Source: Victivallis sp. Marseille-Q1083
GTDB taxonomy: Bacteria; Verrucomicrobiota; Lentisphaeria; Victivallales; Victivallaceae
Length of the DNA stretch: 64,000 bases
Assembly: GCF_903645315.1 (NCBI RefSeq)
Contig: NZ_CAHJXL010000001.1
Location: 1,540,001-1,604,000 of the forward strand
Reading direction: 5' to 3'
Both the position numbers and the translations under genes were made by a program. This document shows positions 1 through 64,000 of this stretch, one piece after another (within the stretch, counting starts at the first letter, position 1; the number at the start of each line of letters is the position of its first letter). Under the pieces are notes generated by a model. That model had not been told where the DNA came from, did no database searches, and worked only from the letters and a program-made list of their open reading frames with translations.

Positions 1-274
1 GATGATCTTCAACCCGGACGGCGAACTCTACGACGGGCGCAACCGGGATTCCTCCTGGTCGCTCGAAGCCTATACCGTCGGAACGCAACAGGACGAGCGG
101 GGCTGGACGCTGGAGCTGGCGCTGCCGCTGGCGCAGTTCAATTTCACCGCGCCGCTGGAGTTGAACCTGGGGTGTTCCGATTATCCGGCCGGAAAACTTG
201 CCAATCTCTTCCGGACCGGCGGCAGTTTCCACAACCGGAGCGCATTGCAGCCGGTGATCGGACGAGCCGACTGA
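1..274 (+). CDS. C-terminal end of a CBM9-like carbohydrate-binding protein (partial)
   Basis: Only the last 90 or so residues are in the window; the frame is open at the left edge, so the true start lies outside. The visible part (W-x-L-E-A-Y, then G-W-T-L-E-L-A-L-P-L) has the alternating beta-strand pattern of the CBM9-like sugar-binding fold that often ends large secreted glycosidases in this phylum. The 1019-residue glycosidase at 22005-25064 ends in a comparable domain. The parent enzyme cannot be identified. It is followed by a GH16 gene on the same strand about 130 bases downstream, which fits a polysaccharide-utilisation locus. Confidence 0.55.
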   Translation, partial: MIFNPDGELYDGRNRDSSWSLEAYTVGTQQDERGWTLELALPLAQFNFTAPLELNLGCSDYPAGKLANLFRTGGSFHNRSALQPVIGRAD

Positions 275-401
275 TTCATTCCATTCCGGCGTAAAATCCG
301 TTCCAACGGGTTGAAACGGCGGTCGGGCGGTTGCAATCCGGTCCGAATTATTTTATAGTAAACGCCGAGACAGGAAAACACTTTTGCGAAGGAGCGAGAA
401 G

Positions 402-2027
402 ATGAACCGATTCCGGATTATGGCATGCGGTATGCTGCTGGCGGCGGCCGGCTGCAGCGCGCTTCCGCCGGCGGAAGATTCCGCGGCGAACAGCGATCGG
501 CTGGTCGTCGCCGATTTCACCCGGGAAGCGGCGCCAGCCAATTTGAAAGTCAAACCCTCGGTGACGGTCGCGGCCGCACCGGACAACGGGCTGCTGGTGT
601 CGATTCCGGCCCTGACGCCGGAAGAACGCTGGCCCGGCATCATCCTGTCGACCGCCCGACTGCCGCAGCGGGATTTCAGCCATTTCCCGACGCTGCTGCT
701 GGACATCGCGCCGGAACAGGGCGATAATTTTTCCATGGAAATCGCTTTGTACAACAGCGCCGGCGAGGCGGGTTATGCCAAAATCCAACCCGGCGACGCC
801 CAGACGGCGGAACGTCAGGTGGTGGTGGTCAATCTGGATGAAATCGCCATCGACAAGCATGACATCCGGGAAATTCATCTCTTCCACTCCCAGGTTCCCG
901 AACCGATCCGTTATGAATTGTATCAGGTTTTCCTGCAGGGCAAGGATCTCGGGGAACAACTGGCCGGTCAAATGACACTGCTGGAACAGATCGCCGCCAC
1001 CGCCGTCGCCCCGGATTTGCGGAAAACGGCGGCGAACAAGCTGCAAGAGCTCAAGGGAAGCCGGGAGCTGCTGTTCACGGCCGGCGAAACCGGGCGGGCC
1101 GCGTTTCGCACGCTGCTGAACGATACCGGCGACTGGCTGAAAGCGAACGAAACGGCTTATTACGCCGCGTTGTGTCCGCCGGAACTGGTGACGGTCGACC
1201 ATACCCCGGCGCCCAGACACCGGCAGGACAGCCGGGGACGGGAGATGCAACTGGTCTGGCAGGATGAATTTGACGGCAGCGGTTTGCCGGATCCGTCCAA
1301 ATGGAATTACGAAGTGGGTTTCGTCCGCAACGGTGAACGGCAATTCTATACCGAAGCGCGCGAAAAGAACGTGCGGCAGGAAAACGGCTATCTGCTGATC
1401 CAGTCACACAAGGAATCCCTGCCGCTGCCGGAAGGTCAGCCGCTCCGGGGAGAGGGCTGGCCGGCAACCATCGAATACACCTCCGGCAGCATCACCACCC
1501 ACCGGCTGGCCAGTTGGTCGGCCGGCCGGATCGAAGTCCGGGCGATGCTGCCCGGCGGGCGCGGAATCTGGCCGGCCATCTGGCTGCTCGGAGAAAACAT
1601 CGACACGGCCGGCTATCCGGCCTGCGGAGAAATCGACATCATGGAATATGTCGGCTATGAACCGGAACGAATTTACGGTACCGTCCACATTGCCGGTTCG
1701 CCGAATCCCTACCCGCTGACCTCGCGCGGCGACAGTATTTTCGTCGAGCGGCCGGATTTGACTTATCATGTTTATGCGGTGGAATGGGACCGGGACGGCC
1801 TCCGTCTCTTCGTTGATGACCAGCAATATTTCGAGTATTCCAGTGAGCAGGCACTTCAACTGACCAACGGCACCCCGTGGCCGTTCAATCTGCCGCAATA
1901 TCTGATTCTCAATACGGCGGTCGGCGGCAGTTGGGGCGGTGCCCAGGGAATCGACGACAGTATTTTCCCGGCCGATTACAAAATCGATTATGTCCGGGTC
2001 TACGAGCCGGTTGCGGCTCAACCATGA
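402..2027 (+). CDS. GH16 family endo-beta-glucanase-like lipoprotein
   Basis: Predicted outer-membrane or periplasmic lipoprotein that hydrolyses beta-1,3/1,4-glucans or related galactans. The start at 402 is preferred because AAGGAG lies at 389-394; a TTG 18 bases upstream is in frame but overlaps this ribosome site. A hydrophobic leader ends in a lipobox (L-A-A-A-G-C). Residues about 25-270 form an N-terminal beta-rich region, possibly a carbohydrate-binding domain. The C-terminal 270 residues are a GH16 jelly roll with the catalytic E-x-D-x-x-E motif at E410, D412, E415 (nucleophile, assisting Asp, acid/base). It also has the W-x-D-E-F-D-G entry motif and the final D-Y-V-R-V-Y-E strand. 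The exact polymer is not readable from sequence. A strong terminator follows. Confidence 0.88.
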   Translation: MNRFRIMACGMLLAAAGCSALPPAEDSAANSDRLVVADFTREAAPANLKVKPSVTVAAAPDNGLLVSIPALTPEERWPGIILSTARLPQRDFSHFPTLLLDIAPEQGDNFSMEIALYNSAGEAGYAKIQPGDAQTAERQVVVVNLDEIAIDKHDIREIHLFHSQVPEPIRYELYQVFLQGKDLGEQLAGQMTLLEQIAATAVAPDLRKTAANKLQELKGSRELLFTAGETGRAAFRTLLNDTGDWLKANETAYYAALCPPELVTVDHTPAPRHRQDSRGREMQLVWQDEFDGSGLPDPSKWNYEVGFVRNGERQFYTEAREKNVRQENGYLLIQSHKESLPLPEGQPLRGEGWPATIEYTSGSITTHRLASWSAGRIEVRAMLPGGRGIWPAIWLLGENIDTAGYPACGEIDIMEYVGYEPERIYGTVHIAGSPNPYPLTSRGDSIFVERPDLTYHVYAVEWDRDGLRLFVDDQQYFEYSSEQALQLTNGTPWPFNLPQYLILNTAVGGSWGGAQGIDDSIFPADYKIDYVRVYEPVAAQP

Positions 2028-2117
2028 AACCGCAGATTCCGCTGGGCGCTCCGGAGCCACCGGGCGATTGACGACTGCTGCCAGCGGTATAACAAGATTT
2101 CAGCGACAAGTGGATCC

Positions 2118-2166
2118 AAACAAAAGTTGACGTTCCGGGGGCGACCCGGAACGTCAACTTTTGTTT
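2118..2166. terminator. Bidirectional intrinsic terminator
   Basis: A perfect 22-bp inverted repeat (2118-2139 against 2145-2166) with a 5-base loop. The stem begins with A-rich and ends with T-rich sequence, so it has a U-tract in either direction. It sits between the convergent GH16 gene and nrdG and should end both transcripts. Confidence 0.92.
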
Positions 2167-2193
2167 CAGGATGTAAAAACAGCGGAATCGTAA

Positions 2194-2907
2194 TTATTTC
2201 AAAATCAAACCATTCAAACCACGCACCTGCGTCCGCCCAAGCGCTCTGGCCAAATGCACCAGTTCGGAATCACTGTAGGTCGGCCGTTGCGGCAACGTCT
2301 CATCGATCACCTCGACCGGATTGAATTGCTGCAACGTCCAGTCGGCGACTCCGAGCGCATCCAATTCCCGCCGCATCGCGTTCAAGTCTTCCGGCGACAG
2401 CAAGTCCCGGTGGACGGTAGTACGGACATCCAGTTGAATGCCCTGCTCCAAAGCAAAACGGATCACTTGCTTGACTCGTTCGGCACAATCCGGCAGCGCG
2501 CTGCCGGTCAAGGCGGCATAACGGCCGGACGGCGCTTTGAAATCAACCCCGAGCGCATCGAGCCCGCCCTCCTGGTGCAACTGCTCGATCACCGCCGGAA
2601 GGCTGCCGTTGGTATCGATTTTGATATCGAATCCCAGTTGCTTGCCCTTGACGGCGAAAGCGCCCAAACCCGGCTGCAAAGTCGGTTCCCCGCCGCTGAT
2701 GACCACTCCGTCGAGCTTGCCGACCCGCCGGTTCAGAAAATTGAAGACGGCCGTCTCGGTGATGCGCGGTTGACTGGCCGGATCAAAAACCAGGCAGGGA
2801 TTGTGGCAGAACGGACAGCGGAAATTGCAGCCGCCGACAAACAACACGCACCCCAGATGAGCCGGAAAATCGACGAGAGTGAATTTATATAATCCACGAA
2901 TATCCAT
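2194..2907 (-). CDS. nrdG: Anaerobic ribonucleotide reductase activating protein (radical SAM)
   Basis: Radical-SAM activase that uses a 4Fe-4S cluster and S-adenosylmethionine to place a glycyl radical on class III ribonucleotide reductase. The CxxxCxxC cluster motif is C27, C31, C34 in the context G-G-C-N-F-R-C-P-F-C-H-N-P. A glycine-rich S-G-G-E-P-T motif (SAM binding) lies near residue 95. At 237 residues it is longer than Escherichia coli NrdG (about 154) and resembles the long NrdG form of many anaerobes (COG1180-like). It is the last gene of the minus-strand order nrdD, small glycyl-radical protein, nrdG, so its substrate here is presumably the 46-residue neighbour. Confidence 0.9.
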   Translation of the reverse strand: MDIRGLYKFTLVDFPAHLGCVLFVGGCNFRCPFCHNPCLVFDPASQPRITETAVFNFLNRRVGKLDGVVISGGEPTLQPGLGAFAVKGKQLGFDIKIDTNGSLPAVIEQLHQEGGLDALGVDFKAPSGRYAALTGSALPDCAERVKQVIRFALEQGIQLDVRTTVHRDLLSPEDLNAMRRELDALGVADWTLQQFNPVEVIDETLPQRPTYSDSELVHLARALGRTQVRGLNGLILK

Positions 2908-3006
2908 TTGAATTCTCTTGCAATATCGACGGAAAAACGCCGACGGTTCAAAAAAAATCGCACCAAGCTGCGCTGCCCGGTGCGAAAAGCAGAATCGGCG
3001 AAAAAA

Positions 3007-3147
3007 TTATTTTTCGCAACCGCAACCTACTTCATAGGTCTTGCGGTCCTTGAACTCTTCCTTCTTGCCCTTGTTCCAGTTGGACACCGGCCGGAAATAG
3101 CCGCAAACTCTGCTGTACACTTCAGTTTTTTCTCCGCACTTAGCCAT
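3007..3147 (-). CDS. 46-residue glycyl-radical protein: detached C-terminus of NrdD
   Basis: This small gene encodes what is normally the C-terminal tail of class III ribonucleotide reductase. It begins M-A-K-C-G-E-K-T-E-V-Y-S-R-V-C-G-Y-F and continues with R-P-V-S-N-W-N-K-G-K-K-E-E-F. R-V-C-G-Y is the glycyl-radical loop, placing the radical on Gly16. C4 matches the last Cys of the family zinc ribbon, and three cysteines near the end are unusual. It has its own ribosome site (AAGGAG, 7 bases before the ATG). It is separated from the nrdD stop by 57 bases, in the same frame but with a second in-frame TAA just before its ATG, so it cannot be readthrough. It presumably docks on NrdD and is activated by NrdG. 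The two-chain arrangement is inference from sequence. Confidence 0.85.
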   Translation of the reverse strand: MAKCGEKTEVYSRVCGYFRPVSNWNKGKKEEFKDRKTYEVGCGCEK

Positions 3148-3204
3148 TTTTTACTCCTTCAATTTGGATGTTGTCCCGCCGTTTTCGACGGAATGAATAA
3201 TTCT

Positions 3205-5178
3205 TTATGCTTCCAACGGGCACTCGGCATGTTCCCCCGGGATGTAGCCATGAACCGGACAGATGCTGAATGACGGCGTCAGCGTGAAATACGGAATATG
3301 ATAATTTTCGGCCATGCGGCGAATCAGGCTGGCCACCTGCCTGCCGCTGTCGAGCTTCTCGCCGACAAAAGCGTGAAACACGGTACCGCCGGTATAAGCG
3401 GCCTGCAGCGGCTCCTGCAAATCGAGCGCCTCGAACAAATCCGCCGTGTAACCGACCGGCAACTGCGTCGAATTGGTATAATACGGCGTCGCGTCGCCGG
3501 CACAGATAATATTCGGGAATTTCTTGCGGTCCAGCCGGGCCAGCCGGAAACTGGTCCCCTCCGCCGGCGTCGCTTCCAGATTGTAGATGTGGCCGCTGGC
3601 CTCCTGGAAATCCTGAATTTTCTTCTTCATATGCTGCAGCACCCGCTGCGCGAAATCCCGCCCCTCTCCATCGCAGATCGAGCAGCCGAGGAAATTCAGA
3701 CACGCTTCGTTCATGCCGACCAGCCCGATGGTGCTGAAATGGTTGTTCAAGGTACCGAGATAAGTTTTCGTATAGGGCAGCAGGTCGCCGTCCAGATAGC
3801 GCTGCACCACCTTGCGCTTGATTTCCAGCGATTCCATCGCCATGATCATCAGCCGGTCCAGCCGGGCGAAGAAGTCCGCTTCGTCCTGGGCCAGGTAACC
3901 GAGCCGCGGCATGTTGATCGTCACCACACCGATCGAACCGGTCTGCTCGCCGGCGCCGAACAGGCCGCCGGTTTTCTTACGCAGTTCGCGGACATCCATC
4001 TGCAGCCGGCAGCACATGCTGCGGACATCGCCGGGATTCAAATCGCTGTTGATAAAGTTCTGGAAGTACGGCAAACCGTATTTGCCGGTCACTTCGAAAA
4101 GCAGCCTGGCGTTGTCGCTTTCCCAGTCGAAATCCTTCGTGACGTTGTAAGTCGGAATCGGGAAGGTGAAAATCCGCCCGTCGCGGTCGCCTTCGGACAT
4201 CACTTCCAGAAACGCCCGGTTGATCAGGTTCATTTCTTCCTGATAATCGCCGTAACAGCCCTCGTCCACCACCTGACCGCCGATGATCACCGGCGAATCT
4301 TTCAAATCCTCCGGCACCACCCAGTCGAAGGTCAAATTGGTGAACGGCGTCTGTCCCCAGCGGCTGGCGATATTCAGTCCGAAAACAAACTGCTGGATGT
4401 TCTGCTTGATCTCCTTGTAGGACAGCCCGTCGTGCCGGACGAACGGCGCCAGCAGCGTATCGAACGAATTGAACGCCTGAGCGCCGGCCCATTCGGTCTG
4501 CAAAGTCGACAGGAAATTGACGATCTGGCCGAGCGCCGTATCGAAATGCTTGGCCGGCGCCGCACTGGCCCGGCCGCCGCGGCCGCGGAACCCCTCCTGC
4601 AGCAGCTGGCGCAGGCTCCAGCCGGCGCAATAACCGACGATGCCGCAGGAAAGATCGTGCAGGTGAAAATCGCCGCTGGAATGCGCCTCGGCGATCTCGG
4701 CCGGATAAATATTGGCCAGCGTATAATTGGCGATCACCGTACCGCTGACATGGTTGAGCAGACTGGCATAGGAATAGCCCGAATTGGAGTTTTCATTGAC
4801 CCGCCAATCCTCGCGGTCGATGTAGCTGGCGACCAATTCCTGGACATCCATCATCAACTGCTTGTGATCGCGCAGTTTGTCGTGCTGGGCGCGATAAAGG
4901 ATGTAAAGTTTGGCCGCTTTGGTCAAGCCGCGTTTGATAAACGCCGCCTCCACCTGGTCCTGAATGACCGCGATATCCGGCACTTCGCTTTCACCGAATC
5001 CTTTGTCGGCCAATTCAAACAGAACATCCTTGCAGATCGTCTTCGCCAATTTGTCATTGGCGGTGCCGGCCGCTTTCAGCGCCTTGCCGGCCGCCAGAGT
5101 AATGCGTTCCGGATCGAAATCGACAATCCGGCCGTCCCGTTTACGAACTTTCGTCAACTGCAACAAATGCTCCGCCAT
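3205..5178 (-). CDS. nrdD: Anaerobic ribonucleoside-triphosphate reductase, catalytic chain lacking the glycyl-radical tail
   Basis: Class III RNR reduces ribonucleoside triphosphates to deoxyribonucleotides without oxygen. Residues about 7-95 are an ATP-cone (V-R-K-R-D-G-R-I-V-D-F-D). The ten-stranded barrel follows with the S-M-C-C-R-L motif that carries the active-site cysteine, and G-S-I-G-V-V-T-I-N-M-P-R. The C-terminus stops after S-I-C-P-V-H-G-Y-I-P-G-E-H-A-E-C-P, i.e. inside the zinc ribbon and before the glycyl-radical loop, which is in the next gene. Without that partner the enzyme should be inactive. The start has a good GGAGG site. It is led by two NrdR-like boxes about 115-160 bases upstream. 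Confidence 0.93.
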   Translation of the reverse strand: MAEHLLQLTKVRKRDGRIVDFDPERITLAAGKALKAAGTANDKLAKTICKDVLFELADKGFGESEVPDIAVIQDQVEAAFIKRGLTKAAKLYILYRAQHDKLRDHKQLMMDVQELVASYIDREDWRVNENSNSGYSYASLLNHVSGTVIANYTLANIYPAEIAEAHSSGDFHLHDLSCGIVGYCAGWSLRQLLQEGFRGRGGRASAAPAKHFDTALGQIVNFLSTLQTEWAGAQAFNSFDTLLAPFVRHDGLSYKEIKQNIQQFVFGLNIASRWGQTPFTNLTFDWVVPEDLKDSPVIIGGQVVDEGCYGDYQEEMNLINRAFLEVMSEGDRDGRIFTFPIPTYNVTKDFDWESDNARLLFEVTGKYGLPYFQNFINSDLNPGDVRSMCCRLQMDVRELRKKTGGLFGAGEQTGSIGVVTINMPRLGYLAQDEADFFARLDRLMIMAMESLEIKRKVVQRYLDGDLLPYTKTYLGTLNNHFSTIGLVGMNEACLNFLGCSICDGEGRDFAQRVLQHMKKKIQDFQEASGHIYNLEATPAEGTSFRLARLDRKKFPNIICAGDATPYYTNSTQLPVGYTADLFEALDLQEPLQAAYTGGTVFHAFVGEKLDSGRQVASLIRRMAENYHIPYFTLTPSFSICPVHGYIPGEHAECPLEA

Positions 5179-5290
5179 TTTCCTCCCCTTCCAGAGTAAT
5201 CAGATCAAAATCTTAACTTTTATGGATTTTATTTAAAATATTTTTTTCGTCCAAGCAATCTTCCATCTAGACAACGGCGCTTAATAAACC

Positions 5291-5336
5291 ACACAATATA
5301 GAATATGTCAAATTAAAAAACCACAATATATAGTAT
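5291..5336. promoter_or_regulatory. Pair of NrdR-like boxes upstream of nrdD
   Basis: Two 16-bp sites match the published NrdR box (ACACWATATATWGTGT): ACACAATATAGAATAT at 5291-5306 (13 of 16) and CCACAATATATAGTAT at 5321-5336 (14 of 16). Their 30-bp offset is close to three helical turns, the usual geometry for cooperative NrdR binding. They lie in a 435-base AT-rich gap between the divergent nrdD and GH4 genes, nearer nrdD. NrdR is an ATP/dATP-sensing repressor of RNR genes; the nrdR gene is not in this window. No other element was recognised in 5179-5613. Confidence 0.75.
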
Positions 5337-5613
5337 AAATTTTCCCAAAGCGCGGTTTTCACTCACACTCAAATACTTAGGACAATGCAAGCGGCAAAGG
5401 CAAAAAAAACGCGATTTTTTTATTGGCCCGGCCTTTTCTTCCGAAATCATTTCCGGAAAGAATCGAACCACCCGCCGGAGCGCGCCCCCAAAAAACAATT
5501 GAAAAAAGCACATCCGTCATATTAATAGCAAATTTATCCTATTTTAATTCCAATGTTCGCAGCTATAGTAAGTTCTACCGTTAAACCAATAACCATATTA
5601 TCGGAGATCTTTC

Positions 5614-6999
5614 ATGAGTGAGCAAACCCAAAGTCACGCTTTTCACACGAAGAAAGCGGAACAACTCGGCATCACCTCGAGTGTCAGCCGGCCATTGAAA
5701 ATCGTCTTCATGGGAGCCGGCAGCGGTTTCTTTCAGCCGCTGCTGACCGACGTCATGAACATCCCCGGCGCCGAAACCGGTGAAGTCGGCATCGTCGACA
5801 TCAATGCCGAGCGGCTGGCGCTGGCCGAACAACTCGGCAACAAAATTCTCAAGGCAATGGGCAAAACCGGCTGGAAACTGACGGCCACGACCAACCGGCT
5901 GGAAGTGCTGCCCGGCGCCGACTACGTCATCAACTGCATCGAAGTCAGCGGCACCTCCTGCGTCCGTTTCGACAATGACATTCCGGCGGAATACGGCGTG
6001 CATCAATGCATCGGCGACACCATCGGACCGGGCGGGCTGTTCAAGGCGTTGCGTACCGTGCCGGTTTTCCTGGCCCTGCTGAAAGATGTCGAGAAATACT
6101 GTCCGGATGCCTGGGTTTTGAATTACACCAACCCGATGAGCATCCTCTGCCTGGCCGCCGCCCGCTATTCGAAAGCGAAAGTCATCGGCCTGTGCCACAG
6201 CGTCCAGGGTTCCAGCCACACGCTGGCCACTTACCTGGACATCCCTTACCCGGAATTGCAGTGGCGCTGCGCCGGCATCAATCATCTGGCCTGGTTCGTC
6301 GAATTGAGCCACAAAGGACGCGACCTCTATCCGCTCCTGAAAGAAAAAGCCCGGACCGATGCCGAATTTCTGGCCCAGGATCCGATCCGGCTGGATATGA
6401 TGCTCTACTTCGACCATTTCGTCACCGAATCCAGCGGCCATTTCAGCGAATACCTGCCCTACTACCGGAAACGCCCGGAGCTGATCGCCAAACATTGCGG
6501 CAAAGGCTACCTCGGGGAGAGCTCCTTCTACGCCGACAACTGGCCGACCTGGCGCCAGGATTGCGACCAGCGCCGCCGCGCCTGGGTCGACGGCGAGAAG
6601 GAACTCGATCTCGACCGGTCCTGGGAATACGCCAGCTTCATCATCGAAGCGATGGAAACCAACAATCCGTTCAAAATTCACGGCACGGTGATCAATCACG
6701 GCCTGATTCCGAATCTGCCGTGGAACAATGTGGTGGAAGTTCCCTGCTTCGTCAACCGCAACGGCATCAATCCGACCCGATTCGACGACCTGCCGGACCA
6801 TTGCGCGGCGGTCTGCGCCTCCAATTTGCGCATGTTCGACCTGGCCGCCAACGCCTGTATCGAGCGCAGCAAGGATCTGGCGATGAAAGCGCTGCTGCTT
6901 GATCCGCTGACTGCGGCAGTTTGTGCGCCGTCGGAAATCAAGGAGATGACCTACCGGCTGTTCGACGCGGAAAAGGATTTCCTGCCCGACTACAAATAA
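5614..6999 (+). CDS. GH4 family NAD- and metal-dependent alpha-galactosidase-like enzyme
   Basis: Cytoplasmic glycosidase of family GH4, which cleaves by redox-assisted elimination using NAD+ and a divalent metal. The N-terminal dinucleotide fold is visible (M-G-A-G-S-G-F-F, then V-D-I-N-A-E-R). The metal/specificity motif is C-H-S (G-L-C-H-S-V-Q-G), as in MelA-type alpha-galactosidases rather than the CHD or CHE of glucosidase or 6-phospho-beta-glucosidase members, and G-I-N-H-L-A-W-F follows. Length of 461 residues is typical. No signal peptide. It converges on a GH32 gene, and the two share the hairpin at 7028-7060. Exact sugar specificity is inferred only. Confidence 0.87.
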   Translation: MSEQTQSHAFHTKKAEQLGITSSVSRPLKIVFMGAGSGFFQPLLTDVMNIPGAETGEVGIVDINAERLALAEQLGNKILKAMGKTGWKLTATTNRLEVLPGADYVINCIEVSGTSCVRFDNDIPAEYGVHQCIGDTIGPGGLFKALRTVPVFLALLKDVEKYCPDAWVLNYTNPMSILCLAAARYSKAKVIGLCHSVQGSSHTLATYLDIPYPELQWRCAGINHLAWFVELSHKGRDLYPLLKEKARTDAEFLAQDPIRLDMMLYFDHFVTESSGHFSEYLPYYRKRPELIAKHCGKGYLGESSFYADNWPTWRQDCDQRRRAWVDGEKELDLDRSWEYASFIIEAMETNNPFKIHGTVINHGLIPNLPWNNVVEVPCFVNRNGINPTRFDDLPDHCAAVCASNLRMFDLAANACIERSKDLAMKALLLDPLTAAVCAPSEIKEMTYRLFDAEKDFLPDYK

Positions 7000-7027
7000 T
7001 CGGTCGAATAACCATTTCCCTTTCCGA

Positions 7028-7060
7028 ACGGGCCGCCGGTCATTTCCTCCGGCGGCCCGT
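7028..7060. terminator. GC-rich hairpin between convergent GH4 and GH32 genes
   Basis: Perfect 12-bp stem (7028-7039 with 7049-7060) and a 9-base loop, followed by TTTC. It lies just after GH4 and overlaps the last codons of the opposing GH32 gene, so it probably terminates the GH4 transcript. Confidence 0.7.
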
Positions 7061-8698
7061 TTCACGGTTGTGAAGCGGACATCCGACGCCGTCCGATTCC
7101 GTTTGCCAGACCGACCGCAATTCCCGCAGCCGCAGATTCCGCAGCACGCCGCAGCCGCAGCACTGATCGGCAAATGCCAGCGGCCGGCCCGACGACAGTT
7201 CCAAATGTTTGGCAAACCAGATTCGACCTCCGGCGGCAAACAACTCAACGGAGCCGCGGTCGGTCAGAATCCGGAACATTTTCCCGGCGTCGGCCGGCAA
7301 CTCCAGTTCATCGGCGGCAATCCGCAGTTTCCGCTGTTCCGGCTCGAAAGCGACGTCGATACCGCAAACGGAAGCGATCAGCGGCGTTGCCGTTTCCAGT
7401 TCGAATTCGATTTCCCAGCCGCAGTCGTCCGTTTTCAGTTCCAGCAATTCGCGCGGCATGCCATTCCGCACTTCCAGCCGCTCGAACCGCCATTCCCGCC
7501 CCCGCAGCCGGGCCAATTCCCGCACCGGCGCCGCCGCCAGCCGCAACCCTTCCGCCCGGCGTTGCAGCGTCAATTCCACCGGCACGGTCATACTCTGGCT
7601 GAAACAGCCGCCGCCGCGCGCTTCTCCCCAAGTCAACCAGGCGATGAATATCCGGCGGCCGTCCGGCGCATGCGACCAGCTCTGGCCGGCATAGGCACAG
7701 CCTTCTCCGGAGCGGTTGAACAGGGCGAAAGGACCGCTTTCCGGCACGAACGACACGCCGTCGAAGTCGCCGATCCAATAACGGCCGTTGGCGCCCCAGA
7801 AAATAAACTTGACCGCGCCCGCCTCCCCCGCCACCGGCAGCGCGAAGCAACCGGGACATTCCCGTTCGCCCGGCAACAGCAATTCCCGGCCGGATTCCCG
7901 CCAGTGCAGCAAATCGCCGGAACGGTACAACTGATATGTTTTCCGGCTCCGGTCGCCCAGATAAAGCGCCAAGATCCAGTCACCGGAAACCGGGTCCTGA
8001 AAAAGATTCGGATCCCGGGCGTCTTCGAACGCCGGCAGGACGGGATTTCCCGGATATTTAGCGAAGGTCCGGCCGCCGTCCCGGCTGTAAGCCAGGCATT
8101 GACAGCAAGTTTCACCGGCCGCGGTGTAAAAGAGCAATACCGGCGGCCGACTCCCGTCCCCCAGGCCGGAAACATTGGCCTCGTCCACCACCGCGCTACC
8201 GGAAAACATCGTTCCGAAATCATCCGGTGCCAGCACGTCCCCCCACTCTTCCCAATGCAGCAAATCGGCACTGACCGCATGACCCCAGTGCATATTGCCC
8301 CAGTTGATGCCGTAGGGATTGTGCTGATAAAACAAATGCCAGCGGCCCTCGAGGAAAAACAAGCCGTTCGGATCGTTGAGCCAGCCGCGCCGGCTGGAAA
8401 AATGCCACTGCGGCCGGCCGACGCCGGCGTAACGATCCGGCGCCGCCGGATAGGCATTGGTAAAATGGAAATCGACGGCACAGTCGCCGGAATACTCGAC
8501 CGTCACCTCACTTCCCGCCGGCGCCGGCGACACGCCGCAGGCGATAAAATCATACGCATCCCAACTGCCCGCTTCGAAGGTAAAATATCCCGGCGAGGCG
8601 CTGTTGGCCGACGCCGGCCAGCGCACCGTTATTTTCGGTGCGCCATTTTTCACCGGCACCAGATAGTAAACGCCCTCGATCCGCAAAATCCGCTCCAT
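7040..8698 (-). CDS. GH32 family fructosidase (levanase/invertase type)
   Basis: Hydrolyses beta-fructoside bonds in sucrose, inulin or levan. All three GH32 signatures are present: W-L-N-D-P-N-G at residues 106-112 (nucleophile D109), R-D-P at 228-230 and E-C-P at 280-282 (acid/base E280). The five-bladed propeller is preceded by about 90 extra residues forming a small beta-rich N-terminal domain and followed by the usual C-terminal beta-sandwich, giving 552 residues. No signal peptide, so it likely acts in the cytoplasm on imported oligosaccharides. It is divergent from the AraC gene at 8810, its probable regulator. The ribosome site is GGGAGATGAGCG before the ATG. Confidence 0.93.
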   Translation of the reverse strand: MERILRIEGVYYLVPVKNGAPKITVRWPASANSASPGYFTFEAGSWDAYDFIACGVSPAPAGSEVTVEYSGDCAVDFHFTNAYPAAPDRYAGVGRPQWHFSSRRGWLNDPNGLFFLEGRWHLFYQHNPYGINWGNMHWGHAVSADLLHWEEWGDVLAPDDFGTMFSGSAVVDEANVSGLGDGSRPPVLLFYTAAGETCCQCLAYSRDGGRTFAKYPGNPVLPAFEDARDPNLFQDPVSGDWILALYLGDRSRKTYQLYRSGDLLHWRESGRELLLPGERECPGCFALPVAGEAGAVKFIFWGANGRYWIGDFDGVSFVPESGPFALFNRSGEGCAYAGQSWSHAPDGRRIFIAWLTWGEARGGGCFSQSMTVPVELTLQRRAEGLRLAAAPVRELARLRGREWRFERLEVRNGMPRELLELKTDDCGWEIEFELETATPLIASVCGIDVAFEPEQRKLRIAADELELPADAGKMFRILTDRGSVELFAAGGRIWFAKHLELSSGRPLAFADQCCGCGVLRNLRLRELRSVWQTESDGVGCPLHNRETGRRRK

Positions 8699-8809
8699 CG
8701 CTCATCTCCCGGTTGAAAGTTGCACAAATACGTGATATTCTCTTTTCAGTCGTTCCGTTACAATAATTTATCCAAACAGTTATAACAAGTGTAAAAAGGC
8801 GCCTAAATT

Positions 8810-9652
8810 GTGGACAAATCCGTCATGAATCGTTGCATCGCCAATCCCGGCGAATCGATCGACTGCTTTTTCCATCATCGCGGCATTCCGCTGGCCGTCT
8901 ACTGCCGGCTGCTGGAATACGGCTTCACCGACCGCTTGAAAATCATGGAGCACTCCCATCCCGGGCCGCCGTTCGCCCGGCTCTTCGTCTTCCACCGGGG
9001 CGGCGCCGAAGTCGAATTGCCCGATGCCGGGCGGCATGTCACTCTGCGGCCCGGGATCATTTATCTGCTGCCGCCGGGACTCTCGTTCGATATCCGCTAC
9101 GGTGTTTCCCAATTGATCTATTTCCATCTTCACATCGGCGATGCCGCCGGACGGCCGGTTTTCGACACGGTCCGGGAAATCCTTTCCCTGGCCGACCCGA
9201 TATTGCTGAAACAATTTCGCGCCAGCATTTTCGACGACGCCCGCTGGGCCGCTCTCGCCGCCATCGTCTGGGCGCTGGGCGTCTGGCTGGAGCCCCGTTT
9301 CGACGAACTCGCCCGGCGCAGCGAAGAAGCGCGGCAATTCGCCCGGCTCTTCGAATATCTGCGTCATACGCCGCCGGGCCGGGTCTCCGTCAAGGAGCTG
9401 GCCGAAGTCGAACATCTGACGCCGGACGCGCTCTCCAAACGGTTCGCCCGGGTATTCAAGATGCCGCTGTCGCATTATCTGGCCGACTTCCGGATGCGCC
9501 GGGCCCGCGAACTGGTGCTGCACAGCGAACTGTCAATCGGCGAAATCGCCCGCGAGCTGGGCTTTGCCGATTCGCAATATTTCCAGCGTTTTTTCAAACA
9601 GCATGACGGCGTTACGCCAGGCAATTACCGTCGGCTGAGGCGGGAAATCTAA
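8810..9652 (+). CDS. AraC-family transcriptional regulator
   Basis: Sugar-responsive activator: a cupin-like N-terminal half (residues about 20-110, with L-P-D-A-G-R-H-V-T-L-R-P-G) and a C-terminal double helix-turn-helix (about 180-280) ending with the AraC signature E-I-A-R-E-L-G-F-A-D-S-Q-Y-F-Q-R-F-F-K. A GTG start at 8810 is given; the ATG at 8825 is an alternative, since neither has an ideal ribosome site. It is transcribed away from the GH32 gene with a 111-base gap, so it probably controls that gene and itself. Confidence 0.88.
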   Translation: MDKSVMNRCIANPGESIDCFFHHRGIPLAVYCRLLEYGFTDRLKIMEHSHPGPPFARLFVFHRGGAEVELPDAGRHVTLRPGIIYLLPPGLSFDIRYGVSQLIYFHLHIGDAAGRPVFDTVREILSLADPILLKQFRASIFDDARWAALAAIVWALGVWLEPRFDELARRSEEARQFARLFEYLRHTPPGRVSVKELAEVEHLTPDALSKRFARVFKMPLSHYLADFRMRRARELVLHSELSIGEIARELGFADSQYFQRFFKQHDGVTPGNYRRLRREI

Positions 9653-9816
9653 TGAAAGACGGCAGCTGTAAGTTTTTTTGCATCAACCGTCAGCAGTTCC
9701 GGCAATTGCCCGCCCGGCCGGCTAACGGGACAACAGCCTGCATCCGGCGCCAATTTGTATTTCCCCATTTCGTGGAGTATCTTATTTCATATCGCCAAGA
9801 GAGGAGGGTAACGACT

Positions 9817-10428
9817 ATGGATTCTTTTGCTTCAACCGTACTGTTATTGTTTCTGGTCACCAATCCGATCGGCAATTTGCCGTTGTTCATCACCACGCTG
9901 GACAGCCTGCCGCCGGAGCGTTACCGGCCGGTGGTCATCCGGGAATCGCTGTTCGCGCTGATTACGCTGGCGATTTTCATGGTCGGCGGCGACCAGGTGC
10001 TCCGGCTGCTCAAGATCACCCAGGCATCGCTTGAACTGGCCGGCGGCATCATCCTGCTGATGATCGCCATCAAACTGGTATTCGGTTCGGCGCAGTCCGA
10101 AGCGGATGTACCGGGTGCGCCCGCCCGGCCGCCGCGCAAAGAACCCTTCATCGTGCCGCTGGCTATTCCCTACATCGCCGGGCCGGCCGCCATTTCCACC
10201 TGCATCCTGGTCGGCGGCAAAGGCTGGGAAATGCTGTTGATCAGCCTGACGGCGCTGTTGGCCGCCTGGCTGCTGGGCACCCTGATTCTGCTTTCCGGCC
10301 GCTGGGCCGGTAAAATTCTCGGCGTGCGGGCGCTGGCGGCGCTGGAAACCCTGATGGGTCTGCTGCTGACCACGATGGCGGTGGAAATGCTGATCAAAGG
10401 CATCAAAATCGCTTTTCTGCAGGCTTAG
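9817..10428 (+). CDS. MarC/YhgN-family integral membrane protein
   Basis: Inner-membrane protein of 203 residues in the MarC (UPF0056) family; its substrate is not established. It begins M-D-S-F-A-S-T-V-L-L-L-F-L-V-T-N-P-I-G-N, the conserved N-P-x-G-N motif of the first membrane helix, and has about six hydrophobic segments. A second family hallmark, P-L-A-I-P-Y-I-A-G-P-A-A-I-S-T, is present near residue 115. The start at 9817 follows a strong GAGGAGG site, so the longer in-frame reading from 9652 is rejected. A sequence resembling an IS1380 end begins directly after its TAG stop. Confidence 0.85.
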   Translation: MDSFASTVLLLFLVTNPIGNLPLFITTLDSLPPERYRPVVIRESLFALITLAIFMVGGDQVLRLLKITQASLELAGGIILLMIAIKLVFGSAQSEADVPGAPARPPRKEPFIVPLAIPYIAGPAAISTCILVGGKGWEMLLISLTALLAAWLLGTLILLSGRWAGKILGVRALAALETLMGLLLTTMAVEMLIKGIKIAFLQA

Positions 10429-10478
10429 CCTGAGGGTTGCGAAACTTTCGAATTGCCGGAAAATGTCGTGAAGATTAA
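10429..10478 (+). repeat. Solo IS1380-type terminal sequence
   Basis: Starting at the base after the marC stop codon, CCTGAGGGTTGCGAAACTTT and the following 30 bases align with the terminus of the IS1380 copies at 52.2-53.8 kb and 55.6 kb (CCTGAATGTTGCATGAAACT). Allowing one 2-base gap, the similarity is roughly 80 percent by eye. No transposase and no matching second end were found before 10945. It is either a relict end or a non-autonomous derivative. Confidence 0.55.
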
Positions 10479-10723
10479 GCTTTTTTTCAAAAAAAGCAAA
10501 GCTGGATTTTGAGATACGTCTGGCCGGTTTCCGACAGGCCGGTTCCAATGCTTCGTCCAGCCGGCATAGCAATTTCCCCTCGCTTGTTGAGCTCTAAGGC
10601 TGGTTGTGAGTTGACAGGGAGATCTGTCGTTGTTACTTCTCACTGGATTGGTACAAATTTGGCGCAAACTTGCAATATCACCATCTCTTCAATCGCTCAT
10701 TTCTGTTTCTGAGCTGAAAAAAA

Positions 10724-10774
10724 TGGCAGCGGGAGTTGGAATCGAACCAACGGCCTTCAGGTCATGAGCCTGGC
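10724..10774 (-). pseudogene. 3' half of a tRNA-Met (CAT) gene, truncated
   Basis: The minus strand carries a recognisable anticodon loop CTCATGA with its stem, the variable loop, a perfect T arm (GTTGG-TTCGATT-CCAAC), the 3' acceptor strand TCCCGCT, a discriminator base and an encoded CCA. The expected 5' acceptor strand (AGCGGGA) and D arm are absent upstream; a run of A/T and unrelated sequence replaces them. The segment ends about where integrases cross over in tRNA genes, so this looks like an att-type duplicate left by an element. The rest of 10479-10945 shows no gene I can support. Confidence 0.65.
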
Positions 10775-10945
10775 GGGCTTTTTTGACGGTCCTTCCGGAA
10801 ACGCCGGAAAACCCCAAATCGGCCGGAAAATGGCGAAGCCTATTTTTATTTGCCGGAAAATGCGTTATATTAATACCTTGCCGTAAATTTTGGAAAATTG
10901 CCGCCGGGCATGTCCCGGCCGGTTGATATGGAGCAATGGTGGTAT

Positions 10946-11944
10946 ATGAAAATAAACCCTTTGATTGAAAACGCCTATCAGGTGCTGGACGGGGCGGAGT
11001 TGTCGCGCGATGACGCTCTGGCGCTCGCCGACGGCATACACGGCAACGATATTCTGGATTTGATTTCGTTGGCCAACAAGGTGAAGGACAGCTATGCCGT
11101 GCCGATGTTGAGCTGTTCGATTCTGAATGCCAAGTCCGGGACCTGTTCGCAGAATTGCCGGTTCTGCGCGCAATCCGCCCACCATCGGACCCAGATCGAG
11201 ACCTATCCGCTGCTCTCCGCCGGGGAGGTATTGGCGGCGGCGCGGCAGGTTTATCAAAGCGGCATCCGCACATTCGGTTATGTAACCAGCGGCTACGGTT
11301 ATCTGGAACCGACGCCGGAATTCCTGGATATCCTGGATACGCTGGATGCCGTGCATGCCGAATTGCCGGAACTCAAACTGTGCGTTTCGATCGGCATCCT
11401 CAGCGGAAAGACCGCCAGAATGCTGGCGGAGCATCATGTCTGGCGTTACAATATGAATTTGCAGACCAACCCGCAGCGCTACGCCGAGCTGATTGCCGAC
11501 ACCCATACGGTCGAGGACAAAATCCGGACGATTCGCCATCTGCAGCAGTACGGCGTCGAAATCTGCTGCGGCGGCATTATCGGGTTGGGCGAAACCTGGG
11601 CGGACCGGGTTGAAATGGCGATCGCCATCCGCGATCTGGAGGTCGAAGGCGCGCCGTTGAACGTGCTGCTGCCGATTCCGGGAACGCCGCTGGAGCATCT
11701 TGAACCGATTTCGCCGGCCGATGTGGCGAAAACCTTTGCACTGTTCCGCCTGATCAATCCGTCGAAGCAGTTGAAATTCGCTGCCGGGCGCGAAACCAGG
11801 ATGAAGGATTTCCAGGGACTTTTGATGCTGAGCGGCTTGAACAGCCTGATGACCGGCGGTTATCTGACGACGCGCGGCCGCAGTGTCGAAGAGGATCAAA
11901 AGTTCATCGCCGAACTGGCCGATTTCAGCACGCCGGAGCGATGA
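10946..11944 (+). CDS. bioB: Biotin synthase (radical SAM)
   Basis: Inserts sulfur into dethiobiotin, the last step of biotin synthesis. The radical-SAM cluster motif C-S-Q-N-C-R-F-C is at residues 67-74, and the family motifs Y-N-M-N-L-Q-T and G-G-I-I-G-L-G-E are present. The start at 10946 (M-K-I-N-P-L-I-E) matches the usual BioB N-terminus; in-frame ATGs at 10928 and upstream are possible but poorly placed. First gene of a tight operon bioB-bioF-bioG-bioC; its stop overlaps the bioF start (ATGA). No bioA or bioD is in the window. Confidence 0.94.
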   Translation: MKINPLIENAYQVLDGAELSRDDALALADGIHGNDILDLISLANKVKDSYAVPMLSCSILNAKSGTCSQNCRFCAQSAHHRTQIETYPLLSAGEVLAAARQVYQSGIRTFGYVTSGYGYLEPTPEFLDILDTLDAVHAELPELKLCVSIGILSGKTARMLAEHHVWRYNMNLQTNPQRYAELIADTHTVEDKIRTIRHLQQYGVEICCGGIIGLGETWADRVEMAIAIRDLEVEGAPLNVLLPIPGTPLEHLEPISPADVAKTFALFRLINPSKQLKFAAGRETRMKDFQGLLMLSGLNSLMTGGYLTTRGRSVEEDQKFIAELADFSTPER

Positions 11945-13113
11945 TGCCGGCGTCCTTCTATCAGCGGATTGCCGAAGAGCTCGACGTTTTGCGGCAAGCC
12001 GGACAGTACCGTGTTTTGCGGGAAATTGCCGAAGCCGGATCAACCGAAGTCTGCTGGCAGGGCCGCCGCTACGTCAATCTGGCCGGCAACGATTATCTGG
12101 GGCTGGCCGCCGACCGGGACTGGCGGAACCGTTTTTATGCCGAATGCCGGCAGGATACGGCGCAGCTCGGTTTGTCGGCGGCTTCGTCCCGGCTGCTGAC
12201 CGGCAACCATCCGTTTTACGGCCGGCTGGAACGCTCGCTCGGAGCGCTTTACAACAATCGGGCGGTATTGATATTGAACAGCGGCTACCACGCCAATCTC
12301 GGCATTTTGCCGGCCATCAGCCGCAAAGGCGATTTGATTCTGGCCGACAAACTCAATCACGCCAGCCTGATCGACGGCCTGCAGCTCTGCCAGGCGGATT
12401 ACCGGCGGTACCGCCATCTGGATTATCGCCATCTGGAACAACTGCTGAGCGAAGCGCGCCGCAATCCGGAAGTCCGGGAAATTTTCATCGTCAGCGAATC
12501 GGTGTTCAGCATGGACGGCGATCTGGCCGATTTGCGCCATCTGGCGGAACTGCGGGAACGTTACCGGGCGGTGCTGGTGCTGGATGAAGCGCATGCGGTC
12601 GGCGTGTTCGGTCCGGCCGGCGCCGGCTTGGCTGAAGCGCAGGGCGTGCTCGGCGAAGTCGATTTTCTGGTCGGTACGCTCGGCAAGGCGTTCGGTTCGG
12701 CCGGCGCCTATGTCGTGACCGAACCGGCAGCCCGGGAATATCTGGTCAATAAAATGCGTCCGCTGATCTTCACGACCGGCCTGCCGCCGGTGGTGGTGGC
12801 ATGGACCGACTTTGTCGTTCGGCACCTGCCGGAACTGGCTGGCCGCCGCGACCGGGTGCGGCAGTTGGCGCAACAATGGAGCGAGGTGCTGGAGGCGCGC
12901 CGGCTTGCCACCGGCGGCAATTCCCAGATCGTCCCGCTGGTTGCCGGCAGCAATCCGGCGGCGGTGGCGCTGGCGGAACGGTTTCAGCAGGCCGGCATTC
13001 TGGTCTTCGCAATCCGGCCGCCGACGGTGCCGCCCGGAACGGCGCGGTTGCGATTTTCCTTCAGCGCGACGCTGGATGACGACGTGATCGCCCGGATGGC
13101 GGATCTGGTTTGA
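11941..13113 (+). CDS. bioF: 8-amino-7-oxononanoate synthase
   Basis: PLP enzyme that condenses pimeloyl-ACP with L-alanine. The alpha-oxoamine synthase core is clear: S-R-L-L-T-G-N-H (83-90), the D-E-A-H-A-V-G motif (215-221) and the PLP lysine K249 in G-T-L-G-K-A-F-G-S-A-G. At 390 residues it has typical length. It overlaps bioB by four bases and precedes bioG by six, indicating translational coupling. Confidence 0.95.
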   Translation: MMPASFYQRIAEELDVLRQAGQYRVLREIAEAGSTEVCWQGRRYVNLAGNDYLGLAADRDWRNRFYAECRQDTAQLGLSAASSRLLTGNHPFYGRLERSLGALYNNRAVLILNSGYHANLGILPAISRKGDLILADKLNHASLIDGLQLCQADYRRYRHLDYRHLEQLLSEARRNPEVREIFIVSESVFSMDGDLADLRHLAELRERYRAVLVLDEAHAVGVFGPAGAGLAEAQGVLGEVDFLVGTLGKAFGSAGAYVVTEPAAREYLVNKMRPLIFTTGLPPVVVAWTDFVVRHLPELAGRRDRVRQLAQQWSEVLEARRLATGGNSQIVPLVAGSNPAAVALAERFQQAGILVFAIRPPTVPPGTARLRFSFSATLDDDVIARMADLV

Positions 13114-13119
13114 ACTGAC

Positions 13120-13788
13120 ATGCGAACGATACTGCAAACCGCAAATTCAACCGAGCTGCTGATCATCTTTGCCGGCTGGGGCATGGACGAGACCGTCTTC
13201 GGTCATTTGGCGGCCGGCAATCAGGATGTGTTGTATTGTTTCGATTATACGGAACCGGGCGAGCTGGCCTGGCCGGATCTGGCCGCGAAGTACCGTCGTA
13301 TTTCGCTGCTGGCCTGGTCGTTCGGCGTCTTTGCGGCCGGTTGTTGTTGCGCTGGCCGCTCCTTTGAACGGGCCCTGGCGGTCAATGGGACGCTGACACC
13401 GGTCGACGACCGTTTCGGCATCACCGAAGCGGTATTTCAAGCGACACTGGAAAATTGGTCGGAAACGGTCCGTCATAAATTTTTTCGACGGATGAATGAC
13501 GATCAAATGACGAATCGTTTTTTTTCGGCCCATCCGCTACGGCGGACGTTGGAAAGTCAACGGCTGGAATTGGAATCTTTAGCGGCGCAGGCGGCGGGCA
13601 GCCGTTCCCCTGCCAATTGTTTCGACACGGTGCTGATCGGTCGGCGCGACCGGATTTTTCCGCCCCGGGCACAGCATTGCGCCTGGGACCGGGAACCGGC
13701 GGTGCGGCAGATCGAAGCGGATTTGCCGCACTATCCGTTCGCTGTTTTCGATAATTACCGGGAGATTTTTCATTTTGACGGAAATTGA
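13120..13788 (+). CDS. bioG: Pimeloyl-ACP methyl ester esterase, BioG type (DUF452)
   Basis: Alpha/beta-hydrolase that frees pimeloyl-ACP from its methyl ester, ending the BioC-BioH type route; BioG replaces BioH in several lineages. It begins with the DUF452 pattern L-L-I-I-F-A-G-W-G-M-D, and the nucleophile elbow is L-A-W-S-F-G (Ser67). At 222 residues it fits the family. Its last 14 bases overlap bioC. Cysteines C73-C75 just after the elbow are unusual but not obviously functional. Confidence 0.88.
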   Translation: MRTILQTANSTELLIIFAGWGMDETVFGHLAAGNQDVLYCFDYTEPGELAWPDLAAKYRRISLLAWSFGVFAAGCCCAGRSFERALAVNGTLTPVDDRFGITEAVFQATLENWSETVRHKFFRRMNDDQMTNRFFSAHPLRRTLESQRLELESLAAQAAGSRSPANCFDTVLIGRRDRIFPPRAQHCAWDREPAVRQIEADLPHYPFAVFDNYREIFHFDGN

Positions 13789-14530
13789 CAAAAAACTGGT
13801 CTGCCGGCGGTTCGGCCGTCATTTGACCAGTTATGACGCCAATGCGCATTTGCAGCACCAGATGGCGGAGCGGCTGCTGACCCAACTGCTTCGGACGACC
13901 GGCCGGCCGGCATGGCCGCGGGTTCTGGAAATCGGCTGCGGCAGCGGCGGTCTCAGCCGGTTGATTGCCGAACGGCTGCAATGCGGACGGCTGTGGCTGA
14001 ACGACCTGGTGCCGGACTGTGCCGCCGCGGCCGCCAATATTGCCGGCGCCGTTTTTCTGCCGGGCGATATCGAGACGTTGATTTTGCCGGAATCGCTCGA
14101 TTTGATCCTTTCCAATGCGGCGCTGCAATGGGTCGGCGATTTGCCCCGGCTGCTGGTCCGGCTCCGGGCGGCGCTGCAGCACGGCGGGGTGCTGGCTTTT
14201 ACGACCTTCGGTCCGGCGACCTGCCGGGAAATCGGCCAGTTATGCCAGGTGGCGCTGCCCTATCGTTCACTGGACGAATTGACGGCGCTGCTGGCGGCGC
14301 AGTTCGAAGTGCTGGAGAGGGATGAGGCAGTGCGGACATTGGGTTTTTCCGAACCGGCGGCGGTTCTGCGGCATCTGAAGGCGACCGGCGTCAGCGGGGC
14401 CGGCCGGCCGGAATATTGGACGCGGGGCCGGCTGGCGGCTTTCTATGCCGAATATCGGCAGAAATTTCCGTTTGCCGGCGGCGTCGGTTTGACATATCAG
14501 CCGATCCGGTTTATTGTGCGTAAGAACTAG
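13775..14530 (+). CDS. bioC: Malonyl-ACP O-methyltransferase
   Basis: SAM-dependent methyltransferase that methylates malonyl-ACP so fatty-acid synthase can build pimelate. The start is a TTG overlapping bioG, with GGGAG about ten bases upstream. The N-terminal V-C-R-R-F-G-R-H-L-T-S-Y-D-A-N-A motif is characteristic of BioC. SAM-binding motif I is L-E-I-G-C-G-S-G-G (51-59), and L-S-N-A-A-L-Q-W-V follows near residue 115. Length 251 is usual. Last biotin gene of the operon. Confidence 0.92.
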   Translation: MTEIDKKLVCRRFGRHLTSYDANAHLQHQMAERLLTQLLRTTGRPAWPRVLEIGCGSGGLSRLIAERLQCGRLWLNDLVPDCAAAAANIAGAVFLPGDIETLILPESLDLILSNAALQWVGDLPRLLVRLRAALQHGGVLAFTTFGPATCREIGQLCQVALPYRSLDELTALLAAQFEVLERDEAVRTLGFSEPAAVLRHLKATGVSGAGRPEYWTRGRLAAFYAEYRQKFPFAGGVGLTYQPIRFIVRKN

Positions 14531-14565
14531 TTGGAACAAAGGTTTCCGAACAGGCAAGGAGAGAT

Positions 14566-15342
14566 ATGTTCATGCGAGTTTTCAAGACGGTTCTTGGGAT
14601 GGCGGGCGGACTGCTGCTGTGGCTGGCCGCCGGCTGCGCGACGACCCCCTATACCGACCGGACCCAATTCATCACCTTGAGCGAGTCCGAGGAACTTCAA
14701 CTGGGCGACGAAGCCTGGCAGGAGGTGCTGAAGGAGTGTTCGGTCAGCAAGGATGAAAAGCAGAATGCCATGCTCAAAGAGGTGGCGACCCGTTTGATTG
14801 CCGTCGCCGACCGGCCGAATTACCAGTGGGAATACGTGGTCGTCGATGACGACGCGACGGCCAACGCGTTTGCGTTGCCGGGCGGCAAAATCGCCGTCTA
14901 CAGCGGCCTGTTTCCATTCGTCAACAGCGTCGACGATCTGGCGGTCGTCGTCAGTCACGAAGTGGCGCACGCGCTGGCCAGGCATTCGGCGGAACGGATG
15001 AGTCAGCAAACGATGATCGCGCTGGGCAGTCTGCTGACCGATGTGGCGTTTGAATCCAACCAGGGAGCCAATCTGGCCTATTCGGTGATTTCGCAATACG
15101 GTTTCACGCTGCGTTACAGCCGGGAGCAGGAATATGAAGCGGATCATATCGGTTTGATTTTAATGTTGAAAAGCGGCTTCGATGTCGATTGCGCCATCCC
15201 GTTCTGGGAACGCTTCGACCCCGACCGCGGTTACGACCGGCTGACACAGTATGCGTCGACCCATCCGCGCGGCGCCGCCCGGGCGGCGGAAATTGCCGAA
15301 GCACTGCCGGAATTGAAGAAGAAATACGGCAAGACCGACTGA
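14566..15342 (+). CDS. M48-family zinc metalloprotease lipoprotein
   Basis: Membrane-anchored metalloprotease, probably periplasmic quality control like the LoiP/YcaL/BepA group. A leader ends in lipobox L-A-A-G-C (Cys24). The zinc site is H131-E-V-A-H135 with catalytic E132, and the third ligand is E191 in Y-E-A-D-H-I-G. At 258 residues it is a compact family member without TPR repeats. The ribosome site AAGGAGAG precedes the ATG at 14566. It overlaps in transcription unit with the membrane protein at 15344 (one base between stop and start). Confidence 0.88.
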   Translation: MFMRVFKTVLGMAGGLLLWLAAGCATTPYTDRTQFITLSESEELQLGDEAWQEVLKECSVSKDEKQNAMLKEVATRLIAVADRPNYQWEYVVVDDDATANAFALPGGKIAVYSGLFPFVNSVDDLAVVVSHEVAHALARHSAERMSQQTMIALGSLLTDVAFESNQGANLAYSVISQYGFTLRYSREQEYEADHIGLILMLKSGFDVDCAIPFWERFDPDRGYDRLTQYASTHPRGAARAAEIAEALPELKKKYGKTD

Positions 15343-15343
15343 G

Positions 15344-15991
15344 ATGCCGCCAACGATTCACGTCAATCGCAACCCGGTCGCCTGGATTGGCCTGGGTGCT
15401 GCGCTGAGCGGCGTACTGTTGTTCGCTTGGCTGTTGTTCGGGCCGCAGGTCACTTTGATAACCGTTTCGGCGGTGAAATTTCTGCCGCCGGCAGACGGGG
15501 GAACCTGGCAGGCGGCGTTTCTGCTGGCCGACCGGCTGGAAGCGGAGCCGGATGTCGGGTTGAGCGGGGAAACGCTGAGTCAGCTCTACCGCCGAAGCGG
15601 GGAAGCGCCGACGGCGTTGACGCCGGGAGACTATGTGTTGCGCCGGGCCGGCCGGCAATGGCGGCCGGCCGCATCGTTTGCCCCCGGTGATATGAAATTA
15701 ACTTTTTCCGCCGACAGGCGAATGGTGACGGAATACGATTTGACGGACGGCACCGCCCGGCTGCCGGTGCCGCTGCTGACGGTGCACTGGGACTATCCGG
15801 ACGGCGATGTGCAGATGAACCAAACGATGGCGCCGTCGGATCGTTGGCTTTATCAAGCCTGGCGCCTGGAACGGGTACCGGAATTCTATCGTCACTATCC
15901 GGTGTTGTATCGTCACCGGGTCTGGCTGCCGGGCGGCCTGGCGATATTGATCCTGGCCGGCTGGGGCGTTTACCGTTTCATGCGGAATTGA
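15344..15991 (+). CDS. Unrecognised two-helix membrane protein
   Basis: I do not recognise the family. The 215 residues have one membrane helix near 12-33, a soluble loop of about 160 residues that is presumably periplasmic, and a second helix near 194-212. The loop contains predicted beta-strands and no obvious catalytic motif. The gene starts one base after the M48 protease stop, so the two are almost certainly co-translated; a role with or as a substrate of the protease is a guess from position only. A hairpin terminator follows. Confidence 0.7.
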   Translation: MPPTIHVNRNPVAWIGLGAALSGVLLFAWLLFGPQVTLITVSAVKFLPPADGGTWQAAFLLADRLEAEPDVGLSGETLSQLYRRSGEAPTALTPGDYVLRRAGRQWRPAASFAPGDMKLTFSADRRMVTEYDLTDGTARLPVPLLTVHWDYPDGDVQMNQTMAPSDRWLYQAWRLERVPEFYRHYPVLYRHRVWLPGGLAILILAGWGVYRFMRN

Positions 15992-16017
15992 GGAGGGGAA
16001 ACGTTGTCGATGACGGC

Positions 16018-16064
16018 AATTATCATCGCTTCCGGACTGGAAAAAAATGGAAGTGGTGATAATT
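16018..16064 (+). terminator. Hairpin terminator after the bio/M48 operon
   Basis: A 16-bp stem (16018-16033 with 16049-16064) with two G-T wobble pairs and a 15-base loop, followed by a T-rich stretch. It separates the preceding operon from thrC. A second 10-bp palindrome (TTTCCGGAAT at 16085-16094 with ATTCCGGAAA at 16103-16112) lies just before thrC and lacks a T-run; its role is unknown. Confidence 0.6.
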
Positions 16065-16128
16065 TTATGTGATTTTATCGAATGTTTCCGGAATTTGAAG
16101 CGATTCCGGAAAGTCAACCCAAAATAGA

Positions 16129-17424
16129 ATGAAGAAAATGAAAGTCATTCCTTCCTGTTTGAAGTGTGTCCGCTGCGGCAAAACCTATGATTTGTCGCAG
16201 GTGCGTTATAATTGTCAGTGCGGCGGCACGCTGGACCTGACGCGGGATTTTTCCGGCGTCGACGGCCGGGAACTCAAGAAATTGTGGGACAGCCGTTGGG
16301 GCGCCAAACGCGGTGTGTACGCTTCCGGCGTCTGGCGTTACAAAGAGCTGATTCTGGACATCGACGATTCCTGTATCGTTTCCCGCCAGGAAGGCAACAC
16401 CCGGCTTTATCCGGCCGGCAAGGCCGGTGAATATGCCGGCCTGAAGAATTTTTATCTGAAGCATGAAGGTGAAAATCCGACCGGCAGCTTCAAAGACCGC
16501 GGCATGACCTGCGGCAGTACCGCCGCCAAATTCTACGGCGCCCGGACGGTGGCTTGCGCCAGTACCGGCAACACCAGCGCCAGCATGGCCTCCTATGCGG
16601 CGGTTTCCGGCATGAAATCGGTGATCTTCATTCCGGAAGGCAAAATCGCTTACGGCAAACTGGCGCAGGCGCTCGCCTTCGGCGGCAAAACGCTGCAGAT
16701 TCGCGGCAACTTCGACGATGCGATGCGGCTGGTGCAGGAAGTCTGCCGGGAATTGAATATTTATTTGCTCAATTCAATCAATCCGTTCCGGATCGAAGGC
16801 CAGAAGGCGATCGGTTTCGAAGTGCTGCAGCAGCTCGACTGGCAGGTGCCGGACTGGTTCGTCATTCCCGGCGGCAATCTGGGCAACAACACGGCATTGA
16901 GCAAGGGATTGCAGGAGCTCTACGAACTCGGCATCATCGCCAAAATTCCGCGCATCGCCGTCATCCAGGCGGCCGGATCGGCGCCGCTAGCCAACATGTG
17001 GAAGCACAAAACGCCGTTCCGGGCGGTGGAAAATCCGGAAACGATCGCCACGGCGATCAAGATCGGCAATCCGGTGTCCTGGGAGAAATCATTGCGCGGC
17101 CTGGAGTGGTGCAACGGCGTTGTCGAGGATGTCACCGAGCAGGAGATCATGGACGCCAAGGCGATGGTCGATGCCGCCGGCATCGGCGCCGAACCGGCTT
17201 CCTGCTGTTCGGTGGCCGGCGCCAAAAAACTGGTGGAAGCCGGCGTGATCGACCCGGAAGCGCAGGTGGTCGGCATCCTGACCGGCAATATCCTGAAAGA
17301 TCCGGACGCGGTCATCGGTTATCACAAAGACGAACTCGGCAAACTGAATATCCGCGGCACCTACGCCAACCAACCGCAGGTGATCGATTGCACGCTCGAG
17401 GCGGTCCGGCAGGCGCTGGAATAG
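16129..17424 (+). CDS. thrC: Threonine synthase
   Basis: PLP enzyme converting O-phosphohomoserine to threonine. An N-terminal zinc-ribbon-like segment (C10, C13, C16 and C29, C31) precedes the PLP fold. The PLP lysine is K122 in P-T-G-S-F-K-D-R-G, the family signature, and the phosphate loop N-L-G-N-N is near residue 250. At 431 residues it matches the longer bacterial type. No strong ribosome site is visible before the ATG at 16129; an in-frame ATG follows at 16138. It appears monocistronic. Confidence 0.93.
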   Translation: MKKMKVIPSCLKCVRCGKTYDLSQVRYNCQCGGTLDLTRDFSGVDGRELKKLWDSRWGAKRGVYASGVWRYKELILDIDDSCIVSRQEGNTRLYPAGKAGEYAGLKNFYLKHEGENPTGSFKDRGMTCGSTAAKFYGARTVACASTGNTSASMASYAAVSGMKSVIFIPEGKIAYGKLAQALAFGGKTLQIRGNFDDAMRLVQEVCRELNIYLLNSINPFRIEGQKAIGFEVLQQLDWQVPDWFVIPGGNLGNNTALSKGLQELYELGIIAKIPRIAVIQAAGSAPLANMWKHKTPFRAVENPETIATAIKIGNPVSWEKSLRGLEWCNGVVEDVTEQEIMDAKAMVDAAGIGAEPASCCSVAGAKKLVEAGVIDPEAQVVGILTGNILKDPDAVIGYHKDELGKLNIRGTYANQPQVIDCTLEAVRQALE

Positions 17425-17583
17425 CGCTTCCCGGCAATCCGGCGCCACCGGCCGGAATGGCGAAGCGGCAGCCGGGAAGGTCATGATTGCCTGCGCCCAA
17501 TGTCAGTCCATGAAAAAACCGGCCGGGTTATTTCGGCCGCAGTAAACTTCCGTGTCCGTTCCCCGGAACCGGCAAGTCGACCA

Positions 17584-17612
17584 ACCGGCGCCGGGATGTT
17601 CCCGGCGCCGGT
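17584..17612 (-). terminator. Strong GC hairpin downstream of the GH2 gene
   Basis: A perfect 13-bp stem (17584-17596 with 17600-17612) and 3-base loop, 12 bases past the GH2 stop codon. There is no T-tract, so it may act as an mRNA end stabiliser or a weak terminator. The rest of 17425-17583 shows nothing else I can name. Confidence 0.55.
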
Positions 17613-17623
17613 GACGGGCCGCG

Positions 17624-19402
17624 TCAGGAGAGGCGCTTCGGCTGGCGGCCGAAAATGGCTTTCAACCGTTCCGGGGCCACTTTGGGCGTGCGGTCGTAGT
17701 TGTAAACGCCGTTCTGCTCCTGCTCCACATCGGTCAACTGGGTCAGGCAGTAACCGGACAGCGAGTCGATGTTCAGCATCGTTTCGACCTCTTCGTCAAG
17801 AATGCGGCAGAACTCGTCCTCGTCCGGGATCGACATGCCGTAATACCCCCAGGTATTTTCGGCGAACTTCCGGCGGTCGGGCGGAATGAACATGAAACCG
17901 CCGAACTCATCGTTGAGATAGGGCTGGCCGCGGTATTCGCACTCCAGCTCCGCATTCCAGCGGCCGACCGGATAATCGGCCGGCACCAGCGCCTCATGCA
18001 GCTCCTTGGCGGTCGGCCGGTAGAAGTGAACCGTCCACAAATCGGTCTTGGCGTGATGATAACCGCTGCTCTCGTTGCATGGACGGGTCGGGTCAAGCTG
18101 CCTGGTGACATCGTAAATCTCGCTCAAGCTCCGCCGGTACAAAGCCAGATCGTTTCCGGGCCAGCATTCGTTGGCCGGCGTCCAGGCGATGATCGACGGA
18201 TGGTTGTAATCGCGTTCGATGATCTCGCGCCATTCGGCCAGAAAATTGAACAGGCTCTGCCAATATTCCGGCGCCGGCTTCTGATGGGATGAATTGCCGA
18301 AGGCATTGCCCCACGACGCCGATTCGCCCCAGGTCAGATAGCCAAGCCGGTCGGCCCAGTAATGGAACCGCTCTTCAAACACCTTCTGGTGCAGCCGCGC
18401 GCCGTTGAAGCCGGCCGCCATCGACAATTCGATATCCCGGCGCAGCGCATCATCCGACGGCGCCGTCCAGATGCCGTCCTCATAATAGCCCTGATCGAGC
18501 ACCAGCCGGAGAAAAATTTCCCGGTTGTTCAAAAAGATGCGGTTGCCTTCGATATGGATTTTACGCAGTCCGGCGTATGCCTCCAGCGTCTCCAGCACGT
18601 TGCCGGCCGCGTCGGTCAATTCGTAACTGATGTCGTAGAGAAACGGATCTTCCGGCGACCACAGGTGCGGCGCCGCCACTTTGACGGCGAAGGAGACGCC
18701 GCTTGCCGCCGCCGTCACCGTCTCGCCGACCAGCTTTCCGGCAGCGGAGACCTTCACCCTCATCTTCCGACCGCGCTGTTCGGCATAAAACTGCGGCGTA
18801 AACACGAAGGAATCGTTGTCGACATCCGGCGTGATCCGGCAGCGCTGCAGACCCGCCATCGCCACCGGTTCCAGCCAGACCGTCTGCCAGATGCCGGTCA
18901 CCCGGGTATAGGAACAGGCATGGGAATGGTATTCGGTGGATTGTTTGCCGACCGACTGCACGCCGCTCCTGGTGTCGTCGAGCACCTTCAACACCAGGTC
19001 ATGGGTTTGGCCGGGAGTGACGAATCCGGTGATGTCGAATTCAAACGACACACTGCCGCCGAAATGCCGGCCGACGCTTTTGCCGTCGATGAATCCCTCG
19101 CATTCGTAATCGACGCCGCCGAAATGCAGAATGATCCGTTTGCCGCTCCAATCGGCCGGAACAACGAGCTGGCGATGGTAGAACATCGCTTCGATAAAAT
19201 CGGTGTGGCCGACGCCGGAGAGCTTGCTCTCCGGACAGAACGGCACCGTTATTTTGCCGGCAAATCCTTTGGAGGCGGCCAGGCCGCGGGCGACGCCGGA
19301 TTTGCCCGGATCGAATTCATAACTCCAGGTGCCGTTCAAATTCAGCCAATCCTGACGCACCAGTTGCGGGCGCGGGTATTCACTGCGGGGAATACTGTTC
19401 AT
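17624..19402 (-). CDS. GH2 family glycosidase (beta-galactosidase/beta-glucuronidase type)
   Basis: Hydrolyses a beta-linked terminal sugar. Domain order is the GH2 pattern: N-terminal jelly roll (about 15-180), immunoglobulin-like domain (about 190-285), then the TIM barrel. The acid/base is E412 in W-T-P-A-N-E, and the likely nucleophile is E499 in Y-L-N-D-E-F-G-G. At 592 residues it is a short member lacking extra C-terminal domains. No signal peptide, so it is predicted cytoplasmic. It diverges from the AraC regulator at 19520, which probably controls it. Galactose, mannose and glucuronate specificity cannot be told apart here. Confidence 0.88.
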   Translation of the reverse strand: MNSIPRSEYPRPQLVRQDWLNLNGTWSYEFDPGKSGVARGLAASKGFAGKITVPFCPESKLSGVGHTDFIEAMFYHRQLVVPADWSGKRIILHFGGVDYECEGFIDGKSVGRHFGGSVSFEFDITGFVTPGQTHDLVLKVLDDTRSGVQSVGKQSTEYHSHACSYTRVTGIWQTVWLEPVAMAGLQRCRITPDVDNDSFVFTPQFYAEQRGRKMRVKVSAAGKLVGETVTAAASGVSFAVKVAAPHLWSPEDPFLYDISYELTDAAGNVLETLEAYAGLRKIHIEGNRIFLNNREIFLRLVLDQGYYEDGIWTAPSDDALRRDIELSMAAGFNGARLHQKVFEERFHYWADRLGYLTWGESASWGNAFGNSSHQKPAPEYWQSLFNFLAEWREIIERDYNHPSIIAWTPANECWPGNDLALYRRSLSEIYDVTRQLDPTRPCNESSGYHHAKTDLWTVHFYRPTAKELHEALVPADYPVGRWNAELECEYRGQPYLNDEFGGFMFIPPDRRKFAENTWGYYGMSIPDEDEFCRILDEEVETMLNIDSLSGYCLTQLTDVEQEQNGVYNYDRTPKVAPERLKAIFGRQPKRLS

Positions 19403-19519
19403 TTTTCATTTCTCCTGTATGCTGTTCAAATCGGTTTGGCGATGGAACCTTTTGATATTATATTATCATACAGTTGCTTTAAAATGGAAAATATCGTCAT
19501 TTTCATGGACAATCTTATC

Positions 19520-20344
19520 ATGAAAGAACATTTTGTTTTCATTCCGGCGTTGCAGAACCATTCGCCGCTGCGTCTGCAGCTGGCCGGCATCTCCTATTGC
19601 GACGGCAGCTACCGGATTGCCCGGCCGGCCCAGGAGATTTTCGTGCTGGAATACGTCGAACAGGGCAGCGGTTTCCTGAAGGTCAAAGACAAATACCTGT
19701 ATCCGCAGGCCGGCGACGTCTACATCGCGCCGGGCTGGTGCCGCCACAGTTACGGTTCCGATGCCGGCACACCCTGGGTGAAATACTGGTTCAACCTCGG
19801 CGGCCCGTTGATGGAAGAGCTGCTCAAAGTTTATGAAATCGACGATCTTTTTCTGTTCAAAAACGCCAGCCGGGCCGGCCGGCTCATCAAGACCGGCGTG
19901 CTGGCACTGGAAAAACTCAGCCTCAACCAAGTGCAATCCTTCATGGAAACGCGTCTGCTGCAAATCGTCCGGGCGCTGGCGGATCACCCCGACGCCATCG
20001 GCCGCCACAGCACCAAAGCCGTCACCGCCGCCGGCGAAGCACTGCGAAATTTCCTGCTGGAACACATCACCCAGCCGCCGCCGGCGTTGAAAACGCTGGC
20101 GGCATTGATCAACCGTTCGGAAGTGCAGACGCTGCGAATTTTCAAAGCGGAATTCGGCCAGACGCCGCATGAGTTCCTGCTCGATCAGAAAGCCAGGGCG
20201 GCCGCCGAGCTGCTGCGCAATTCCAACGGCACGCTGAAAGAAATCGCTTTCCTGCTCGGTTTCCGGGATGAATATTATTTTTCACGTTTTTTCAAAAAAC
20301 GCAAAGGCATTTCACCGATCGCCTATCGGCACTGCGAACAGTAA
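19520..20344 (+). CDS. AraC-family transcriptional regulator
   Basis: Cupin-type sensor domain (residues about 20-110, with P-Q-A-G-D-V-Y-I-A-P-G) and C-terminal double helix-turn-helix ending in E-I-A-F-L-L-G-F-R-D-E-Y-Y-F-S-R-F-F-K-K. Start choice is uncertain: in-frame ATGs at 19484 and 19505 also exist and none has a clear ribosome site. It is transcribed away from the GH2 gene across a short AT-rich gap that should hold both promoters. The reading frame is open for more than 1 kb upstream, but that stretch is antisense to GH2 and not real coding. Confidence 0.83.
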   Translation: MKEHFVFIPALQNHSPLRLQLAGISYCDGSYRIARPAQEIFVLEYVEQGSGFLKVKDKYLYPQAGDVYIAPGWCRHSYGSDAGTPWVKYWFNLGGPLMEELLKVYEIDDLFLFKNASRAGRLIKTGVLALEKLSLNQVQSFMETRLLQIVRALADHPDAIGRHSTKAVTAAGEALRNFLLEHITQPPPALKTLAALINRSEVQTLRIFKAEFGQTPHEFLLDQKARAAAELLRNSNGTLKEIAFLLGFRDEYYFSRFFKKRKGISPIAYRHCEQ

Positions 20345-20386
20345 ACGTCATCGGTCGGCCGCCGCCGTCCGAACCTCATCTGGCAG

Positions 20387-20663
20387 CTATTCTCCCGGCA
20401 AACGCAGCAGCGCCGCCGCAGCCGCCAGCCGAACAGCCGGATCGCGGTTGGCTGCCAGCGCCATGACGCTGTAATCGCCGAGCAGGTCTTCCGTCCGGCA
20501 ATAACGCCGAAACCGTTTCCGCTTCCGCCACAGTCAGTTTTACCGCCAATTTTCCCAATGTTTCGACCGCGTGCACCGCTGCCGGGCTGGCCGGATTTAC
20601 GGCATAGTGCCCCAACTCCCGCCGGTAAAGCGGCCGCCGGGCCGGTCGGAACGATTCTGACAT
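20387..20663 (-). pseudogene. Relict C-terminus of a HEAT-repeat protein
   Basis: Minus-strand translation gives helical-repeat sequence (A-V-N-P-A-S-P-A-A-V-H-A-V-E-T-L-G-K-L-A) that shifts frame near 20495 and continues as D-Y-S-V-M-A-L-A-A-N-R-D-P-A-V-R to a stop at 20387. The R-D-P-A-V-R-L-A-A-A-A-A-L pattern is a HEAT/PBS-lyase repeat. No start or upstream part was found, so the gene appears truncated and frameshifted. Confidence 0.5.
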
Positions 20664-21148
20664 TCACCGGCGACGGTGCTGCCGCCGCGGAACTGGTGGA
20701 AACCTTCGACTTCCGCCGGGGCGGCCGCATCGACCTGGAATTTCAGGATGACGCCCGCCAGACCAACCGCTTTCCGCGCCTGCTGGATTCGCCGGCCGTC
20801 TCGCTGTACTTCGAAGCGGAACCGAACGGCCGGGGCGACAAAAATCTCAAAGCGTTGATCAGCGATGCCGGCGTTCCGACGGACGCCTACGATCAGATCG
20901 TCATCCGCAGTCCCCACCGGCCGGAGTTCTGGCACACGTTGAGTCTTGTCATCGATCCGGAAGCAAAATTCTTCTGCCTGCAGCTCGACGACGGGGAGAG
21001 GCAGTTCGCGCCCCTGACGGTGCGACCCGGCCGCAGGTTTCGCAAATTCGGCCTGTCTCTGAACTTTCTGGATGGTTTCATCCGTCGGACGACGGCGCTT
21101 GCGGCGCGAATTATTTACGCAGGACGCCCGCAGACGGCATCAATATGA
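20640..21148 (+). pseudogene. Fragment of an unrecognised beta-rich, possibly secreted protein
   Basis: An open frame whose composition looks truly coding (V-E-T-F-D-F-R-R-G-G-R-I-D-L-E-F, later W-H-T-L-S-L-V-I-D-P) and resembles a lectin- or LamG-like beta-sandwich. It has no credible start, ribosome site or signal peptide, and its left end overlaps the HEAT relict on the other strand. I treat it as a gene fragment; the family is not identified. Confidence 0.4.
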
Positions 21149-21164
21149 TAATTTAGCGATAATT

Positions 21165-21210
21165 TTTGACAACATAAGGGGTTGTCAAATCCTTCAGAAT
21201 TATGTATAAT
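21165..21210 (+). promoter_or_regulatory. Sigma-70-type promoter with a palindromic operator over its -35 box
   Basis: TTGTCA at 21182-21187 and TATAAT at 21205-21210 are separated by exactly 17 bases, a near-consensus promoter 75 bases before the prepilin-like gene. An inverted repeat, TTTGACAAC (21165-21173) and GTTGTCAAA (21181-21189), overlaps the -35 box, as an operator would. The regulator is unknown. The promoter may drive the whole run from 21285 to 28539. Confidence 0.72.
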
Positions 21211-21284
21211 TAAATATATGACATTTGTAGACAGTGCACGGTCGAACCTGTTTTATTCCCTAAATCAAACAAGAGAAGGCTCAT

Positions 21285-21959
21285 ATGAAAATGAAAAAGC
21301 ATTTTACACTGATTGAATTGCTGGTCGTGATCGCGATCATCGCCATCCTCGCCAGCATGCTGCTGCCGGCCCTGGGCAAAGCGAAGGCCAAGGCGGTGGC
21401 GATCAAATGCACCGGCAACCTCAAACAGATGGCTCTGGCAGTCAACATGTACGCCGGCGACAACGCTGACGCGCCGCCCCAGGCGCTCATCTATTACAGT
21501 TGGGGCCCCAGCGGCGACTGGTTCAGCCAACTGGCGGATTATATGGGAATCAAGCTGGTGGATTGGAACGACTTCAAGCAGGGCGATCACGCCGCCGCGG
21601 AATGCCCGGGTTATTCGGGCATAAGAAGTTATTTCACTTACGGTCTGAACTCCTGGATCGGCGGCGTCTGGGACGATACGGCAAAATCGGCCGTCCGCGC
21701 TTCAGTCAAACTTTCCAATGTAAAAAATCCGGCCCAGTCGATTCTTTTCAGCGACATCTGCAACGGGTGCGGCTGGACCGGAGAGTGGAATCAGCGGCTG
21801 GAGTGCTGGCCGGAAGAGGCATTCCGTCACACCAATTCCTGCAATGCGGCCTTTTCCGACGGCCACTGTGAAGCGATTTCCTACCGCCAGGCCATCGAAC
21901 CGGCGCAGCATATTTGGAATTTCTGTTATTATCCGGTGTTCGGCTACGACATTCCGTGA
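21285..21959 (+). CDS. Prepilin-like protein with type IV pilin N-terminal methylation signal (H-x9-DG type)
   Basis: The N-terminus [20 protein letters not shown] is a type IV prepilin leader and helix: cleavage before F, Glu at +5. The body is a beta-rich domain with six to eight cysteines, and near the end it has [15 protein letters not shown], the H-x-D-G motif of the DUF1559-like proteins that are greatly multiplied in Lentisphaerota and Planctomycetota. Their function is unknown; surface display or binding of polymer is plausible. It is the first gene behind the promoter at 21182 and directly precedes a large secreted glycosidase. Confidence 0.85.
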
Positions 21960-22004
21960 TATTGTATCAAGCCTTTATCAGTCATTTTTACCATCAGGAG
22001 AATT

Positions 22005-25000
22005 ATGCGATTCAACCACTGGATGAGCGTTGCGGCCTTGGCGCTGCTGGCGTCGCCGCTGGCGGCGGAGGAATATGTCGTCAAGGAATATCTGCTGCCG
22101 GCGCCGATCAACTGGACGACGGGCAACGGACCGGAGGCGCCCGGCGCCGAAGTAGCGCTGGCCATCGATGCCGGAACGCCGCTGGCCGGAGAAAGTACGC
22201 TCCGGCTGACCGGCGATTTCCGGCACGGCGGCAACTACGTGTCGTTTTTCAAGGATTTCAACACCCATTTGAATTTAAGTGAAATTCGTTTTCAGGCAAA
22301 GACGGCGGCGCCTTATCTGCTGCTGCGGCTGACCGACAGCGACTGGCAGGTCCACCAGTATCAATTGCCATTGAGCGGCAACGGCGACGAATTCCAGCCG
22401 GTAATCTTCCGGCCGACGGATTCCGGCACTCACTGGAACGGCCGGAACGACGGCAGAATCCGGCCGCCGTTCAGCCGTTTCGCGCTGCTGCTGCCGAATG
22501 CCGGGCCGGACCGGGTGATCACCGTGAATCTCGGCGAACTGGAGTTCGTCACCGACAACCGCGCGGCAGCGGAGCAAATTTACTGGGATCTGGTCGATCC
22601 GGCAAAGCTGTTCCGGCAACCGGGTGACGGGACGCCGGTGGAAATCCGGCTGCGCAATGTGCCGGAAGAACTGACGCCGGAACGGCTGCATTACCAATAT
22701 CTCGACTTTGCCGGCAACCCGGCGGCCGCCGGAACCGCCGAATTCGACGCGGCAAAGCGCCTCATTCGGATTCCGGCTCCGGAAGGCAAGGGATATTTCG
22801 AACTGAATCTGCCCGGCATCGACGCCCGCTGCGGCGTTGTCATCGCTGACCCGCCGGCCGCCGGGCCGGACGAATATTACGCGATCGACAGTTCGTTCAG
22901 TTGGGGCGTGCCGCCGCAGACTTTTGAACTGATCGACCTCTACTGCCGGATTCTCTCCGCCAACGGCATCGTCTGGAATCGCGACCGGATCAGTTGGACG
23001 ACGGTCGAACCGGAACCGGGCCAGTTTGAATTTGCCAACCGTTTCGGTATCTACCGCGAAGCGGCGACCAAAAACCGGATCAAGACGCTGGAATGTTTCC
23101 ACGACGCGCCGGCCTGGACCGGCGCGACCCACGGCGAATTCAATTTCAACCTCTATCCGCGCCACCTGATCGACCTCCTGGACAGTTGGACCGGCATGGT
23201 CGACCGCTACCCAGAAACGATGCAGGCGATCGAAGTCTGGAACGAACCGGAATGCCAGTTTGGCAATTTCTATCCGGGCGAACAGCAATCGGCGCTGACC
23301 AAAGTGTTTTCCTACGCTTTCCGCGATCGCGGCACCCGCATCATCGGCGGGATTTTTACCGGCTTTTATTTTCATCCCGAATATCCGTTTTACCGGCTGT
23401 ATATCGACAACGGTCTGCTGGATGACTGCGATGTCTTGAGCTTCCACCATTACAACGATCCGCGAACGGCGCTGGCTCAGGTAAAATACCTGCGCGACCA
23501 GGAGATCGCCGCCGGCACCGACCGGCTCGGCATTCCGTACTGGATCACCGAAAGCGGCCGGCCGTTCAAAGTCGGTCAGGACCGCGCCTCGGTGGCGGAA
23601 GACATCGCCAGCGCCGCCGGCATCGCCGGCATGGCGATGGAATTCAAGGCGCTCGGCATCGAACGTTATTTCGCTTTCGAGTATAAATTCTATCCGGAAG
23701 GTCCGAATAATTTCGGCATGATGGACGCCAACCATTCGCCGATGCGTAATTTCGCCGCCTATCTTCACCAGGCGCGGCTGCTGGCCCATTTCGAATATAT
23801 CGGCGACCTGGCCGGCGCCGACAGCGACCTGGCCCGGGTTTTCGCCAACGGCAACCGGGCAATCGCAGTGCTGTTCGGCCTGGGCAGCGAGCAGAAAAGC
23901 GTCCTGCCGGCAGGTCTGCCGGTCAAGGCGGCCGAAGGTCTGGACGGCCGGACGATCGCCATCGCCGACGGAACGGTAAGCACCCCGGACGACCTGGTCT
24001 ATCTGCACCTGGACCGCGCCGAGGTCGAACCGTTTCTGAAAACCGATACCGAGGCGATGCGGCTATGGCGTTACGCGCATGACTTCAAGGACCGCGGCCG
24101 GGCCGCCAAACCGGTGGTGCTGCAATCGGACCTGGAGGTTGAAAACCTGACTTTCGACGCGCTGGGCTATTATATCGAAGATTACGGTCGGATCCGGATG
24201 AAAGCGAAATTCAACAACCTGTCCGACCGGGAAGTGAAAATCGCACCGGCCTTGAAACTGCCGTATCAGGCGCACTTGTACGCGTTCGACGCGGCGGAAG
24301 TGACTGTGCCGCCGAAAACGGCGTTGCCGTTTGCCTTCGAAATCGGCTTCGAACCGGGCCGGGCCGGCCGGAATTTTCTCCGGGTCGAACTCTTCGACCG
24401 CAACGGCAACGCGACGCCGCTGGTCTGGTCGATTCAGCCGACGGCAATCCCGGAGGCCGAAGCCCGGCCGCTGACCGCGGCGGCGGAGAAATTCGACTGG
24501 GCGTCATTGCGCGACTCCGGCAATTGGACCGACATTTCCGCGCCGGAGAATTGGCAGGCCTGGGAAGGCGATTTCAAGCAGACCATCCAGGCGAAATTCC
24601 GGGCCTTCTGGACGCCGGAAACAGTACAATTGCAAATTCTGGTGCATGATCCGGTTTTTGCGCAACCGTTCCAGGCGGCCGGCTCCTGGCAGGGCGATTC
24701 CGTTCAAATATCGTTGCGGCAGGACGATCCGGACACCGCTTACGGCGACAGTGTCAACTGGCATGAGTTCACCGCCGCCGAAGTGAACGGCCAACCGACG
24801 CTGTTCCGCCACATCGGCCCCGGTACGCAGCTGCCGAACAGTTCGCTGGAATTCATCCGGCTGCCGGAGGATCATTATCTGTACGTGCTCAATCTGGACA
24901 AGGCGGATTTCGGTCTGAATCCGGTTCCCGGTGCGACGATCGGGTTGTCGTTTCTGGTGAACAACTGCACGACCGACCGGCGGGAGGGATTCCTGAAATG

Positions 25001-25064
25001 GGGAGAAGGCATCATCATGCGCAAAGATCACAACCGGCTCAACTCGCTGAAGCTGGTGCAATAA
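22005..25064 (+). CDS. Large secreted clan-A glycoside hydrolase (GH39-like) with CBM9-like C-terminus
   Basis: Signal peptide residues 1-21 (ending A-A-E-E). Residues about 25-190 are a beta-sandwich, probably carbohydrate-binding. A TIM barrel of about 290-640 carries W-N-E-P-E (acid/base E414) and I-T-E-S-G (nucleophile E516), the clan-A pair seen in GH39/GH5/GH42-like enzymes. After a beta-rich region, residues about 830-1019 form a CBM9-like domain (F-R-A-F-W-T-P-E-T-V-Q-L-Q-I-L-V-H-D). Substrate is unknown. It is the second gene of a run with a prepilin-like protein, a sialate esterase and a GH1 enzyme, suggesting attack on a decorated glycan. Confidence 0.82.
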   Translation: MRFNHWMSVAALALLASPLAAEEYVVKEYLLPAPINWTTGNGPEAPGAEVALAIDAGTPLAGESTLRLTGDFRHGGNYVSFFKDFNTHLNLSEIRFQAKTAAPYLLLRLTDSDWQVHQYQLPLSGNGDEFQPVIFRPTDSGTHWNGRNDGRIRPPFSRFALLLPNAGPDRVITVNLGELEFVTDNRAAAEQIYWDLVDPAKLFRQPGDGTPVEIRLRNVPEELTPERLHYQYLDFAGNPAAAGTAEFDAAKRLIRIPAPEGKGYFELNLPGIDARCGVVIADPPAAGPDEYYAIDSSFSWGVPPQTFELIDLYCRILSANGIVWNRDRISWTTVEPEPGQFEFANRFGIYREAATKNRIKTLECFHDAPAWTGATHGEFNFNLYPRHLIDLLDSWTGMVDRYPETMQAIEVWNEPECQFGNFYPGEQQSALTKVFSYAFRDRGTRIIGGIFTGFYFHPEYPFYRLYIDNGLLDDCDVLSFHHYNDPRTALAQVKYLRDQEIAAGTDRLGIPYWITESGRPFKVGQDRASVAEDIASAAGIAGMAMEFKALGIERYFAFEYKFYPEGPNNFGMMDANHSPMRNFAAYLHQARLLAHFEYIGDLAGADSDLARVFANGNRAIAVLFGLGSEQKSVLPAGLPVKAAEGLDGRTIAIADGTVSTPDDLVYLHLDRAEVEPFLKTDTEAMRLWRYAHDFKDRGRAAKPVVLQSDLEVENLTFDALGYYIEDYGRIRMKAKFNNLSDREVKIAPALKLPYQAHLYAFDAAEVTVPPKTALPFAFEIGFEPGRAGRNFLRVELFDRNGNATPLVWSIQPTAIPEAEARPLTAAAEKFDWASLRDSGNWTDISAPENWQAWEGDFKQTIQAKFRAFWTPETVQLQILVHDPVFAQPFQAAGSWQGDSVQISLRQDDPDTAYGDSVNWHEFTAAEVNGQPTLFRHIGPGTQLPNSSLEFIRLPEDHYLYVLNLDKADFGLNPVPGATIGLSFLVNNCTTDRREGFLKWGEGIIMRKDHNRLNSLKLVQ

Positions 25065-25128
25065 AAATATTTGCCATTTCCCGCGGCCAACGGCTGCAAC
25101 GGGGAAACGGCAGGAAAGGACAGAATAC

Positions 25129-27159
25129 GTGAACGCTCGCGATTGGAGGAGTTGGGCCGTCGGCCTGTTGCTGATCGGCGGCTGGAGCGCCGCCGGTTTG
25201 GAATTGTCGCCGCTGTATGGCGACGGCATGGTGATGCAGCGGAGCAAACCGCTGCGGATCGTCGGCACCGCGGCGCCGGGAAGCGAAGTGACGGCGGAAC
25301 TGGCCGGCGATTCGGTTGAGACGACAACCGGATCCGATGGCAATTTCCGTCTGGAATTGCCGGCGCGGCCGGCCGGAGGGCCCTACCGGCTGACCGTCCG
25401 GGAGGAAGGCGGCAAAGAGCGGATTTTTCACGATGTGCTGATCGGCGATGTCTGGATCTGCTCGGGTCAATCGAATATGGAATGGCCGCTGGTGCGCAGC
25501 GACGGCGGCGAGGAGGCGATGGCCGGACCGGGAACGCCGGAATTGCGGTTTTTCCAGGTGCCGTATCGGACCAGTCCGGACCGGGAAATGACGACTCTGT
25601 CCGGCGGAAAATGGCAGAAATGCGTCGGCCGGAACAGTGAAAATCTCTCCGGCGTCGGTTACTTCTTCGCCGTGCGGCTGCAGCATGACCTGGATATTCC
25701 GATCGGTTTGATCCAGTCCAACTGGGGCGGCACTGCCATTGAAAGCTGGCTGGACCGCGCCAGCCTGGAAGCGCTGGACTGTCAGCCGCTGCTGGAACTG
25801 GTCGATACGGCCGGCAAGTTGACCGAGGCGGAATATCAGCAGTTTTATGATCAATCGATGCAGAAATGGTTGAGACGGATCGAGCGGGAGTTCGCCGCCG
25901 AGCGGGCCGCTGCCGCCGGCTGGATGGCGGCGGAACTGGAAACCGGCAACTGGCGGGACTTGACCGTGCCGGGTATCTGGGAGCGGCAGATGCCGGCCTT
26001 CGACGGCGTGATGTGGTTGCGGCGCGAAGTGGAATTGCCGGCCGGCTGGACCGGCCGCGATCTGGAGTTGTCGCTCGGTGCAGTCGATGACTGCGACGAA
26101 ACTTATTTCAACGGCGTGAAGGTCGGCGCCACCGGGGTGGAAACGCCGCAATACTGGGCGGCGAAACGCTTTTACCGCATCCCGGGCGAACTGGTCAGGG
26201 CCGGCAACAATGTGATTGCGATCCGCATCGCCGACCTCGCTTACGACGGCGGGCTGACCGGGCGGCCGGAAGAAGTATTCCTCCAACTGTCCGGCGATCC
26301 GGCCGGCCGGATTGAGCTGGCCGGAACCTGGCTGGCGCGTCGGGAATGCGTTTTCACCGCCGACCGCATTCCGGCCCGGCCGGTCAATCCGGTCGACCTG
26401 CGCAACCAGTATTTCCCGACTACGCTGTACAACGGCATGATCCGGCCATTGATCGACTACCCGGCCGCCGGTTTTTTGTGGTATCAGGGCGAGAGCAATG
26501 TCGGCAACCCGGCGCTTTATTCCCGCAGCTTTCCCCAGTTGATCGAACGCTGGCGGCAACTGTGGGGCGACGGCGGGATGGGATTTTTCTTCGTGCAATT
26601 GTCGGCGTTTGAAAAACACGAGCCCGGTTTGGTGCTGCCGGACGATTACTTCCTGTCCCGAGAACCGGATACGGCCTGTGATTGGGCCTATCTGCGCGAA
26701 GCACAGGATGCCGCGCTGCAACTGCCGTTGACCGGGCGGGCGATCAGCATCGACCTCGGCAACGCCACCGACATTCATCCGACCAATAAGCGCGATGTCG
26801 GCATCCGGCTGGCCCTGGAAGCCGAACGGGTCTATTACCGGCTGCCGGTCGAATCGCGCGGCCCGGCCGTACGGGAAATCCGGCCGCATCACGGCGAACT
26901 GGAAGTGGTTTTCGATCATGCCGGCGACGGCCTGGTGACCGGCGACGGCAAAATGCCGGCCAATTTTCTGGTGGCGGGCGCCGACGGCAAATTCCGCCGG
27001 GCCGAGGCAAAAATCAGCGGTCACAGCGTTTTCGTCGGCCATCCGGACATAAAAGAGCCGAAATTTGTCCGTTACGCCTGGGAAAATTATCCGCTGCGTA
27101 TTAATTTATACAATCGGGCCGGTTTGCCGGCGGAGCCGTTTCGCAGCGATAAACTGTAA
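25129..27159 (+). CDS. Sialate O-acetylesterase-like enzyme with inserted jelly-roll domain
   Basis: SGNH-type esterase that removes acetyl groups from sialic acid or other glycans. GTG start with AAAGGA eight bases upstream, then a signal peptide of about 22 residues. L-S-P-L-Y-G-D-G-M-V-M-Q-R is the family entry motif. The catalytic serine is S115 in C-S-G-Q-S-N-M-E-W; the Asp-His pair is D548 and H550 in D-I-H-P-T-N-K. Residues about 255-400 (W-R-D-L-T-V-P-G-I-W-E onward) form a GH2-like galactose-binding insert, common in this family. It would unblock acetylated chains for the neighbouring glycosidases. Confidence 0.9.
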   Translation: MNARDWRSWAVGLLLIGGWSAAGLELSPLYGDGMVMQRSKPLRIVGTAAPGSEVTAELAGDSVETTTGSDGNFRLELPARPAGGPYRLTVREEGGKERIFHDVLIGDVWICSGQSNMEWPLVRSDGGEEAMAGPGTPELRFFQVPYRTSPDREMTTLSGGKWQKCVGRNSENLSGVGYFFAVRLQHDLDIPIGLIQSNWGGTAIESWLDRASLEALDCQPLLELVDTAGKLTEAEYQQFYDQSMQKWLRRIEREFAAERAAAAGWMAAELETGNWRDLTVPGIWERQMPAFDGVMWLRREVELPAGWTGRDLELSLGAVDDCDETYFNGVKVGATGVETPQYWAAKRFYRIPGELVRAGNNVIAIRIADLAYDGGLTGRPEEVFLQLSGDPAGRIELAGTWLARRECVFTADRIPARPVNPVDLRNQYFPTTLYNGMIRPLIDYPAAGFLWYQGESNVGNPALYSRSFPQLIERWRQLWGDGGMGFFFVQLSAFEKHEPGLVLPDDYFLSREPDTACDWAYLREAQDAALQLPLTGRAISIDLGNATDIHPTNKRDVGIRLALEAERVYYRLPVESRGPAVREIRPHHGELEVVFDHAGDGLVTGDGKMPANFLVAGADGKFRRAEAKISGHSVFVGHPDIKEPKFVRYAWENYPLRINLYNRAGLPAEPFRSDKL

Positions 27160-27186
27160 TCACTACAACGCGAGAAAAAAAATACG

Positions 27187-28539
27187 ATGTACGACAAAAA
27201 ATTTCCGGACGGCTTCCTGTGGGGAGCCGCTACCGCCGCACTCCAGATTGAAGGCTCGCCGCACGAGGATGGCGGCGGCGAATCCAGTTGGGAACATTTC
27301 ACCCGCCAGCCCGGCGCCATCCTCAACGACGACGTGCTCGACGTCGCCTGCGACCATTTTCACCGCTACCGGGAGGACATCCGGCTGATGAAGGAGCTGG
27401 GGCTGACCGCCTACCGGTTCTCCATTCCGTGGAGCCGGACCATTCCGGACGGCAAAGGCAAACCCAATTCACGCAGTCTGGATTTCTACCAGCGGCTGAT
27501 CGACGAATTGCTGGCCAACGGCATCGAACCCTTCGTGACGCTGTTTCACTGGGAAACGCCGCAGGCGATGGAAGAACTCGGCGGCTGGCGCAACAAAGAA
27601 ACCAGTTACGCTTCCGGCGAGCACGCCGCGTTCGTCGTCCGGCATCTTTCCGACCGGGTCCGCCACTTCTTCACCATCAACGAAGCGATGTGCTTCGCCG
27701 AAAGCAGCTATGGCGCCGGCGTCCATGCGCCGGGCCTGAAACTGGGACGTAAAGTGGCGTTGCAGACAATGCACAACGCCTTCCTCGCCCACGGTGTCAT
27801 GCTGGCGGCGATCCGCGCCAACGCCAAACCGGGCTGCACCGCCGGCATCGTCGAAAACTGTCTGGCCACCGTGCCGGCTTATGAATCGGCGGAAAACAAC
27901 CTGGCCGCCCGGACCGCCTTCCGTTATGCCAACGCCAACCGGCTGGTTCCGGTCATGGAAGGCGCCTACCCGGATTTTTTCCTGAAGGCGGAAGGCGACA
28001 ATGCGCCGGAATTCACCGACGGGGAGATGAAACTCATCGGCGCGCCGCTCGACCAGATCGGTCTGAATATTTACAGCGGCGAACACGGCGTCGCCGACGC
28101 TTCCCGTCCTTCCGGCTGGCGGACGATTCCATTTCCGCCGGGTTACCCGATGCTCGAATGGGATTGGCTCCGTTTCGAACCGCGGGCAATTTACTGGGCG
28201 TTGCGCCATATCGTCGATCTCTGGCCGGGGCCGGATCTGTTCATCGCCGAAAACGGCTGCCCGACGCCGGACCGCCCGAGCCGCGAGGACGGCCGGGTTT
28301 ACGACAGCACCCGGGTGATGTACCTGCGCCACCACCTCGAACAGGCCCAGCGGGCGACGACGGAAGGAATTCCGCTGAAGGGCTATTTCGTCTGGAGTCT
28401 GCTCGACAACTTCGAATGGGCCTGGGGTTACACCAAACGCTTCGGGTTGTTTCACGTCAACTTCAACACCCAGCAGCGGACGCCGAAGCTCAGCGCGGAT
28501 TTTTACCGGAACGTCATCCGGCAGAATGCGGTGTGCTGA
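27187..28539 (+). CDS. GH1 family beta-glucosidase/beta-galactosidase
   Basis: Cytoplasmic retaining beta-glycosidase, 450 residues. It starts with F-P-D-G-F-L-W-G-A-A-T-A-A-L-Q-I-E-G, the GH1 N-terminal signature. The acid/base is E166 in T-I-N-E-A (usually T-x-N-E-P), and the nucleophile is E355 in I-A-E-N-G. Y-F-V-W-S-L-L-D-N-F-E-W-A-W-G-Y is the conserved aglycone-site motif near the end. No signal peptide. It likely finishes the breakdown of oligosaccharides released by the secreted enzymes upstream, with which it appears co-transcribed (27-base gap). Confidence 0.92.
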   Translation: MYDKKFPDGFLWGAATAALQIEGSPHEDGGGESSWEHFTRQPGAILNDDVLDVACDHFHRYREDIRLMKELGLTAYRFSIPWSRTIPDGKGKPNSRSLDFYQRLIDELLANGIEPFVTLFHWETPQAMEELGGWRNKETSYASGEHAAFVVRHLSDRVRHFFTINEAMCFAESSYGAGVHAPGLKLGRKVALQTMHNAFLAHGVMLAAIRANAKPGCTAGIVENCLATVPAYESAENNLAARTAFRYANANRLVPVMEGAYPDFFLKAEGDNAPEFTDGEMKLIGAPLDQIGLNIYSGEHGVADASRPSGWRTIPFPPGYPMLEWDWLRFEPRAIYWALRHIVDLWPGPDLFIAENGCPTPDRPSREDGRVYDSTRVMYLRHHLEQAQRATTEGIPLKGYFVWSLLDNFEWAWGYTKRFGLFHVNFNTQQRTPKLSADFYRNVIRQNAVC

Positions 28540-28565
28540 AAAACGTTCATTGTTCGGAAGCAATG

Positions 28566-28598
28566 ACGCCGTCCCGGTCAAAATAACCGGGACGGCGT
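28566..28598. terminator. Intrinsic terminator after GH1
   Basis: Perfect 13-bp stem (28566-28578 with 28586-28598) with a 7-base loop and a short T-rich tail. It sits between the convergent GH1 and heptose adenylyltransferase genes. Confidence 0.8.
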
Positions 28599-28617
28599 TC
28601 TCCAGCTCAGGGGAATA

Positions 28618-29115
28618 TCATGCCAGCCCCTGCAGAATCCGGTCGATCATGCCGGTGGTCGAAAATCCCGGCACAAACGGCTTGAAACAAATTCGGGCCC
28701 GGCAATCTTCCAAGGCGCGACGTTCGGCCGGGTCAAGCTTGTCGAGCGTATAATCGCCGCCTTTGACGTAGATGTCCGGCGCCAGCAAGCCCAGTTCCCG
28801 GTCGCAGCGCTGCCCGTCGAACACCACCACCGCGTCGACCGCCGCCAGCGAGGCCAGCAAATAACCGCGGCTGTATTCGTCGTTGACCGGCCGGGCCGGA
28901 CCTTTCAGCGCCCGCACCGACGCGTCGGAATTGATCAGCACCAGCAGGGCATCGCCCAGGCGACGGCTGTCGAACAGATAAGCGGCATGGCCGCGGTGGA
29001 GCAGGTCGAAACAGCCGTTGGTGACGACCAGCCGGCGGCCGTCGCGGCGCAACGTTTCCCGCCAGCCGGCGGCTTCCTCCAGCGTCATCAGGCACTGCGC
29101 CGGATCTTTAAGCAT
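28618..29115 (-). CDS. rfaE2: D-glycero-beta-D-manno-heptose 1-phosphate adenylyltransferase
   Basis: Activates heptose-1-phosphate with ATP to ADP-heptose for the lipopolysaccharide core. It is the stand-alone C-terminal half of HldE. The nucleotidyltransferase motif is G-C-F-D-L-L-H-R-G-H (residues 34-43), and the C-terminal F-V-P-G-F-S-T-T-G-M-I motif is specific for this family. 165 residues. It overlaps the upstream dCMP deaminase by eight bases. Its presence supports a heptose-containing outer membrane. Confidence 0.92.
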   Translation of the reverse strand: MLKDPAQCLMTLEEAAGWRETLRRDGRRLVVTNGCFDLLHRGHAAYLFDSRRLGDALLVLINSDASVRALKGPARPVNDEYSRGYLLASLAAVDAVVVFDGQRCDRELGLLAPDIYVKGGDYTLDKLDPAERRALEDCRARICFKPFVPGFSTTGMIDRILQGLA

Positions 29116-29572
29116 GGTCCGCCTTCCGGCTCAGCGCCCGCACCCGGACGCCGGCCTCCTTCAACAGATTCAAAGAGACGTCGTCAATCGTATAACGGTT
29201 CTGATAAACCACTTCGACGATGCCGCCGTTGATGATCATCTTGGCACACAACAGACAGGGACTGAATGTCGTATAAAGAATGGAGTCCTTGACGGCAATC
29301 CCGTGATACGCCGCCTGAACAATGGCGTTTTCCTCGGCATGGCTGCAAAGGCATTCACCGAGATCCTTGCCGGACGGCGTCGACGAATTGCAGCGCGGAC
29401 AACCGTTCTCATTGCAGTTGCGGATGCCGCGCGGCGTACCGTTGTAGCCGGTCGAGATAATCCGCTTGTCCTTGACGATCACCGCCGCCACCTGACGACG
29501 GCAGCAATTGCTGCGCTCGGCGGCAACTTCGGCGATGCGCATAAAATATTCATCCCAATCCGGCCGGTCCAT
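29108..29572 (-). CDS. dCMP deaminase (ComEB-like)
   Basis: Deaminates dCMP to dUMP for thymidylate supply. The zinc site is H78-A-E80 with P-C106-L-L-C109. Additional cysteines (C53, C58, C61, C74) match the second structural zinc site of dCMP deaminases. 154 residues, typical. First gene of a two-gene minus-strand unit with rfaE2. Cytidine or tRNA-adenosine deaminase is unlikely given the N-G-T-P-R-G motif. Confidence 0.9.
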   Translation of the reverse strand: MDRPDWDEYFMRIAEVAAERSNCCRRQVAAVIVKDKRIISTGYNGTPRGIRNCNENGCPRCNSSTPSGKDLGECLCSHAEENAIVQAAYHGIAVKDSILYTTFSPCLLCAKMIINGGIVEVVYQNRYTIDDVSLNLLKEAGVRVRALSRKADHA

Positions 29573-29782
29573 TTCTCGCCTTCCTTTCCGCTGTTGACCA
29601 CGCAGGAAGCGGGGAAAAATCTTTTCCGGATCGCTTCCCTTCTTCCCGCCCGTTTGCTTTTTTCCAACCTCTCCGCCCTCTTTCGCCGCCCGGCAAAGCC
29701 GAACGGCAAAAGATTACGTTGAAAAATACGGCCACCGTATTGATGTACAGGGCCGCTTCAGCCGACGCCCAATCCGGAGCGG

Positions 29783-31420
29783 CTACTTGCCGGGCTGCTG
29801 CAGCAGCGGCCCGATCAGTTGTTCCGCCGTCGGCGTCTGTTCTTTCAAAACCTCCGGGTCCTCCTGCTGCAGTTTGGCCTGCAGAATCTGCTTGAAGGCA
29901 GCCGGTACCGTCGGGCTGCGCATAAAGCCGTCATACACTTCCCGCTTCATCTGCGCAAACGGCGACAGCCCGATGCGGTCCTTGCTCGGCCGGTTGGCCA
30001 GATTATTCTGGTAACTCGTATAAATATACCGGGCAATCCGGTCCCGCGCCAGCGCCGCGTCATCGTCGCCGTACATCAGATAACTGAAACTGCTGCTGAT
30101 CAATCCGGAGATGATCGAACTGGCCTGCTTGACCGAAGCGTCGCGGACATCCTCTTCCCACTGGTACATGACGAACGACTCCAGCGGCAGCCGGATGCCT
30201 TCCAGCTTGCTCAGCGTGGCGTACAGTTCGGCCGCTTTTTTGAACTGGCCGTAATTGTACAACGTGACGATCGCGTCCTTCATGAAATTGATTTTGGCCG
30301 AATAGAACGTCCGGGCATTGTTGTTCTCCCGGTAAGCCGTTTCGTATGCTTCGATCACCTGATCGACCACGTTGAGATTCGGCACCAGCGTGATCGTGTT
30401 GACGTCGTCGGCGATCATCAGCACCCGGCCATTGCGGAACGACTCCTGCAGCGACTGGGTGATTACCCGTTCACAGTTGATGTCCTTGTGGCTCGGCGTC
30501 ATCTTCAACCCCATCGTCGCCCAATAGATCGCCTGGGACTCGGCCACCCGCCAATCCAGTTCACCGTATTTCTGGTTGATTTCCACGATCAGCGGCACGT
30601 TCAGCCGGTAATCGCGGTAGATCCAGTCCGCCCGCAACGCACACTCCAGCTCGGCGATCAGCGTCTCATCCCCCTGCAGCAGCGTCAGCAGCGCATCCGG
30701 CAGCTTTCCATCCTTCTTGAAGGCGGCGAACAATGCGCCATAATTCTCAATGCCGGCCTGTTTGAGCAGCTTCCACAATTCGCCGTCCTGCGGATAACGG
30801 GCCAGGAACGCCGATTCGCCGGCCGGCGCTTTGGCCATGCCTTCCCAGTCCGGCGTCGCGCCGATCACTCTGGACATTTCCCGGGCCAACTGCACTTTGT
30901 AATACTGGTTGGCGTCGTCCATGACGTTGCCCATCTTATGCTGGAAAATCCAGGCCAGATCACGATAAATCAACGGATCGGTCGGATTGTAGTCGATCGC
31001 CTTGTCGCGGATCAGCTTGATCCCCTCCTGCACCCAGCGCCAGCGGTCGCTGTAATCCGAACAGGTCACCGAAATGTTGTAGGCCATGTTCCAGGCCAGG
31101 AAAACCGTCGCGCCGGAAAAACGCGGCTGCAATTCGGTGATCCAGTTGGCCAGCTGCACCATCTCGAAGTAGTTGCCGGCATCCTGCAGGCGGGTGGCGC
31201 GCAGCCACAGCAAGTCGGCCAGCAAGCCGCGGAAGCTGCCCAGCGCCACCGTCGTGAAAACGACGATCGGCGGAGCATTCTTGATCTGCCCGGTAAAATG
31301 CAGATTGTTCTCCGCGACCATCACGTCCAATTTCCGTTCCACCCGGTTGATGCCGAACAGCAGCACTCCGGAAATGATCAACAGGCAGAAAAACAATACC
31401 AATGTTTTGAATTTCGTCAT
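29783..31420 (-). CDS. Unrecognised membrane-anchored TPR-like protein of an ABC-transporter operon
   Basis: I do not recognise the family. One N-terminal membrane helix (about 6-26) is followed by about 515 residues of mostly helical sequence, with TPR-like stretches such as N-P-T-D-P-L-I-Y-R-D-L-A-W-I-F. The start at 31420 overlaps the permease stop by four bases (ATGA), so it is translationally coupled to the ABC permease; the longer frame to 31600 is antisense shadow. It is the last gene of the eight-gene SPFH/P1B/ABC operon and probably a periplasm-facing partner of the transporter, by position only. Confidence 0.75.
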   Translation of the reverse strand: MTKFKTLVLFFCLLIISGVLLFGINRVERKLDVMVAENNLHFTGQIKNAPPIVVFTTVALGSFRGLLADLLWLRATRLQDAGNYFEMVQLANWITELQPRFSGATVFLAWNMAYNISVTCSDYSDRWRWVQEGIKLIRDKAIDYNPTDPLIYRDLAWIFQHKMGNVMDDANQYYKVQLAREMSRVIGATPDWEGMAKAPAGESAFLARYPQDGELWKLLKQAGIENYGALFAAFKKDGKLPDALLTLLQGDETLIAELECALRADWIYRDYRLNVPLIVEINQKYGELDWRVAESQAIYWATMGLKMTPSHKDINCERVITQSLQESFRNGRVLMIADDVNTITLVPNLNVVDQVIEAYETAYRENNNARTFYSAKINFMKDAIVTLYNYGQFKKAAELYATLSKLEGIRLPLESFVMYQWEEDVRDASVKQASSIISGLISSSFSYLMYGDDDAALARDRIARYIYTSYQNNLANRPSKDRIGLSPFAQMKREVYDGFMRSPTVPAAFKQILQAKLQQEDPEVLKEQTPTAEQLIGPLLQQPGK

Positions 31421-32847
31421 TTGCGAATCACCAATCCCATTTCTCTGCGCCAATACAGCCAGATACCCAGCAGAATCAGCGGCAGCGCCCTGATCACGAA
31501 ATAAGCCAGGAACAATTTGCCGATATACGAAAATTCCACCAGCTCCCCGCCCGAAACCAGATGGGTCACCTGGAACTCCTGCATCGGAATGATAAACCAC
31601 ATCAGCACGATGCCGACAATATAACCGATATAATCGGCCGCTCCCGAAAAGTAGTCGGTCGCCGCCATCACCTGGGCGAACATGCCGAACAGCAGGTAGG
31701 AAGCGACGAAGAAAATCGCCATCGGCATCGACAACTGCCCGGCCGCCGCGCAGGACAGGCCGATCAGCACCAACAGTTGCAGAACGCCGACCAGCACCGA
31801 CCGGAAATAGTTCTCGGTGAAGGAGGTCACCGGCAGCAACAGCCGCGGACCATCCTGGGTCTGGAAGAATTGCGTTTCCCCTTCCGGGTCGTGGTTGACG
31901 TAGGCAATCCGCAGCGTTCCTTCCGGAGAAATCAGGTCCGGCGTCAGCGCCAATTCATGAAATTCGCCGCTGCGGATCTGTTCCGGACGGCTGGTCATCG
32001 GCTGCATCAGAAACTGGGTTTTCGCTTCCGGCTGGTCCGCGGCAAATACATTTTCCTTCTCCCCCTCCGGCATCAACTGCGGCACCCCGACGATCCACTG
32101 GCCCAGCGTGAAACGCTGATCCTTGGTATCCACTTTGGCGACATAAGCGCGGTAACGCAGAAAGACCGGCATTTTCAGGTCGGTCGGCAAATTCCGGTAT
32201 TCCCACACTTTGAGTTTCTGATAGGGCGCCTCTCCGTACTGATCCATCAATTGCCGGCGGATCGACTGCCGCAACTGTTCCAGGGCCAGCGGCGACTCGT
32301 CGAAAGTCTGGCCGGCTTTCTCGGCCTTTTCTTTCTCCCGCCGGATGATTTCGGTCACATAACGGTCCAGATCCGGCGGCTCCGGATAAAAAGCGCGGCG
32401 GCCGACCAAAACCTCGTTCTCAATGCGCTGCCGCTCCTGTTCGGAAAAATCCTGCTGGTTATAGCGCCACAATACGGCGAAATAGACCACCGTCGTCGCC
32501 AGAATCAGCAGCACCAGATGCAGCAGAAACACCCCGGTGGCCTTGGCCAGCCACAGCGTCACCCGCGACACCGGCTTACTGACGACCATGTGCAACTGAT
32601 AGGTCTCGACGTCCTGCGTCATCGCAAAGCACGACAACCACACCGAGGAGAGCGCCAGCACGAACATGATCGCCGCCAGCGAATATTGCAGCGCGATCTG
32701 AATGAATCCCATCGCCGTCCCGTCGCCGCTGATCGTCGTCGGAATGACGATGACCGCGATCAGCAGCAAAGCCAGCAGCAACTGAAAAATATGCGACCGC
32801 AAGGCGTTTCGATTCGTCAGTCTAACGATTGCCCAGAATGCTTTCAT
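31417..32847 (-). CDS. ABC transporter permease (ABC-2/NosY-like)
   Basis: Inner-membrane permease of 476 residues. It begins F-W-A-I-V-R-L-T-N-R-N-A-L-R-S-H and has three hydrophobic helices by residue 140. A large hydrophilic loop (about 140-330, charged, helical, then beta) follows, and then four or more helices to the C-terminus. The topology resembles ABC-2 exporters such as NosY or GldF. It directly follows its ATPase (18-base gap) and overlaps the next gene. Substrate unknown. Confidence 0.85.
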   Translation of the reverse strand: MKAFWAIVRLTNRNALRSHIFQLLLALLLIAVIVIPTTISGDGTAMGFIQIALQYSLAAIMFVLALSSVWLSCFAMTQDVETYQLHMVVSKPVSRVTLWLAKATGVFLLHLVLLILATTVVYFAVLWRYNQQDFSEQERQRIENEVLVGRRAFYPEPPDLDRYVTEIIRREKEKAEKAGQTFDESPLALEQLRQSIRRQLMDQYGEAPYQKLKVWEYRNLPTDLKMPVFLRYRAYVAKVDTKDQRFTLGQWIVGVPQLMPEGEKENVFAADQPEAKTQFLMQPMTSRPEQIRSGEFHELALTPDLISPEGTLRIAYVNHDPEGETQFFQTQDGPRLLLPVTSFTENYFRSVLVGVLQLLVLIGLSCAAAGQLSMPMAIFFVASYLLFGMFAQVMAATDYFSGAADYIGYIVGIVLMWFIIPMQEFQVTHLVSGGELVEFSYIGKLFLAYFVIRALPLILLGIWLYWRREMGLVIRK

Positions 32848-32865
32848 AAACCATGTCCTTTTAAG

Positions 32866-34032
32866 TTACAAAAGATCCTTGAGCTTTTCGTTCGCCTCTT
32901 CGAGCTCTTTGCGCTTCGCTTCGTCCTGTTCGGCCTTCTCATCCCTGACCGGAGCCTTTTCCGGCTCCGCCGTCAACTCTTCCAGCCGTTTTTCCTCAGC
33001 CGCCGCCAACGCGGCGGCATCCGGTTTCGGCGCTTCCGTTTTTTCCGGCGCTTTCGGCGCCGGCCTGGTCTCGGCGATCAGCGATTCGATGACTGCGCCG
33101 GTCCGGTCGTCGGCCGACAGATAATCGGCAATCTTGCCGCCGGAAACCACGCCGGCGGTTTCGACGCTTTCGGCTTTGGCGCGGTCGATCACCTCCAGGA
33201 AGAACTCTTCGAGCGTCCGGCGCGGATGGTCGATCGAGAATTGCTCGCCCTGCAGATTCTCCCGCAACAGTTCCATCAGCCGCCTGGTCACTTCCGGCGA
33301 CAACGCCGGCGTGACGATCCGGTTGGCATCGGTCACCGTCAACAATTCGTTCAGCGTGCCGGTCGCCCGGATCTTGCCGCCGTACAGAATGATCACCCGG
33401 TCGCAGATATCCTCGACGTCGCTCAGCAGATGGCTGGTCACCAGCACCGTTTTGCCGCGTTTTTTCAACGTCATGATCAAATCCTTGACCTCTTTGCAGC
33501 CCAGCGGGTCCAACCCGGAAGTCGGTTCGTCCAGGATCAGAAAAGCCGGGTCGTTGATCATCGCCTGGGCCAGCCCGATCCGGCGGGCCATTCCCTTGGA
33601 AAACTCCCCGACCCGCCGGCGCCTGGCATGGGTCATGCCGACCATTTCCAACAATTGATCGATACGCCGCTTGCGTTCCGCCTTGGACAAATTGAACAGG
33701 GAACCGAAGAAATCCAGCGTCTCCTCCGCCGTCAGATATTTGTACAGATAACTCTCCTCCGGCAAATAACCGATTTCCCGCTTGATCTCCACCGTCCGCG
33801 GCGACCGCCCCAAAACCGACAACGTCCCGCCGGTCGGGTAGAGCAATCCCAATATCATTTTAACCGTCGTCGATTTGCCGGAACCGTTCGGCCCCAGCAG
33901 GCCGATCACTTCACCGTCATGAATCTCGAAATCGATATCATTGACCGCCTTGGCTTTCGGCCGGTTCCAGAAATCCCGGAATACCTTGGTCAAGCCGACT
34001 GCGCTTACCACCGGGACTTTTTCTTCCGCCAT
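32866..34032 (-). CDS. ABC transporter ATP-binding protein with charged C-terminal tail
   Basis: ATPase for the adjoining permease. Walker A is G-P-N-G-S-G-K-S (46-53 region), the signature is F-S-K-G-M (144-148, in place of LSGGQ, common in ABC-2 exporters of the CcmA/NosF type), and Walker B is F-L-I-L-D-E-P. After the ATPase core (about 310 residues) comes a tail of about 75 residues rich in Glu, Lys and Ala, likely coiled coil, with a run of K-A-P-E-K-T-E-A-P-K-P. 162 bases separate it from the P1B ATPase, the widest gap of the operon, so an internal promoter is possible. Confidence 0.92.
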   Translation of the reverse strand: MAEEKVPVVSAVGLTKVFRDFWNRPKAKAVNDIDFEIHDGEVIGLLGPNGSGKSTTVKMILGLLYPTGGTLSVLGRSPRTVEIKREIGYLPEESYLYKYLTAEETLDFFGSLFNLSKAERKRRIDQLLEMVGMTHARRRRVGEFSKGMARRIGLAQAMINDPAFLILDEPTSGLDPLGCKEVKDLIMTLKKRGKTVLVTSHLLSDVEDICDRVIILYGGKIRATGTLNELLTVTDANRIVTPALSPEVTRRLMELLRENLQGEQFSIDHPRRTLEEFFLEVIDRAKAESVETAGVVSGGKIADYLSADDRTGAVIESLIAETRPAPKAPEKTEAPKPDAAALAAAEEKRLEELTAEPEKAPVRDEKAEQDEAKRKELEEANEKLKDLL

Positions 34033-34194
34033 AAATTCATCTCCTCACCGGCCACGCCGGAAACCATGCCGGCAGGGCTCGCGGTTAAATTATATTTTCC
34101 GTTTCAAACTTTCGTTCGTTTTTTTGGGTTCATCAATCCGACCACCGGAGAAGCGGCCGGCCCGGTCGCCTTCTCCGGCTGCACGGTTTCCCGG

Positions 34195-36141
34195 TCAATC
34201 CTCCGGGACGTATTCTTCCAACGTCAATTCCTCGCCGGTGCGAACCAGCCGGGCGCTGTTGAAGATGATCAGCAGCGTGCTGAACGTATGCAGCAGCGCC
34301 GCCCAGATCGGCGTCATCCAACCGAACACCGACAACACGATGCCGCCGAAGACGAACAACAAACCGACCAGCAAATTCTGGTTGATCACCATCCGCAACT
34401 GCTTCGACAAACTCACCAGCATCGGAATCCGGCGCAAATCATTGTTCATCAAAGCGATCGAGGCGCTGTTGATCGCGATGTCGCTGCCGATCGCTCCCAT
34501 CGCGATGCCCAGGTCGCCGGCCGCCAGCGCCGGCGCGTCGTTGACACCATCGCCGACGACGGCGACCGTAGCGCCGCGTTTGATTTTTTCGACATATTCC
34601 ACTTTGGTCTCCGGCAGGCACTCGCTGCGGTATTCATCGATCTGCAGCGCCGCCGCCACCGATTCCGCCACCGATTGGCGGTCGCCGGTCACCATCGCGC
34701 AATGCCGGATGCCCAGATCGCGCAAATCGCGAATAATCTGCGGCGCATCCTTGCGCAACTTGTCCTTGAAACCGATCCAGCCGATCACGTCATTCTCCCT
34801 GGCGACATAGACGACGCTCATGCCTTCCGCCTCGGACGCGTCCCGCGCCGGAATCGTCAAACCGAGCGATTCCAGCCAGGCGGCCCGGCCGATCCGGCAG
34901 AGCACCCCGTCGACATTGCCTTCGACCCCCTTGCCGTGAATTTCCTTGAAATCGGTGACGTCACTCAACTTCAACTCGGCCTCCGCCGCCAGCTTCTGCA
35001 TCGCCACCGCGGTCGGGTGGTTGCTGTGGCATTCGGCCGATGCGGCGAAACGCAGCAATTCAGCCGGCTTGACTTCGCCGAACGGCGCCAGCTTGACCAC
35101 CGACAGGATACCGTCGGTCAGCGTACCGGTTTTGTCGAAGATGAAAGCGCGCACTTTGGCGGCCAATTCCAAATGGCTGACGTTCTTGATGAAAATCCCC
35201 AGCCGCGCCGCCGCCGCCACCGCCGCCACCACCGCCGTCGGCGTCGACAGCACGATCGCGCAGGGACAAGCGATGACCATCAGCGTGATGACCCGTGACA
35301 TATCCTGGGTGAAGAACCAGGTCACCGCCGCCAGCATCAGGATGGTCGGTGTATAAAAACCGGCGTAACGGTCGATGATCCGGACGATCGGCGTCCGGCT
35401 GCCCTCCGCCTGCATGATCATGTCCTTGACCTTGCCGAGCGTCGTATCTTCGCCGAGACGGGTCACCTGCAGTTCCACCAGCCCGGTCAGGTTCTGGGTA
35501 CCGGCAAACACGTCATCGCCGGGATCCTTGTCGATCGGGAACGATTCTCCGGTGATCGACGCCTGGTTGACGGTGCTTTCTCCGGAGATGATCTTGGCAT
35601 CGACCGGAAAATTTTCGCCCGGCCGCACCCGGATGATATCGCCGACCGCCAAAACGCCGACATCGACTTCCGACTCGACGCCGTCGACGACGCGGTGTGC
35701 GGTATTCGGCGTCAATTTGACCAGTTCCTCGATCGAGCGCTGCGCGCCGCTGGCGGTGCGCGTCTCGATGATGATCGTCAGCAGCAGAAAGAAGGCGATG
35801 ATGCCGGCCGTCTGGAAATTGCCGCCGGCCAGCGCGGCCAGGATCGCCAGCGCCACCAGTTCGTTCATATACACTTTGCCGTTGATGACATCTTTGATCG
35901 CCGTATAAACGATCGGACACGCCAGAATGAACGCCCCGATGATCGCACTGATATCGGACGCCCGCTCCTGGGCCGGCAGACACCATTCCAGAATGAAGGA
36001 ATTCGCCACCAGCACGCCGCCGATCAGCGCAAAGCTCAGGCGGCCCATCTTGCGGTCATGCCCCGCCCCGTCGGTCGAATGGTCGTGCCCGCAGGGAGAA
36101 CAAGGTTTCGCGGCCTGCGCCGCATTCGCTATTTCAGCCAT
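34195..36141 (-). CDS. P1B-type heavy-metal transporting ATPase
   Basis: Pumps a metal ion out of the cytoplasm. The N-terminus has a short Cys/His-rich tail (C-S-P-C-G-H-D-H-S-T-D-G-A-G-H-D) instead of a folded metal-binding domain. The membrane metal site is C292-P-C294, phosphorylation is at D336 in D-K-T-G-T-L-T, the HP locus is H375-P376, and G-D-G-V-N-D is present. In the last helix the sequence is L-H-T-F-S-T-L-L-I-I-F-N-S-A-R-L. This differs from the D-M-G of zinc pumps and the H-E-G-S/T of cobalt pumps, so the metal is uncertain. 648 residues. It starts two bases after the HflK-like gene ends. Confidence 0.9.
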   Translation of the reverse strand: MAEIANAAQAAKPCSPCGHDHSTDGAGHDRKMGRLSFALIGGVLVANSFILEWCLPAQERASDISAIIGAFILACPIVYTAIKDVINGKVYMNELVALAILAALAGGNFQTAGIIAFFLLLTIIIETRTASGAQRSIEELVKLTPNTAHRVVDGVESEVDVGVLAVGDIIRVRPGENFPVDAKIISGESTVNQASITGESFPIDKDPGDDVFAGTQNLTGLVELQVTRLGEDTTLGKVKDMIMQAEGSRTPIVRIIDRYAGFYTPTILMLAAVTWFFTQDMSRVITLMVIACPCAIVLSTPTAVVAAVAAAARLGIFIKNVSHLELAAKVRAFIFDKTGTLTDGILSVVKLAPFGEVKPAELLRFAASAECHSNHPTAVAMQKLAAEAELKLSDVTDFKEIHGKGVEGNVDGVLCRIGRAAWLESLGLTIPARDASEAEGMSVVYVARENDVIGWIGFKDKLRKDAPQIIRDLRDLGIRHCAMVTGDRQSVAESVAAALQIDEYRSECLPETKVEYVEKIKRGATVAVVGDGVNDAPALAAGDLGIAMGAIGSDIAINSASIALMNNDLRRIPMLVSLSKQLRMVINQNLLVGLLFVFGGIVLSVFGWMTPIWAALLHTFSTLLIIFNSARLVRTGEELTLEEYVPED

Positions 36142-36143
36142 GA

Positions 36144-37277
36144 TTACTGACCCTCACTCATCGGATTGTTCTGTTTCTTCGCCGTATTCGGATTGAGTTT
36201 CAGGCGCAGCTCCTTCTGGCCGCCTTCCGAACCGAGCACGAATTGATCATCCACCTGGCCGAGCACCGTCGACAACGTATTGTTGTACAGCGTCGACAAC
36301 ACCGTTTCCGGGCTTTTGACATATTCGGCATAAATACTGTCGAAAGCGACGCTTTCGGCCTTGACCTCCGCGACAATCTGTTTGCGGTAGGTTTCGGCGT
36401 CGGCCAGAATTTTGGCCTGCTGCGCCATGACGTTATTTTCCATCGTCACCCGGTATTGTTCCGCCTCATTGATCAGTTGCGACTTGGTGTTGTTGGCGTT
36501 CGTCGCCTGCCGGAAGGCATCCAGCGTCTGCGCCGGCGGCCCCACCCGGTCGAGGGTCAGGCTGTTGATCGTCACGCCGATGTTCATCTCGTTGACCAGC
36601 GCGGAATAAACCCGCTGCACCTCTTCGCGGTAAGCGGTCTGGTTGGCGTACAGCAAATCGTCGATCGGCAGCGACGCCGTCACCCGCAATACCGCGGAGG
36701 ACAGCAGCGCTTTCAGCAGAGTCTGCGGACCGCGGCCGCCGTTGACGCCATTCAAGGTGTAAATGGTATCATTTTCCAGCGGGTTGTCCGGCGCCAGACA
36801 AGTGATGTAGTACTGATACGGCTCGGAAATGCTGTAAGTGACATTCCAGGCGGTATGCACAATATTGGCGTCGGAAGTCAGCAGATAGTTGTCCCGGCCC
36901 GGCAGCATCGGCTGCGGGATGATCTTGCCGTCCGGCGTGAAACGCGGGGTTCCGCCGGTGACATATTCGACCCGCAGCGACTGCGGCGCGGTTTTGACCG
37001 GGATGAACTGATGCACCGGATACGGCATGAACCAATGCCAGCCGGAATCGAACGTTTTCAGATATTTGCCGAACCGCAGCACGATGATCGATTCCTGCGC
37101 CTGTACCGCGAAATAACCGCGGACCGAGAAGAACCAGACCAGCATGCCGACGATCAGCACCACCAGCACGACAAACGCCAACTGCAGGCTTTTAACCAGG
37201 GAGCGCAAACCGGCTTCGTACAAACCGCCGCCGGACGCCGCCTCGAAATTGGCGGGTTGATTGGTTAAATCGTTCAT
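36144..37277 (-). CDS. SPFH-domain protein, HflK-like
   Basis: Membrane-anchored stomatin/prohibitin-family protein; in Escherichia coli HflK-HflC form a cage around the FtsH protease. One membrane helix at about 40-62 is followed by the SPFH domain (Q-E-S-I-I-V-L-R-F-G-K-Y, then W-H-W-F-M-P-Y-P-V) and a long helical C-terminus typical of oligomeric cages. The start at 37277 (M-N-D-L-T-N-Q) has AAGGAAAG upstream. It lies 23 bases after the HflC-like gene. No ftsH is in this operon; instead a P1B ATPase follows two bases downstream. Confidence 0.87.
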   Translation of the reverse strand: MNDLTNQPANFEAASGGGLYEAGLRSLVKSLQLAFVVLVVLIVGMLVWFFSVRGYFAVQAQESIIVLRFGKYLKTFDSGWHWFMPYPVHQFIPVKTAPQSLRVEYVTGGTPRFTPDGKIIPQPMLPGRDNYLLTSDANIVHTAWNVTYSISEPYQYYITCLAPDNPLENDTIYTLNGVNGGRGPQTLLKALLSSAVLRVTASLPIDDLLYANQTAYREEVQRVYSALVNEMNIGVTINSLTLDRVGPPAQTLDAFRQATNANNTKSQLINEAEQYRVTMENNVMAQQAKILADAETYRKQIVAEVKAESVAFDSIYAEYVKSPETVLSTLYNNTLSTVLGQVDDQFVLGSEGGQKELRLKLNPNTAKKQNNPMSEGQ

Positions 37278-37300
37278 TGTTTCTTTCCTTCTGGCTTGCG

Positions 37301-38230
37301 TCATTTCTGCGGAGCGGCCGGAGCGGCCTGCTGGGCGCCGGTCCGCATCACATCGAATGGCGCCTGCTCGGTGGTCATGATCAATGTCGTCTTCGTCCGC
37401 ATGATCTTCTGCAGCGCATCAAGCTTCCGCAGGAACATCGCCAATTCCGGATTCTTGGTGAAAACACCGTAATAAGTCGCCGCTTCGGCATCGCCCTGCG
37501 ACTGGATCTCCTTGGCCCGGGCATTGGCTTCCGCAATCAGCCGCTGCGCGTCGCTGTCGGCCTTGACCCGGATGCTTTCGGCAATCTTCTTGCCTTCGGC
37601 CAGGAATTTCTCCGCGACGATCTTGCGCTCCGAAATCATCCGCGCGAAGACATTCTCGGTAATCGTCGGCGGCAGGTTCAGCAGATTGATGCCGACCGTC
37701 TTGACCGTGATCCCGTAAGAAGCGGTCTGCTTGCGCAACGCCTCGCAAATCTCATCCTGGATTTCCGACAATTTCATCTGGTCCTTGTCGGCATTGATGA
37801 GTTCATCGAACTTGTAACGGCCGAACGCCGCGTTCTTCGCGCCGCGCATCCAGACGTTCAGCTCTTTTTCGGCATTCTCAATCGTCACCAGCCCCTTGTA
37901 GAAGGAGGCGGCATCGGTGATTTCATAAACGGCGAAAACGCCGACCAGCACGTTCTGCCCGTCGGCAGTCAACGTCTCCTCGACCTGCCCCTCGTTGCCG
38001 TTAAAGCAGCGGGCGCGCTTGTCGAAGCGGTAGATATCCTGGATCGGATACGGCCAGCGCCAGTGCAACCCCGGCTCCGGCACCACATCCTCAATCCGGC
38101 CGAACGTCGTAATCACCGCGCTCTCCGTTTCATTGACCTGGTACGTGAAAATCACCGCGAACATGATGACGGCCACCACGACCGCCAGAAGAATCGTCGG
38201 CCAGTGTTTCAAACGATTGCCTTGCGACAT
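37301..38230 (-). CDS. SPFH-domain protein, HflC-like
   Basis: 309 residues: one membrane helix (about 10-31), then the SPFH domain (E-S-A-V-I-T-T-F-G-R-I, then P-G-L-H-W-R-W-P-Y-P-I) and a coiled helix rich in Ala/Glu/Lys (A-E-G-K-K-I-A-E-S-I-R-V-K-A-D-S-D-A). The R-V-K-A-D-S-D-A-Q region and the Y-Y-x-V-F ending match HflC. It sits between the two other SPFH genes (28 and 23 base gaps), so three distinct SPFH subunits are made together. Confidence 0.88.
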   Translation of the reverse strand: MSQGNRLKHWPTILLAVVVAVIMFAVIFTYQVNETESAVITTFGRIEDVVPEPGLHWRWPYPIQDIYRFDKRARCFNGNEGQVEETLTADGQNVLVGVFAVYEITDAASFYKGLVTIENAEKELNVWMRGAKNAAFGRYKFDELINADKDQMKLSEIQDEICEALRKQTASYGITVKTVGINLLNLPPTITENVFARMISERKIVAEKFLAEGKKIAESIRVKADSDAQRLIAEANARAKEIQSQGDAEAATYYGVFTKNPELAMFLRKLDALQKIMRTKTTLIMTTEQAPFDVMRTGAQQAAPAAPQK

Positions 38231-38258
38231 AATATATACTCCTGTCTTATTTCAATGA

Positions 38259-40265
38259 TTACTGATTTGCCGGTTGATCGGCGGCCGGGCCGCCCAGCGC
38301 GCCGAGATTGGCGTCGATCAGATCGATCTGCGCCTTGGTTTCAAAATTCATCTCGTAAACTTCACGCGCCAGCGAGGAGCTCAGGATGAACTTCCGAACT
38401 TCGTCGGAATTGTTTTCAAGCAAACTCAGGTAGGTCCGCAACTTGTACAATTCCGGCAACTGCTCGAAAGCGGTCAACTGCTTTTTGAAACGCTCGCTTT
38501 CCGCTTCGGCCACCCGGACCGTCTGATATTTCTCCGCCTCGGCATTGGCAATAATCCGCTCGTACATCGCTTCAGTGGCCGGCACGACCTGCACTTCATA
38601 GGCGCGGGCATTGAGAATTTCAGTCTCCTTCTGCTCCATCGCCCCGATGACCGCCTGAAAGGCCGGCGCCACCTGTTCCACCGGCGGATGAACGCCGGTC
38701 AGCGAGATGCTGACCACCTCGATGCCAAGTTCCAGCCGGTCGGCTTCCGCCTGGATCGCCGCCTGGATCGCCGCCTGCGCCTTGCTGCGTTCGACGGACA
38801 TCAGATCCATCATCGGCGCACTGGCCAGGTAATCGGTCGCCACCATTTCCCCGATGTTCAACAGAATTTTATCGGAATTGCGGTTGTCATACAGATATTT
38901 GAAAACGCCATCCTCGCGGATATGATACTGCACCAGCATCTCCATACTCAGAAACGAAACGCTCGAACTGGTGTTGTCGCGATGCTGCCGGGAAGCGACC
39001 AGGAATTTATTCTCATTGTGGGCATGTTCCTGGGTCCACAGCACGACGCTGTGCACCGCTTCGGCATGCTTGTCTTTTTTCTTCGGCGGCTCATGGCCGT
39101 GACCGTCATCCACCCACTCGTCCTCTTCTTCCTCGAATTCGGAAGCGCCGACGACCACCTGGTGTATTTCCGAACAACTGACTTTGCGGAGGCCGCCGAA
39201 CGGCCACGGCAGCGTGAAATACAATCCCGGCTGCAGCAATTCGCGCTCGGTAATCCGCCCGAAACGCTCCCGCACCCCGACTTCGCTCGGACCGACCTCA
39301 ACCACGGCGGTGAAAATCCACAAAACCACCACCCACAATACCAGCAGCGGAAAAAGCGAACGCTCGATAAAACTGTAGATCCAGGTGCCGGAAACCTTGA
39401 AGCCAAACTGATAATCCAGCGTATTGGCGATATTGCGCATCACGCCGCCCGGTTCGGTAAAAAGCGACAGCAAACTGCTTTCGAAAATCGGCTTGCTCTC
39501 CTCCAGCGTCCGCGGCCGGTAAAATTCCATGATAAAATTGACGACGAACTCAAAGCCGAGCACGATCAACGCGACCAGGATGATCCGGCGGAAATAGAGA
39601 TCGCTGTCGGCCAGAAACGGCGCTTCCATCTTGTTCAGCAGCAGACTGACGGTCGCCAGCAGCATGATGACGAAACCGACGATCAGCCAGGCGCCCAGCG
39701 GCCGCAGCCAGCGGAAACTCTTCGTCCGCGCCTGGCCGATGAAAAAGGCGCCGCACAACGCACTGAAAATCATCACGATTGCCGACAGGAAAACCGCCTG
39801 ATTCGAAGAGGCGCCGGTCGGGGCGATTTCACGGGTACTCCAGAAGCGCCAGAAGAAAAACAGCTCCACCGTCAGCAGCAGCACCGCCAGCACCGTCAAC
39901 ACATACGGCGCATATTTCTTGTAATTGCCGAACGAGCGGCCGGAGGTAAAGCGGACATCCTCCTCAACATTGAAGGCGTGATGCCCCTCCTTGCGTTTCT
40001 CCAGCAGCCGTTTTTCCTCGGCTTCATTCAACGCCGCCGATGACAGGACGCCGTAAATGGTGCCGCCGACGGCAAACAGCACGGCCAGCGAAAACGGCAC
40101 CACGCCCAGTGAAAATGTATCGGAGTTGGCAAAATTGAAATTGACCACTCCGAGAATCAGCACCAGCAGCAGCAGCACCAGACCGAACAAACCGCCGATG
40201 ACCGATAATTTGGTCATCAACCCGGCATTGTCGATTGACTCTCTTACTTTTCTTTCGTTCTCCAT
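38259..40265 (-). CDS. Polytopic SPFH-domain protein (HflK-like with multi-helix N-terminus)
   Basis: 668 residues, about twice the normal HflK length. The first 330 residues hold about seven hydrophobic helices (near 19-40, 52-72, 120-140, 160-178, 192-212, 228-248, 305-327). Then follows an SPFH domain (V-G-P-S-E-V-G-V-R-E-R-F-G-R) and a long helical tail. Inside the SPFH domain is an insert rich in acidic residues and histidine (E-E-E-E-D-E-W-V-D-D-G-H-G-H-E-P-P), a possible metal-binding loop. It is the largest of three adjacent SPFH genes and may scaffold the others. Verrucomicrobial HflK homologues with N-terminal extensions are the nearest thing I know. Confidence 0.82.
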   Translation of the reverse strand: MENERKVRESIDNAGLMTKLSVIGGLFGLVLLLLVLILGVVNFNFANSDTFSLGVVPFSLAVLFAVGGTIYGVLSSAALNEAEEKRLLEKRKEGHHAFNVEEDVRFTSGRSFGNYKKYAPYVLTVLAVLLLTVELFFFWRFWSTREIAPTGASSNQAVFLSAIVMIFSALCGAFFIGQARTKSFRWLRPLGAWLIVGFVIMLLATVSLLLNKMEAPFLADSDLYFRRIILVALIVLGFEFVVNFIMEFYRPRTLEESKPIFESSLLSLFTEPGGVMRNIANTLDYQFGFKVSGTWIYSFIERSLFPLLVLWVVVLWIFTAVVEVGPSEVGVRERFGRITERELLQPGLYFTLPWPFGGLRKVSCSEIHQVVVGASEFEEEEDEWVDDGHGHEPPKKKDKHAEAVHSVVLWTQEHAHNENKFLVASRQHRDNTSSSVSFLSMEMLVQYHIREDGVFKYLYDNRNSDKILLNIGEMVATDYLASAPMMDLMSVERSKAQAAIQAAIQAEADRLELGIEVVSISLTGVHPPVEQVAPAFQAVIGAMEQKETEILNARAYEVQVVPATEAMYERIIANAEAEKYQTVRVAEAESERFKKQLTAFEQLPELYKLRTYLSLLENNSDEVRKFILSSSLAREVYEMNFETKAQIDLIDANLGALGGPAADQPANQ

Positions 40266-40316
40266 TCCTACCTCGGATTATTTGGTGATATATCCTTAGA
40301 TTAGCCTTGAAAATAA

Positions 40317-40775
40317 TTATACCACGATTTCAATAGATTGGCAAATGAAAATCCGGCCGCGCCGGCAAGTTCCGATCCGGATCAGCGGCGGAGCCCGCGC
40401 CGGCAAACGGACCGGCAGAAGCACGCCGGCCTCCTCCGGCGGCGGCAACGGCTCGGGCAGCGGCGGGGCAGGCGATTCGACCGACGCCTGCGCTTCCGAT
40501 GGAAAACAACCGAACAGGCCGGCACAGACCGGGCAGAAGGCGTGGTTGTCCGGCAACGGGGTAAAATCCTGGTGGGAAGCGGTGACGATCAATTTGTCCG
40601 CCGGACCATACAGCAAACAAACCGCACCATGGGCCTCAGGCGGATGGCACAATTCACCGCGATGAATCATCGGATGGATGAAACTGCTCAAGGCAAAACA
40701 GACCGCTCCCAACAGCAGTACAAGCGAGGCATCCCAACGGCGTCTTGCCAGAATCTGTTCCCGTTCCATCATCAT
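40317..40775 (-). CDS. Small membrane protein with CPxC motif, DUF2946-like
   Basis: About 152 residues. One hydrophobic segment near the N-terminus (A-S-L-V-L-L-L-G-A-V-C-F-A-L-S-S-F), then an extra-cytoplasmic part with H/C residues (H-P-M-I-H-R-G-E-L-C-H-P) and F-C-P-V-C-A-G-L-F, followed by a Pro/Glu-rich linker and a basic R-A-P-P end. This pattern resembles DUF2946 proteins, often found near copper genes, but the match is by eye only. The ATG at 40775 is preferred (AGGAG ten bases upstream; a TTG at 40781 is possible). It is the first gene of the SPFH/P1B/ABC operon. Confidence 0.6.
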   Translation of the reverse strand: MMMEREQILARRRWDASLVLLLGAVCFALSSFIHPMIHRGELCHPPEAHGAVCLLYGPADKLIVTASHQDFTPLPDNHAFCPVCAGLFGCFPSEAQASVESPAPPLPEPLPPPEEAGVLLPVRLPARAPPLIRIGTCRRGRIFICQSIEIVV

Positions 40776-40852
40776 CAGCAAATAACTCCTGAAATTCCAA
40801 ATGATGCAATATATCCGGCCGGAACGGATATTTCAATGCTGCATCGCTAAAA

Positions 40853-40884
40853 AAGGCCGTCAAGCAGAAACTCTTGACGGCCTT
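40853..40884 (-). terminator. Intrinsic terminator of the rplM-rpsI-argC operon
   Basis: 12-bp perfect stem (40853-40864 with 40873-40884) with an 8-base loop. On the minus strand it is followed by TTTTTT, 34 bases past the argC stop codon. A clear Rho-independent terminator. Confidence 0.92.
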
Positions 40885-40917
40885 GGAGCCATTCCGGTTC
40901 GAAAACAATATGCCTTT

Positions 40918-41946
40918 TCAGAGCAACCCTTCGGTTTCAGCCAGGCCGAACCGGATGTTCATGCACTGCAGCGCCTGCCCGGAAGCGCCTTTCGTCAAAT
41001 TGTCGATCACCGAAGTGACGATCAATTTGTTAGTGTGTTTGTCCAGCGAATAACCGATTTCGCAACAATTGGTCATCGTCACATACTTGGTGTCGGAGCA
41101 GCGCCCCGCCCCCAGAACCCGGACGAACCGTTCATTGCCGTAAGCGGCCTGGTAAACCTCCGCCACCCGTTCAGCCGTACAGCCCGGCAGCATGTTCAGC
41201 AACAACGTCGAATTGATGCCCCGGTTGGTCGGCACCAGGTGCGGGACGAAATTGATCGCCAATTCATCGACTCCGGCGGCAACGGCCATCTCCTGCTCGA
41301 TTTCCGGCAGATGCCGGTGGCCGCAGGGTTTATAGGCTTTGACACTCTCGTTGCACTCCGGGAAAATATAGGCCAGATCGACTTTGCGGCCGGCTCCGGT
41401 CACACCGGACATGCTGGCGACGACAATGCCTTCCGGGCTGACCAGCCCGGCCGCCAACAACGGAGCGCTCGGCAAAATGGAACTGGTCGGATAACAGCCG
41501 GGACAGGCGATCAAATCCGCCTGGCGAATCCGGTCGCGATAGCGCTCCGGCAATCCGTAAACCGCCTTGCCGAGCAGTTCCGGGGCCGGATGGTCAACGC
41601 CGTAATATTCCTTGTATTTGGCCGGACTCTTCAGCCGGAAATCGGCGCTGATGTCGATCACCTTGACGCCAGCGTTCAACAGCGGGATGGCGAATTCAGT
41701 CGCCAACCCGTGCGGCAGCGCCAGAAAGGCGACATCACAATTGGCCGCCAGCTCCCGGGCATCGGGGGCGGAAAATTCCAGACCGCTGCCCAGAAAACGC
41801 GGAAACACCTCGCTGACCGGCTGACCGGCATATTTGCGCGACGTAACCGCCGTAACTTTGCACTGCCGGTGCCGCAGCAACAGGCGCAGGAGCTCCTCGC
41901 CGGCATAACCGGACGCCCCCACCACCGCTACGCGAATTGCAGACAT
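40918..41946 (-). CDS. argC: N-acetyl-gamma-glutamyl-phosphate reductase
   Basis: Third step of arginine synthesis, NADPH-dependent. The Rossmann motif G-A-S-G-Y-A-G is at 10-16, and the catalytic cysteine C151 is in A-C-P-G-C-Y-P-T. The start at 41946 (M-S-A-I-R-V-A) has GAGGAAG eight bases upstream; the frame extends 34 codons further into rpsI without a start signal. 342 residues, usual. Unusually it follows rplM-rpsI with a 25-base gap and shares their terminator, while argJ lies elsewhere (47242). Confidence 0.95.
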   Translation of the reverse strand: MSAIRVAVVGASGYAGEELLRLLLRHRQCKVTAVTSRKYAGQPVSEVFPRFLGSGLEFSAPDARELAANCDVAFLALPHGLATEFAIPLLNAGVKVIDISADFRLKSPAKYKEYYGVDHPAPELLGKAVYGLPERYRDRIRQADLIACPGCYPTSSILPSAPLLAAGLVSPEGIVVASMSGVTGAGRKVDLAYIFPECNESVKAYKPCGHRHLPEIEQEMAVAAGVDELAINFVPHLVPTNRGINSTLLLNMLPGCTAERVAEVYQAAYGNERFVRVLGAGRCSDTKYVTMTNCCEIGYSLDKHTNKLIVTSVIDNLTKGASGQALQCMNIRFGLAETEGLL

Positions 41947-41971
41947 AAACACTTCCTCGGAATAAAGGCAA

Positions 41972-42367
41972 TTAGCGCTTGGAGAACTGGAACCGTTTAC
42001 GAGCGCCGGGCTGACCGGATTTCTTGCGTTCCTTGACGCGGGAATCACGGGTCATCATGCCGCAGCTCTTCAGGGTCGGCCGCAACGATTCGTCATATTT
42101 GACCAGCGCACGGCTCAAACCGTGCCGCATCGCACCGGCCTGACCGACCATACCGCCACCGTTCAGCGTCACGGCGATGTCATATTTGCCTTCGGCGCCG
42201 ACGGCGACCAACGGCTGCAAAATATAACCGCGCAGCGATTCGGTGGTAAAATATTCCTTCCAGCATTTGCCGCCGACGGTCACCACTCCGGTACCCGGCT
42301 TGATCCGAACCCGGGCAACCGCACATTTCCGGCGACCGGTGGCCCATACATATTCCTGATTGATCAT
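41972..42367 (-). CDS. rpsI: 30S ribosomal protein S9
   Basis: 131 residues. T-G-R-R-K-C-A-V-A-R-V-R-I-K-P-G near the start and the basic C-terminal tail ending G-A-R-K-R-F-Q-F-S-K-R, which reaches the P-site tRNA, identify S9. It lies three bases after rplM, the conserved bacterial pairing. Confidence 0.97.
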   Translation of the reverse strand: MINQEYVWATGRRKCAVARVRIKPGTGVVTVGGKCWKEYFTTESLRGYILQPLVAVGAEGKYDIAVTLNGGGMVGQAGAMRHGLSRALVKYDESLRPTLKSCGMMTRDSRVKERKKSGQPGARKRFQFSKR

Positions 42368-42370
42368 AGC

Positions 42371-42805
42371 TTATTTCTCCACTGTAATTTTCCGGGGGTT
42401 CTGAGCGGCATGCGGATGTTCGGCGCCGTTATAAACCCGCAATTTGCGGAACTGGGCGCGGCCGAGACGGCCGTGCGGCATCATGCCCCAGACGGCATCT
42501 TCGATCAAACGGGCGGCATTCTTCCGGCGGATTTCGGCCGCGGTGCGTTCCTTGCGGCCGCCGCGGAAACCACTGAAGTCGACATAGATTTTTTCTTCGC
42601 TCTTGCGGCCGGTGAACACGGCATTGTCCGCATTGACGACCACGACGAAAGCGCCGGTATCGATGTGCGGGGTATAAGTCGGCTTGTCTTTGCCGCGCAA
42701 CGCGTTGGCGATCATGACCGCAAGACGCCCGACCGGAGCTTCCGAAGCATCGAACAGGACATATTCGCGGTTGATCTCGCCTGTTTTTGCCAAATAAGTT
42801 TTCAT
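42371..42805 (-). CDS. rplM: 50S ribosomal protein L13
   Basis: 144 residues. W-x-x-x-A-S-E-A-P-V-G-R-L-A type start region, then D-T-G-A-F-V-V-V-V-N-A-D and M-M-P-H-G-R-L-G, all L13 hallmarks. First gene of rplM-rpsI-argC; the promoter must lie in the gap upstream of 42805. Confidence 0.97.
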   Translation of the reverse strand: MKTYLAKTGEINREYVLFDASEAPVGRLAVMIANALRGKDKPTYTPHIDTGAFVVVVNADNAVFTGRKSEEKIYVDFSGFRGGRKERTAAEIRRKNAARLIEDAVWGMMPHGRLGRAQFRKLRVYNGAEHPHAAQNPRKITVEK

Positions 42806-43370
42806 CGTCTTTTCTCAGTAAAAATAAATTTGCACTCTGTTCGTTTTTTCGCATCTCCGCCGCTTATCGCACCAAGCAGACAAAGACCGACTACCGAAAA
42901 CCGTCAGCCGTGATCGGGGTTCAGCGTATGACGGAATTGAATACTTTATCGTCAATCGCTTATTTTTCAATGATTTTCCGGCAAAAAAACCGATTTTTCT
43001 ATTGCTTCCGGCCATTTCCATAAAATTTTTTGCCTACGGTCCGCTTTCGCGCTGCCGGCAAACAAAGTTCCGGCGAACCCGACCGCGGGGTTTCCCATGC
43101 CGTAAAATCTGCCTGTCGCGGCTCCGGGCAAGCCCCAAAACGGCCGCAGCCACCGAAACGACTTCGTCATAAAAGCGACGGGCAGGAATCGCCATAAAAC
43201 AATTTGATTATCAAAGCACTTAAAGAAATGACGATCTTTTGACGGAAAGCTGCCGGCTTACTCTTTTTCCCGTCAGCCGACACTGAACCGGCAATGACGG
43301 CGGGGAAAAGACGGGCCATACCCGCCGGAATGCCGCCGCCGGGAACAGGTCAAGCGCCGGAGCAGTGGCG
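42806..43370. other. 565-base gap with possible structured RNA and operon promoter
   Basis: No credible gene. The part next to rplM (42806-42960) is AT-rich and probably carries the rplM promoter. A long-range stem pairs 43109-43119 (CTGCCTGTCGC) with 43175-43185 (GCGACGGGCAG), one G-T pair, enclosing smaller hairpins such as GGCT...AGCC and GACTTCGTC. It fits no RNA family I know, and may be a relic. A short frame of 67 codons in 42967-43170 has no ribosome site. Confidence 0.35.
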
Positions 43371-44960
43371 TCAATGCCCGGCCGGCACTTCTTTCGGTCT
43401 CTTCCGCCGTCGGAAGGTGCCGAGCAGTTCCGGCAATTCTTCGCTCTTGAACAGATAGTTGAGCAGCAGATAGACCAGGGCGAAAACCGAACCGCAGAAA
43501 ACCAGCGGCAGCAAGTCCTTCGGCAGCCAGCCGACTGCCAGCCGCATCTGAAGCCAATGGTAAGCGAAATAGACGGACACCGCCAGCAGACTGGCGACCG
43601 ACGTCTTCAGGAACGCCTTTACAACCGGCAGCCAATGCAGTTCCAGCCCGGAACGCCGCAATGCCAACAGCAGCAGCGAGTTGTTGATCAGCGACGACAT
43701 CACCGTCGCCAGCGCTATCCCTCCCTGGCGCATCGGAAACATCAGCAGCAGGTTCAAAACGACATTGCAACTGATGGCGATCAGCGACATTTTCAACGGG
43801 GTCGCCATATCCTTGCGGGCATAAAAGGCCGGCAGGATGATTTTCGTCGCACAAAAAGTCGGAATGCCGAGCGAATAGAACATCATCGCCCAGCCGGTTT
43901 CCTTCAAATTGGTTTCGGTGAAGCTGCCGCGCAGAAAAAGCAGGCGCAGAATTTCCTCCCGGAAGACGATGAAAAATACCGCCAGCGGCAGGCAGAGAAA
44001 GAAAACATAGCGCAAACCGAGATTCATATCGTCGAGCAGTTCGGCGAATTGTTCATGGGCCGCCGCCCTGGACATGTCCGCCAGCAATACCGCGCTCAAC
44101 GCGGTGGCGAACACCCCCAGCGGCACATAGACGATCCGTTCGGTATAGTTCAAGGCCGGCACCGCATAGGGACCGAGAAAAGCCGCCAGCGTCCGGTCGA
44201 CGAGAAAACTCACCTGGATCGCCGAAGCGCCGATCAGCCCGGGCAACACCAGACGCCACAAATCGCGCAATACTCCCACTTCACCACGCAGGCCGCGGTC
44301 GAACAACGGCATGCACCGGCTCCGCCACAATAGAAAAACCATCAACGCCAACTGCACCGCGCCGGAAAGCAGCACCGCAAATCCCAAAGCCTCCAGCAGC
44401 CGTGCGCCATCCGCGCAACGAAAATAATATGCACCGTACAGGACCGCGATCAAAAAGACGTTGAAGGCCAGCGCGCCGAGCGCCGGCAGAAAGAAAATTC
44501 TTCTGGTATTCAAAAAAGCGCCGATGATGCCGATCAGGCAGATAAAGAACGCATAGGGCATCACCACCGGAATCAGCGTCATCGCCATCCGGCCGTAATC
44601 GGTCGTGATCCAGGGACGCAGCAATATGGCTCCGCCGGAAACGACGACGACGATCAACGCCAACAGAACCCCCAGCACGCAAAAAACCACCCCGAGCTGG
44701 CGGCGCATCGTCGCGGTGTCCCGTTTCGCCTCCGTATGGGTCAGCAGCGGAATCAGCGCCTGGGCCAAAGCGCCTTCCCCCAGAATCCGGCGGCAGAGGT
44801 TCGGCGCCATCAGCGCCAGTTCCCAGGCCGTCGCCAGCGCGCCGCCGCCGAGCACCCAGGCTTCCAGCATGGCGCGCACCAAGCCGAGGATGCGGCTGCA
44901 GAACGTCGCCAATGCCACGCCGGAAGAACTTTTCAGAATGTCAAACCGATTTTTCCGCAT
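43371..44960 (-). CDS. murJ: Lipid II flippase MurJ
   Basis: Moves lipid-linked peptidoglycan precursor across the inner membrane. 529 residues with about 14 membrane helices. The N-terminal S-R-I-L-G-L-V-R motif and F-C-A-T-K-I-I-L-P-A-F-Y-A-R-K-D are typical of the MVF/MOP family. 15 bases after ychF on the same strand. The C-terminal tail is basic and cytoplasmic. Confidence 0.94.
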   Translation of the reverse strand: MRKNRFDILKSSSGVALATFCSRILGLVRAMLEAWVLGGGALATAWELALMAPNLCRRILGEGALAQALIPLLTHTEAKRDTATMRRQLGVVFCVLGVLLALIVVVVSGGAILLRPWITTDYGRMAMTLIPVVMPYAFFICLIGIIGAFLNTRRIFFLPALGALAFNVFLIAVLYGAYYFRCADGARLLEALGFAVLLSGAVQLALMVFLLWRSRCMPLFDRGLRGEVGVLRDLWRLVLPGLIGASAIQVSFLVDRTLAAFLGPYAVPALNYTERIVYVPLGVFATALSAVLLADMSRAAAHEQFAELLDDMNLGLRYVFFLCLPLAVFFIVFREEILRLLFLRGSFTETNLKETGWAMMFYSLGIPTFCATKIILPAFYARKDMATPLKMSLIAISCNVVLNLLLMFPMRQGGIALATVMSSLINNSLLLLALRRSGLELHWLPVVKAFLKTSVASLLAVSVYFAYHWLQMRLAVGWLPKDLLPLVFCGSVFALVYLLLNYLFKSEELPELLGTFRRRKRPKEVPAGH

Positions 44961-44975
44961 CGCCGGCCATAATCA

Positions 44976-46076
44976 TCATACCGAGAACCGGACATGGATG
45001 ACATCGCCGTCTTCCATGACGTACTCTTTGCCTTCGATCCGCAATTTACCGGCCGCCTGGGCTTTGTTCCAGCCGCCGCATTCGACCATATCGCGGTAGG
45101 AAACCACTTCCATACGGATAAAACCGCGGCACATATCGGTGTGAATTTTGCCGGCCGCCTGCGGCGCGGCCGTGCCAGCCGTCACCGTCCAGGCACGGCT
45201 TTCCATCGGGCCGGCGGTGAAAAAGGTCAAGTAATTCAACAGCCGGTAACCGGTTTTGATCACCCGGTTCAACCCCGGTTCGGCAATGCCCAGTTCTTCC
45301 ATGAACAACGCCGCTTCTTCCGGCGGCAACTGACCGAGTTCCTCTTCCCATTTGGCGCAGACCGGCACCACCTCCATCTGATGCGAAGCGGCGGCTTCCT
45401 GCAGCGCCAGCGCCCGGGCATCGGAGGCGAAATTGTGGAACATCTTTTCATCGGTGTTGGCGCAGACGAACGCCGGCATTGCGGTCAGCAAACCGAGGTT
45501 CTTGACGATCTCCACCGTTTTGGCGTCGTTTTTATCGTATTCCGGCAACTTTCCATCGCTCAAACGGGCGATAAAATCCTTGACCAACTCCACTTCCAGC
45601 TTGATGTCCGGATCGCTGGAACGCGCCAGCTTGCGGGCCTTCTCCTGGCGCTTTTCCAGCATGTCCAGATCGGCCAGCATCAGCTCGGTCAGAATGACCT
45701 CGAGATCCTCGACCGGATCGATCCGGCCGCTGACGTGAACGACATCCGGATCGTCGAACACCCGGACGACGTGGGCGACGGCGTCGACGTTGCGGATATG
45801 GCCGAGGAACTGGTTGCCCAGTCCCTGCCCCTGGCTGGCGCCGCGCACCAAACCGGCAATGTCGATGAATTTCAAAGTCGACGGCACGATCCGGCCGGAT
45901 TTTTCCAGCTCGGCCAACACTGCCAGCCGTTCATCCGGCACCGCCACCACGCCGGTATTGGGTTCGATCGTACAGAACGGGAAGTTGGCGGCTTCGGCGC
46001 CGCCTTTGCTCAACGCATTGAACAACGTGGACTTGCCGACATTCGGCAGTCCGACGAATCCGCAGGAAAAACTCAT
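44976..46076 (-). CDS. ychF: YchF/OLA1-type ribosome-binding ATPase
   Basis: OBG-family P-loop protein that prefers ATP and binds ribosomes. Walker A G-L-P-N-V-G-K-S is at 9-16, switch region F-C-T-I-E-P-N-T-G, and D-I-A-G-L-V-R-G-A-S. The C-terminal TGS domain ends G-K-E-Y-V-M-E-D-G-D-V-I-H-V-R-F. The start at 46076 (M-S-F-S-C-G-F-V-G) has a GGAGACC site; 366 residues is standard. It appears co-transcribed with murJ. Confidence 0.95.
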   Translation of the reverse strand: MSFSCGFVGLPNVGKSTLFNALSKGGAEAANFPFCTIEPNTGVVAVPDERLAVLAELEKSGRIVPSTLKFIDIAGLVRGASQGQGLGNQFLGHIRNVDAVAHVVRVFDDPDVVHVSGRIDPVEDLEVILTELMLADLDMLEKRQEKARKLARSSDPDIKLEVELVKDFIARLSDGKLPEYDKNDAKTVEIVKNLGLLTAMPAFVCANTDEKMFHNFASDARALALQEAAASHQMEVVPVCAKWEEELGQLPPEEAALFMEELGIAEPGLNRVIKTGYRLLNYLTFFTAGPMESRAWTVTAGTAAPQAAGKIHTDMCRGFIRMEVVSYRDMVECGGWNKAQAAGKLRIEGKEYVMEDGDVIHVRFSV

Positions 46077-46151
46077 ACTGGTCTCCGGTCTCCTGATTAT
46101 CACCTGTGTCGCTTCGGCCGGCAACCGGCCGGATTACTTTCCAAGCAAAAA

Positions 46152-46174
46152 GAGCCCGCCGCAATGGCGGGCTC
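46152..46174 (-). terminator. Intrinsic terminator after the TIGR04073 gene
   Basis: GAGCCCGCC at 46152-46160 pairs with GGCGGGCTC at 46166-46174 around a 5-base loop. On the minus strand it is followed by TTTTTGC, 32 bases past the upstream gene's stop. Confidence 0.92.
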
Positions 46175-46205
46175 CACTCTAACGCTTCGTTACCGTACCG
46201 GACGC

Positions 46206-46631
46206 TCAATTGCCGGTGGCAATGGAAGTGTCCTGGAAGAAGAAATTGAACGCATTGTGTTCGCGGTCAACTACCCACGCCGGACGGATGATCGGGCCGT
46301 ATCCCCAGCCGACATCCAACTGATCCTCGGTGCAGCCCGGCAGCGGGAACGGGAAGGTAATGATATCGACGACGCCGACCACTTCGCGGGCAACGACGAA
46401 CACCGCACCCTTGAGCACACCGTAAGTCAAAGCCGGCACCGCGCCCTTTTCCTGCTGAACGTCATATGGCCGAATCAATATTTCCAGCGGCCCGAACGCC
46501 ACATTGGCGACGCCGCGACCGAGTTTGATCAGCATATCGTCGACTAAGTCATTTTCAGCCTTGGCCTGAAATGAGCAGAAGACCGTCGTCAACAACATGA
46601 CAGCCAGCAATAGTTTTGGTAAGAATTTCAT
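46206..46631 (-). CDS. TIGR04073-type putative exosortase-associated protein
   Basis: 141-residue exported protein of unknown function: signal peptide of about 26 residues ending A-K-A, then K-L-G-R-G-V-A-N-V-A-F-G-P-L-E-I, the hallmark of the family named after its association with exosortase/PEP-CTERM genomes. Further G-x-x-x-G stretches (V-L-K-G-A-V-F-V-V-A-R-E-V-V-G) suggest membrane association. The ATG at 46631 is used; a TTG just before it lacks support. Single gene with its own terminator. No exosortase is in the window. Confidence 0.75.
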   Translation of the reverse strand: MKFLPKLLLAVMLLTTVFCSFQAKAENDLVDDMLIKLGRGVANVAFGPLEILIRPYDVQQEKGAVPALTYGVLKGAVFVVAREVVGVVDIITFPFPLPGCTEDQLDVGWGYGPIIRPAWVVDREHNAFNFFFQDTSIATGN

Positions 46632-46820
46632 CAAAATCGCCCTTCTTTACTTGGTTATTGTGCTTCTGATGCGTTCCCTATATGATGCTTGGTTGAAGAA
46701 ATATAGTGTGCGTGTTTGAAAAATCAAGAAAAAAATATGCTTAAATTTTTCGGAATGGCAGAAATGTTGAAAAAATGATGTTATCTTATCGCGCCAACGC
46801 AAAAAATGAGGTTTTGTTCC

Positions 46821-47249
46821 ATGGAAAAAAGTAAAGAACGTTTCTCCGATCTCTCCTTGTTGAAGGCTTCGGAAAACCGCTACCCGACGTCGCCGGCCGA
46901 GGCGCGCCTGGAAGCGTTTCAAAATATTTATTCGGACCGCGATTACGTCATCACCTTCGACTGCCCGGAATACACGTCGCTCTGCCCGGTAACCAACCAG
47001 CCGGATTTCGGCCATATCATCGTCCGCTATGTGCCGGACAAACTGTGCGTCGAGAGCAAGTCGCTGAAACTTTATCTGTACTCGTTCCGCAATACCAACA
47101 CCTTCCACGAGGAATCGGTCAACACCATCCTCGATGCGGTCGTCAAACTCTGCAAGCCGCGTCGGGCCGAAGTCGTCGGCCATTTCCGGCCCCGCGGCGG
47201 CATCGCCATCCATGTCAAAGCCACTTACGGAGGAAAAATCGATGAATAA
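46821..47249 (+). CDS. queF: NADPH-dependent 7-cyano-7-deazaguanine reductase
   Basis: Reduces preQ0 to preQ1 in queuosine synthesis. It is the short (Bacillus-type) QueF of 142 residues, with the thioimide nucleophile C55 in S-L-C-P-V-T-N-Q-P-D-F and D62, at the same numbers as in Bacillus subtilis. The F-x-x-x-E-x-x-N motif (F-H-E-E-S-V-N) is present. The start at 46821 has GAGG nine bases upstream; the ATG at 46806 is less well placed. It overlaps argJ by eight bases. No preQ1 riboswitch was seen. Confidence 0.95.
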   Translation: MEKSKERFSDLSLLKASENRYPTSPAEARLEAFQNIYSDRDYVITFDCPEYTSLCPVTNQPDFGHIIVRYVPDKLCVESKSLKLYLYSFRNTNTFHEESVNTILDAVVKLCKPRRAEVVGHFRPRGGIAIHVKATYGGKIDE

Positions 47250-48483
47250 ATTCGCGGATCGGATCAAGGTCATTCCCAACGGTTCGGTAACCAGCCCGGC
47301 CGGCTTCCGGGCCTGCGGCGTCACCGCCGGCTTCAAGCGCAGCGGCGCGCCGGATATGGCTTTGCTCGTTTCGGATCATCCGGCCCATTTCGCCGCGGCG
47401 TTCACCAGTTGCACTTTTGCCGCCGCTCCGGTGCTGATCGACCGGGAGCGGGCCCGGACGGAATCCCGGCTCCGGGCGGTCATCATCAACAGCGGCAACG
47501 CCAACGCCTGTACCGGCGAACCCGGCTTGCGCAACGCTGAAACCACCTGCTCGATGGTCGCCGAAAAACTCGGCGTCCCGCCGCGGCAGGTGATGGCCTC
47601 TTCGACCGGCCGGATCGGCACGCAGATGCCGATGGAAACCGTCGCACGCGGCATTGAACTGGCGGTTCCGGCCCTGAATGCCGACGGCGGTCTGGCGGCG
47701 GCGGAAGCGATCATGACCACCGACACGACCCGGAAATCGGTAGCGCGGGCGTTGTCCATCGCCGGCCGGACGGTCACCATCGGAGCGATGACCAAAGGAT
47801 CCGGCATGATCGATCCGAAAATGCGCACGGTGCCGCATGCGACGATGCTCTGCTACATCACCACCGATGCGGCAGCGGACAACGCCCTGCTCAACGACCT
47901 GCTGGCGCGCGGCATCGAACAATCGTTCAACCGGATCACCGTCGACGGCGACATGAGCACCAACGATACAACGCTGCTGCTGGCGAACGGCGCCTCCGGC
48001 GTCACCATCGCGGCGGGTACGCCGGAAGCGGAACTATTCTATGCCGCGCTGGAAGAGATCATGCAGGATCTGGCCCGGCAGATGGTCATGGACGGCGAAG
48101 GCGCCACCAAATTCGTCACCGTGCTGGTTCAAAACGCCCCGGATGAAGCGGCGGCCAAGCTCTGTGCCGAAGCGATCGCCAATTCGCTGCTGTGCAAGAC
48201 GGCCTGGTTCGGCTGCGATCCGAACTGGGGGCGAATCGTCGCGGCGCTCGGTTATTCGACCGTCCCGTTCGATCCGGACAAAGTCGATGTTTTTTATGAC
48301 AGTTTCCCGGTCGTCAAGCAGGGCGGCGACGCCGGCACGGCGGAGAAAGTGCTGGCCGAAGTGCTGAAGAAACGGGAATTCACCGTCACCGTCGACCTGA
48401 ATGCCGGGACGGAAGCCTATTGGGTCTGGACCTGCGATATTTCTTATGAATATGTCAAAATCAACGCCGAATATCACACTTAA
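47242..48483 (+). CDS. argJ: Bifunctional glutamate N-acetyltransferase / amino-acid acetyltransferase
   Basis: Transfers acetyl from N-acetylornithine to glutamate; the precursor self-cleaves to alpha and beta chains before a threonine. G-N-A-N-A-C-T-G (86-92) and the cleavage Thr201 in H-A-T-M-L are visible. The segment before it is K-G-S-G-M-I-D-P-K-M-R-T-V-P-H, five residues longer than the usual K-G-S-G-M-I-x-P-N-M-A-T-M-L. The start at 47242 has GGAGG within queF; 413 residues. A terminator follows. It lies apart from argC. Confidence 0.93.
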   Translation: MNKFADRIKVIPNGSVTSPAGFRACGVTAGFKRSGAPDMALLVSDHPAHFAAAFTSCTFAAAPVLIDRERARTESRLRAVIINSGNANACTGEPGLRNAETTCSMVAEKLGVPPRQVMASSTGRIGTQMPMETVARGIELAVPALNADGGLAAAEAIMTTDTTRKSVARALSIAGRTVTIGAMTKGSGMIDPKMRTVPHATMLCYITTDAAADNALLNDLLARGIEQSFNRITVDGDMSTNDTTLLLANGASGVTIAAGTPEAELFYAALEEIMQDLARQMVMDGEGATKFVTVLVQNAPDEAAAKLCAEAIANSLLCKTAWFGCDPNWGRIVAALGYSTVPFDPDKVDVFYDSFPVVKQGGDAGTAEKVLAEVLKKREFTVTVDLNAGTEAYWVWTCDISYEYVKINAEYHT

Positions 48484-48493
48484 TTTTCCCTGA

Positions 48494-48522
48494 AATGCCG
48501 GTCAGCCCGGCATTGCTTTTTT
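48494..48522 (+). terminator. Intrinsic terminator after argJ
   Basis: AATGCCGG (48494-48501) pairs with CCGGCATT (48507-48514), 5-base loop, followed by GCTTTTTTG. Eleven bases past the argJ stop. Confidence 0.9.
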
Positions 48523-48584
48523 GATCCGGGCCGATTTACCGGGTTTGCCGCGGAAAAGGACAATCGTTTGGAAAGGAATTGCTG

Positions 48585-51392
48585 ATGCATTGGGAAGCGA
48601 AATGGATCTGGCGGCCGCAGGACAACGGCCGGGCATATAACCAGGCGGCGTTATTCAAACGTGAATTCACCGTCGAGGCGGTCGACGAAGCCAGGTTGTG
48701 CATCACCGCCGACACGTTTTACCGGCTGAAAATCAACGGCTGCTGGGTCAACGACGGTCCGGCGCGCAGCTATCCGGAGCATTACCAGTACGACCGCCTC
48801 GATGTCACGAACCTGCTGCATATCGGCGTCAATTCCATGGAAATAGTGGTACGCTATTTCGGCAGCGGCACCTTCCACCAGATTCCCCAGCGGGCCGGTT
48901 TGCTGGCACAATTGACGATCAAAGCCGCCGGGCGGCCGCTGCAGACCATCAGCACCGACGAAAGCTGGGCGGTCCGCTCCTATCCGGAACTGACCAGCCG
49001 GACCGCACAAATTTCCGTCCAGCAAGGCCCGGTCGAACGTTACGACGCCTCCGTTGTCCCGCCGCCGTGGGAACCGGCGGAAATCATCGCCGCCGCCGGC
49101 GAAGGGTGGTGGCGCAACCTGGAGGAGCGGGACTGCAAGCTATTGAGCCGCCGGGAATTCGGCTTGCGGCGTTTCGTCGGCGCCAGCCGGGTGCCGGATC
49201 ATTGCCGGGTGTTCTGCTGGTCGCCGCGGGAGGTCTACCGGCCCGGCAGCACCAGCAACAACAATGCCGACGGTTATCCGCTCGCCCTGGCGCTGGAACT
49301 GAATATGGCCGCCGGGCGCACCGTTGAATTTCTGGTGGAAAATCTGCAGGTATTCATCGACGGCCGGCCGGCAGCATCGCCGTTGTCTTTGTCCGCCGGC
49401 CGCCATTTCCTGTTGGCGGCGACCACTTGCGGCCTGTCCCATAACAAAGATTGCGCGCTGATTTTTCCGGATGACAGCGGACTGCAATTCGGCAATCCGC
49501 TCGGCCGGGCAGGCGGTTATCCGCTGGTCGTCGCGCCGCAACTGGTTCAGGAAGCGCCGGATCTGCCGTTCATGTGGGCCAACGGAGAACTCCAGGCCCG
49601 CCTGGAACGCTGCCAGGCATGGCTGGCCGATCTGGCCGGCCGGGTTTCCGATGCCGCCAGTTTGCAGGCGGTCGGCGGCGCCAACCTGTGGCAGTTGAAC
49701 GAAGCGGATTTCTTTCTCGACGACGGTTACTGGGCTGGCCGCAGCCGTCGGCCGGAACCGGTGCAACCGGCCGATGTCATTGCGCCGGACAACCTGCTCT
49801 ACCGCGACGGCGCGGCGACTGAAATTGCCGCGACACCGGACGGCACCGCCATCGAACTGCTGTACGATTTCGGCGAACAGAACTGCGGCTATTGGGAGTT
49901 CGAAGCGGATGCCGCCGCCGGGACGATCATCGATCTCTATGCGGTCGAATTCATCGCGCCGGACGGCACCATCCAGCACACCGGCAGCCATCGCAATGTG
50001 CTGCGCTATATCTGCCGGGAAGGCCGCAATGCGTTCCGCAGTTTCAAACGCCGTTCGGGCCGTTATCTGTTCGTCACCATCCGCCGGGCGGCCAGGCCGG
50101 TGAAATTCCGCTACCTCGGCCTGATCGAATCGACTTATCCGGTTCAATCCGTCGGCAGTTTTCACTGTTCCGACCAGGCGTTGAACCGGATCTGGGAAAT
50201 GTCGGCCCGGACGCTGAAGCTGTGCATGGAGGATACCTTCACCGATTGCCCGCTGTACGAGCAAACCCTCTGGGTCGGCGATGCCCGCAGCGAAGCGCTG
50301 TTCGCCTTCCCGGCCTTCGGCGCTTACGACCTGGCCCGGCGCTGTATCCGGCTGGCCGGCCGGTCGCTGGAGCGTTATCCGATCGTCGGCTGCCAGGTGC
50401 CGAGCTGCTGGGATTGTCTGTTGCCGGCCTGGAGCCTGATGTGGGGCATGTCGGTTTACGACTATTACTTTGAAACCGGCGACGCCGCGTTCTGCGCGGA
50501 AATCTGGCCGCTGGTGAAACGCAACCTCGACGGCGCCTTCCGGCAGCTTGATCCGGCCACCGGGTTGTTCGCTTCGCCGGACTGGAATATGTTCGACTGG
50601 AGTCCGACTGACAGCAACCATGCGATCGTCCTTTATTTGAGCATGTTCCTGGCCGGCGCCGTCGACGCGGCACTCGAATTGGCGGCAATCCTGCCGGATG
50701 AACCATTCACGCAGGCCTACCGGCCGAAACGGGCGGCGCTGGCGGCGGCGATCGACCGTCAGTGGGACGCCGAAAAACGCCAATGGCCGGACTATCTGGA
50801 ACAAGGCCAACCCTCGCCGGACGGAGCGGTCCACACCAGCATGCTGGCCATCCTGTACAATCTGACTACGGAGCGCAATTACCAGGCGGCCGTCGACAAT
50901 GTCATTCAACCGCGGCCGGAACTGTATCCGGTCTGTTCGCCGTTCGCCTCGCTCTATTATTATATGGCGCTGGAAAAACTGTCCCGGCCCGAGATGATTC
51001 TGGAGGCGATTTCACGGGATTACGCGCTGATGTTGAAGCTGGCGGAGAGCACCGTCTGGGAAACTTACGTCAGTCCCGGCCACGATCCGTTTCCGACCCG
51101 CAGCCATTGTCACGGCTGGTCGGCGGCGCCGTTGTATTTTCTGCCCCGTACCGTACTGGGCTTGCGGATGACGCAGCCGGGCGCCCGCGCCTTTGCCGTC
51201 AGCCCGGTCGTCACGTCCGGCATGAGCTGCGCTTCCGGTCGGCAAGCCACCATCCGCGGGCCGGTGGAGGTTCGCTGGGAACGCGCCGGAGACCGGTTGA
51301 CGATCCACGCCTCCGCGCCGGCCGGCGTCACGCTTCACTATGAACCGAACGAAACGCTCGCCGGCTTGCAGGTCGAATATAACTTCGGCTAA
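48585..51392 (+). CDS. GH78 family alpha-L-rhamnosidase
   Basis: Removes terminal alpha-L-rhamnose from glycans or glycosides. N-terminal beta domains begin with W-E-A-K-W-I-W, the usual rhamnosidase start, and include F-K-R-E-F-T-V. The (alpha/alpha)6 barrel carries E549-D-T-F-T-D-C-P-L-Y-E559 with W-V-G-D-A-R-S-E-A, corresponding to the family motif D-C-P-x-R-E-x-x-x-W-x-G-D; Tyr replaces the usual Arg before the Glu. A C-terminal beta domain closes it at 935 residues. No signal peptide. The start at 48585 has AAGGA seven bases upstream. It stands alone, with no local regulator. Confidence 0.85.
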   Translation: MHWEAKWIWRPQDNGRAYNQAALFKREFTVEAVDEARLCITADTFYRLKINGCWVNDGPARSYPEHYQYDRLDVTNLLHIGVNSMEIVVRYFGSGTFHQIPQRAGLLAQLTIKAAGRPLQTISTDESWAVRSYPELTSRTAQISVQQGPVERYDASVVPPPWEPAEIIAAAGEGWWRNLEERDCKLLSRREFGLRRFVGASRVPDHCRVFCWSPREVYRPGSTSNNNADGYPLALALELNMAAGRTVEFLVENLQVFIDGRPAASPLSLSAGRHFLLAATTCGLSHNKDCALIFPDDSGLQFGNPLGRAGGYPLVVAPQLVQEAPDLPFMWANGELQARLERCQAWLADLAGRVSDAASLQAVGGANLWQLNEADFFLDDGYWAGRSRRPEPVQPADVIAPDNLLYRDGAATEIAATPDGTAIELLYDFGEQNCGYWEFEADAAAGTIIDLYAVEFIAPDGTIQHTGSHRNVLRYICREGRNAFRSFKRRSGRYLFVTIRRAARPVKFRYLGLIESTYPVQSVGSFHCSDQALNRIWEMSARTLKLCMEDTFTDCPLYEQTLWVGDARSEALFAFPAFGAYDLARRCIRLAGRSLERYPIVGCQVPSCWDCLLPAWSLMWGMSVYDYYFETGDAAFCAEIWPLVKRNLDGAFRQLDPATGLFASPDWNMFDWSPTDSNHAIVLYLSMFLAGAVDAALELAAILPDEPFTQAYRPKRAALAAAIDRQWDAEKRQWPDYLEQGQPSPDGAVHTSMLAILYNLTTERNYQAAVDNVIQPRPELYPVCSPFASLYYYMALEKLSRPEMILEAISRDYALMLKLAESTVWETYVSPGHDPFPTRSHCHGWSAAPLYFLPRTVLGLRMTQPGARAFAVSPVVTSGMSCASGRQATIRGPVEVRWERAGDRLTIHASAPAGVTLHYEPNETLAGLQVEYNFG

Positions 51393-51417
51393 TAATGAAT
51401 TTGGTTTGACCATTAAA

Positions 51418-51445
51418 TTATTTTTCTAAAAAATTAGAAAAATAA
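51418..51445. terminator. AT-rich hairpin at the edge of the mobile island
   Basis: Perfect 12-bp inverted repeat (51418-51429 with 51434-51445) of A/T bases around AAAA. Possible weak terminator for GH78; base composition drops sharply here. Confidence 0.45.
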
Positions 51446-51534
51446 ATCATGATAGTTTTTCAATAATGATTGCTCTTTCTATTTTTTATAAAATAATTTA
51501 AAGCGTTGGTCAACTCAAAAAAGCGGAGGAAATT

Positions 51535-51930
51535 ATGGGATTAGGCATAACTGAAATTATTCTGATCTTCTTAGTCGTTTTACTTTTCTTCGGAGCCAAA
51601 CGCTTACCAGAAGTCGCTCGTTCAATGGGTAAGGCCATGAGTGAATTTAAAAAAGCCAAGGATGAAGTGTTCTCTTTTCCGACGCAAACCGACAATGAAG
51701 TTTCCAAGACAACCGGCCAACAAGTAATTGTCAAGGAAGACAGACTGACAACAGCCTCCCGGACAGATGTCGCGAAATCCCAAGCAATCGACAATTCCTT
51801 CAGGAGACTCTCCCAAACTCCCTTTTTACATCAAGGGCAAAAACGTCGGTGGATATTTTCCAATCTCCATAGCTTGCCGGTAAATCACGCCAAGGAGTTC
51901 CCGTTCGCAATATCCAGAAACGGCACTTAA
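51535..51930 (+). CDS. tatA: TatA/TatE-type twin-arginine translocase subunit with aberrant C-terminus
   Basis: Pore-forming component of the Tat export system. The N-terminus is classic: one membrane helix (I-I-L-I-F-L-V-V-L-L-F-F-G), the F-G-A-K-R-L-P hinge and an amphipathic helix (V-A-R-S-M-G-K-A-M-S-E-F-K-K-A-K). The ribosome site GGAGG lies before the ATG. Functional sequence is expected to end by about residue 90. The last 40 or so codons (from about 51808) run antisense through an IS5 transposase relict, so the native tail seems to have been replaced. No tatB or tatC is nearby. Codon use is AT-richer than the neighbours. Confidence 0.85.
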   Translation: MGLGITEIILIFLVVLLFFGAKRLPEVARSMGKAMSEFKKAKDEVFSFPTQTDNEVSKTTGQQVIVKEDRLTTASRTDVAKSQAIDNSFRRLSQTPFLHQGQKRRWIFSNLHSLPVNHAKEFPFAISRNGT

Positions 51931-52060
51931 AAATTGCCGGTGTCGCAAGCATTCCCTTCCCAAGTTCCCTTACGGGCCCAGCAGTAAAAACTCGATTTTG
52001 CCCAGGATTCATCCGATATATCATGCCGTTCGTATGCGTTCGCCATTTTTTGCAGCTTCC
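51800..52060 (-). pseudogene. Relict N-terminal half of an IS5-family transposase
   Basis: Reading across frames on the minus strand recovers S-D-E-S-W-A-K, I-E-F-L-L-L-G-P, R-H-R-Q-F-L-S-A-V and F-W-I-L-R-T-G-T-P-W-R-D-L-P-A-S-Y-G-D-W. These match the conserved start of IS5/DUF4096 transposases (W-x-x-I, L-R-T-G-x-P-W-R-D-L-P). At least three frameshifts and internal stops are present, and the DDE domain is missing. The remaining part of 51931-52231 is AT-rich with no gene. Confidence 0.72.
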
Positions 52061-52231
52061 TTTGTTTGACGTCTGCATAATATGGCACACATCTATTGAC
52101 GACACAACCTAAAATTGATTACCGATGCTCATAATAAAGGATATATTACCGCTTTTATCTTTTAAAATTAAAAATCGTTATCAATTTACACATAAAAATT
52201 TCAGCAAAAAAAATCAACAATCCATCTTTAG

Positions 52232-53812
52232 CCTGAATATTGCGTAAATTTTCAAAAACAAAGAGGCAGATTCTCGACTAACGTATTATATTGTAATATC
52301 TTACATCACAATATAACGCCGAGGTCTGCCAATGACAAAATGTAATGTTTCGATTCCGGTCTTTCAAGGTCCGAAAAGCAGAAAAATTGAATTCAATTTC
52401 GCCGGTGGAGATATCAGCAGTGACGGCGGGTTGCTTTTTGTGAAAGAATTCGACCGCAAACTCGGTTTGACCCGGCGCGCCGGTAACCTGCTGGATTCTT
52501 TTGATCTTCGACAGCCCGGAAAAGTTGAGCATTCCTATCTGAGCATGCTTCGTCAACGAGTTTTTGGTTTGGTTGCCGGCCATGAAGATCTCAATGACCA
52601 TCATGAATTGCGAACTGATCCGCTGATTCAAACTGTTGTCGGTCGTGATCGTCAACTCGCCACTCCAAGCACTTTATGTCGATTCGAAAATGGAATCGAT
52701 CGTCGTGCTTGCGTAGATTTGAGCCGATTGTTTGTCGAATTCTTTATCGAAAGTTTTTCCACGCCGCCTCGAGAATTGATTCTTGATTTCGATGCTACCG
52801 ATGACCTCACTTACGGGATGCAGGAAAATCGCTTTTTTCATGGCTATTATGACCACTATTGCTTTTTGCCGTTGTATGTTTTCTGCGGGGATCAATTGCT
52901 TGTGGCTTATTTGCGTCCATCAAAAATTGATGCGGCCAAGCATGCTTGGGCGATTCTCTCGCTACTGGTAAAGCGCTTTCGGCAGAAATGGCCGAAGGTT
53001 AAGATTATTTTCCGGGGAGACAGTGGCTTTTGTCGGCAGAAAATGCTGAACTGGTGTGATAAAAATGAGGTCAAATATATTGTCGGATTGGCGAAAAATC
53101 CACGTTTGCTGGAATTATCAAAAGATCTTCAAGTGAAAGCGGAAGCACTTTACAACGAAACACATGAAAAAGCAAAACTGTTTACTCAGTTCGAATATGC
53201 GGCAGGAACTTGGAAATACCCGCGCCGGGTGATTGCCAAAGCGGAATTCAACTCCCCCGGACCGAATAATCGTTTTATCGTCACCAATCTTGATGATGAT
53301 GGACAATATCTTTATGAAAAAGTCTATTGCGCCCGAGGTGAGATGGAAAACAGGATCAAGGAACAGCAGCTGGATCTTTTCGCTGATCGGACGAGCTGCC
53401 ATGACTTTGCGGCAAATCAATTCCGGCTTCTGCTTTCAAGTTTGGCTTATATTCTCATGGAACGGTTTCGGGCATTGTTGTTGACAGGAACTCAATTTGC
53501 CGAGGCTACCTGCGGCAGCATTCGCTTATACCTGGTGAAAATCGGTGCCATTATTCGGCGGAATACCAGAAAAATTTATGTTGCTCTTTCAAGTGCTTGT
53601 CCAAATCAGGAACTCCTCCGCTTGATCGCTGCGAAAATCATCGCTTGGGAATAAAACCTTGGAGAGCTGTCCCCGGCTCGCCGAACAACAACGGGGGAAA
53701 GGGGGAATATGCTCAATTTGCAAAAAAACGACAATATCCGACTCTGAAAATAAAAACTTCCGAATCTTCTGAACATTTCTCGACGATTCGAAAGTTTCAT
53801 GCAACATTCAGG
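52232..53812 (+). mobile_element. Complete IS1380-family insertion sequence
   Basis: 1581 bp bounded by imperfect inverted repeats: CCTGAATATTGCGTAAATTT at the left end and, read inward from 53812, CCTGAATGTTGCATGAAACT. One intact transposase fills it. The flanks are TTAG and CTAG, sharing only three bases, so there is no clean target duplication; a neighbouring rearrangement or recombination with the copy at 55.6 kb may explain this. Ends starting with CC are usual for the family. Confidence 0.85.
52332..53654 (+). CDS. IS1380-family transposase
   Basis: 440 residues, intact. DDE-type core: L-I-L-D-F-D-A-T-D-D near residue 150 (first catalytic Asp), G-H/G-Y-Y-D-H-Y-C-F-L-P-L-Y, then F-R-G-D-S-G-F-C (second Asp) and a late Glu in A-R-G-E-M-E-N-R-I-K-E-Q-Q-L-D-L-F. 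The family pattern P-L-Y-V-F-C-G-D-Q-L-L-V-A-Y-L-R-P is clear. No frameshift, so the element may be active. A shorter, broken copy on the minus strand at 55.8-56.7 kb is closely similar. Confidence 0.93.
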   Translation: MTKCNVSIPVFQGPKSRKIEFNFAGGDISSDGGLLFVKEFDRKLGLTRRAGNLLDSFDLRQPGKVEHSYLSMLRQRVFGLVAGHEDLNDHHELRTDPLIQTVVGRDRQLATPSTLCRFENGIDRRACVDLSRLFVEFFIESFSTPPRELILDFDATDDLTYGMQENRFFHGYYDHYCFLPLYVFCGDQLLVAYLRPSKIDAAKHAWAILSLLVKRFRQKWPKVKIIFRGDSGFCRQKMLNWCDKNEVKYIVGLAKNPRLLELSKDLQVKAEALYNETHEKAKLFTQFEYAAGTWKYPRRVIAKAEFNSPGPNNRFIVTNLDDDGQYLYEKVYCARGEMENRIKEQQLDLFADRTSCHDFAANQFRLLLSSLAYILMERFRALLLTGTQFAEATCGSIRLYLVKIGAIIRRNTRKIYVALSSACPNQELLRLIAAKIIAWE

Positions 53813-54091
53813 CTAGTCGGGATCGGCATAGGCGGCTCAATTGCGGCAACTGCCGCTTGGCAGAACAATCACCCTAGATTGAAGAAAATCATCACCATCA
53901 ATACGCCATATGAACTGGAACAACCAGAGCAATATTTGGATGCCACTCGAGGAGATAGCCAAATTCCCCTGACTATGTATGTGACAGATCCAGCTTTGGC
54001 TCCACCATCTGAACGACCTTACCTCATAGTCAAGCCATTTTTGGAGTGGTTGCCAATGATTACTGAGGCTGTGTCACAATTGTCAAATTAA
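53813..54091 (+). pseudogene. C-terminal fragment of a possible alpha/beta-hydrolase
   Basis: Immediately outside the IS1380 end the frame reads L-V-G-I-G-I-G-G-S-I-A-A-T-A-A-W, resembling a nucleophile-elbow region, then K-K-I-I-T-I-N-T-P-Y-E-L and a stop at 54091. There is no start, and no matching N-terminal part lies on the other side of the IS, so the rest has been lost. Family assignment is weak. Confidence 0.4.
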
Positions 54092-54155
54092 TTTATTGCC
54101 CCGAACTTTAATCAACTTGTATAACAGAATAGCCTTGGCATTATAACGCTAACCT

Positions 54156-55604
54156 CAATACTGCTTACTTAATTCTTGAATATTATTGATTTCATGCTAT
54201 ATTATCTTCATAGACAACAGGAGATTCGATATGGCACGAACCAAAGCGCAGTTGGCAGATAATTTTCGCGAGAGTGACTTTTTAACCTTGGCCTCATTGC
54301 TTGGGGTTGTTCCTTTTGAAGCCCTTTGCAATGCACTGACCAAGTGCGGACTTGCGACGCAACGTTACCGCAAACTGCCACTGGAATTGATGGCTTATTA
54401 TGTTATTTGTCTTTCGCTGTATTCAAGCATTTCGTTGCAAGAGGTTTTGCGCTGCATTCTTGAGGGCTTTGACTGGCTGAAGATAAAAATGCCTTGCGGC
54501 GAGATCAAAGGGCGAGGAGGAATTTCACGTGCCAGGAACCGTTTGGGGTACAAGGCAATGCAATGTTTATTCGAGGATGTTTGTAAACCCCTGGCCCAGC
54601 CGGATACCATTGGCGCCTTTTATCGGGGATGGCGTTTGATGGCAATCGACGGCACAACCTTTGATTTACCGGATGAGCAGAGGAATCATGATTTTTTTGG
54701 CCGTCCGCCATGCTCCCGCGGGAAAACCGCATTTCCGCAATTGCGCATGACAACTTTACTTGAAATCGGTACGCGTGCGATTATTGGTGCGGCCCATGGG
54801 CCTTATTCTGAAGGGGAAAATACTCAAGGCAAACGACTTTTGCCGCTCCTGCAAAAGGATATGCTGCTACTTGCTGATCGTGGCTTTGGTTGCTATCCGT
54901 TCTTTTCCGAATGCATCAAAACTGGCGCATCGTTAGTGTTTCGAATCCGCAGCAATATGAAATTTGCAAAAGAAAAAATTCTGCCGGACGGTTCTTTTTT
55001 AAGTACGTTCTATCCTGGCGCGGAACAACGCAAGAAAACCAATGGCATTCCTGTTCGAGTAATTGAATATGCCATCAAAGGCTCCAGCGAAAAATATCGC
55101 TTGATAACCAGTATTTTAAAAGAGGAAGACGCTCCGGCTTCGGAACTTGCGGCTCTCTACCACGAGCGCTGGGAGATCGAATTGGCTTATGATGAATTGA
55201 AGAATCATCTGAAGCAACCAGGAGCCGCCTTGCGAAGCAAAACCCCGGAATTGATTATACAGGAATTGTTTGGATATCTACTTGCGCACTATACGATTCG
55301 CAGCTTAATACATCAAGCCGCACGGAAAAATAAGGTCGATCCAGACCGGCTTTCCTTTATCAATGCGGTACGAATTCTGTGCAGAAAAATCACTGCTGCT
55401 CATTTTCCCCCTCAAACCACAGGAAATTGAGTATATTCGCGAAGCAATCATTCAGGAGATTGCGGCAACAACTGCCTGGTCTTCTCGCGGGATTACACGA
55501 GAACGGGCAGTAAAACGCAAAATCAAAGGATGGAACATCAAGCAGGAGTTTTCATCCAAGACTGCTCCGCATGAATGCTTTATTGATTAAAGTAAGCAGT
55601 ATTG
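54156..55604 (+). mobile_element. IS4-family insertion sequence with 10-bp target duplication
   Basis: 1449 bp with inverted ends CAATACTGCTTACTT (left) and the matching inverted end at 55604. Both flanks carry the same 10 bases, ACGCTAACCT (54146-54155 and 55605-55614), a clean target-site duplication. The last three bases of the target, CCT, are the first three of a second IS1380 copy whose end continues as GAATGTTGC at 55615. The IS4 element thus jumped into the terminus of an older IS1380. Confidence 0.9.
54231..55430 (+). CDS. IS4-family transposase, frameshifted near its C-terminus
   Basis: DDE transposase: A-I-D-G-T-T-F-D-L-P (first Asp), L-L-A-D-R-G-F-G (second Asp) and Y-H-E-R-W-E-I-E-L-A-Y-D-E-L-K (Y-x2-R-W-x2-E motif with catalytic Glu). 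The start at 54231 has AGGAG. The frame stops at 55430, but the conserved tail (E-I-E-Y-I-R-E-A-I-I-Q-E, ending V-K-R-K-I-K-G-W) continues in the next frame to 55590. The shift lies at a TTTTCCCCC run near 55400, consistent with one extra C. The loss of about 55 tail residues may inactivate it, unless the run is slippery or a sequencing error. Confidence 0.88.
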   Translation: MARTKAQLADNFRESDFLTLASLLGVVPFEALCNALTKCGLATQRYRKLPLELMAYYVICLSLYSSISLQEVLRCILEGFDWLKIKMPCGEIKGRGGISRARNRLGYKAMQCLFEDVCKPLAQPDTIGAFYRGWRLMAIDGTTFDLPDEQRNHDFFGRPPCSRGKTAFPQLRMTTLLEIGTRAIIGAAHGPYSEGENTQGKRLLPLLQKDMLLLADRGFGCYPFFSECIKTGASLVFRIRSNMKFAKEKILPDGSFLSTFYPGAEQRKKTNGIPVRVIEYAIKGSSEKYRLITSILKEEDAPASELAALYHERWEIELAYDELKNHLKQPGAALRSKTPELIIQELFGYLLAHYTIRSLIHQAARKNKVDPDRLSFINAVRILCRKITAAHFPPQTTGN

Positions 55605-55611
55605 ACGCTAA

Positions 55612-56770
55612 CCTGAATGTTGCATGAAACTTTCGAATCGTCGAGAAATGTTCAGAAGATTCGGAAGTTTTTATTTTCAGAGTTGAATGTTGTCGTTTTT
55701 CAGTAAATTGAGCATATCCCCCCTTACCCCCGTTATTGTTCTGCAAGCCGGGGACAGCTCTTCAAACGGTCATTCCCAAGCGATGATTTTCGCAGCGATC
55801 AAGCGCAAGATTTCCTGATTTGGACAGGCACTTGAAAGAGCAACATAAATTTTTCTGGTATTCCGTCGAATAATGGCGCCGATTTTCACTAGGTACAATC
55901 GAATGCTTCCGCAGGTTGCCAGAGCAAATTTTGTTCCATTCAAAAGCAACGTTCGAAACCGTTCTATAAGAATGTATGCCAGACTCGAAAGCAGAAGTCG
56001 AAATTGATTTGCCACAAAGTCATGGCAGCTCGTCCGATTCGCAAAAAGATCAAGCTGCTGTTCCTTGATTCGATTCTCCATATCGCCTCTGGCGCTGTAA
56101 ATCTTCTCGTAAAGTTCTTGTCCGTTACCGTCAAGATTGGTGACGATAAAACGATTATTCGGGCCGAGGGAGTTGAATTCCGCTTTGGCAATCACCCGGC
56201 GCGGATACTTCCAAGTTCCCGCCGCATATTCGAACTCGGCGAAAAGTTTTACTTTGTCATGTGTCTTTTCATAAGAGGCTTCCGCTTGATCTTGAAGCTC
56301 CTTTGAGAATTTCAGGAGACGAGAATTCTTTGCCAGTCCGATAATATATTTGACATTGTTTTTATCACACCAGTTCAACATTTTCTGACGGCAAAAACCG
56401 CTGTCACCCCGGAAAATGAGATTGACCTTCGGTCATTTCCTGCGGAGTCGTTTCACCAACAGGGAAAGAATTGTCCGGGAATGTTTGGCTGCATCCATCT
56501 TTGAGGGCCGGAGATATGCGCAAAGTAATTGATCGCCACAGAACACATAGAGCGGAAGAAAGCAGTAATGGTCATAATATCCGTGAAAGAAACGTTTTTC
56601 CTGCATCCCATAGGTGAGACCATCGGTTGCGTCGAAATCAAGGATGAGTTCATGAGGCAGGATGAAACTTTCTACAAAGAACTCGATAACCTTCATGCAA
56701 ATCCACTACCTGGTAATCTCTCTATCGCAAATAGAAAGGAATCGGTATTAAGATTGTACTTGTCCGCCTT
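55612..56770 (-). mobile_element. Decayed IS1380-family copy
   Basis: The terminal repeat CCTGAATGTTGCATGAAACT at 55612 is nearly identical to the right end of the intact copy. The 3' non-coding region and the C-terminal 65 percent of the transposase follow on the minus strand. The other end is not recognisable: similarity fades between about 56700 and 56770. Its terminus is interrupted by the IS4 element. Confidence 0.8.
55770..56770 (-). pseudogene. Broken IS1380 transposase
   Basis: Homologous to residues from about 120 to 440 of the intact transposase at 52332. The frame is broken near 56385-56430, in the sequence after F-R-G-D-S-G-F-C, and again near 56690, where a 2-base deletion lies before E-F-F-V-E-S-F. 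The 5' third is missing or unrecognisable. Cannot make an active enzyme. Confidence 0.85.
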
Positions 56771-56896
56771 GGATGAATGATCCCCTGCATTTGATCTGTT
56801 ACCGCTTGGACGATTAACACGGTTTCTTTTACATCCTTGCGCCGCCCGTCTGCCGAGCCGCATCCGGTACGGCCCGGCAGTTGCTTTTTGGAAAAA

Positions 56897-57326
56897 TCAA
56901 TCAGGCCGTTTGGCGCCGAATTTGACTCGATACCTGGTCGGCGTTTCGCCGATTGCCGTCTTGAAACGACGGCTGAAATGAAAGACGTCGCTGTAATCGA
57001 GTTGCCGGTGTCCGGTCGAGCCAGTCTGGAAAATCATACAGTCTGAACGTATCTACCGAAACCCACGGTCAGGCGGAAATGCGGCCGCAGACTGACGTCG
57101 GGCAGCCCGGAAATATTTTCGAAACGATGCAACCGGCCGGCACCAGACGGAGCTCGCCGTGGCGAAACAATTGCGGACTGCGGCCGGGAGCTGTCCGCCG
57201 GAATACCGCTCCGGGACCCAACGGAAGATTCCGCATATTGAATGACATATTCCGGCAGCCGGTCGAAAAATCGCTTTGAATTGAAGTAGGGGCGCCGCCG
57301 ATGAATTCGAAATAGGGATTCAGCAA
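56897..57326 (-). pseudogene. Relict AraC-family regulator
   Basis: The minus strand at 56897-57013 encodes L-D-Y-S-D-V-F-H-F-S-R-R-F-K-T-A-I-G-E-T-P-T, the end of an AraC double helix-turn-helix, up to a stop. Upstream (57069-57326) a frame beginning N-P-Y-F-E-F-I-G-G with F-R-H-G-E-L-R-L-V-P-A-G may be the matching sensor N-terminus. The middle is missing. 56771-56896 shows nothing else. Confidence 0.5.
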
Positions 57327-57335
57327 AAGTTTTCT

Positions 57336-58211
57336 TTATGATGAAAATTTCCGATAGGCCCGGGGCGTAATGCCGCGCCGGGCGCGGAACAGCCGGTTGA
57401 AGTTCGAGAGGTTGCGGAAACCGGCCTCCAGCGCAATGGCGGAAATACTGCCGGCGGTGTCCTGCAGGAGTTTTTCCGCATAACCCAGCCGCAATTCGAG
57501 CAGATAATCCGTAACGTTGACCCGCACGGTCCGACGGAAAAAGCGGCGGAAACTTTCCGGTTCCATGCCGGTTGCCATGGCGACGTCCGCCAGTGTGATC
57601 TTTTCCCGGAAATGGCGCTGGAGAAAACGGATGGCTCGCTCGATTTGTTCGCCGCCGTCATCCGGCCGCAGCCCGACCGGGTTGCCGGACGATGGCAGCA
57701 CCTCACGGGGGAATACTGCCAGCCGGAGCAGCAGATCGAAAAAGCAGAGCAGGCGCTTGCCGCCGGAAAGTCCGGCGAGTTGGTCGAAATCAGCCTGGAA
57801 AGCGGGATTGTTCCGGAATAAAACGCCGGTTGCCGCCTCCTGCCGCAATCTGGACAGGACCGCGAATTCCGGCAGTGCCGACAGTCCGCCGTCGCAGAGA
57901 TTGTTGCCGAATTTCAAAACACGTGTTTCAGAACACTGTTCCGATGCCGCCGGGCCCGGTGTCGAGGCATACAGATGCGGCACATTGCCGCCGATCAACG
58001 CCAGATCGCCCGGCCGAAAGGCGGTGAGCGTCGAACCGATCAATACCCGCCCGGAACCGGAGACGATGAAGGTCAATTCCAGTTCGGGGTGATAGTGATA
58101 ATTGCATGCCAGCACTTTGCCTTTCGAGGTTTCCAGCACGAAGCTGGAAGTGTCGGTATGCGGAACCTTTTCCAACCGCAACGGATGGTTACTTTTGCCG
58201 GATCGTATCAT
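57336..58211 (-). CDS. AraC-family transcriptional regulator
   Basis: 291 residues: cupin sensor domain (N-Y-H-Y-H-P-E-L-E-L-T-F-I-V-S-G, then F-R-P-G-D-L-A-L-I-G) and C-terminal helix-turn-helix pair (I-T-L-A-D-V-A-M-A-T-G and A-L-E-A-G-F-R-N-L-S-N-F-N-R-L-F). The start at 58211 has AAAAGGC nine bases upstream. It is divergent from the sugar-kinase relict and lyxose isomerase locus, which it probably once controlled. Confidence 0.9.
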   Translation of the reverse strand: MIRSGKSNHPLRLEKVPHTDTSSFVLETSKGKVLACNYHYHPELELTFIVSGSGRVLIGSTLTAFRPGDLALIGGNVPHLYASTPGPAASEQCSETRVLKFGNNLCDGGLSALPEFAVLSRLRQEAATGVLFRNNPAFQADFDQLAGLSGGKRLLCFFDLLLRLAVFPREVLPSSGNPVGLRPDDGGEQIERAIRFLQRHFREKITLADVAMATGMEPESFRRFFRRTVRVNVTDYLLELRLGYAEKLLQDTAGSISAIALEAGFRNLSNFNRLFRARRGITPRAYRKFSS

Positions 58212-58269
58212 TTTATTGCCTTTTTGCAGCAGTTTTGCCGGAAAAATCATTTTATATTATACTATAACA

Positions 58270-58590
58270 TGCAAAAAGGTTTTTTGATAAAAATCATGAC
58301 GGAGGGATTCACAGCGGCGGAATTTTTTGCTATGACGAACGCGGTGAATCTTCCCGTTTTCCGGGCGGCATTTCTGGAGGGCCTGTCGCTGCCGTCGCCG
58401 GGTACGTTCTCCCATGATCTCGACTGGGGGCATTGCTGCGGAATGTACTGCCGGAAACCGATTTTTTCTGCCCGAGCCTGGAGGAGATCCGCTTTATGCT
58501 GAAAGCGCCGGATTGGCCGGCAGCATTGCCGCCCGGGATGCGCTGTCGGGCATCCCAAAACTGGCTGAACTGATTGAACCATCAAGGAGA
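58270..58590 (+). pseudogene. Relict PfkB-family sugar kinase
   Basis: An in-frame start region of M-T-E-G-F-T-A-A-E-F-F leads to L-P-S-P-G-T-F-S-H-D-L-D-W-G. After a frameshift near 58430 it gives L-R-N-V-L-P-E-T-D-F-F-C-P-S-L-E-E-I-R-F-M-L, the mid-region of PfkB kinases (D-x-x-x-P-S-x-E-E). The ATP-site half is missing. It lies directly before the intact isomerase gene. Confidence 0.55.
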
Positions 58591-58596
58591 TGACAG

Positions 58597-59268
58597 ATGA
58601 AACGTTCGGAGATCAACCGGGAGATTCGTGCCGCGGAGGCATTTTTCTCTTCACTGGGATTCCAATTGCCGAAATTTGCCTTCTGGACGCCGGAAGAGTG
58701 GGCGGGACATGGTCCGGAAATCCGTGAAATTTACGACTGCAACCTGGGGTGGGATGTCACCGATTTCGGCCGGGGTGATTTTCGCCGGGCCGGTTTGCTG
58801 CTGTTTACGATTCGGAACGGCGTGGCCGGTTCGACGCGATATCCCAAAGCTTACGCCGAAAAGATCATGATTTCGCGCTCTGAACAGAAAACCCTGATGC
58901 ACTGCCACGAGAAGAAGTGCGAGGATATCATCAATCGCGGCGGCGGCAAGTTGGTCTTCGAACTCTACAACCGGAAGTCCCCCGGAGAGCGGGAACTGGC
59001 CGATACCCCGGTGGAGCTGGTCCGGGACGGCGAGCGGATCATCGTCCAACCGGGGGCAAAACTGGTGCTGTCGCCGGGGGAAAGCATCACGCTGACGCCG
59101 AATCTCTTTCATGCCTTTTATGCCGAGAAGGGGGCGGATGTCATGATCGGTGAAGTCTCTTCGGTCAATGACGACCGTGCCGACAACGTGTTTTACCAGC
59201 CGCAGCGCCGTTTCCCGCTCATCGAAGAGGATGAACCGCCGTATCGGAAAATGGTCGGTGATTATTGA
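58597..59268 (+). CDS. D-lyxose/D-mannose-type ketol-isomerase (cupin)
   Basis: Interconverts D-lyxose and D-xylulose (or mannose and fructose). 223 residues of cupin fold. The metal ligands are in H-C-H-E-K-K-C-E-D-I-I-N-R-G-G-G (two His and Glu), with a fourth His in N-L-F-H-A-F-Y. The opening M-K-R-S-E-I-N-R-E-I and F-A-F-W-T-P-E-E-W match the D-lyxose isomerase family. Strong AAGGAG ribosome site. The gene is intact although its neighbours on both sides are fragments. Confidence 0.9.
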   Translation: MKRSEINREIRAAEAFFSSLGFQLPKFAFWTPEEWAGHGPEIREIYDCNLGWDVTDFGRGDFRRAGLLLFTIRNGVAGSTRYPKAYAEKIMISRSEQKTLMHCHEKKCEDIINRGGGKLVFELYNRKSPGERELADTPVELVRDGERIIVQPGAKLVLSPGESITLTPNLFHAFYAEKGADVMIGEVSSVNDDRADNVFYQPQRRFPLIEEDEPPYRKMVGDY

Positions 59269-59349
59269 CGGAAGCGATTTCAACTCCGGCTGAAGAACGC
59301 AGAACGGTAATTCCGTTCATAAAATCAATAAAGTCATCCATTTCGTTTT

Positions 59350-59503
59350 CAGATGATCGCTTCCGGCAGCGGTGGCCGCCTTCTGGCACGGCCGCCGGGA
59401 GATGTGCTGCTGGTTCAGCGTCGCCTATCGAAAACCGGAAGAGGCGATGCGCCGGACGATGGCGGATAAGATCCGGTTGTTCGGTTCCGTCCGGAAGGGG
59501 TGA
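59350..59503 (+). pseudogene. C-terminal fragment of an unrecognised gene
   Basis: A coding-like frame reads A-F-W-H-G-R-R-E-M-C-C-W-F-S-V-A-Y-R-K-P-E-E-A and ends in K-I-R-L-F-G-S-V-R-K-G-stop two bases before the next relict starts. No start is present. The family is not identified. Confidence 0.3.
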
Positions 59504-59505
59504 AC

Positions 59506-59845
59506 ATGAATGCCGCATTCCGGAATGCGTTGCCGTTTCTGGCGACGTCGGAGCAACTCTGTTATGCCAGACTTTCGACTTTGCAGGAGGGCAACGGCCG
59601 CGGCCTGCGGATTGTCGAAATCTGTAACGGGAGCGGCCTGCAGTTCACCGTGACGTCCGACCGGGCGATGAATATCGTGGAATGTTCTTTCCTCGGCATT
59701 CCGTTTGCGTTCCGGAAGCCGGGCGGCCGGCCTGGCCGATTGGCACCGATTTCCCGCCCCGCTGGCCGGTTTTCAGGAACACTGTTTCCTGCACGATCTC
59801 CCGGGTGGCCGGGAGGGCATGGCGGCAATGCGGGCGGACAATCGC
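59506..59845 (+). pseudogene. Truncated aldose-epimerase-like gene (DUF4432-like)
   Basis: ATG at 59506, then R-L-S-T-L-Q-E-G-N-G-R-G-L-R-I-V-E-I-C-N-G-S-G-L and F-T-V-T-S-D-R-A-M-N-I-V, the N-terminal pattern of DUF4432 galactose-mutarotase-like proteins. Frame is lost after G-I-P-F-A-F-R (about 59710) and the remaining 200 or so residues are absent; the sequence runs into the opposing DUF2062 gene. Part of the decayed lyxose locus. Confidence 0.6.
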
Positions 59846-60357
59846 TATGTTCTCGGCTGACGCCGGTTTTTCCGCCGGCGGCGCAGCCGGCGGTATCCGG
59901 CGACCAGATGATAAGTCGCGTAGTATCCAGCGACGGCGAAAATGACGGCGAGGAACAGACCGCCGGCGAAAAACGGCAGCAGGATTTCCAGACCGAGCTG
60001 CCAGAAATTTTCCAATGTCGGCGTGGCGAGGAAGGCGGTGATATGCTGTTTGAACAGGGCATACGACAACGGCCGGAACAACAGATAACTGCCGAGCCAG
60101 CACTGCAGTGGATAGAGGACAAGCATCGTCGCATAATTGGTCGCCATCGTTCCGACGAAGGCCAGTACTTTGGAGGCGCGGAACACGAAGGCCAGCGGCA
60201 GCGCGACGATCGTCTGCAGGCCGACCGGCATCAAAAAGGCGACGAAGAGGCCGACGGCCATGCCGCGGGCCAGATAGGACGGCGTCCCGTTCAGGCGGAC
60301 CATCCGGTAGTAATAATACCGAAGGGTCCGTCGATAATTTAGTTTGCAGCGCCGCAT
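59845..60357 (-). CDS. DUF2062 family membrane protein
   Basis: 170 residues with a basic N-terminus (R-R-T-L-R-Y-Y-Y-Y-R-M-V-R-L), then the DUF2062 pattern G-x-P-x-x-L-A-R-G-M-A-V-G-L-F-V-A-F-L-M-P-V-G and three to four hydrophobic helices. A basic tail ends it. Function unknown; some homologues are fused to glycosyltransferases. Single gene, 19 bases downstream of the SLC13 permease, so probably in its operon. Confidence 0.82.
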   Translation of the reverse strand: MRRCKLNYRRTLRYYYYRMVRLNGTPSYLARGMAVGLFVAFLMPVGLQTIVALPLAFVFRASKVLAFVGTMATNYATMLVLYPLQCWLGSYLLFRPLSYALFKQHITAFLATPTLENFWQLGLEILLPFFAGGLFLAVIFAVAGYYATYHLVAGYRRLRRRRKNRRQPRT

Positions 60358-60376
60358 GGATGATTGCTCCGGACGG

Positions 60377-61687
60377 TCAGATCAGATAGCGCAGATACAA
60401 ATAAACGGACGACACTGCCGTGCTGACCAGCATCAGCGGAAAACCGTACCGGCTGAATTCCGCAAACGAAATTTTGTAGCCGTTTTTCCGGGCCACCTGG
60501 CTGACGACGACATTGGCCGACGCGCCGATCAGCGTACCGTTGCCGCCGAGGCAGGCGCCGAGCGCCAGCGACCAGAACAGCGGCTGGCCGACTGCCCGGG
60601 AAATCTCTTCACTGCCCTCCAGACCCATCTGGCCGGCGAAGGTCGGGATGATCGAGTTGATCAGCGGGATCATCGCGATGACCAGCGGAATGTTGTCGAC
60701 GACCGATGACAGCAGCGCACTGCCCCAGAGGATGATCATCATCGTCAGCGCGAAATTGCCCTGGGTCAATTTGACCATTTCGGCGCCGAGCAGCGAAAAG
60801 GCGTGATTGAGCTCCAGGGCGCCGACCATCATGAACAGCCCGCAGAAAAAGATGATGGTGCTCCATTCGACTTTTTCCAGCATATGGGAAAAATCCACCC
60901 GGCAGACCAGCAGCATGATGCAGGCGCCGCACATCGCGGTCAGGCCCGGTTCGATGCCGATCCAGCGGCCGCAGAAAAAGGCCAGCAGCACGCCGGCAAA
61001 GACGATCAGCGAACGTTTCAGCCGTTTGACGTCGAGGATGGCCCGCCGCGGTTCGGTCAGCGACACCAAGTGGATTGCCGCCGGGTTGCTCTTCAGCTTC
61101 CGGCGCATGCCGAATACGACGAGGCCGACGGTCACCAGGGCGATGACCAGCACCACCGGCGTCAGATTGAGCAGGAAGTCGTTGAAGCTTAAATTGCAAC
61201 TGGCGCCGATCAGGATGTTCGGCGGGTCGCCGATCAGCGTGGCGGTGCCGCCGATGTTGGAAAAAATCGCTTCCATGATCAGGATCGGCACCGTCGGCAA
61301 GCCGAGCAGTTGGGTGATCAGGATAGTCACCGGCGCCATCAGGATGACGGTGGTCACATTGTCCATGAAGGCGGAAATAAAGGCGGTGGCCAGCATGAAT
61401 TCCACCGCGATCAGGACGCCGTTGCCTTTGGTTTGCCGGGCGATCTGCACGGCGACCCATTCGAAAACGCCGGTGGTGGCCATCAGATTGACGATGATCA
61501 TCATGCCGACCAGCAGTCCCAGCACATTCAAATCGATTTTGGCCAGCATGTCCGGAAAGCCGGCGACACCGCAGATGACCATTGCCCCGGCGCCGAGGAT
61601 GGCGGCGATGGCTTTGTCCACTTTTTCCGAAGCGATCAGGATATAGGTCGCCGCGAAAATGATTGCTCCAAGCGTCAATGTCAACAT
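60377..61687 (-). CDS. ArsB/NhaD/SLC13-type ion transporter permease
   Basis: Inner-membrane transporter of 436 residues, about 11 helices in two similar halves. Each half has the ion-transporter re-entrant motif: A-F-M-D-N-V-T-T-V and G-G-T-A-T-L-I-G-D-P-P-N in the first, S-S-V-V-D-N-I-P-L-V and G-G-N-G-T-L-I-G-A-S-A-N in the second. These are typical of the ArsB/NhaD and P-protein group of anion or Na+/H+ carriers. The start at 61687 has GAGGAAAC eight bases upstream. It follows the EIIA-CBS gene by 16 bases; the two are presumably coupled. Confidence 0.9.
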   Translation of the reverse strand: MLTLTLGAIIFAATYILIASEKVDKAIAAILGAGAMVICGVAGFPDMLAKIDLNVLGLLVGMMIIVNLMATTGVFEWVAVQIARQTKGNGVLIAVEFMLATAFISAFMDNVTTVILMAPVTILITQLLGLPTVPILIMEAIFSNIGGTATLIGDPPNILIGASCNLSFNDFLLNLTPVVLVIALVTVGLVVFGMRRKLKSNPAAIHLVSLTEPRRAILDVKRLKRSLIVFAGVLLAFFCGRWIGIEPGLTAMCGACIMLLVCRVDFSHMLEKVEWSTIIFFCGLFMMVGALELNHAFSLLGAEMVKLTQGNFALTMMIILWGSALLSSVVDNIPLVIAMIPLINSIIPTFAGQMGLEGSEEISRAVGQPLFWSLALGACLGGNGTLIGASANVVVSQVARKNGYKISFAEFSRYGFPLMLVSTAVSSVYLYLRYLI

Positions 61688-61703
61688 ATGAAGTTTCCTC
61701 TTC

Positions 61704-62615
61704 TCATAAACTGATGATGCGTTCCAGCAGCAATGCCTGATCGATGATGCCCAGCAGTTCATCCTGACGGTCGACGACATAAATCTGGTGGTATTTCAAA
61801 ACGGATATCGCGAAAACCACTTCGATCAACGTGGCGTCCGGCGGATAAAGACAGATTCTGCTGCTCATGACGTCGCCGGTTTTGGCGTCGGCTTCGACGC
61901 TGAAATATTTTTCAAACGGATCGAAAAAACGGATGAAGCCGACGCTTTTCAACTGGCTGAAAAAATCCGGAATGCCGAGCTTGAACAATTCCGTACAGGC
62001 CAGTTCGCCGACGACATGTTTGTTGTCCAGCACCGGCAGTACCTCAAGGTGCCAGTGCGCCATCAGACCGGTCACCTGCCGCAGCGGCAGATCCGGCGTC
62101 GCCCAGTGGCGGCAGGGCGCCATGATGTCGCCGGCGATTACCGCCTGCTGATAATCGATGTTCAGCCGGGACAGCCGTTCGACGATTTCCTCCGGCTGTC
62201 TGGCCCGCAGCAGCGGCTCCAGCAGGTGCGGCATTCTGGCGTAGGCGGCGAAATGAGCGATGAATTTCAAGCCGCGCATCGGCTGGTCGTCCGGAATCAG
62301 CAGCAGACAGGCGATCCGGATCGGTTTCCGATCCGGCGTTTCACATTCCAGCGGCGTCCGCAAGGTGGCGATGACGACCGCCAGCTCCTGCAGGCCGGCG
62401 ATGCGGGCATGCGGCAGAATGACGCCGTTGCCGAGCGTGGTGGGAGCCTGGTGCTCCCGCTGCCGTACCGCGTCCAGCAATATGGCGGCTTTCTGGCCTT
62501 TCAATTGCGGCAATTCAATTGCTTTGTCGACCAGTTGTTTGAACAGAGCCGTCTTGTCGGCGGCCTCGATCCGCGTCAGGATATTGGCGCCGGATAATTG
62601 ATTGGCATTGCTCAT
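61704..62615 (-). CDS. PTS EIIA (fructose/nitrogen type) fused to a CBS-domain pair
   Basis: 303 residues. Residues about 10-150 are a type-2 EIIA domain with the phosphorylatable His in N-G-V-I-L-P-H-A-R-I. Residues about 165-300 are two CBS repeats (I-M-A-P, V-L-P-V-L-D, then V-M-S-S and I-Y-V-V-D-R-Q-D-E-L-L-G-I-I-D). No EIIB or EIIC is nearby, so it is likely regulatory: phosphorylation state and adenine-nucleotide binding by the CBS pair could gate the adjoining permease. AAGGAAG ribosome site before 62615. Confidence 0.87.
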   Translation of the reverse strand: MSNANQLSGANILTRIEAADKTALFKQLVDKAIELPQLKGQKAAILLDAVRQREHQAPTTLGNGVILPHARIAGLQELAVVIATLRTPLECETPDRKPIRIACLLLIPDDQPMRGLKFIAHFAAYARMPHLLEPLLRARQPEEIVERLSRLNIDYQQAVIAGDIMAPCRHWATPDLPLRQVTGLMAHWHLEVLPVLDNKHVVGELACTELFKLGIPDFFSQLKSVGFIRFFDPFEKYFSVEADAKTGDVMSSRICLYPPDATLIEVVFAISVLKYHQIYVVDRQDELLGIIDQALLLERIISL

Positions 62616-62699
62616 CGAAGAACTTCCTTATTCCTGATTTCATAAATTCAAATCTGAATTCATCAGGCACACCGGCGAAAAAACTTGCTCGCCGGTATG

Positions 62700-63098
62700 T
62701 CATGCGGCCCGGTTCAACTTGAACAATGGCGGCGCTCGGCCGCCCCCGGCATCCTCGACGAAATCAGGCCGCCGGACGATTGCCGGGAAATGATCGAATG
62801 CCCCGGCGCCCGGCTGAAAAATGGGTTCCGGCTGCGGAGGAAGGGCGGTGGCCGGGAACAGCCCGTGGCCGGCGGAATCGGAAAACGGCCGTCGATCGCA
62901 GACCAGGCCGTGCGGAATTTCCAGCCGGCAGTCAAACCTGACCGGCAGCCGGGAATGAGCCGGGAAGCGGCCGGACAGGTTTTCCGGAGTAGGTACGATG
63001 ATCGGCAGTTGACGGTCGGTCGGAAACAGCACTGCCGCGCCGACTGCCGTCAGCAGCACAGTCAAAAAAGACGCAATGATGTACCCGACTTTTTTCAT
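62700..63098 (-). CDS. Unrecognised small membrane-anchored protein
   Basis: 132 residues: one N-terminal helix (V-G-Y-I-I-A-S-F-L-T-V-L-L-T-A-V-G-A-A-V) and a Pro-rich exported part with no motif I know. The start at 63098 has a strong GGAAGG site. The lack of hydrophobic core in the C-terminal half raises doubt that the whole frame is functional; a frameshifted relict is possible. Confidence 0.5.
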   Translation of the reverse strand: MKKVGYIIASFLTVLLTAVGAAVLFPTDRQLPIIVPTPENLSGRFPAHSRLPVRFDCRLEIPHGLVCDRRPFSDSAGHGLFPATALPPQPEPIFQPGAGAFDHFPAIVRRPDFVEDAGGGRAPPLFKLNRAA

Positions 63099-63322
63099 AA
63101 GACGTTTTCCCTTCCTCCAGTCGTTTAACATACCCCGGCAAATTGCTTTTTCAAGCCGGCCTTCGGTTGGGTTGGGATAAAACGGTTATGTTTTATCATA
63201 TTTTATCAATATATGCAATTAATCACTTTAATAACATATAAAAATAGTTTATAAATCATTTGTTTTTGTTGTTACATGAGCTATAGTATCCTCCGGAGCG
63301 TAATTGTGGAAGGAGAAAGTCG

Positions 63323-63360
63323 GAAGCCTCTGCCGGGCCGGTGTCGCCGGCAGAGGCTTC
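63323..63360 (-). terminator. Intrinsic terminator of the gene at the right edge
   Basis: Perfect 14-bp stem (63323-63336 with 63347-63360), 10-base loop, 47 bases past the stop codon of the minus-strand gene, with a T-rich stretch after it. The rest of 63099-63407 is AT-rich and should hold the promoter of the small gene at 63098; nothing else was seen. Confidence 0.8.
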
Positions 63361-63407
63361 GATCTTTGGGGAGGATGCTTCCAGCGCCGGGCGGTGCATG
63401 TGAAATT

Positions 63408-64000
63408 TCAATCTGCCGCGGCATCGGAACGCAGCAGGGACGGCTGGACCCAATAGGCCCAATCGGCGCTGTTGTTGCCATATTTTTCGACGAGGAAGTC
63501 GATTTTCACCTTTTTCCCGGCGTAGGCGGTCATATCCAGCAAATGACTGGTCGGCGGACCCGGTTGCTGGACCGCGTCGAAGATTACTTCGCCGTCGACG
63601 GCAATCCGGAAACGGACGCCATCGCTGTCGGCATGGCCGAGCATCGTTTCAAAGCCGAGCTGTAAATTGCGTCCCGCCGCCTCCGGCAGCGTCACGGCAA
63701 AACCGACCCGGCCCCAACCGTCGGCCGGCGGGTGCTGAAAAAGCACTCTGGTCAGCCAGCCGGCGGCCCGGACGATATCGCGCTCTTCCAGCGCCAGGTT
63801 GTTCTCCTCCTCCGCCTCCGGCAAATGGGCCAGAAAATCGAAACAGAGATCTTCCGCCGGCACATCGAAAATCGACTGGCAGCGTTCCGCCGCTTCCGGC
63901 GTTTCCTCGAAGGACGCGATACCGATCACCGGCAGGGCGAAAGCGAAAGCCGCTTCTTCCCGCGGCGTGCCGGCGGCGGCGAAGACATCGTACATCAACC
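63408..64000 (-). CDS. C-terminal part of a large protein with jelly-roll domain (partial)
   Basis: At least 196 residues; the frame is open at the right edge, so the start lies outside. The visible end has a beta-sandwich pattern (L-Q-L-G-F-E-T-M-L-G-H-A-D-S-D-G-V-R-F-R-I, then V-D-G-E-V-I-F-D and K-K-V-K-I-D-F-L-V) like the NPCBM or galactose-binding modules of glycosidases and polysaccharide-associated proteins. The upstream part is acidic and contains no recognised catalytic motif. Terminated by the hairpin at 63323. Confidence 0.55.
   Translation of the reverse strand, partial: LMYDVFAAAGTPREEAAFAFALPVIGIASFEETPEAAERCQSIFDVPAEDLCFDFLAHLPEAEEENNLALEERDIVRAAGWLTRVLFQHPPADGWGRVGFAVTLPEAAGRNLQLGFETMLGHADSDGVRFRIAVDGEVIFDAVQQPGPPTSHLLDMTAYAGKKVKIDFLVEKYGNNSADWAYWVQPSLLRSDAAAD

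Follow-up and report, generated by a model that had tools for sequence, protein, structure and literature searches.

The glycyl radical enzymes benzylsuccinate synthase and HPA decarboxylase each include a small partner chain, and in neither enzyme is this small chain known to contain the radical glycine. In described class III ribonucleotide reductases (RNRs), the activase NrdG radicalises the C-terminal domain of NrdD, which must swing out and back (PMC12662201). This domain is disordered by dATP in the Prevotella copri enzyme (PMC11226230), but not in the S. thermophilus-type StNrdD (PMC12662201). For pyruvate formate-lyase (PFL), small stand-alone glycyl-radical proteins restore the oxygen-cleaved enzyme, namely YfiD (GrcA) in E. 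coli and its phage version, Y06I of phage T4 (PMC8683613, PMC12338860), and the existence of spare parts for glycyl radical enzymes beyond PFL has been stated as an open question (PMC8683613). RNRs made of two polypeptides are also known, from split class II NrdJa/NrdJb and from phage split nrd genes (PMC9669993, PMC3653736).

Examination of a 64,000-nucleotide stretch of the Victivallis sp. Marseille-Q1083 genome (hereafter the window) confirmed a class III RNR whose glycyl radical site is split off onto a separate gene. The nrdD body gene (5178-3205, minus strand) encodes 657 amino acids, including an ATP cone, a barrel with an SMCCRL loop, and the first half of a zinc ribbon, while the glycyl loop is absent. 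In profile searches, this body matched PF03477 (ATP cone), NF006126 (9-654), and PF13597 at positions 1-525 of 562, and its C-terminal end reads CPVHGYIPGEHAECPLEA followed by the stop codon, i.e., it lies inside the zinc ribbon and within the CPxC knuckle. The missing positions of PF13597 (526-562, E 6.3e-13) are matched by a detached 46-residue tail encoded downstream (3147-3007, minus strand), which has no other Pfam match up to E 1 and whose closest named relative is from an uncultured Victivallis (98%). This tail provides Cys4, the second half of the CPxC knuckle, and Gly16, within an RVCGY motif. Body and tail together thus display the PF13597 and ATP cone hallmarks of a class III RNR, except that the R-V-x-G-Y glycine is found on a separate chain instead of closing the NrdD chain itself.

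The tail gene is preceded by its own AAGGAG ribosome-binding site (3154-3159, minus strand), and two in-frame TAA stop codons separate the two pieces in the frame reading of the locus, at codon 658 (3205..3207, minus strand) and at codon 676 (3151..3153, minus strand), the second located between the ribosome-binding site and the tail ATG. From body stop to tail ATG, the gap is 57 nt, with body and tail in one frame. These results bear out the initial annotation, which had described an NrdD stopping in its zinc ribbon, a downstream 46-codon gene carrying the glycyl loop behind its own ribosome-binding site, and two intervening stop codons. It had also proposed that the small chain supplies both the fourth zinc-ribbon cysteine and the radical glycine, and on this point sequence and alignment agree: the M-x-K-C start of the tail aligns onto the C-P-x-C of one-piece NrdDs. 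The metal site would thus naturally be placed between the body and tail chains, with the aligned cysteines as candidate zinc ligands. An NrdG activase, a further class III hallmark, is present in the operon as an nrdG2-type radical SAM protein of 237 amino acids (2907-2194, minus strand; TIGR02495, 170.1 bits for a cut-off of 131.15). A terminator-like hairpin recognized by eye (TCGCACC...GGTGCGA followed by T8; 2950-2985, minus strand) lies between tail and nrdG2, so that the level of activase may be below that of body and tail.

Such an arrangement could represent decay, i.e., an nrdD relict broken ahead of its glycyl loop, with stray tails elsewhere being fragments in mobile elements. The stop codons between the pieces are compatible with this scenario, as is a class I/II RNR in the same genome (PF02867, C1:1108073), which indicates that NrdD is not the sole RNR and need not be essential. 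The initial annotation had raised the possibility of a complete nrdD elsewhere in the genome, but body and tail searches of this assembly (99.72% complete) identified no intact copy. The NrdD body occurs at one place and the tail at three, beside the body and at two body-less positions (C1:2004311-2004430 and C1:3166520-3166642), and a PF13597 search likewise gave three matches, the body-plus-tail place being among those listed.

Small tail genes beside tail-less NrdDs were also found in other genomes, at 93 loci (duplicates included), with body-tail gaps of 3-252 nt distributed across frames 0, 1, and 2 (34, 22, and 37 loci, respectively). An NrdD body was detected in 109 of 130 genomes of the order, and classification by hand from identity and open reading frame assigned 51 of these to the split type, 57 to the one-piece type, and one (G047) to another kind of split. 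Split bodies end soon after the first half-knuckle, with varied ends such as CPLEA, CPLEAAEGEGLKVVG, and CPHHHEDQAA, and the next gene opens with M-x-K-C on the second half-knuckle. In a tree of 68 distinct NrdD bodies, 55 were split and 13 one-piece, the split type being over-represented since sequences were picked by tail similarity. On this tree, obtained from a quick search and including some long branches, the split or one-piece state is most simply explained by five changes, of which at least three are forced by starred branches. Lineages with split enzymes include Lentisphaerota with Kiritimatiellota and Planctomycetes, Desulfuromonadales, Margulisiibacteria, a Woesearchaeote, and Theseobacter.

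A different cut was read in three loci (L253, L254, L256) of group g65, from the same phylum, in which CPFC is retained, the body ends 12 residues further on, and a gene of its own encodes a 64-residue tail; all 21 g65 genomes listed have two PF13597 matches. This cut after the full CPxC knuckle seems to have arisen independently, and the group, probably Akkermansia, has cultured representatives. In A. muciniphila, NrdDG likely renders NrdJ nonessential (PMC7733943). Some genomes also encode several tails: tandem tail genes occur in the nrdD operon at three loci (L010, L015, and L016, in G032, G003, and G020), where the second reads RVVGYFRPVASW, and the four Thermoguttaceae (Planctomycete) MAGs behind L189-L193 (G391-G394) have three or four tails each.

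This recurrence weighs directly on the trivial explanations. That the same cut is seen across many assemblies and in more than one phylum, with gaps in three frames and repeated changes on the tree, argues that the split is not a sequencing error, and recurrence combined with purifying selection rules out both error and relict. Median dN/dS reached 0.11 for operon, 0.24 for viral, and 0.18 for orphan tail cores, for 32 codons with saturated synonymous sites. Decay is further contradicted by bodies intact at 657 amino acids, by the retention of NrdG2 alongside, by conserved motifs, and by a Shine-Dalgarno-like 4-mer ahead of 91 of 99 stand-alone tails (a raw count without chance expectation), and we consider it highly improbable. 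Alternatively, the chains could be joined post-translationally or by recoding (ribosomal bypass or splicing) into a mature one-chain enzyme, as the shared frame of body and tail in the window would allow. However, body-tail gaps in all three frames at other loci rule out readthrough, frameshifting, and splicing, extending what the initial annotation had concluded from the two TAA codons, and the tail has its own ribosome-binding site, while orphan tails occur without any body. A joined mature enzyme thus seems barely credible. Finally, no homing element, intron, or intein splitting the gene is found between the halves, the 57 nt being too short for any of these.

The body-less tails of the Victivallis genome are associated with phage genes. 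One (L023) sits among Sak4-like, RusA-like, helicase, and HNH genes, in a region 100% identical over 7871 bases to the IMG/VR prophage record IMGVR_UViG_2920175905_000002, and the other (L022) is close to a gene matching a phage DNA primase (phrog_1139). By eye, the helicase and Sak4-like ORFs of L023 (88-2859 and 6474-7871, minus strand) look intein-bearing, with the helicase broken at DEC|H, the Sak4 preceded by a THN| end, and the HNH gene close by.

When the tail alignment was used to scan IMG/VR, 511 stretches encoding relatives were retrieved, from which the best 80, on 78 contigs, were kept, the other 431 being outside our counts and some of them likely one-piece NrdDs. Among these best 80 of 511, 73 had no body in the fetched DNA, six were one-piece NrdDs, and one (L119) had a tail ahead of a body; sequences outside the viral-tail regular expression were judged individually by reading, and in the frame used, two of the 80 (L159 and L160) reach a stop codon past FFRPV. 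All 37 whole virus records tested showed PF13597 tail-end matches only, with two tails in two records, and none had an NrdG2 above cut-off (one weak match; NrdG2 type only), although these records may be fragments. Many virus sequences carry the tail piece alone, apparently as a spare for the host enzyme. Among named viruses, the archaeal virus ANMV-1, from uncultured hosts, encodes a 144-residue protein made up solely of a zinc ribbon and an NrdD tail (KP703175.1, 25525-25959; L280), which is annotated as anaerobic RTR and lacks a body match in its record, while the NrdDs of phages MT835493 and Oceanotoga UFV02 are one-piece. In L250, L251, and MT835493.1, the one-piece NrdD chain continues, by eye, into a glutaredoxin-like C-terminal domain.

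Among the body-less tails, all 80 viral and all 42 orphan sequences contain Gly16, and this holds also for the 24 viral and five orphan tails lying outside the Gly-containing scan pattern. Cys4 is present in all tails covering this position (79 of 79 viral and 42 of 42 orphan). Arg13, Pro20, Gly27, and Arg35 are also present in 80 of 80 viral tails. Position 8 differs between settings: among cores chosen by a regular expression demanding Gly and other residues, operon cores mostly have Thr (51 of 56) and seldom Cys (two of 56), while Cys occurs in 25 of 63 cores from viral tails and 27 of 48 from orphan tails. This difference from operon tails would suit phage tails that are inhibitors or decoys of a real two-chain enzyme, occupying NrdD or NrdG of the host so as to halt its dNTP synthesis or to steer the activase; the lack of NrdG2 above cut-off in tail-only virus records also means that phage tails would act on host parts. 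A decoy would not need the radical glycine, however, yet this residue is invariant in viral tails along with the four others, and the tail sits in a replication module, where more dNTPs help. We therefore regard inhibition as unlikely, and favor phage tails as functional radical subunits.

The genes surrounding body-less tails point to replication and recombination modules. Across 145 body-less loci (genomic and viral, duplicates included), the clusters found within 6 kb included Sak4/helicase (47), exonuclease VIII (38), RusA (33), sigma-like (26), ParB-like (25), and SSB (22), with primase also among the neighbors. The genes of the 33 Sak4-tail pairs were overlapping or abutting in 17 cases, 215-225 nt apart in 14, and 831 nt apart in two. 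Other tails occupy unrelated phage settings, so that overall these include the Sak4 module, a Mu-like transposition gene, a DnaB helicase, and an antirepressor. For the 41 orphan loci of the 61 closest genomes, at least one of 12 recurrent phage clusters was found at 19 and none at 22. For 11 of the latter (60 neighbors), PHROGs matches included terminases, integrases, and tail fibers, given as pooled tallies without per-locus assignment, with eight further loci outside the annotation. Three orphan tails (L060, L066, and L068) lie among housekeeping genes, which rules out that all orphan tails are phage: some extra tails are host-borne second copies.

Extra tails were detected in 26 of 51 genomes with a split NrdD, two of 57 with a one-piece NrdD (G093 and G117), and none of 21 without an NrdD body (p 7e-9), counts that rest on hand classification. 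One of the 21 genomes without a body, G337, shows a tail match located where a contig ends. By genus, the association is weaker (15 of 30 split vs two of 12 one-piece, p 0.08), and phage load differs between host types, with the Sak4 family found in 16 of 51 split, six of 57 one-piece, and two of 21 NrdD-less genomes. The extra tails could accordingly be neutral passengers tracking phage abundance in certain lineages and not serving the split enzyme in particular, as the genus-level result, the unequal phage load, and the tail-bearing phages in the one-piece hosts G093 and G117 would suggest. Against this, tails are strongly conserved and found in several unrelated phage settings, and Sak4 modules have an adjoining tail more often in split genomes (17 of 25) than in one-piece (three of nine) or NrdD-less ones (0 of three), in small numbers with contig ends included. 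We consider neutral carriage quite unlikely. The direction of the association fits tails acting as spares for split NrdD, but these data do not separate it from phage abundance; since the signal is weak by genus and phage load differs between host types, we do not claim that spare tails occur only where NrdD is split, despite the strong per-genome result.

Taken together, these results support the earlier reading of a split class III RNR and probably reflect a two-chain enzyme with an exchangeable radical subunit, of which phages carry spare copies. From the detachment of the domain and the precedent of YfiD and T4 Y06I, we infer that the two chains form a complex, that the radical resides on the tail, that tails are exchanged, and that phages benefit. 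The body would contribute the catalytic barrel together with the ATP cone and one half of the zinc ribbon, and the tail the final zinc-ribbon cysteine and the radical-storing glycine. NrdG2 would radicalise Gly16 in the tail, whose loop would then insert into the barrel and pass the radical to the catalytic cysteine. Detachment would turn the swing of the C-terminal domain into association and dissociation, making exchange mechanically easy. As the tail is a separate and cheap protein, an oxygen-cleaved copy could be swapped for a new one without remaking the 657-residue body. The initial annotation had likewise suggested that the tail could be replaced after oxygen cleavage, and had proposed that its expression, unlike that of YfiD, would be constitutive. 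Phages with body-less tails beside replication and recombination genes may then re-arm host NrdD when dNTPs are needed or, alternatively, keep host NrdD running on a tail of their own choosing. If correct, the metal site and the radical active site would be assembled between chains, radical installation would be separable from catalysis, and viruses would have a cheap route to dNTPs. With a gene each for body, tail, and activase, and many tail variants including phage tails to swap, this enzyme also offers a natural reconstitution system.

The combination of a class III RNR with glycyl-radical spare parts appears to be new, judging from the open literature: neither a detached NrdD glycyl tail nor a phage copy was found described in open-access titles, abstracts, and full text, subscription papers being mostly outside this search. 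Tails of 40-60 amino acids would be missed by surveys with a length floor, and one RNR phylogeny discarded sequences below 400 residues (PMC9531940). Compared to one-piece NrdDs such as those of Thermotoga maritima (4u3e) and Prevotella copri (8p23), the split enzyme shares the ATP cone, the barrel with its Cys-Cys loop, the glycyl loop, an operon NrdG, and a putative zinc ribbon, but is made of two chains, cut between both cysteines of the second knuckle, so that metal and active sites would be common to both chains. The splits of NrdJa/NrdJb and phage nrd genes differ in being barrel/C-terminus cuts or breaks by introns, inteins, or homing endonucleases, with both halves present, and none of those described in PMC9669993 and PMC3653736 is known to give the radical glycine a gene to itself. 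We lean towards the view that RNRs built around a swappable radical subunit represent a general architecture that arose on several occasions, and the first RNR spare-part system, in which phages take over the host reductase with a 40-60-residue tail instead of a whole enzyme, possibly altering its regulation or oxygen behavior through a phage tail with an extra Cys8. The likeness to YfiD proposed in the initial annotation is strengthened by the extra body-less tails, which occur both in phages and at a number of other chromosomal sites. As with YfiD/GrcA and Y06I, the tail is a small stand-alone glycyl-radical domain that would work with a large body and the activase of that body; it matches PF13597 and no PFL-type glycyl radical domain (E up to 1), and is 46 amino acids long compared to about 14 kDa. 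Unlike these proteins, which serve a PFL that owns a glycyl domain and needs a spare only after damage, the tail would serve an RNR body that lacks this domain from the outset.
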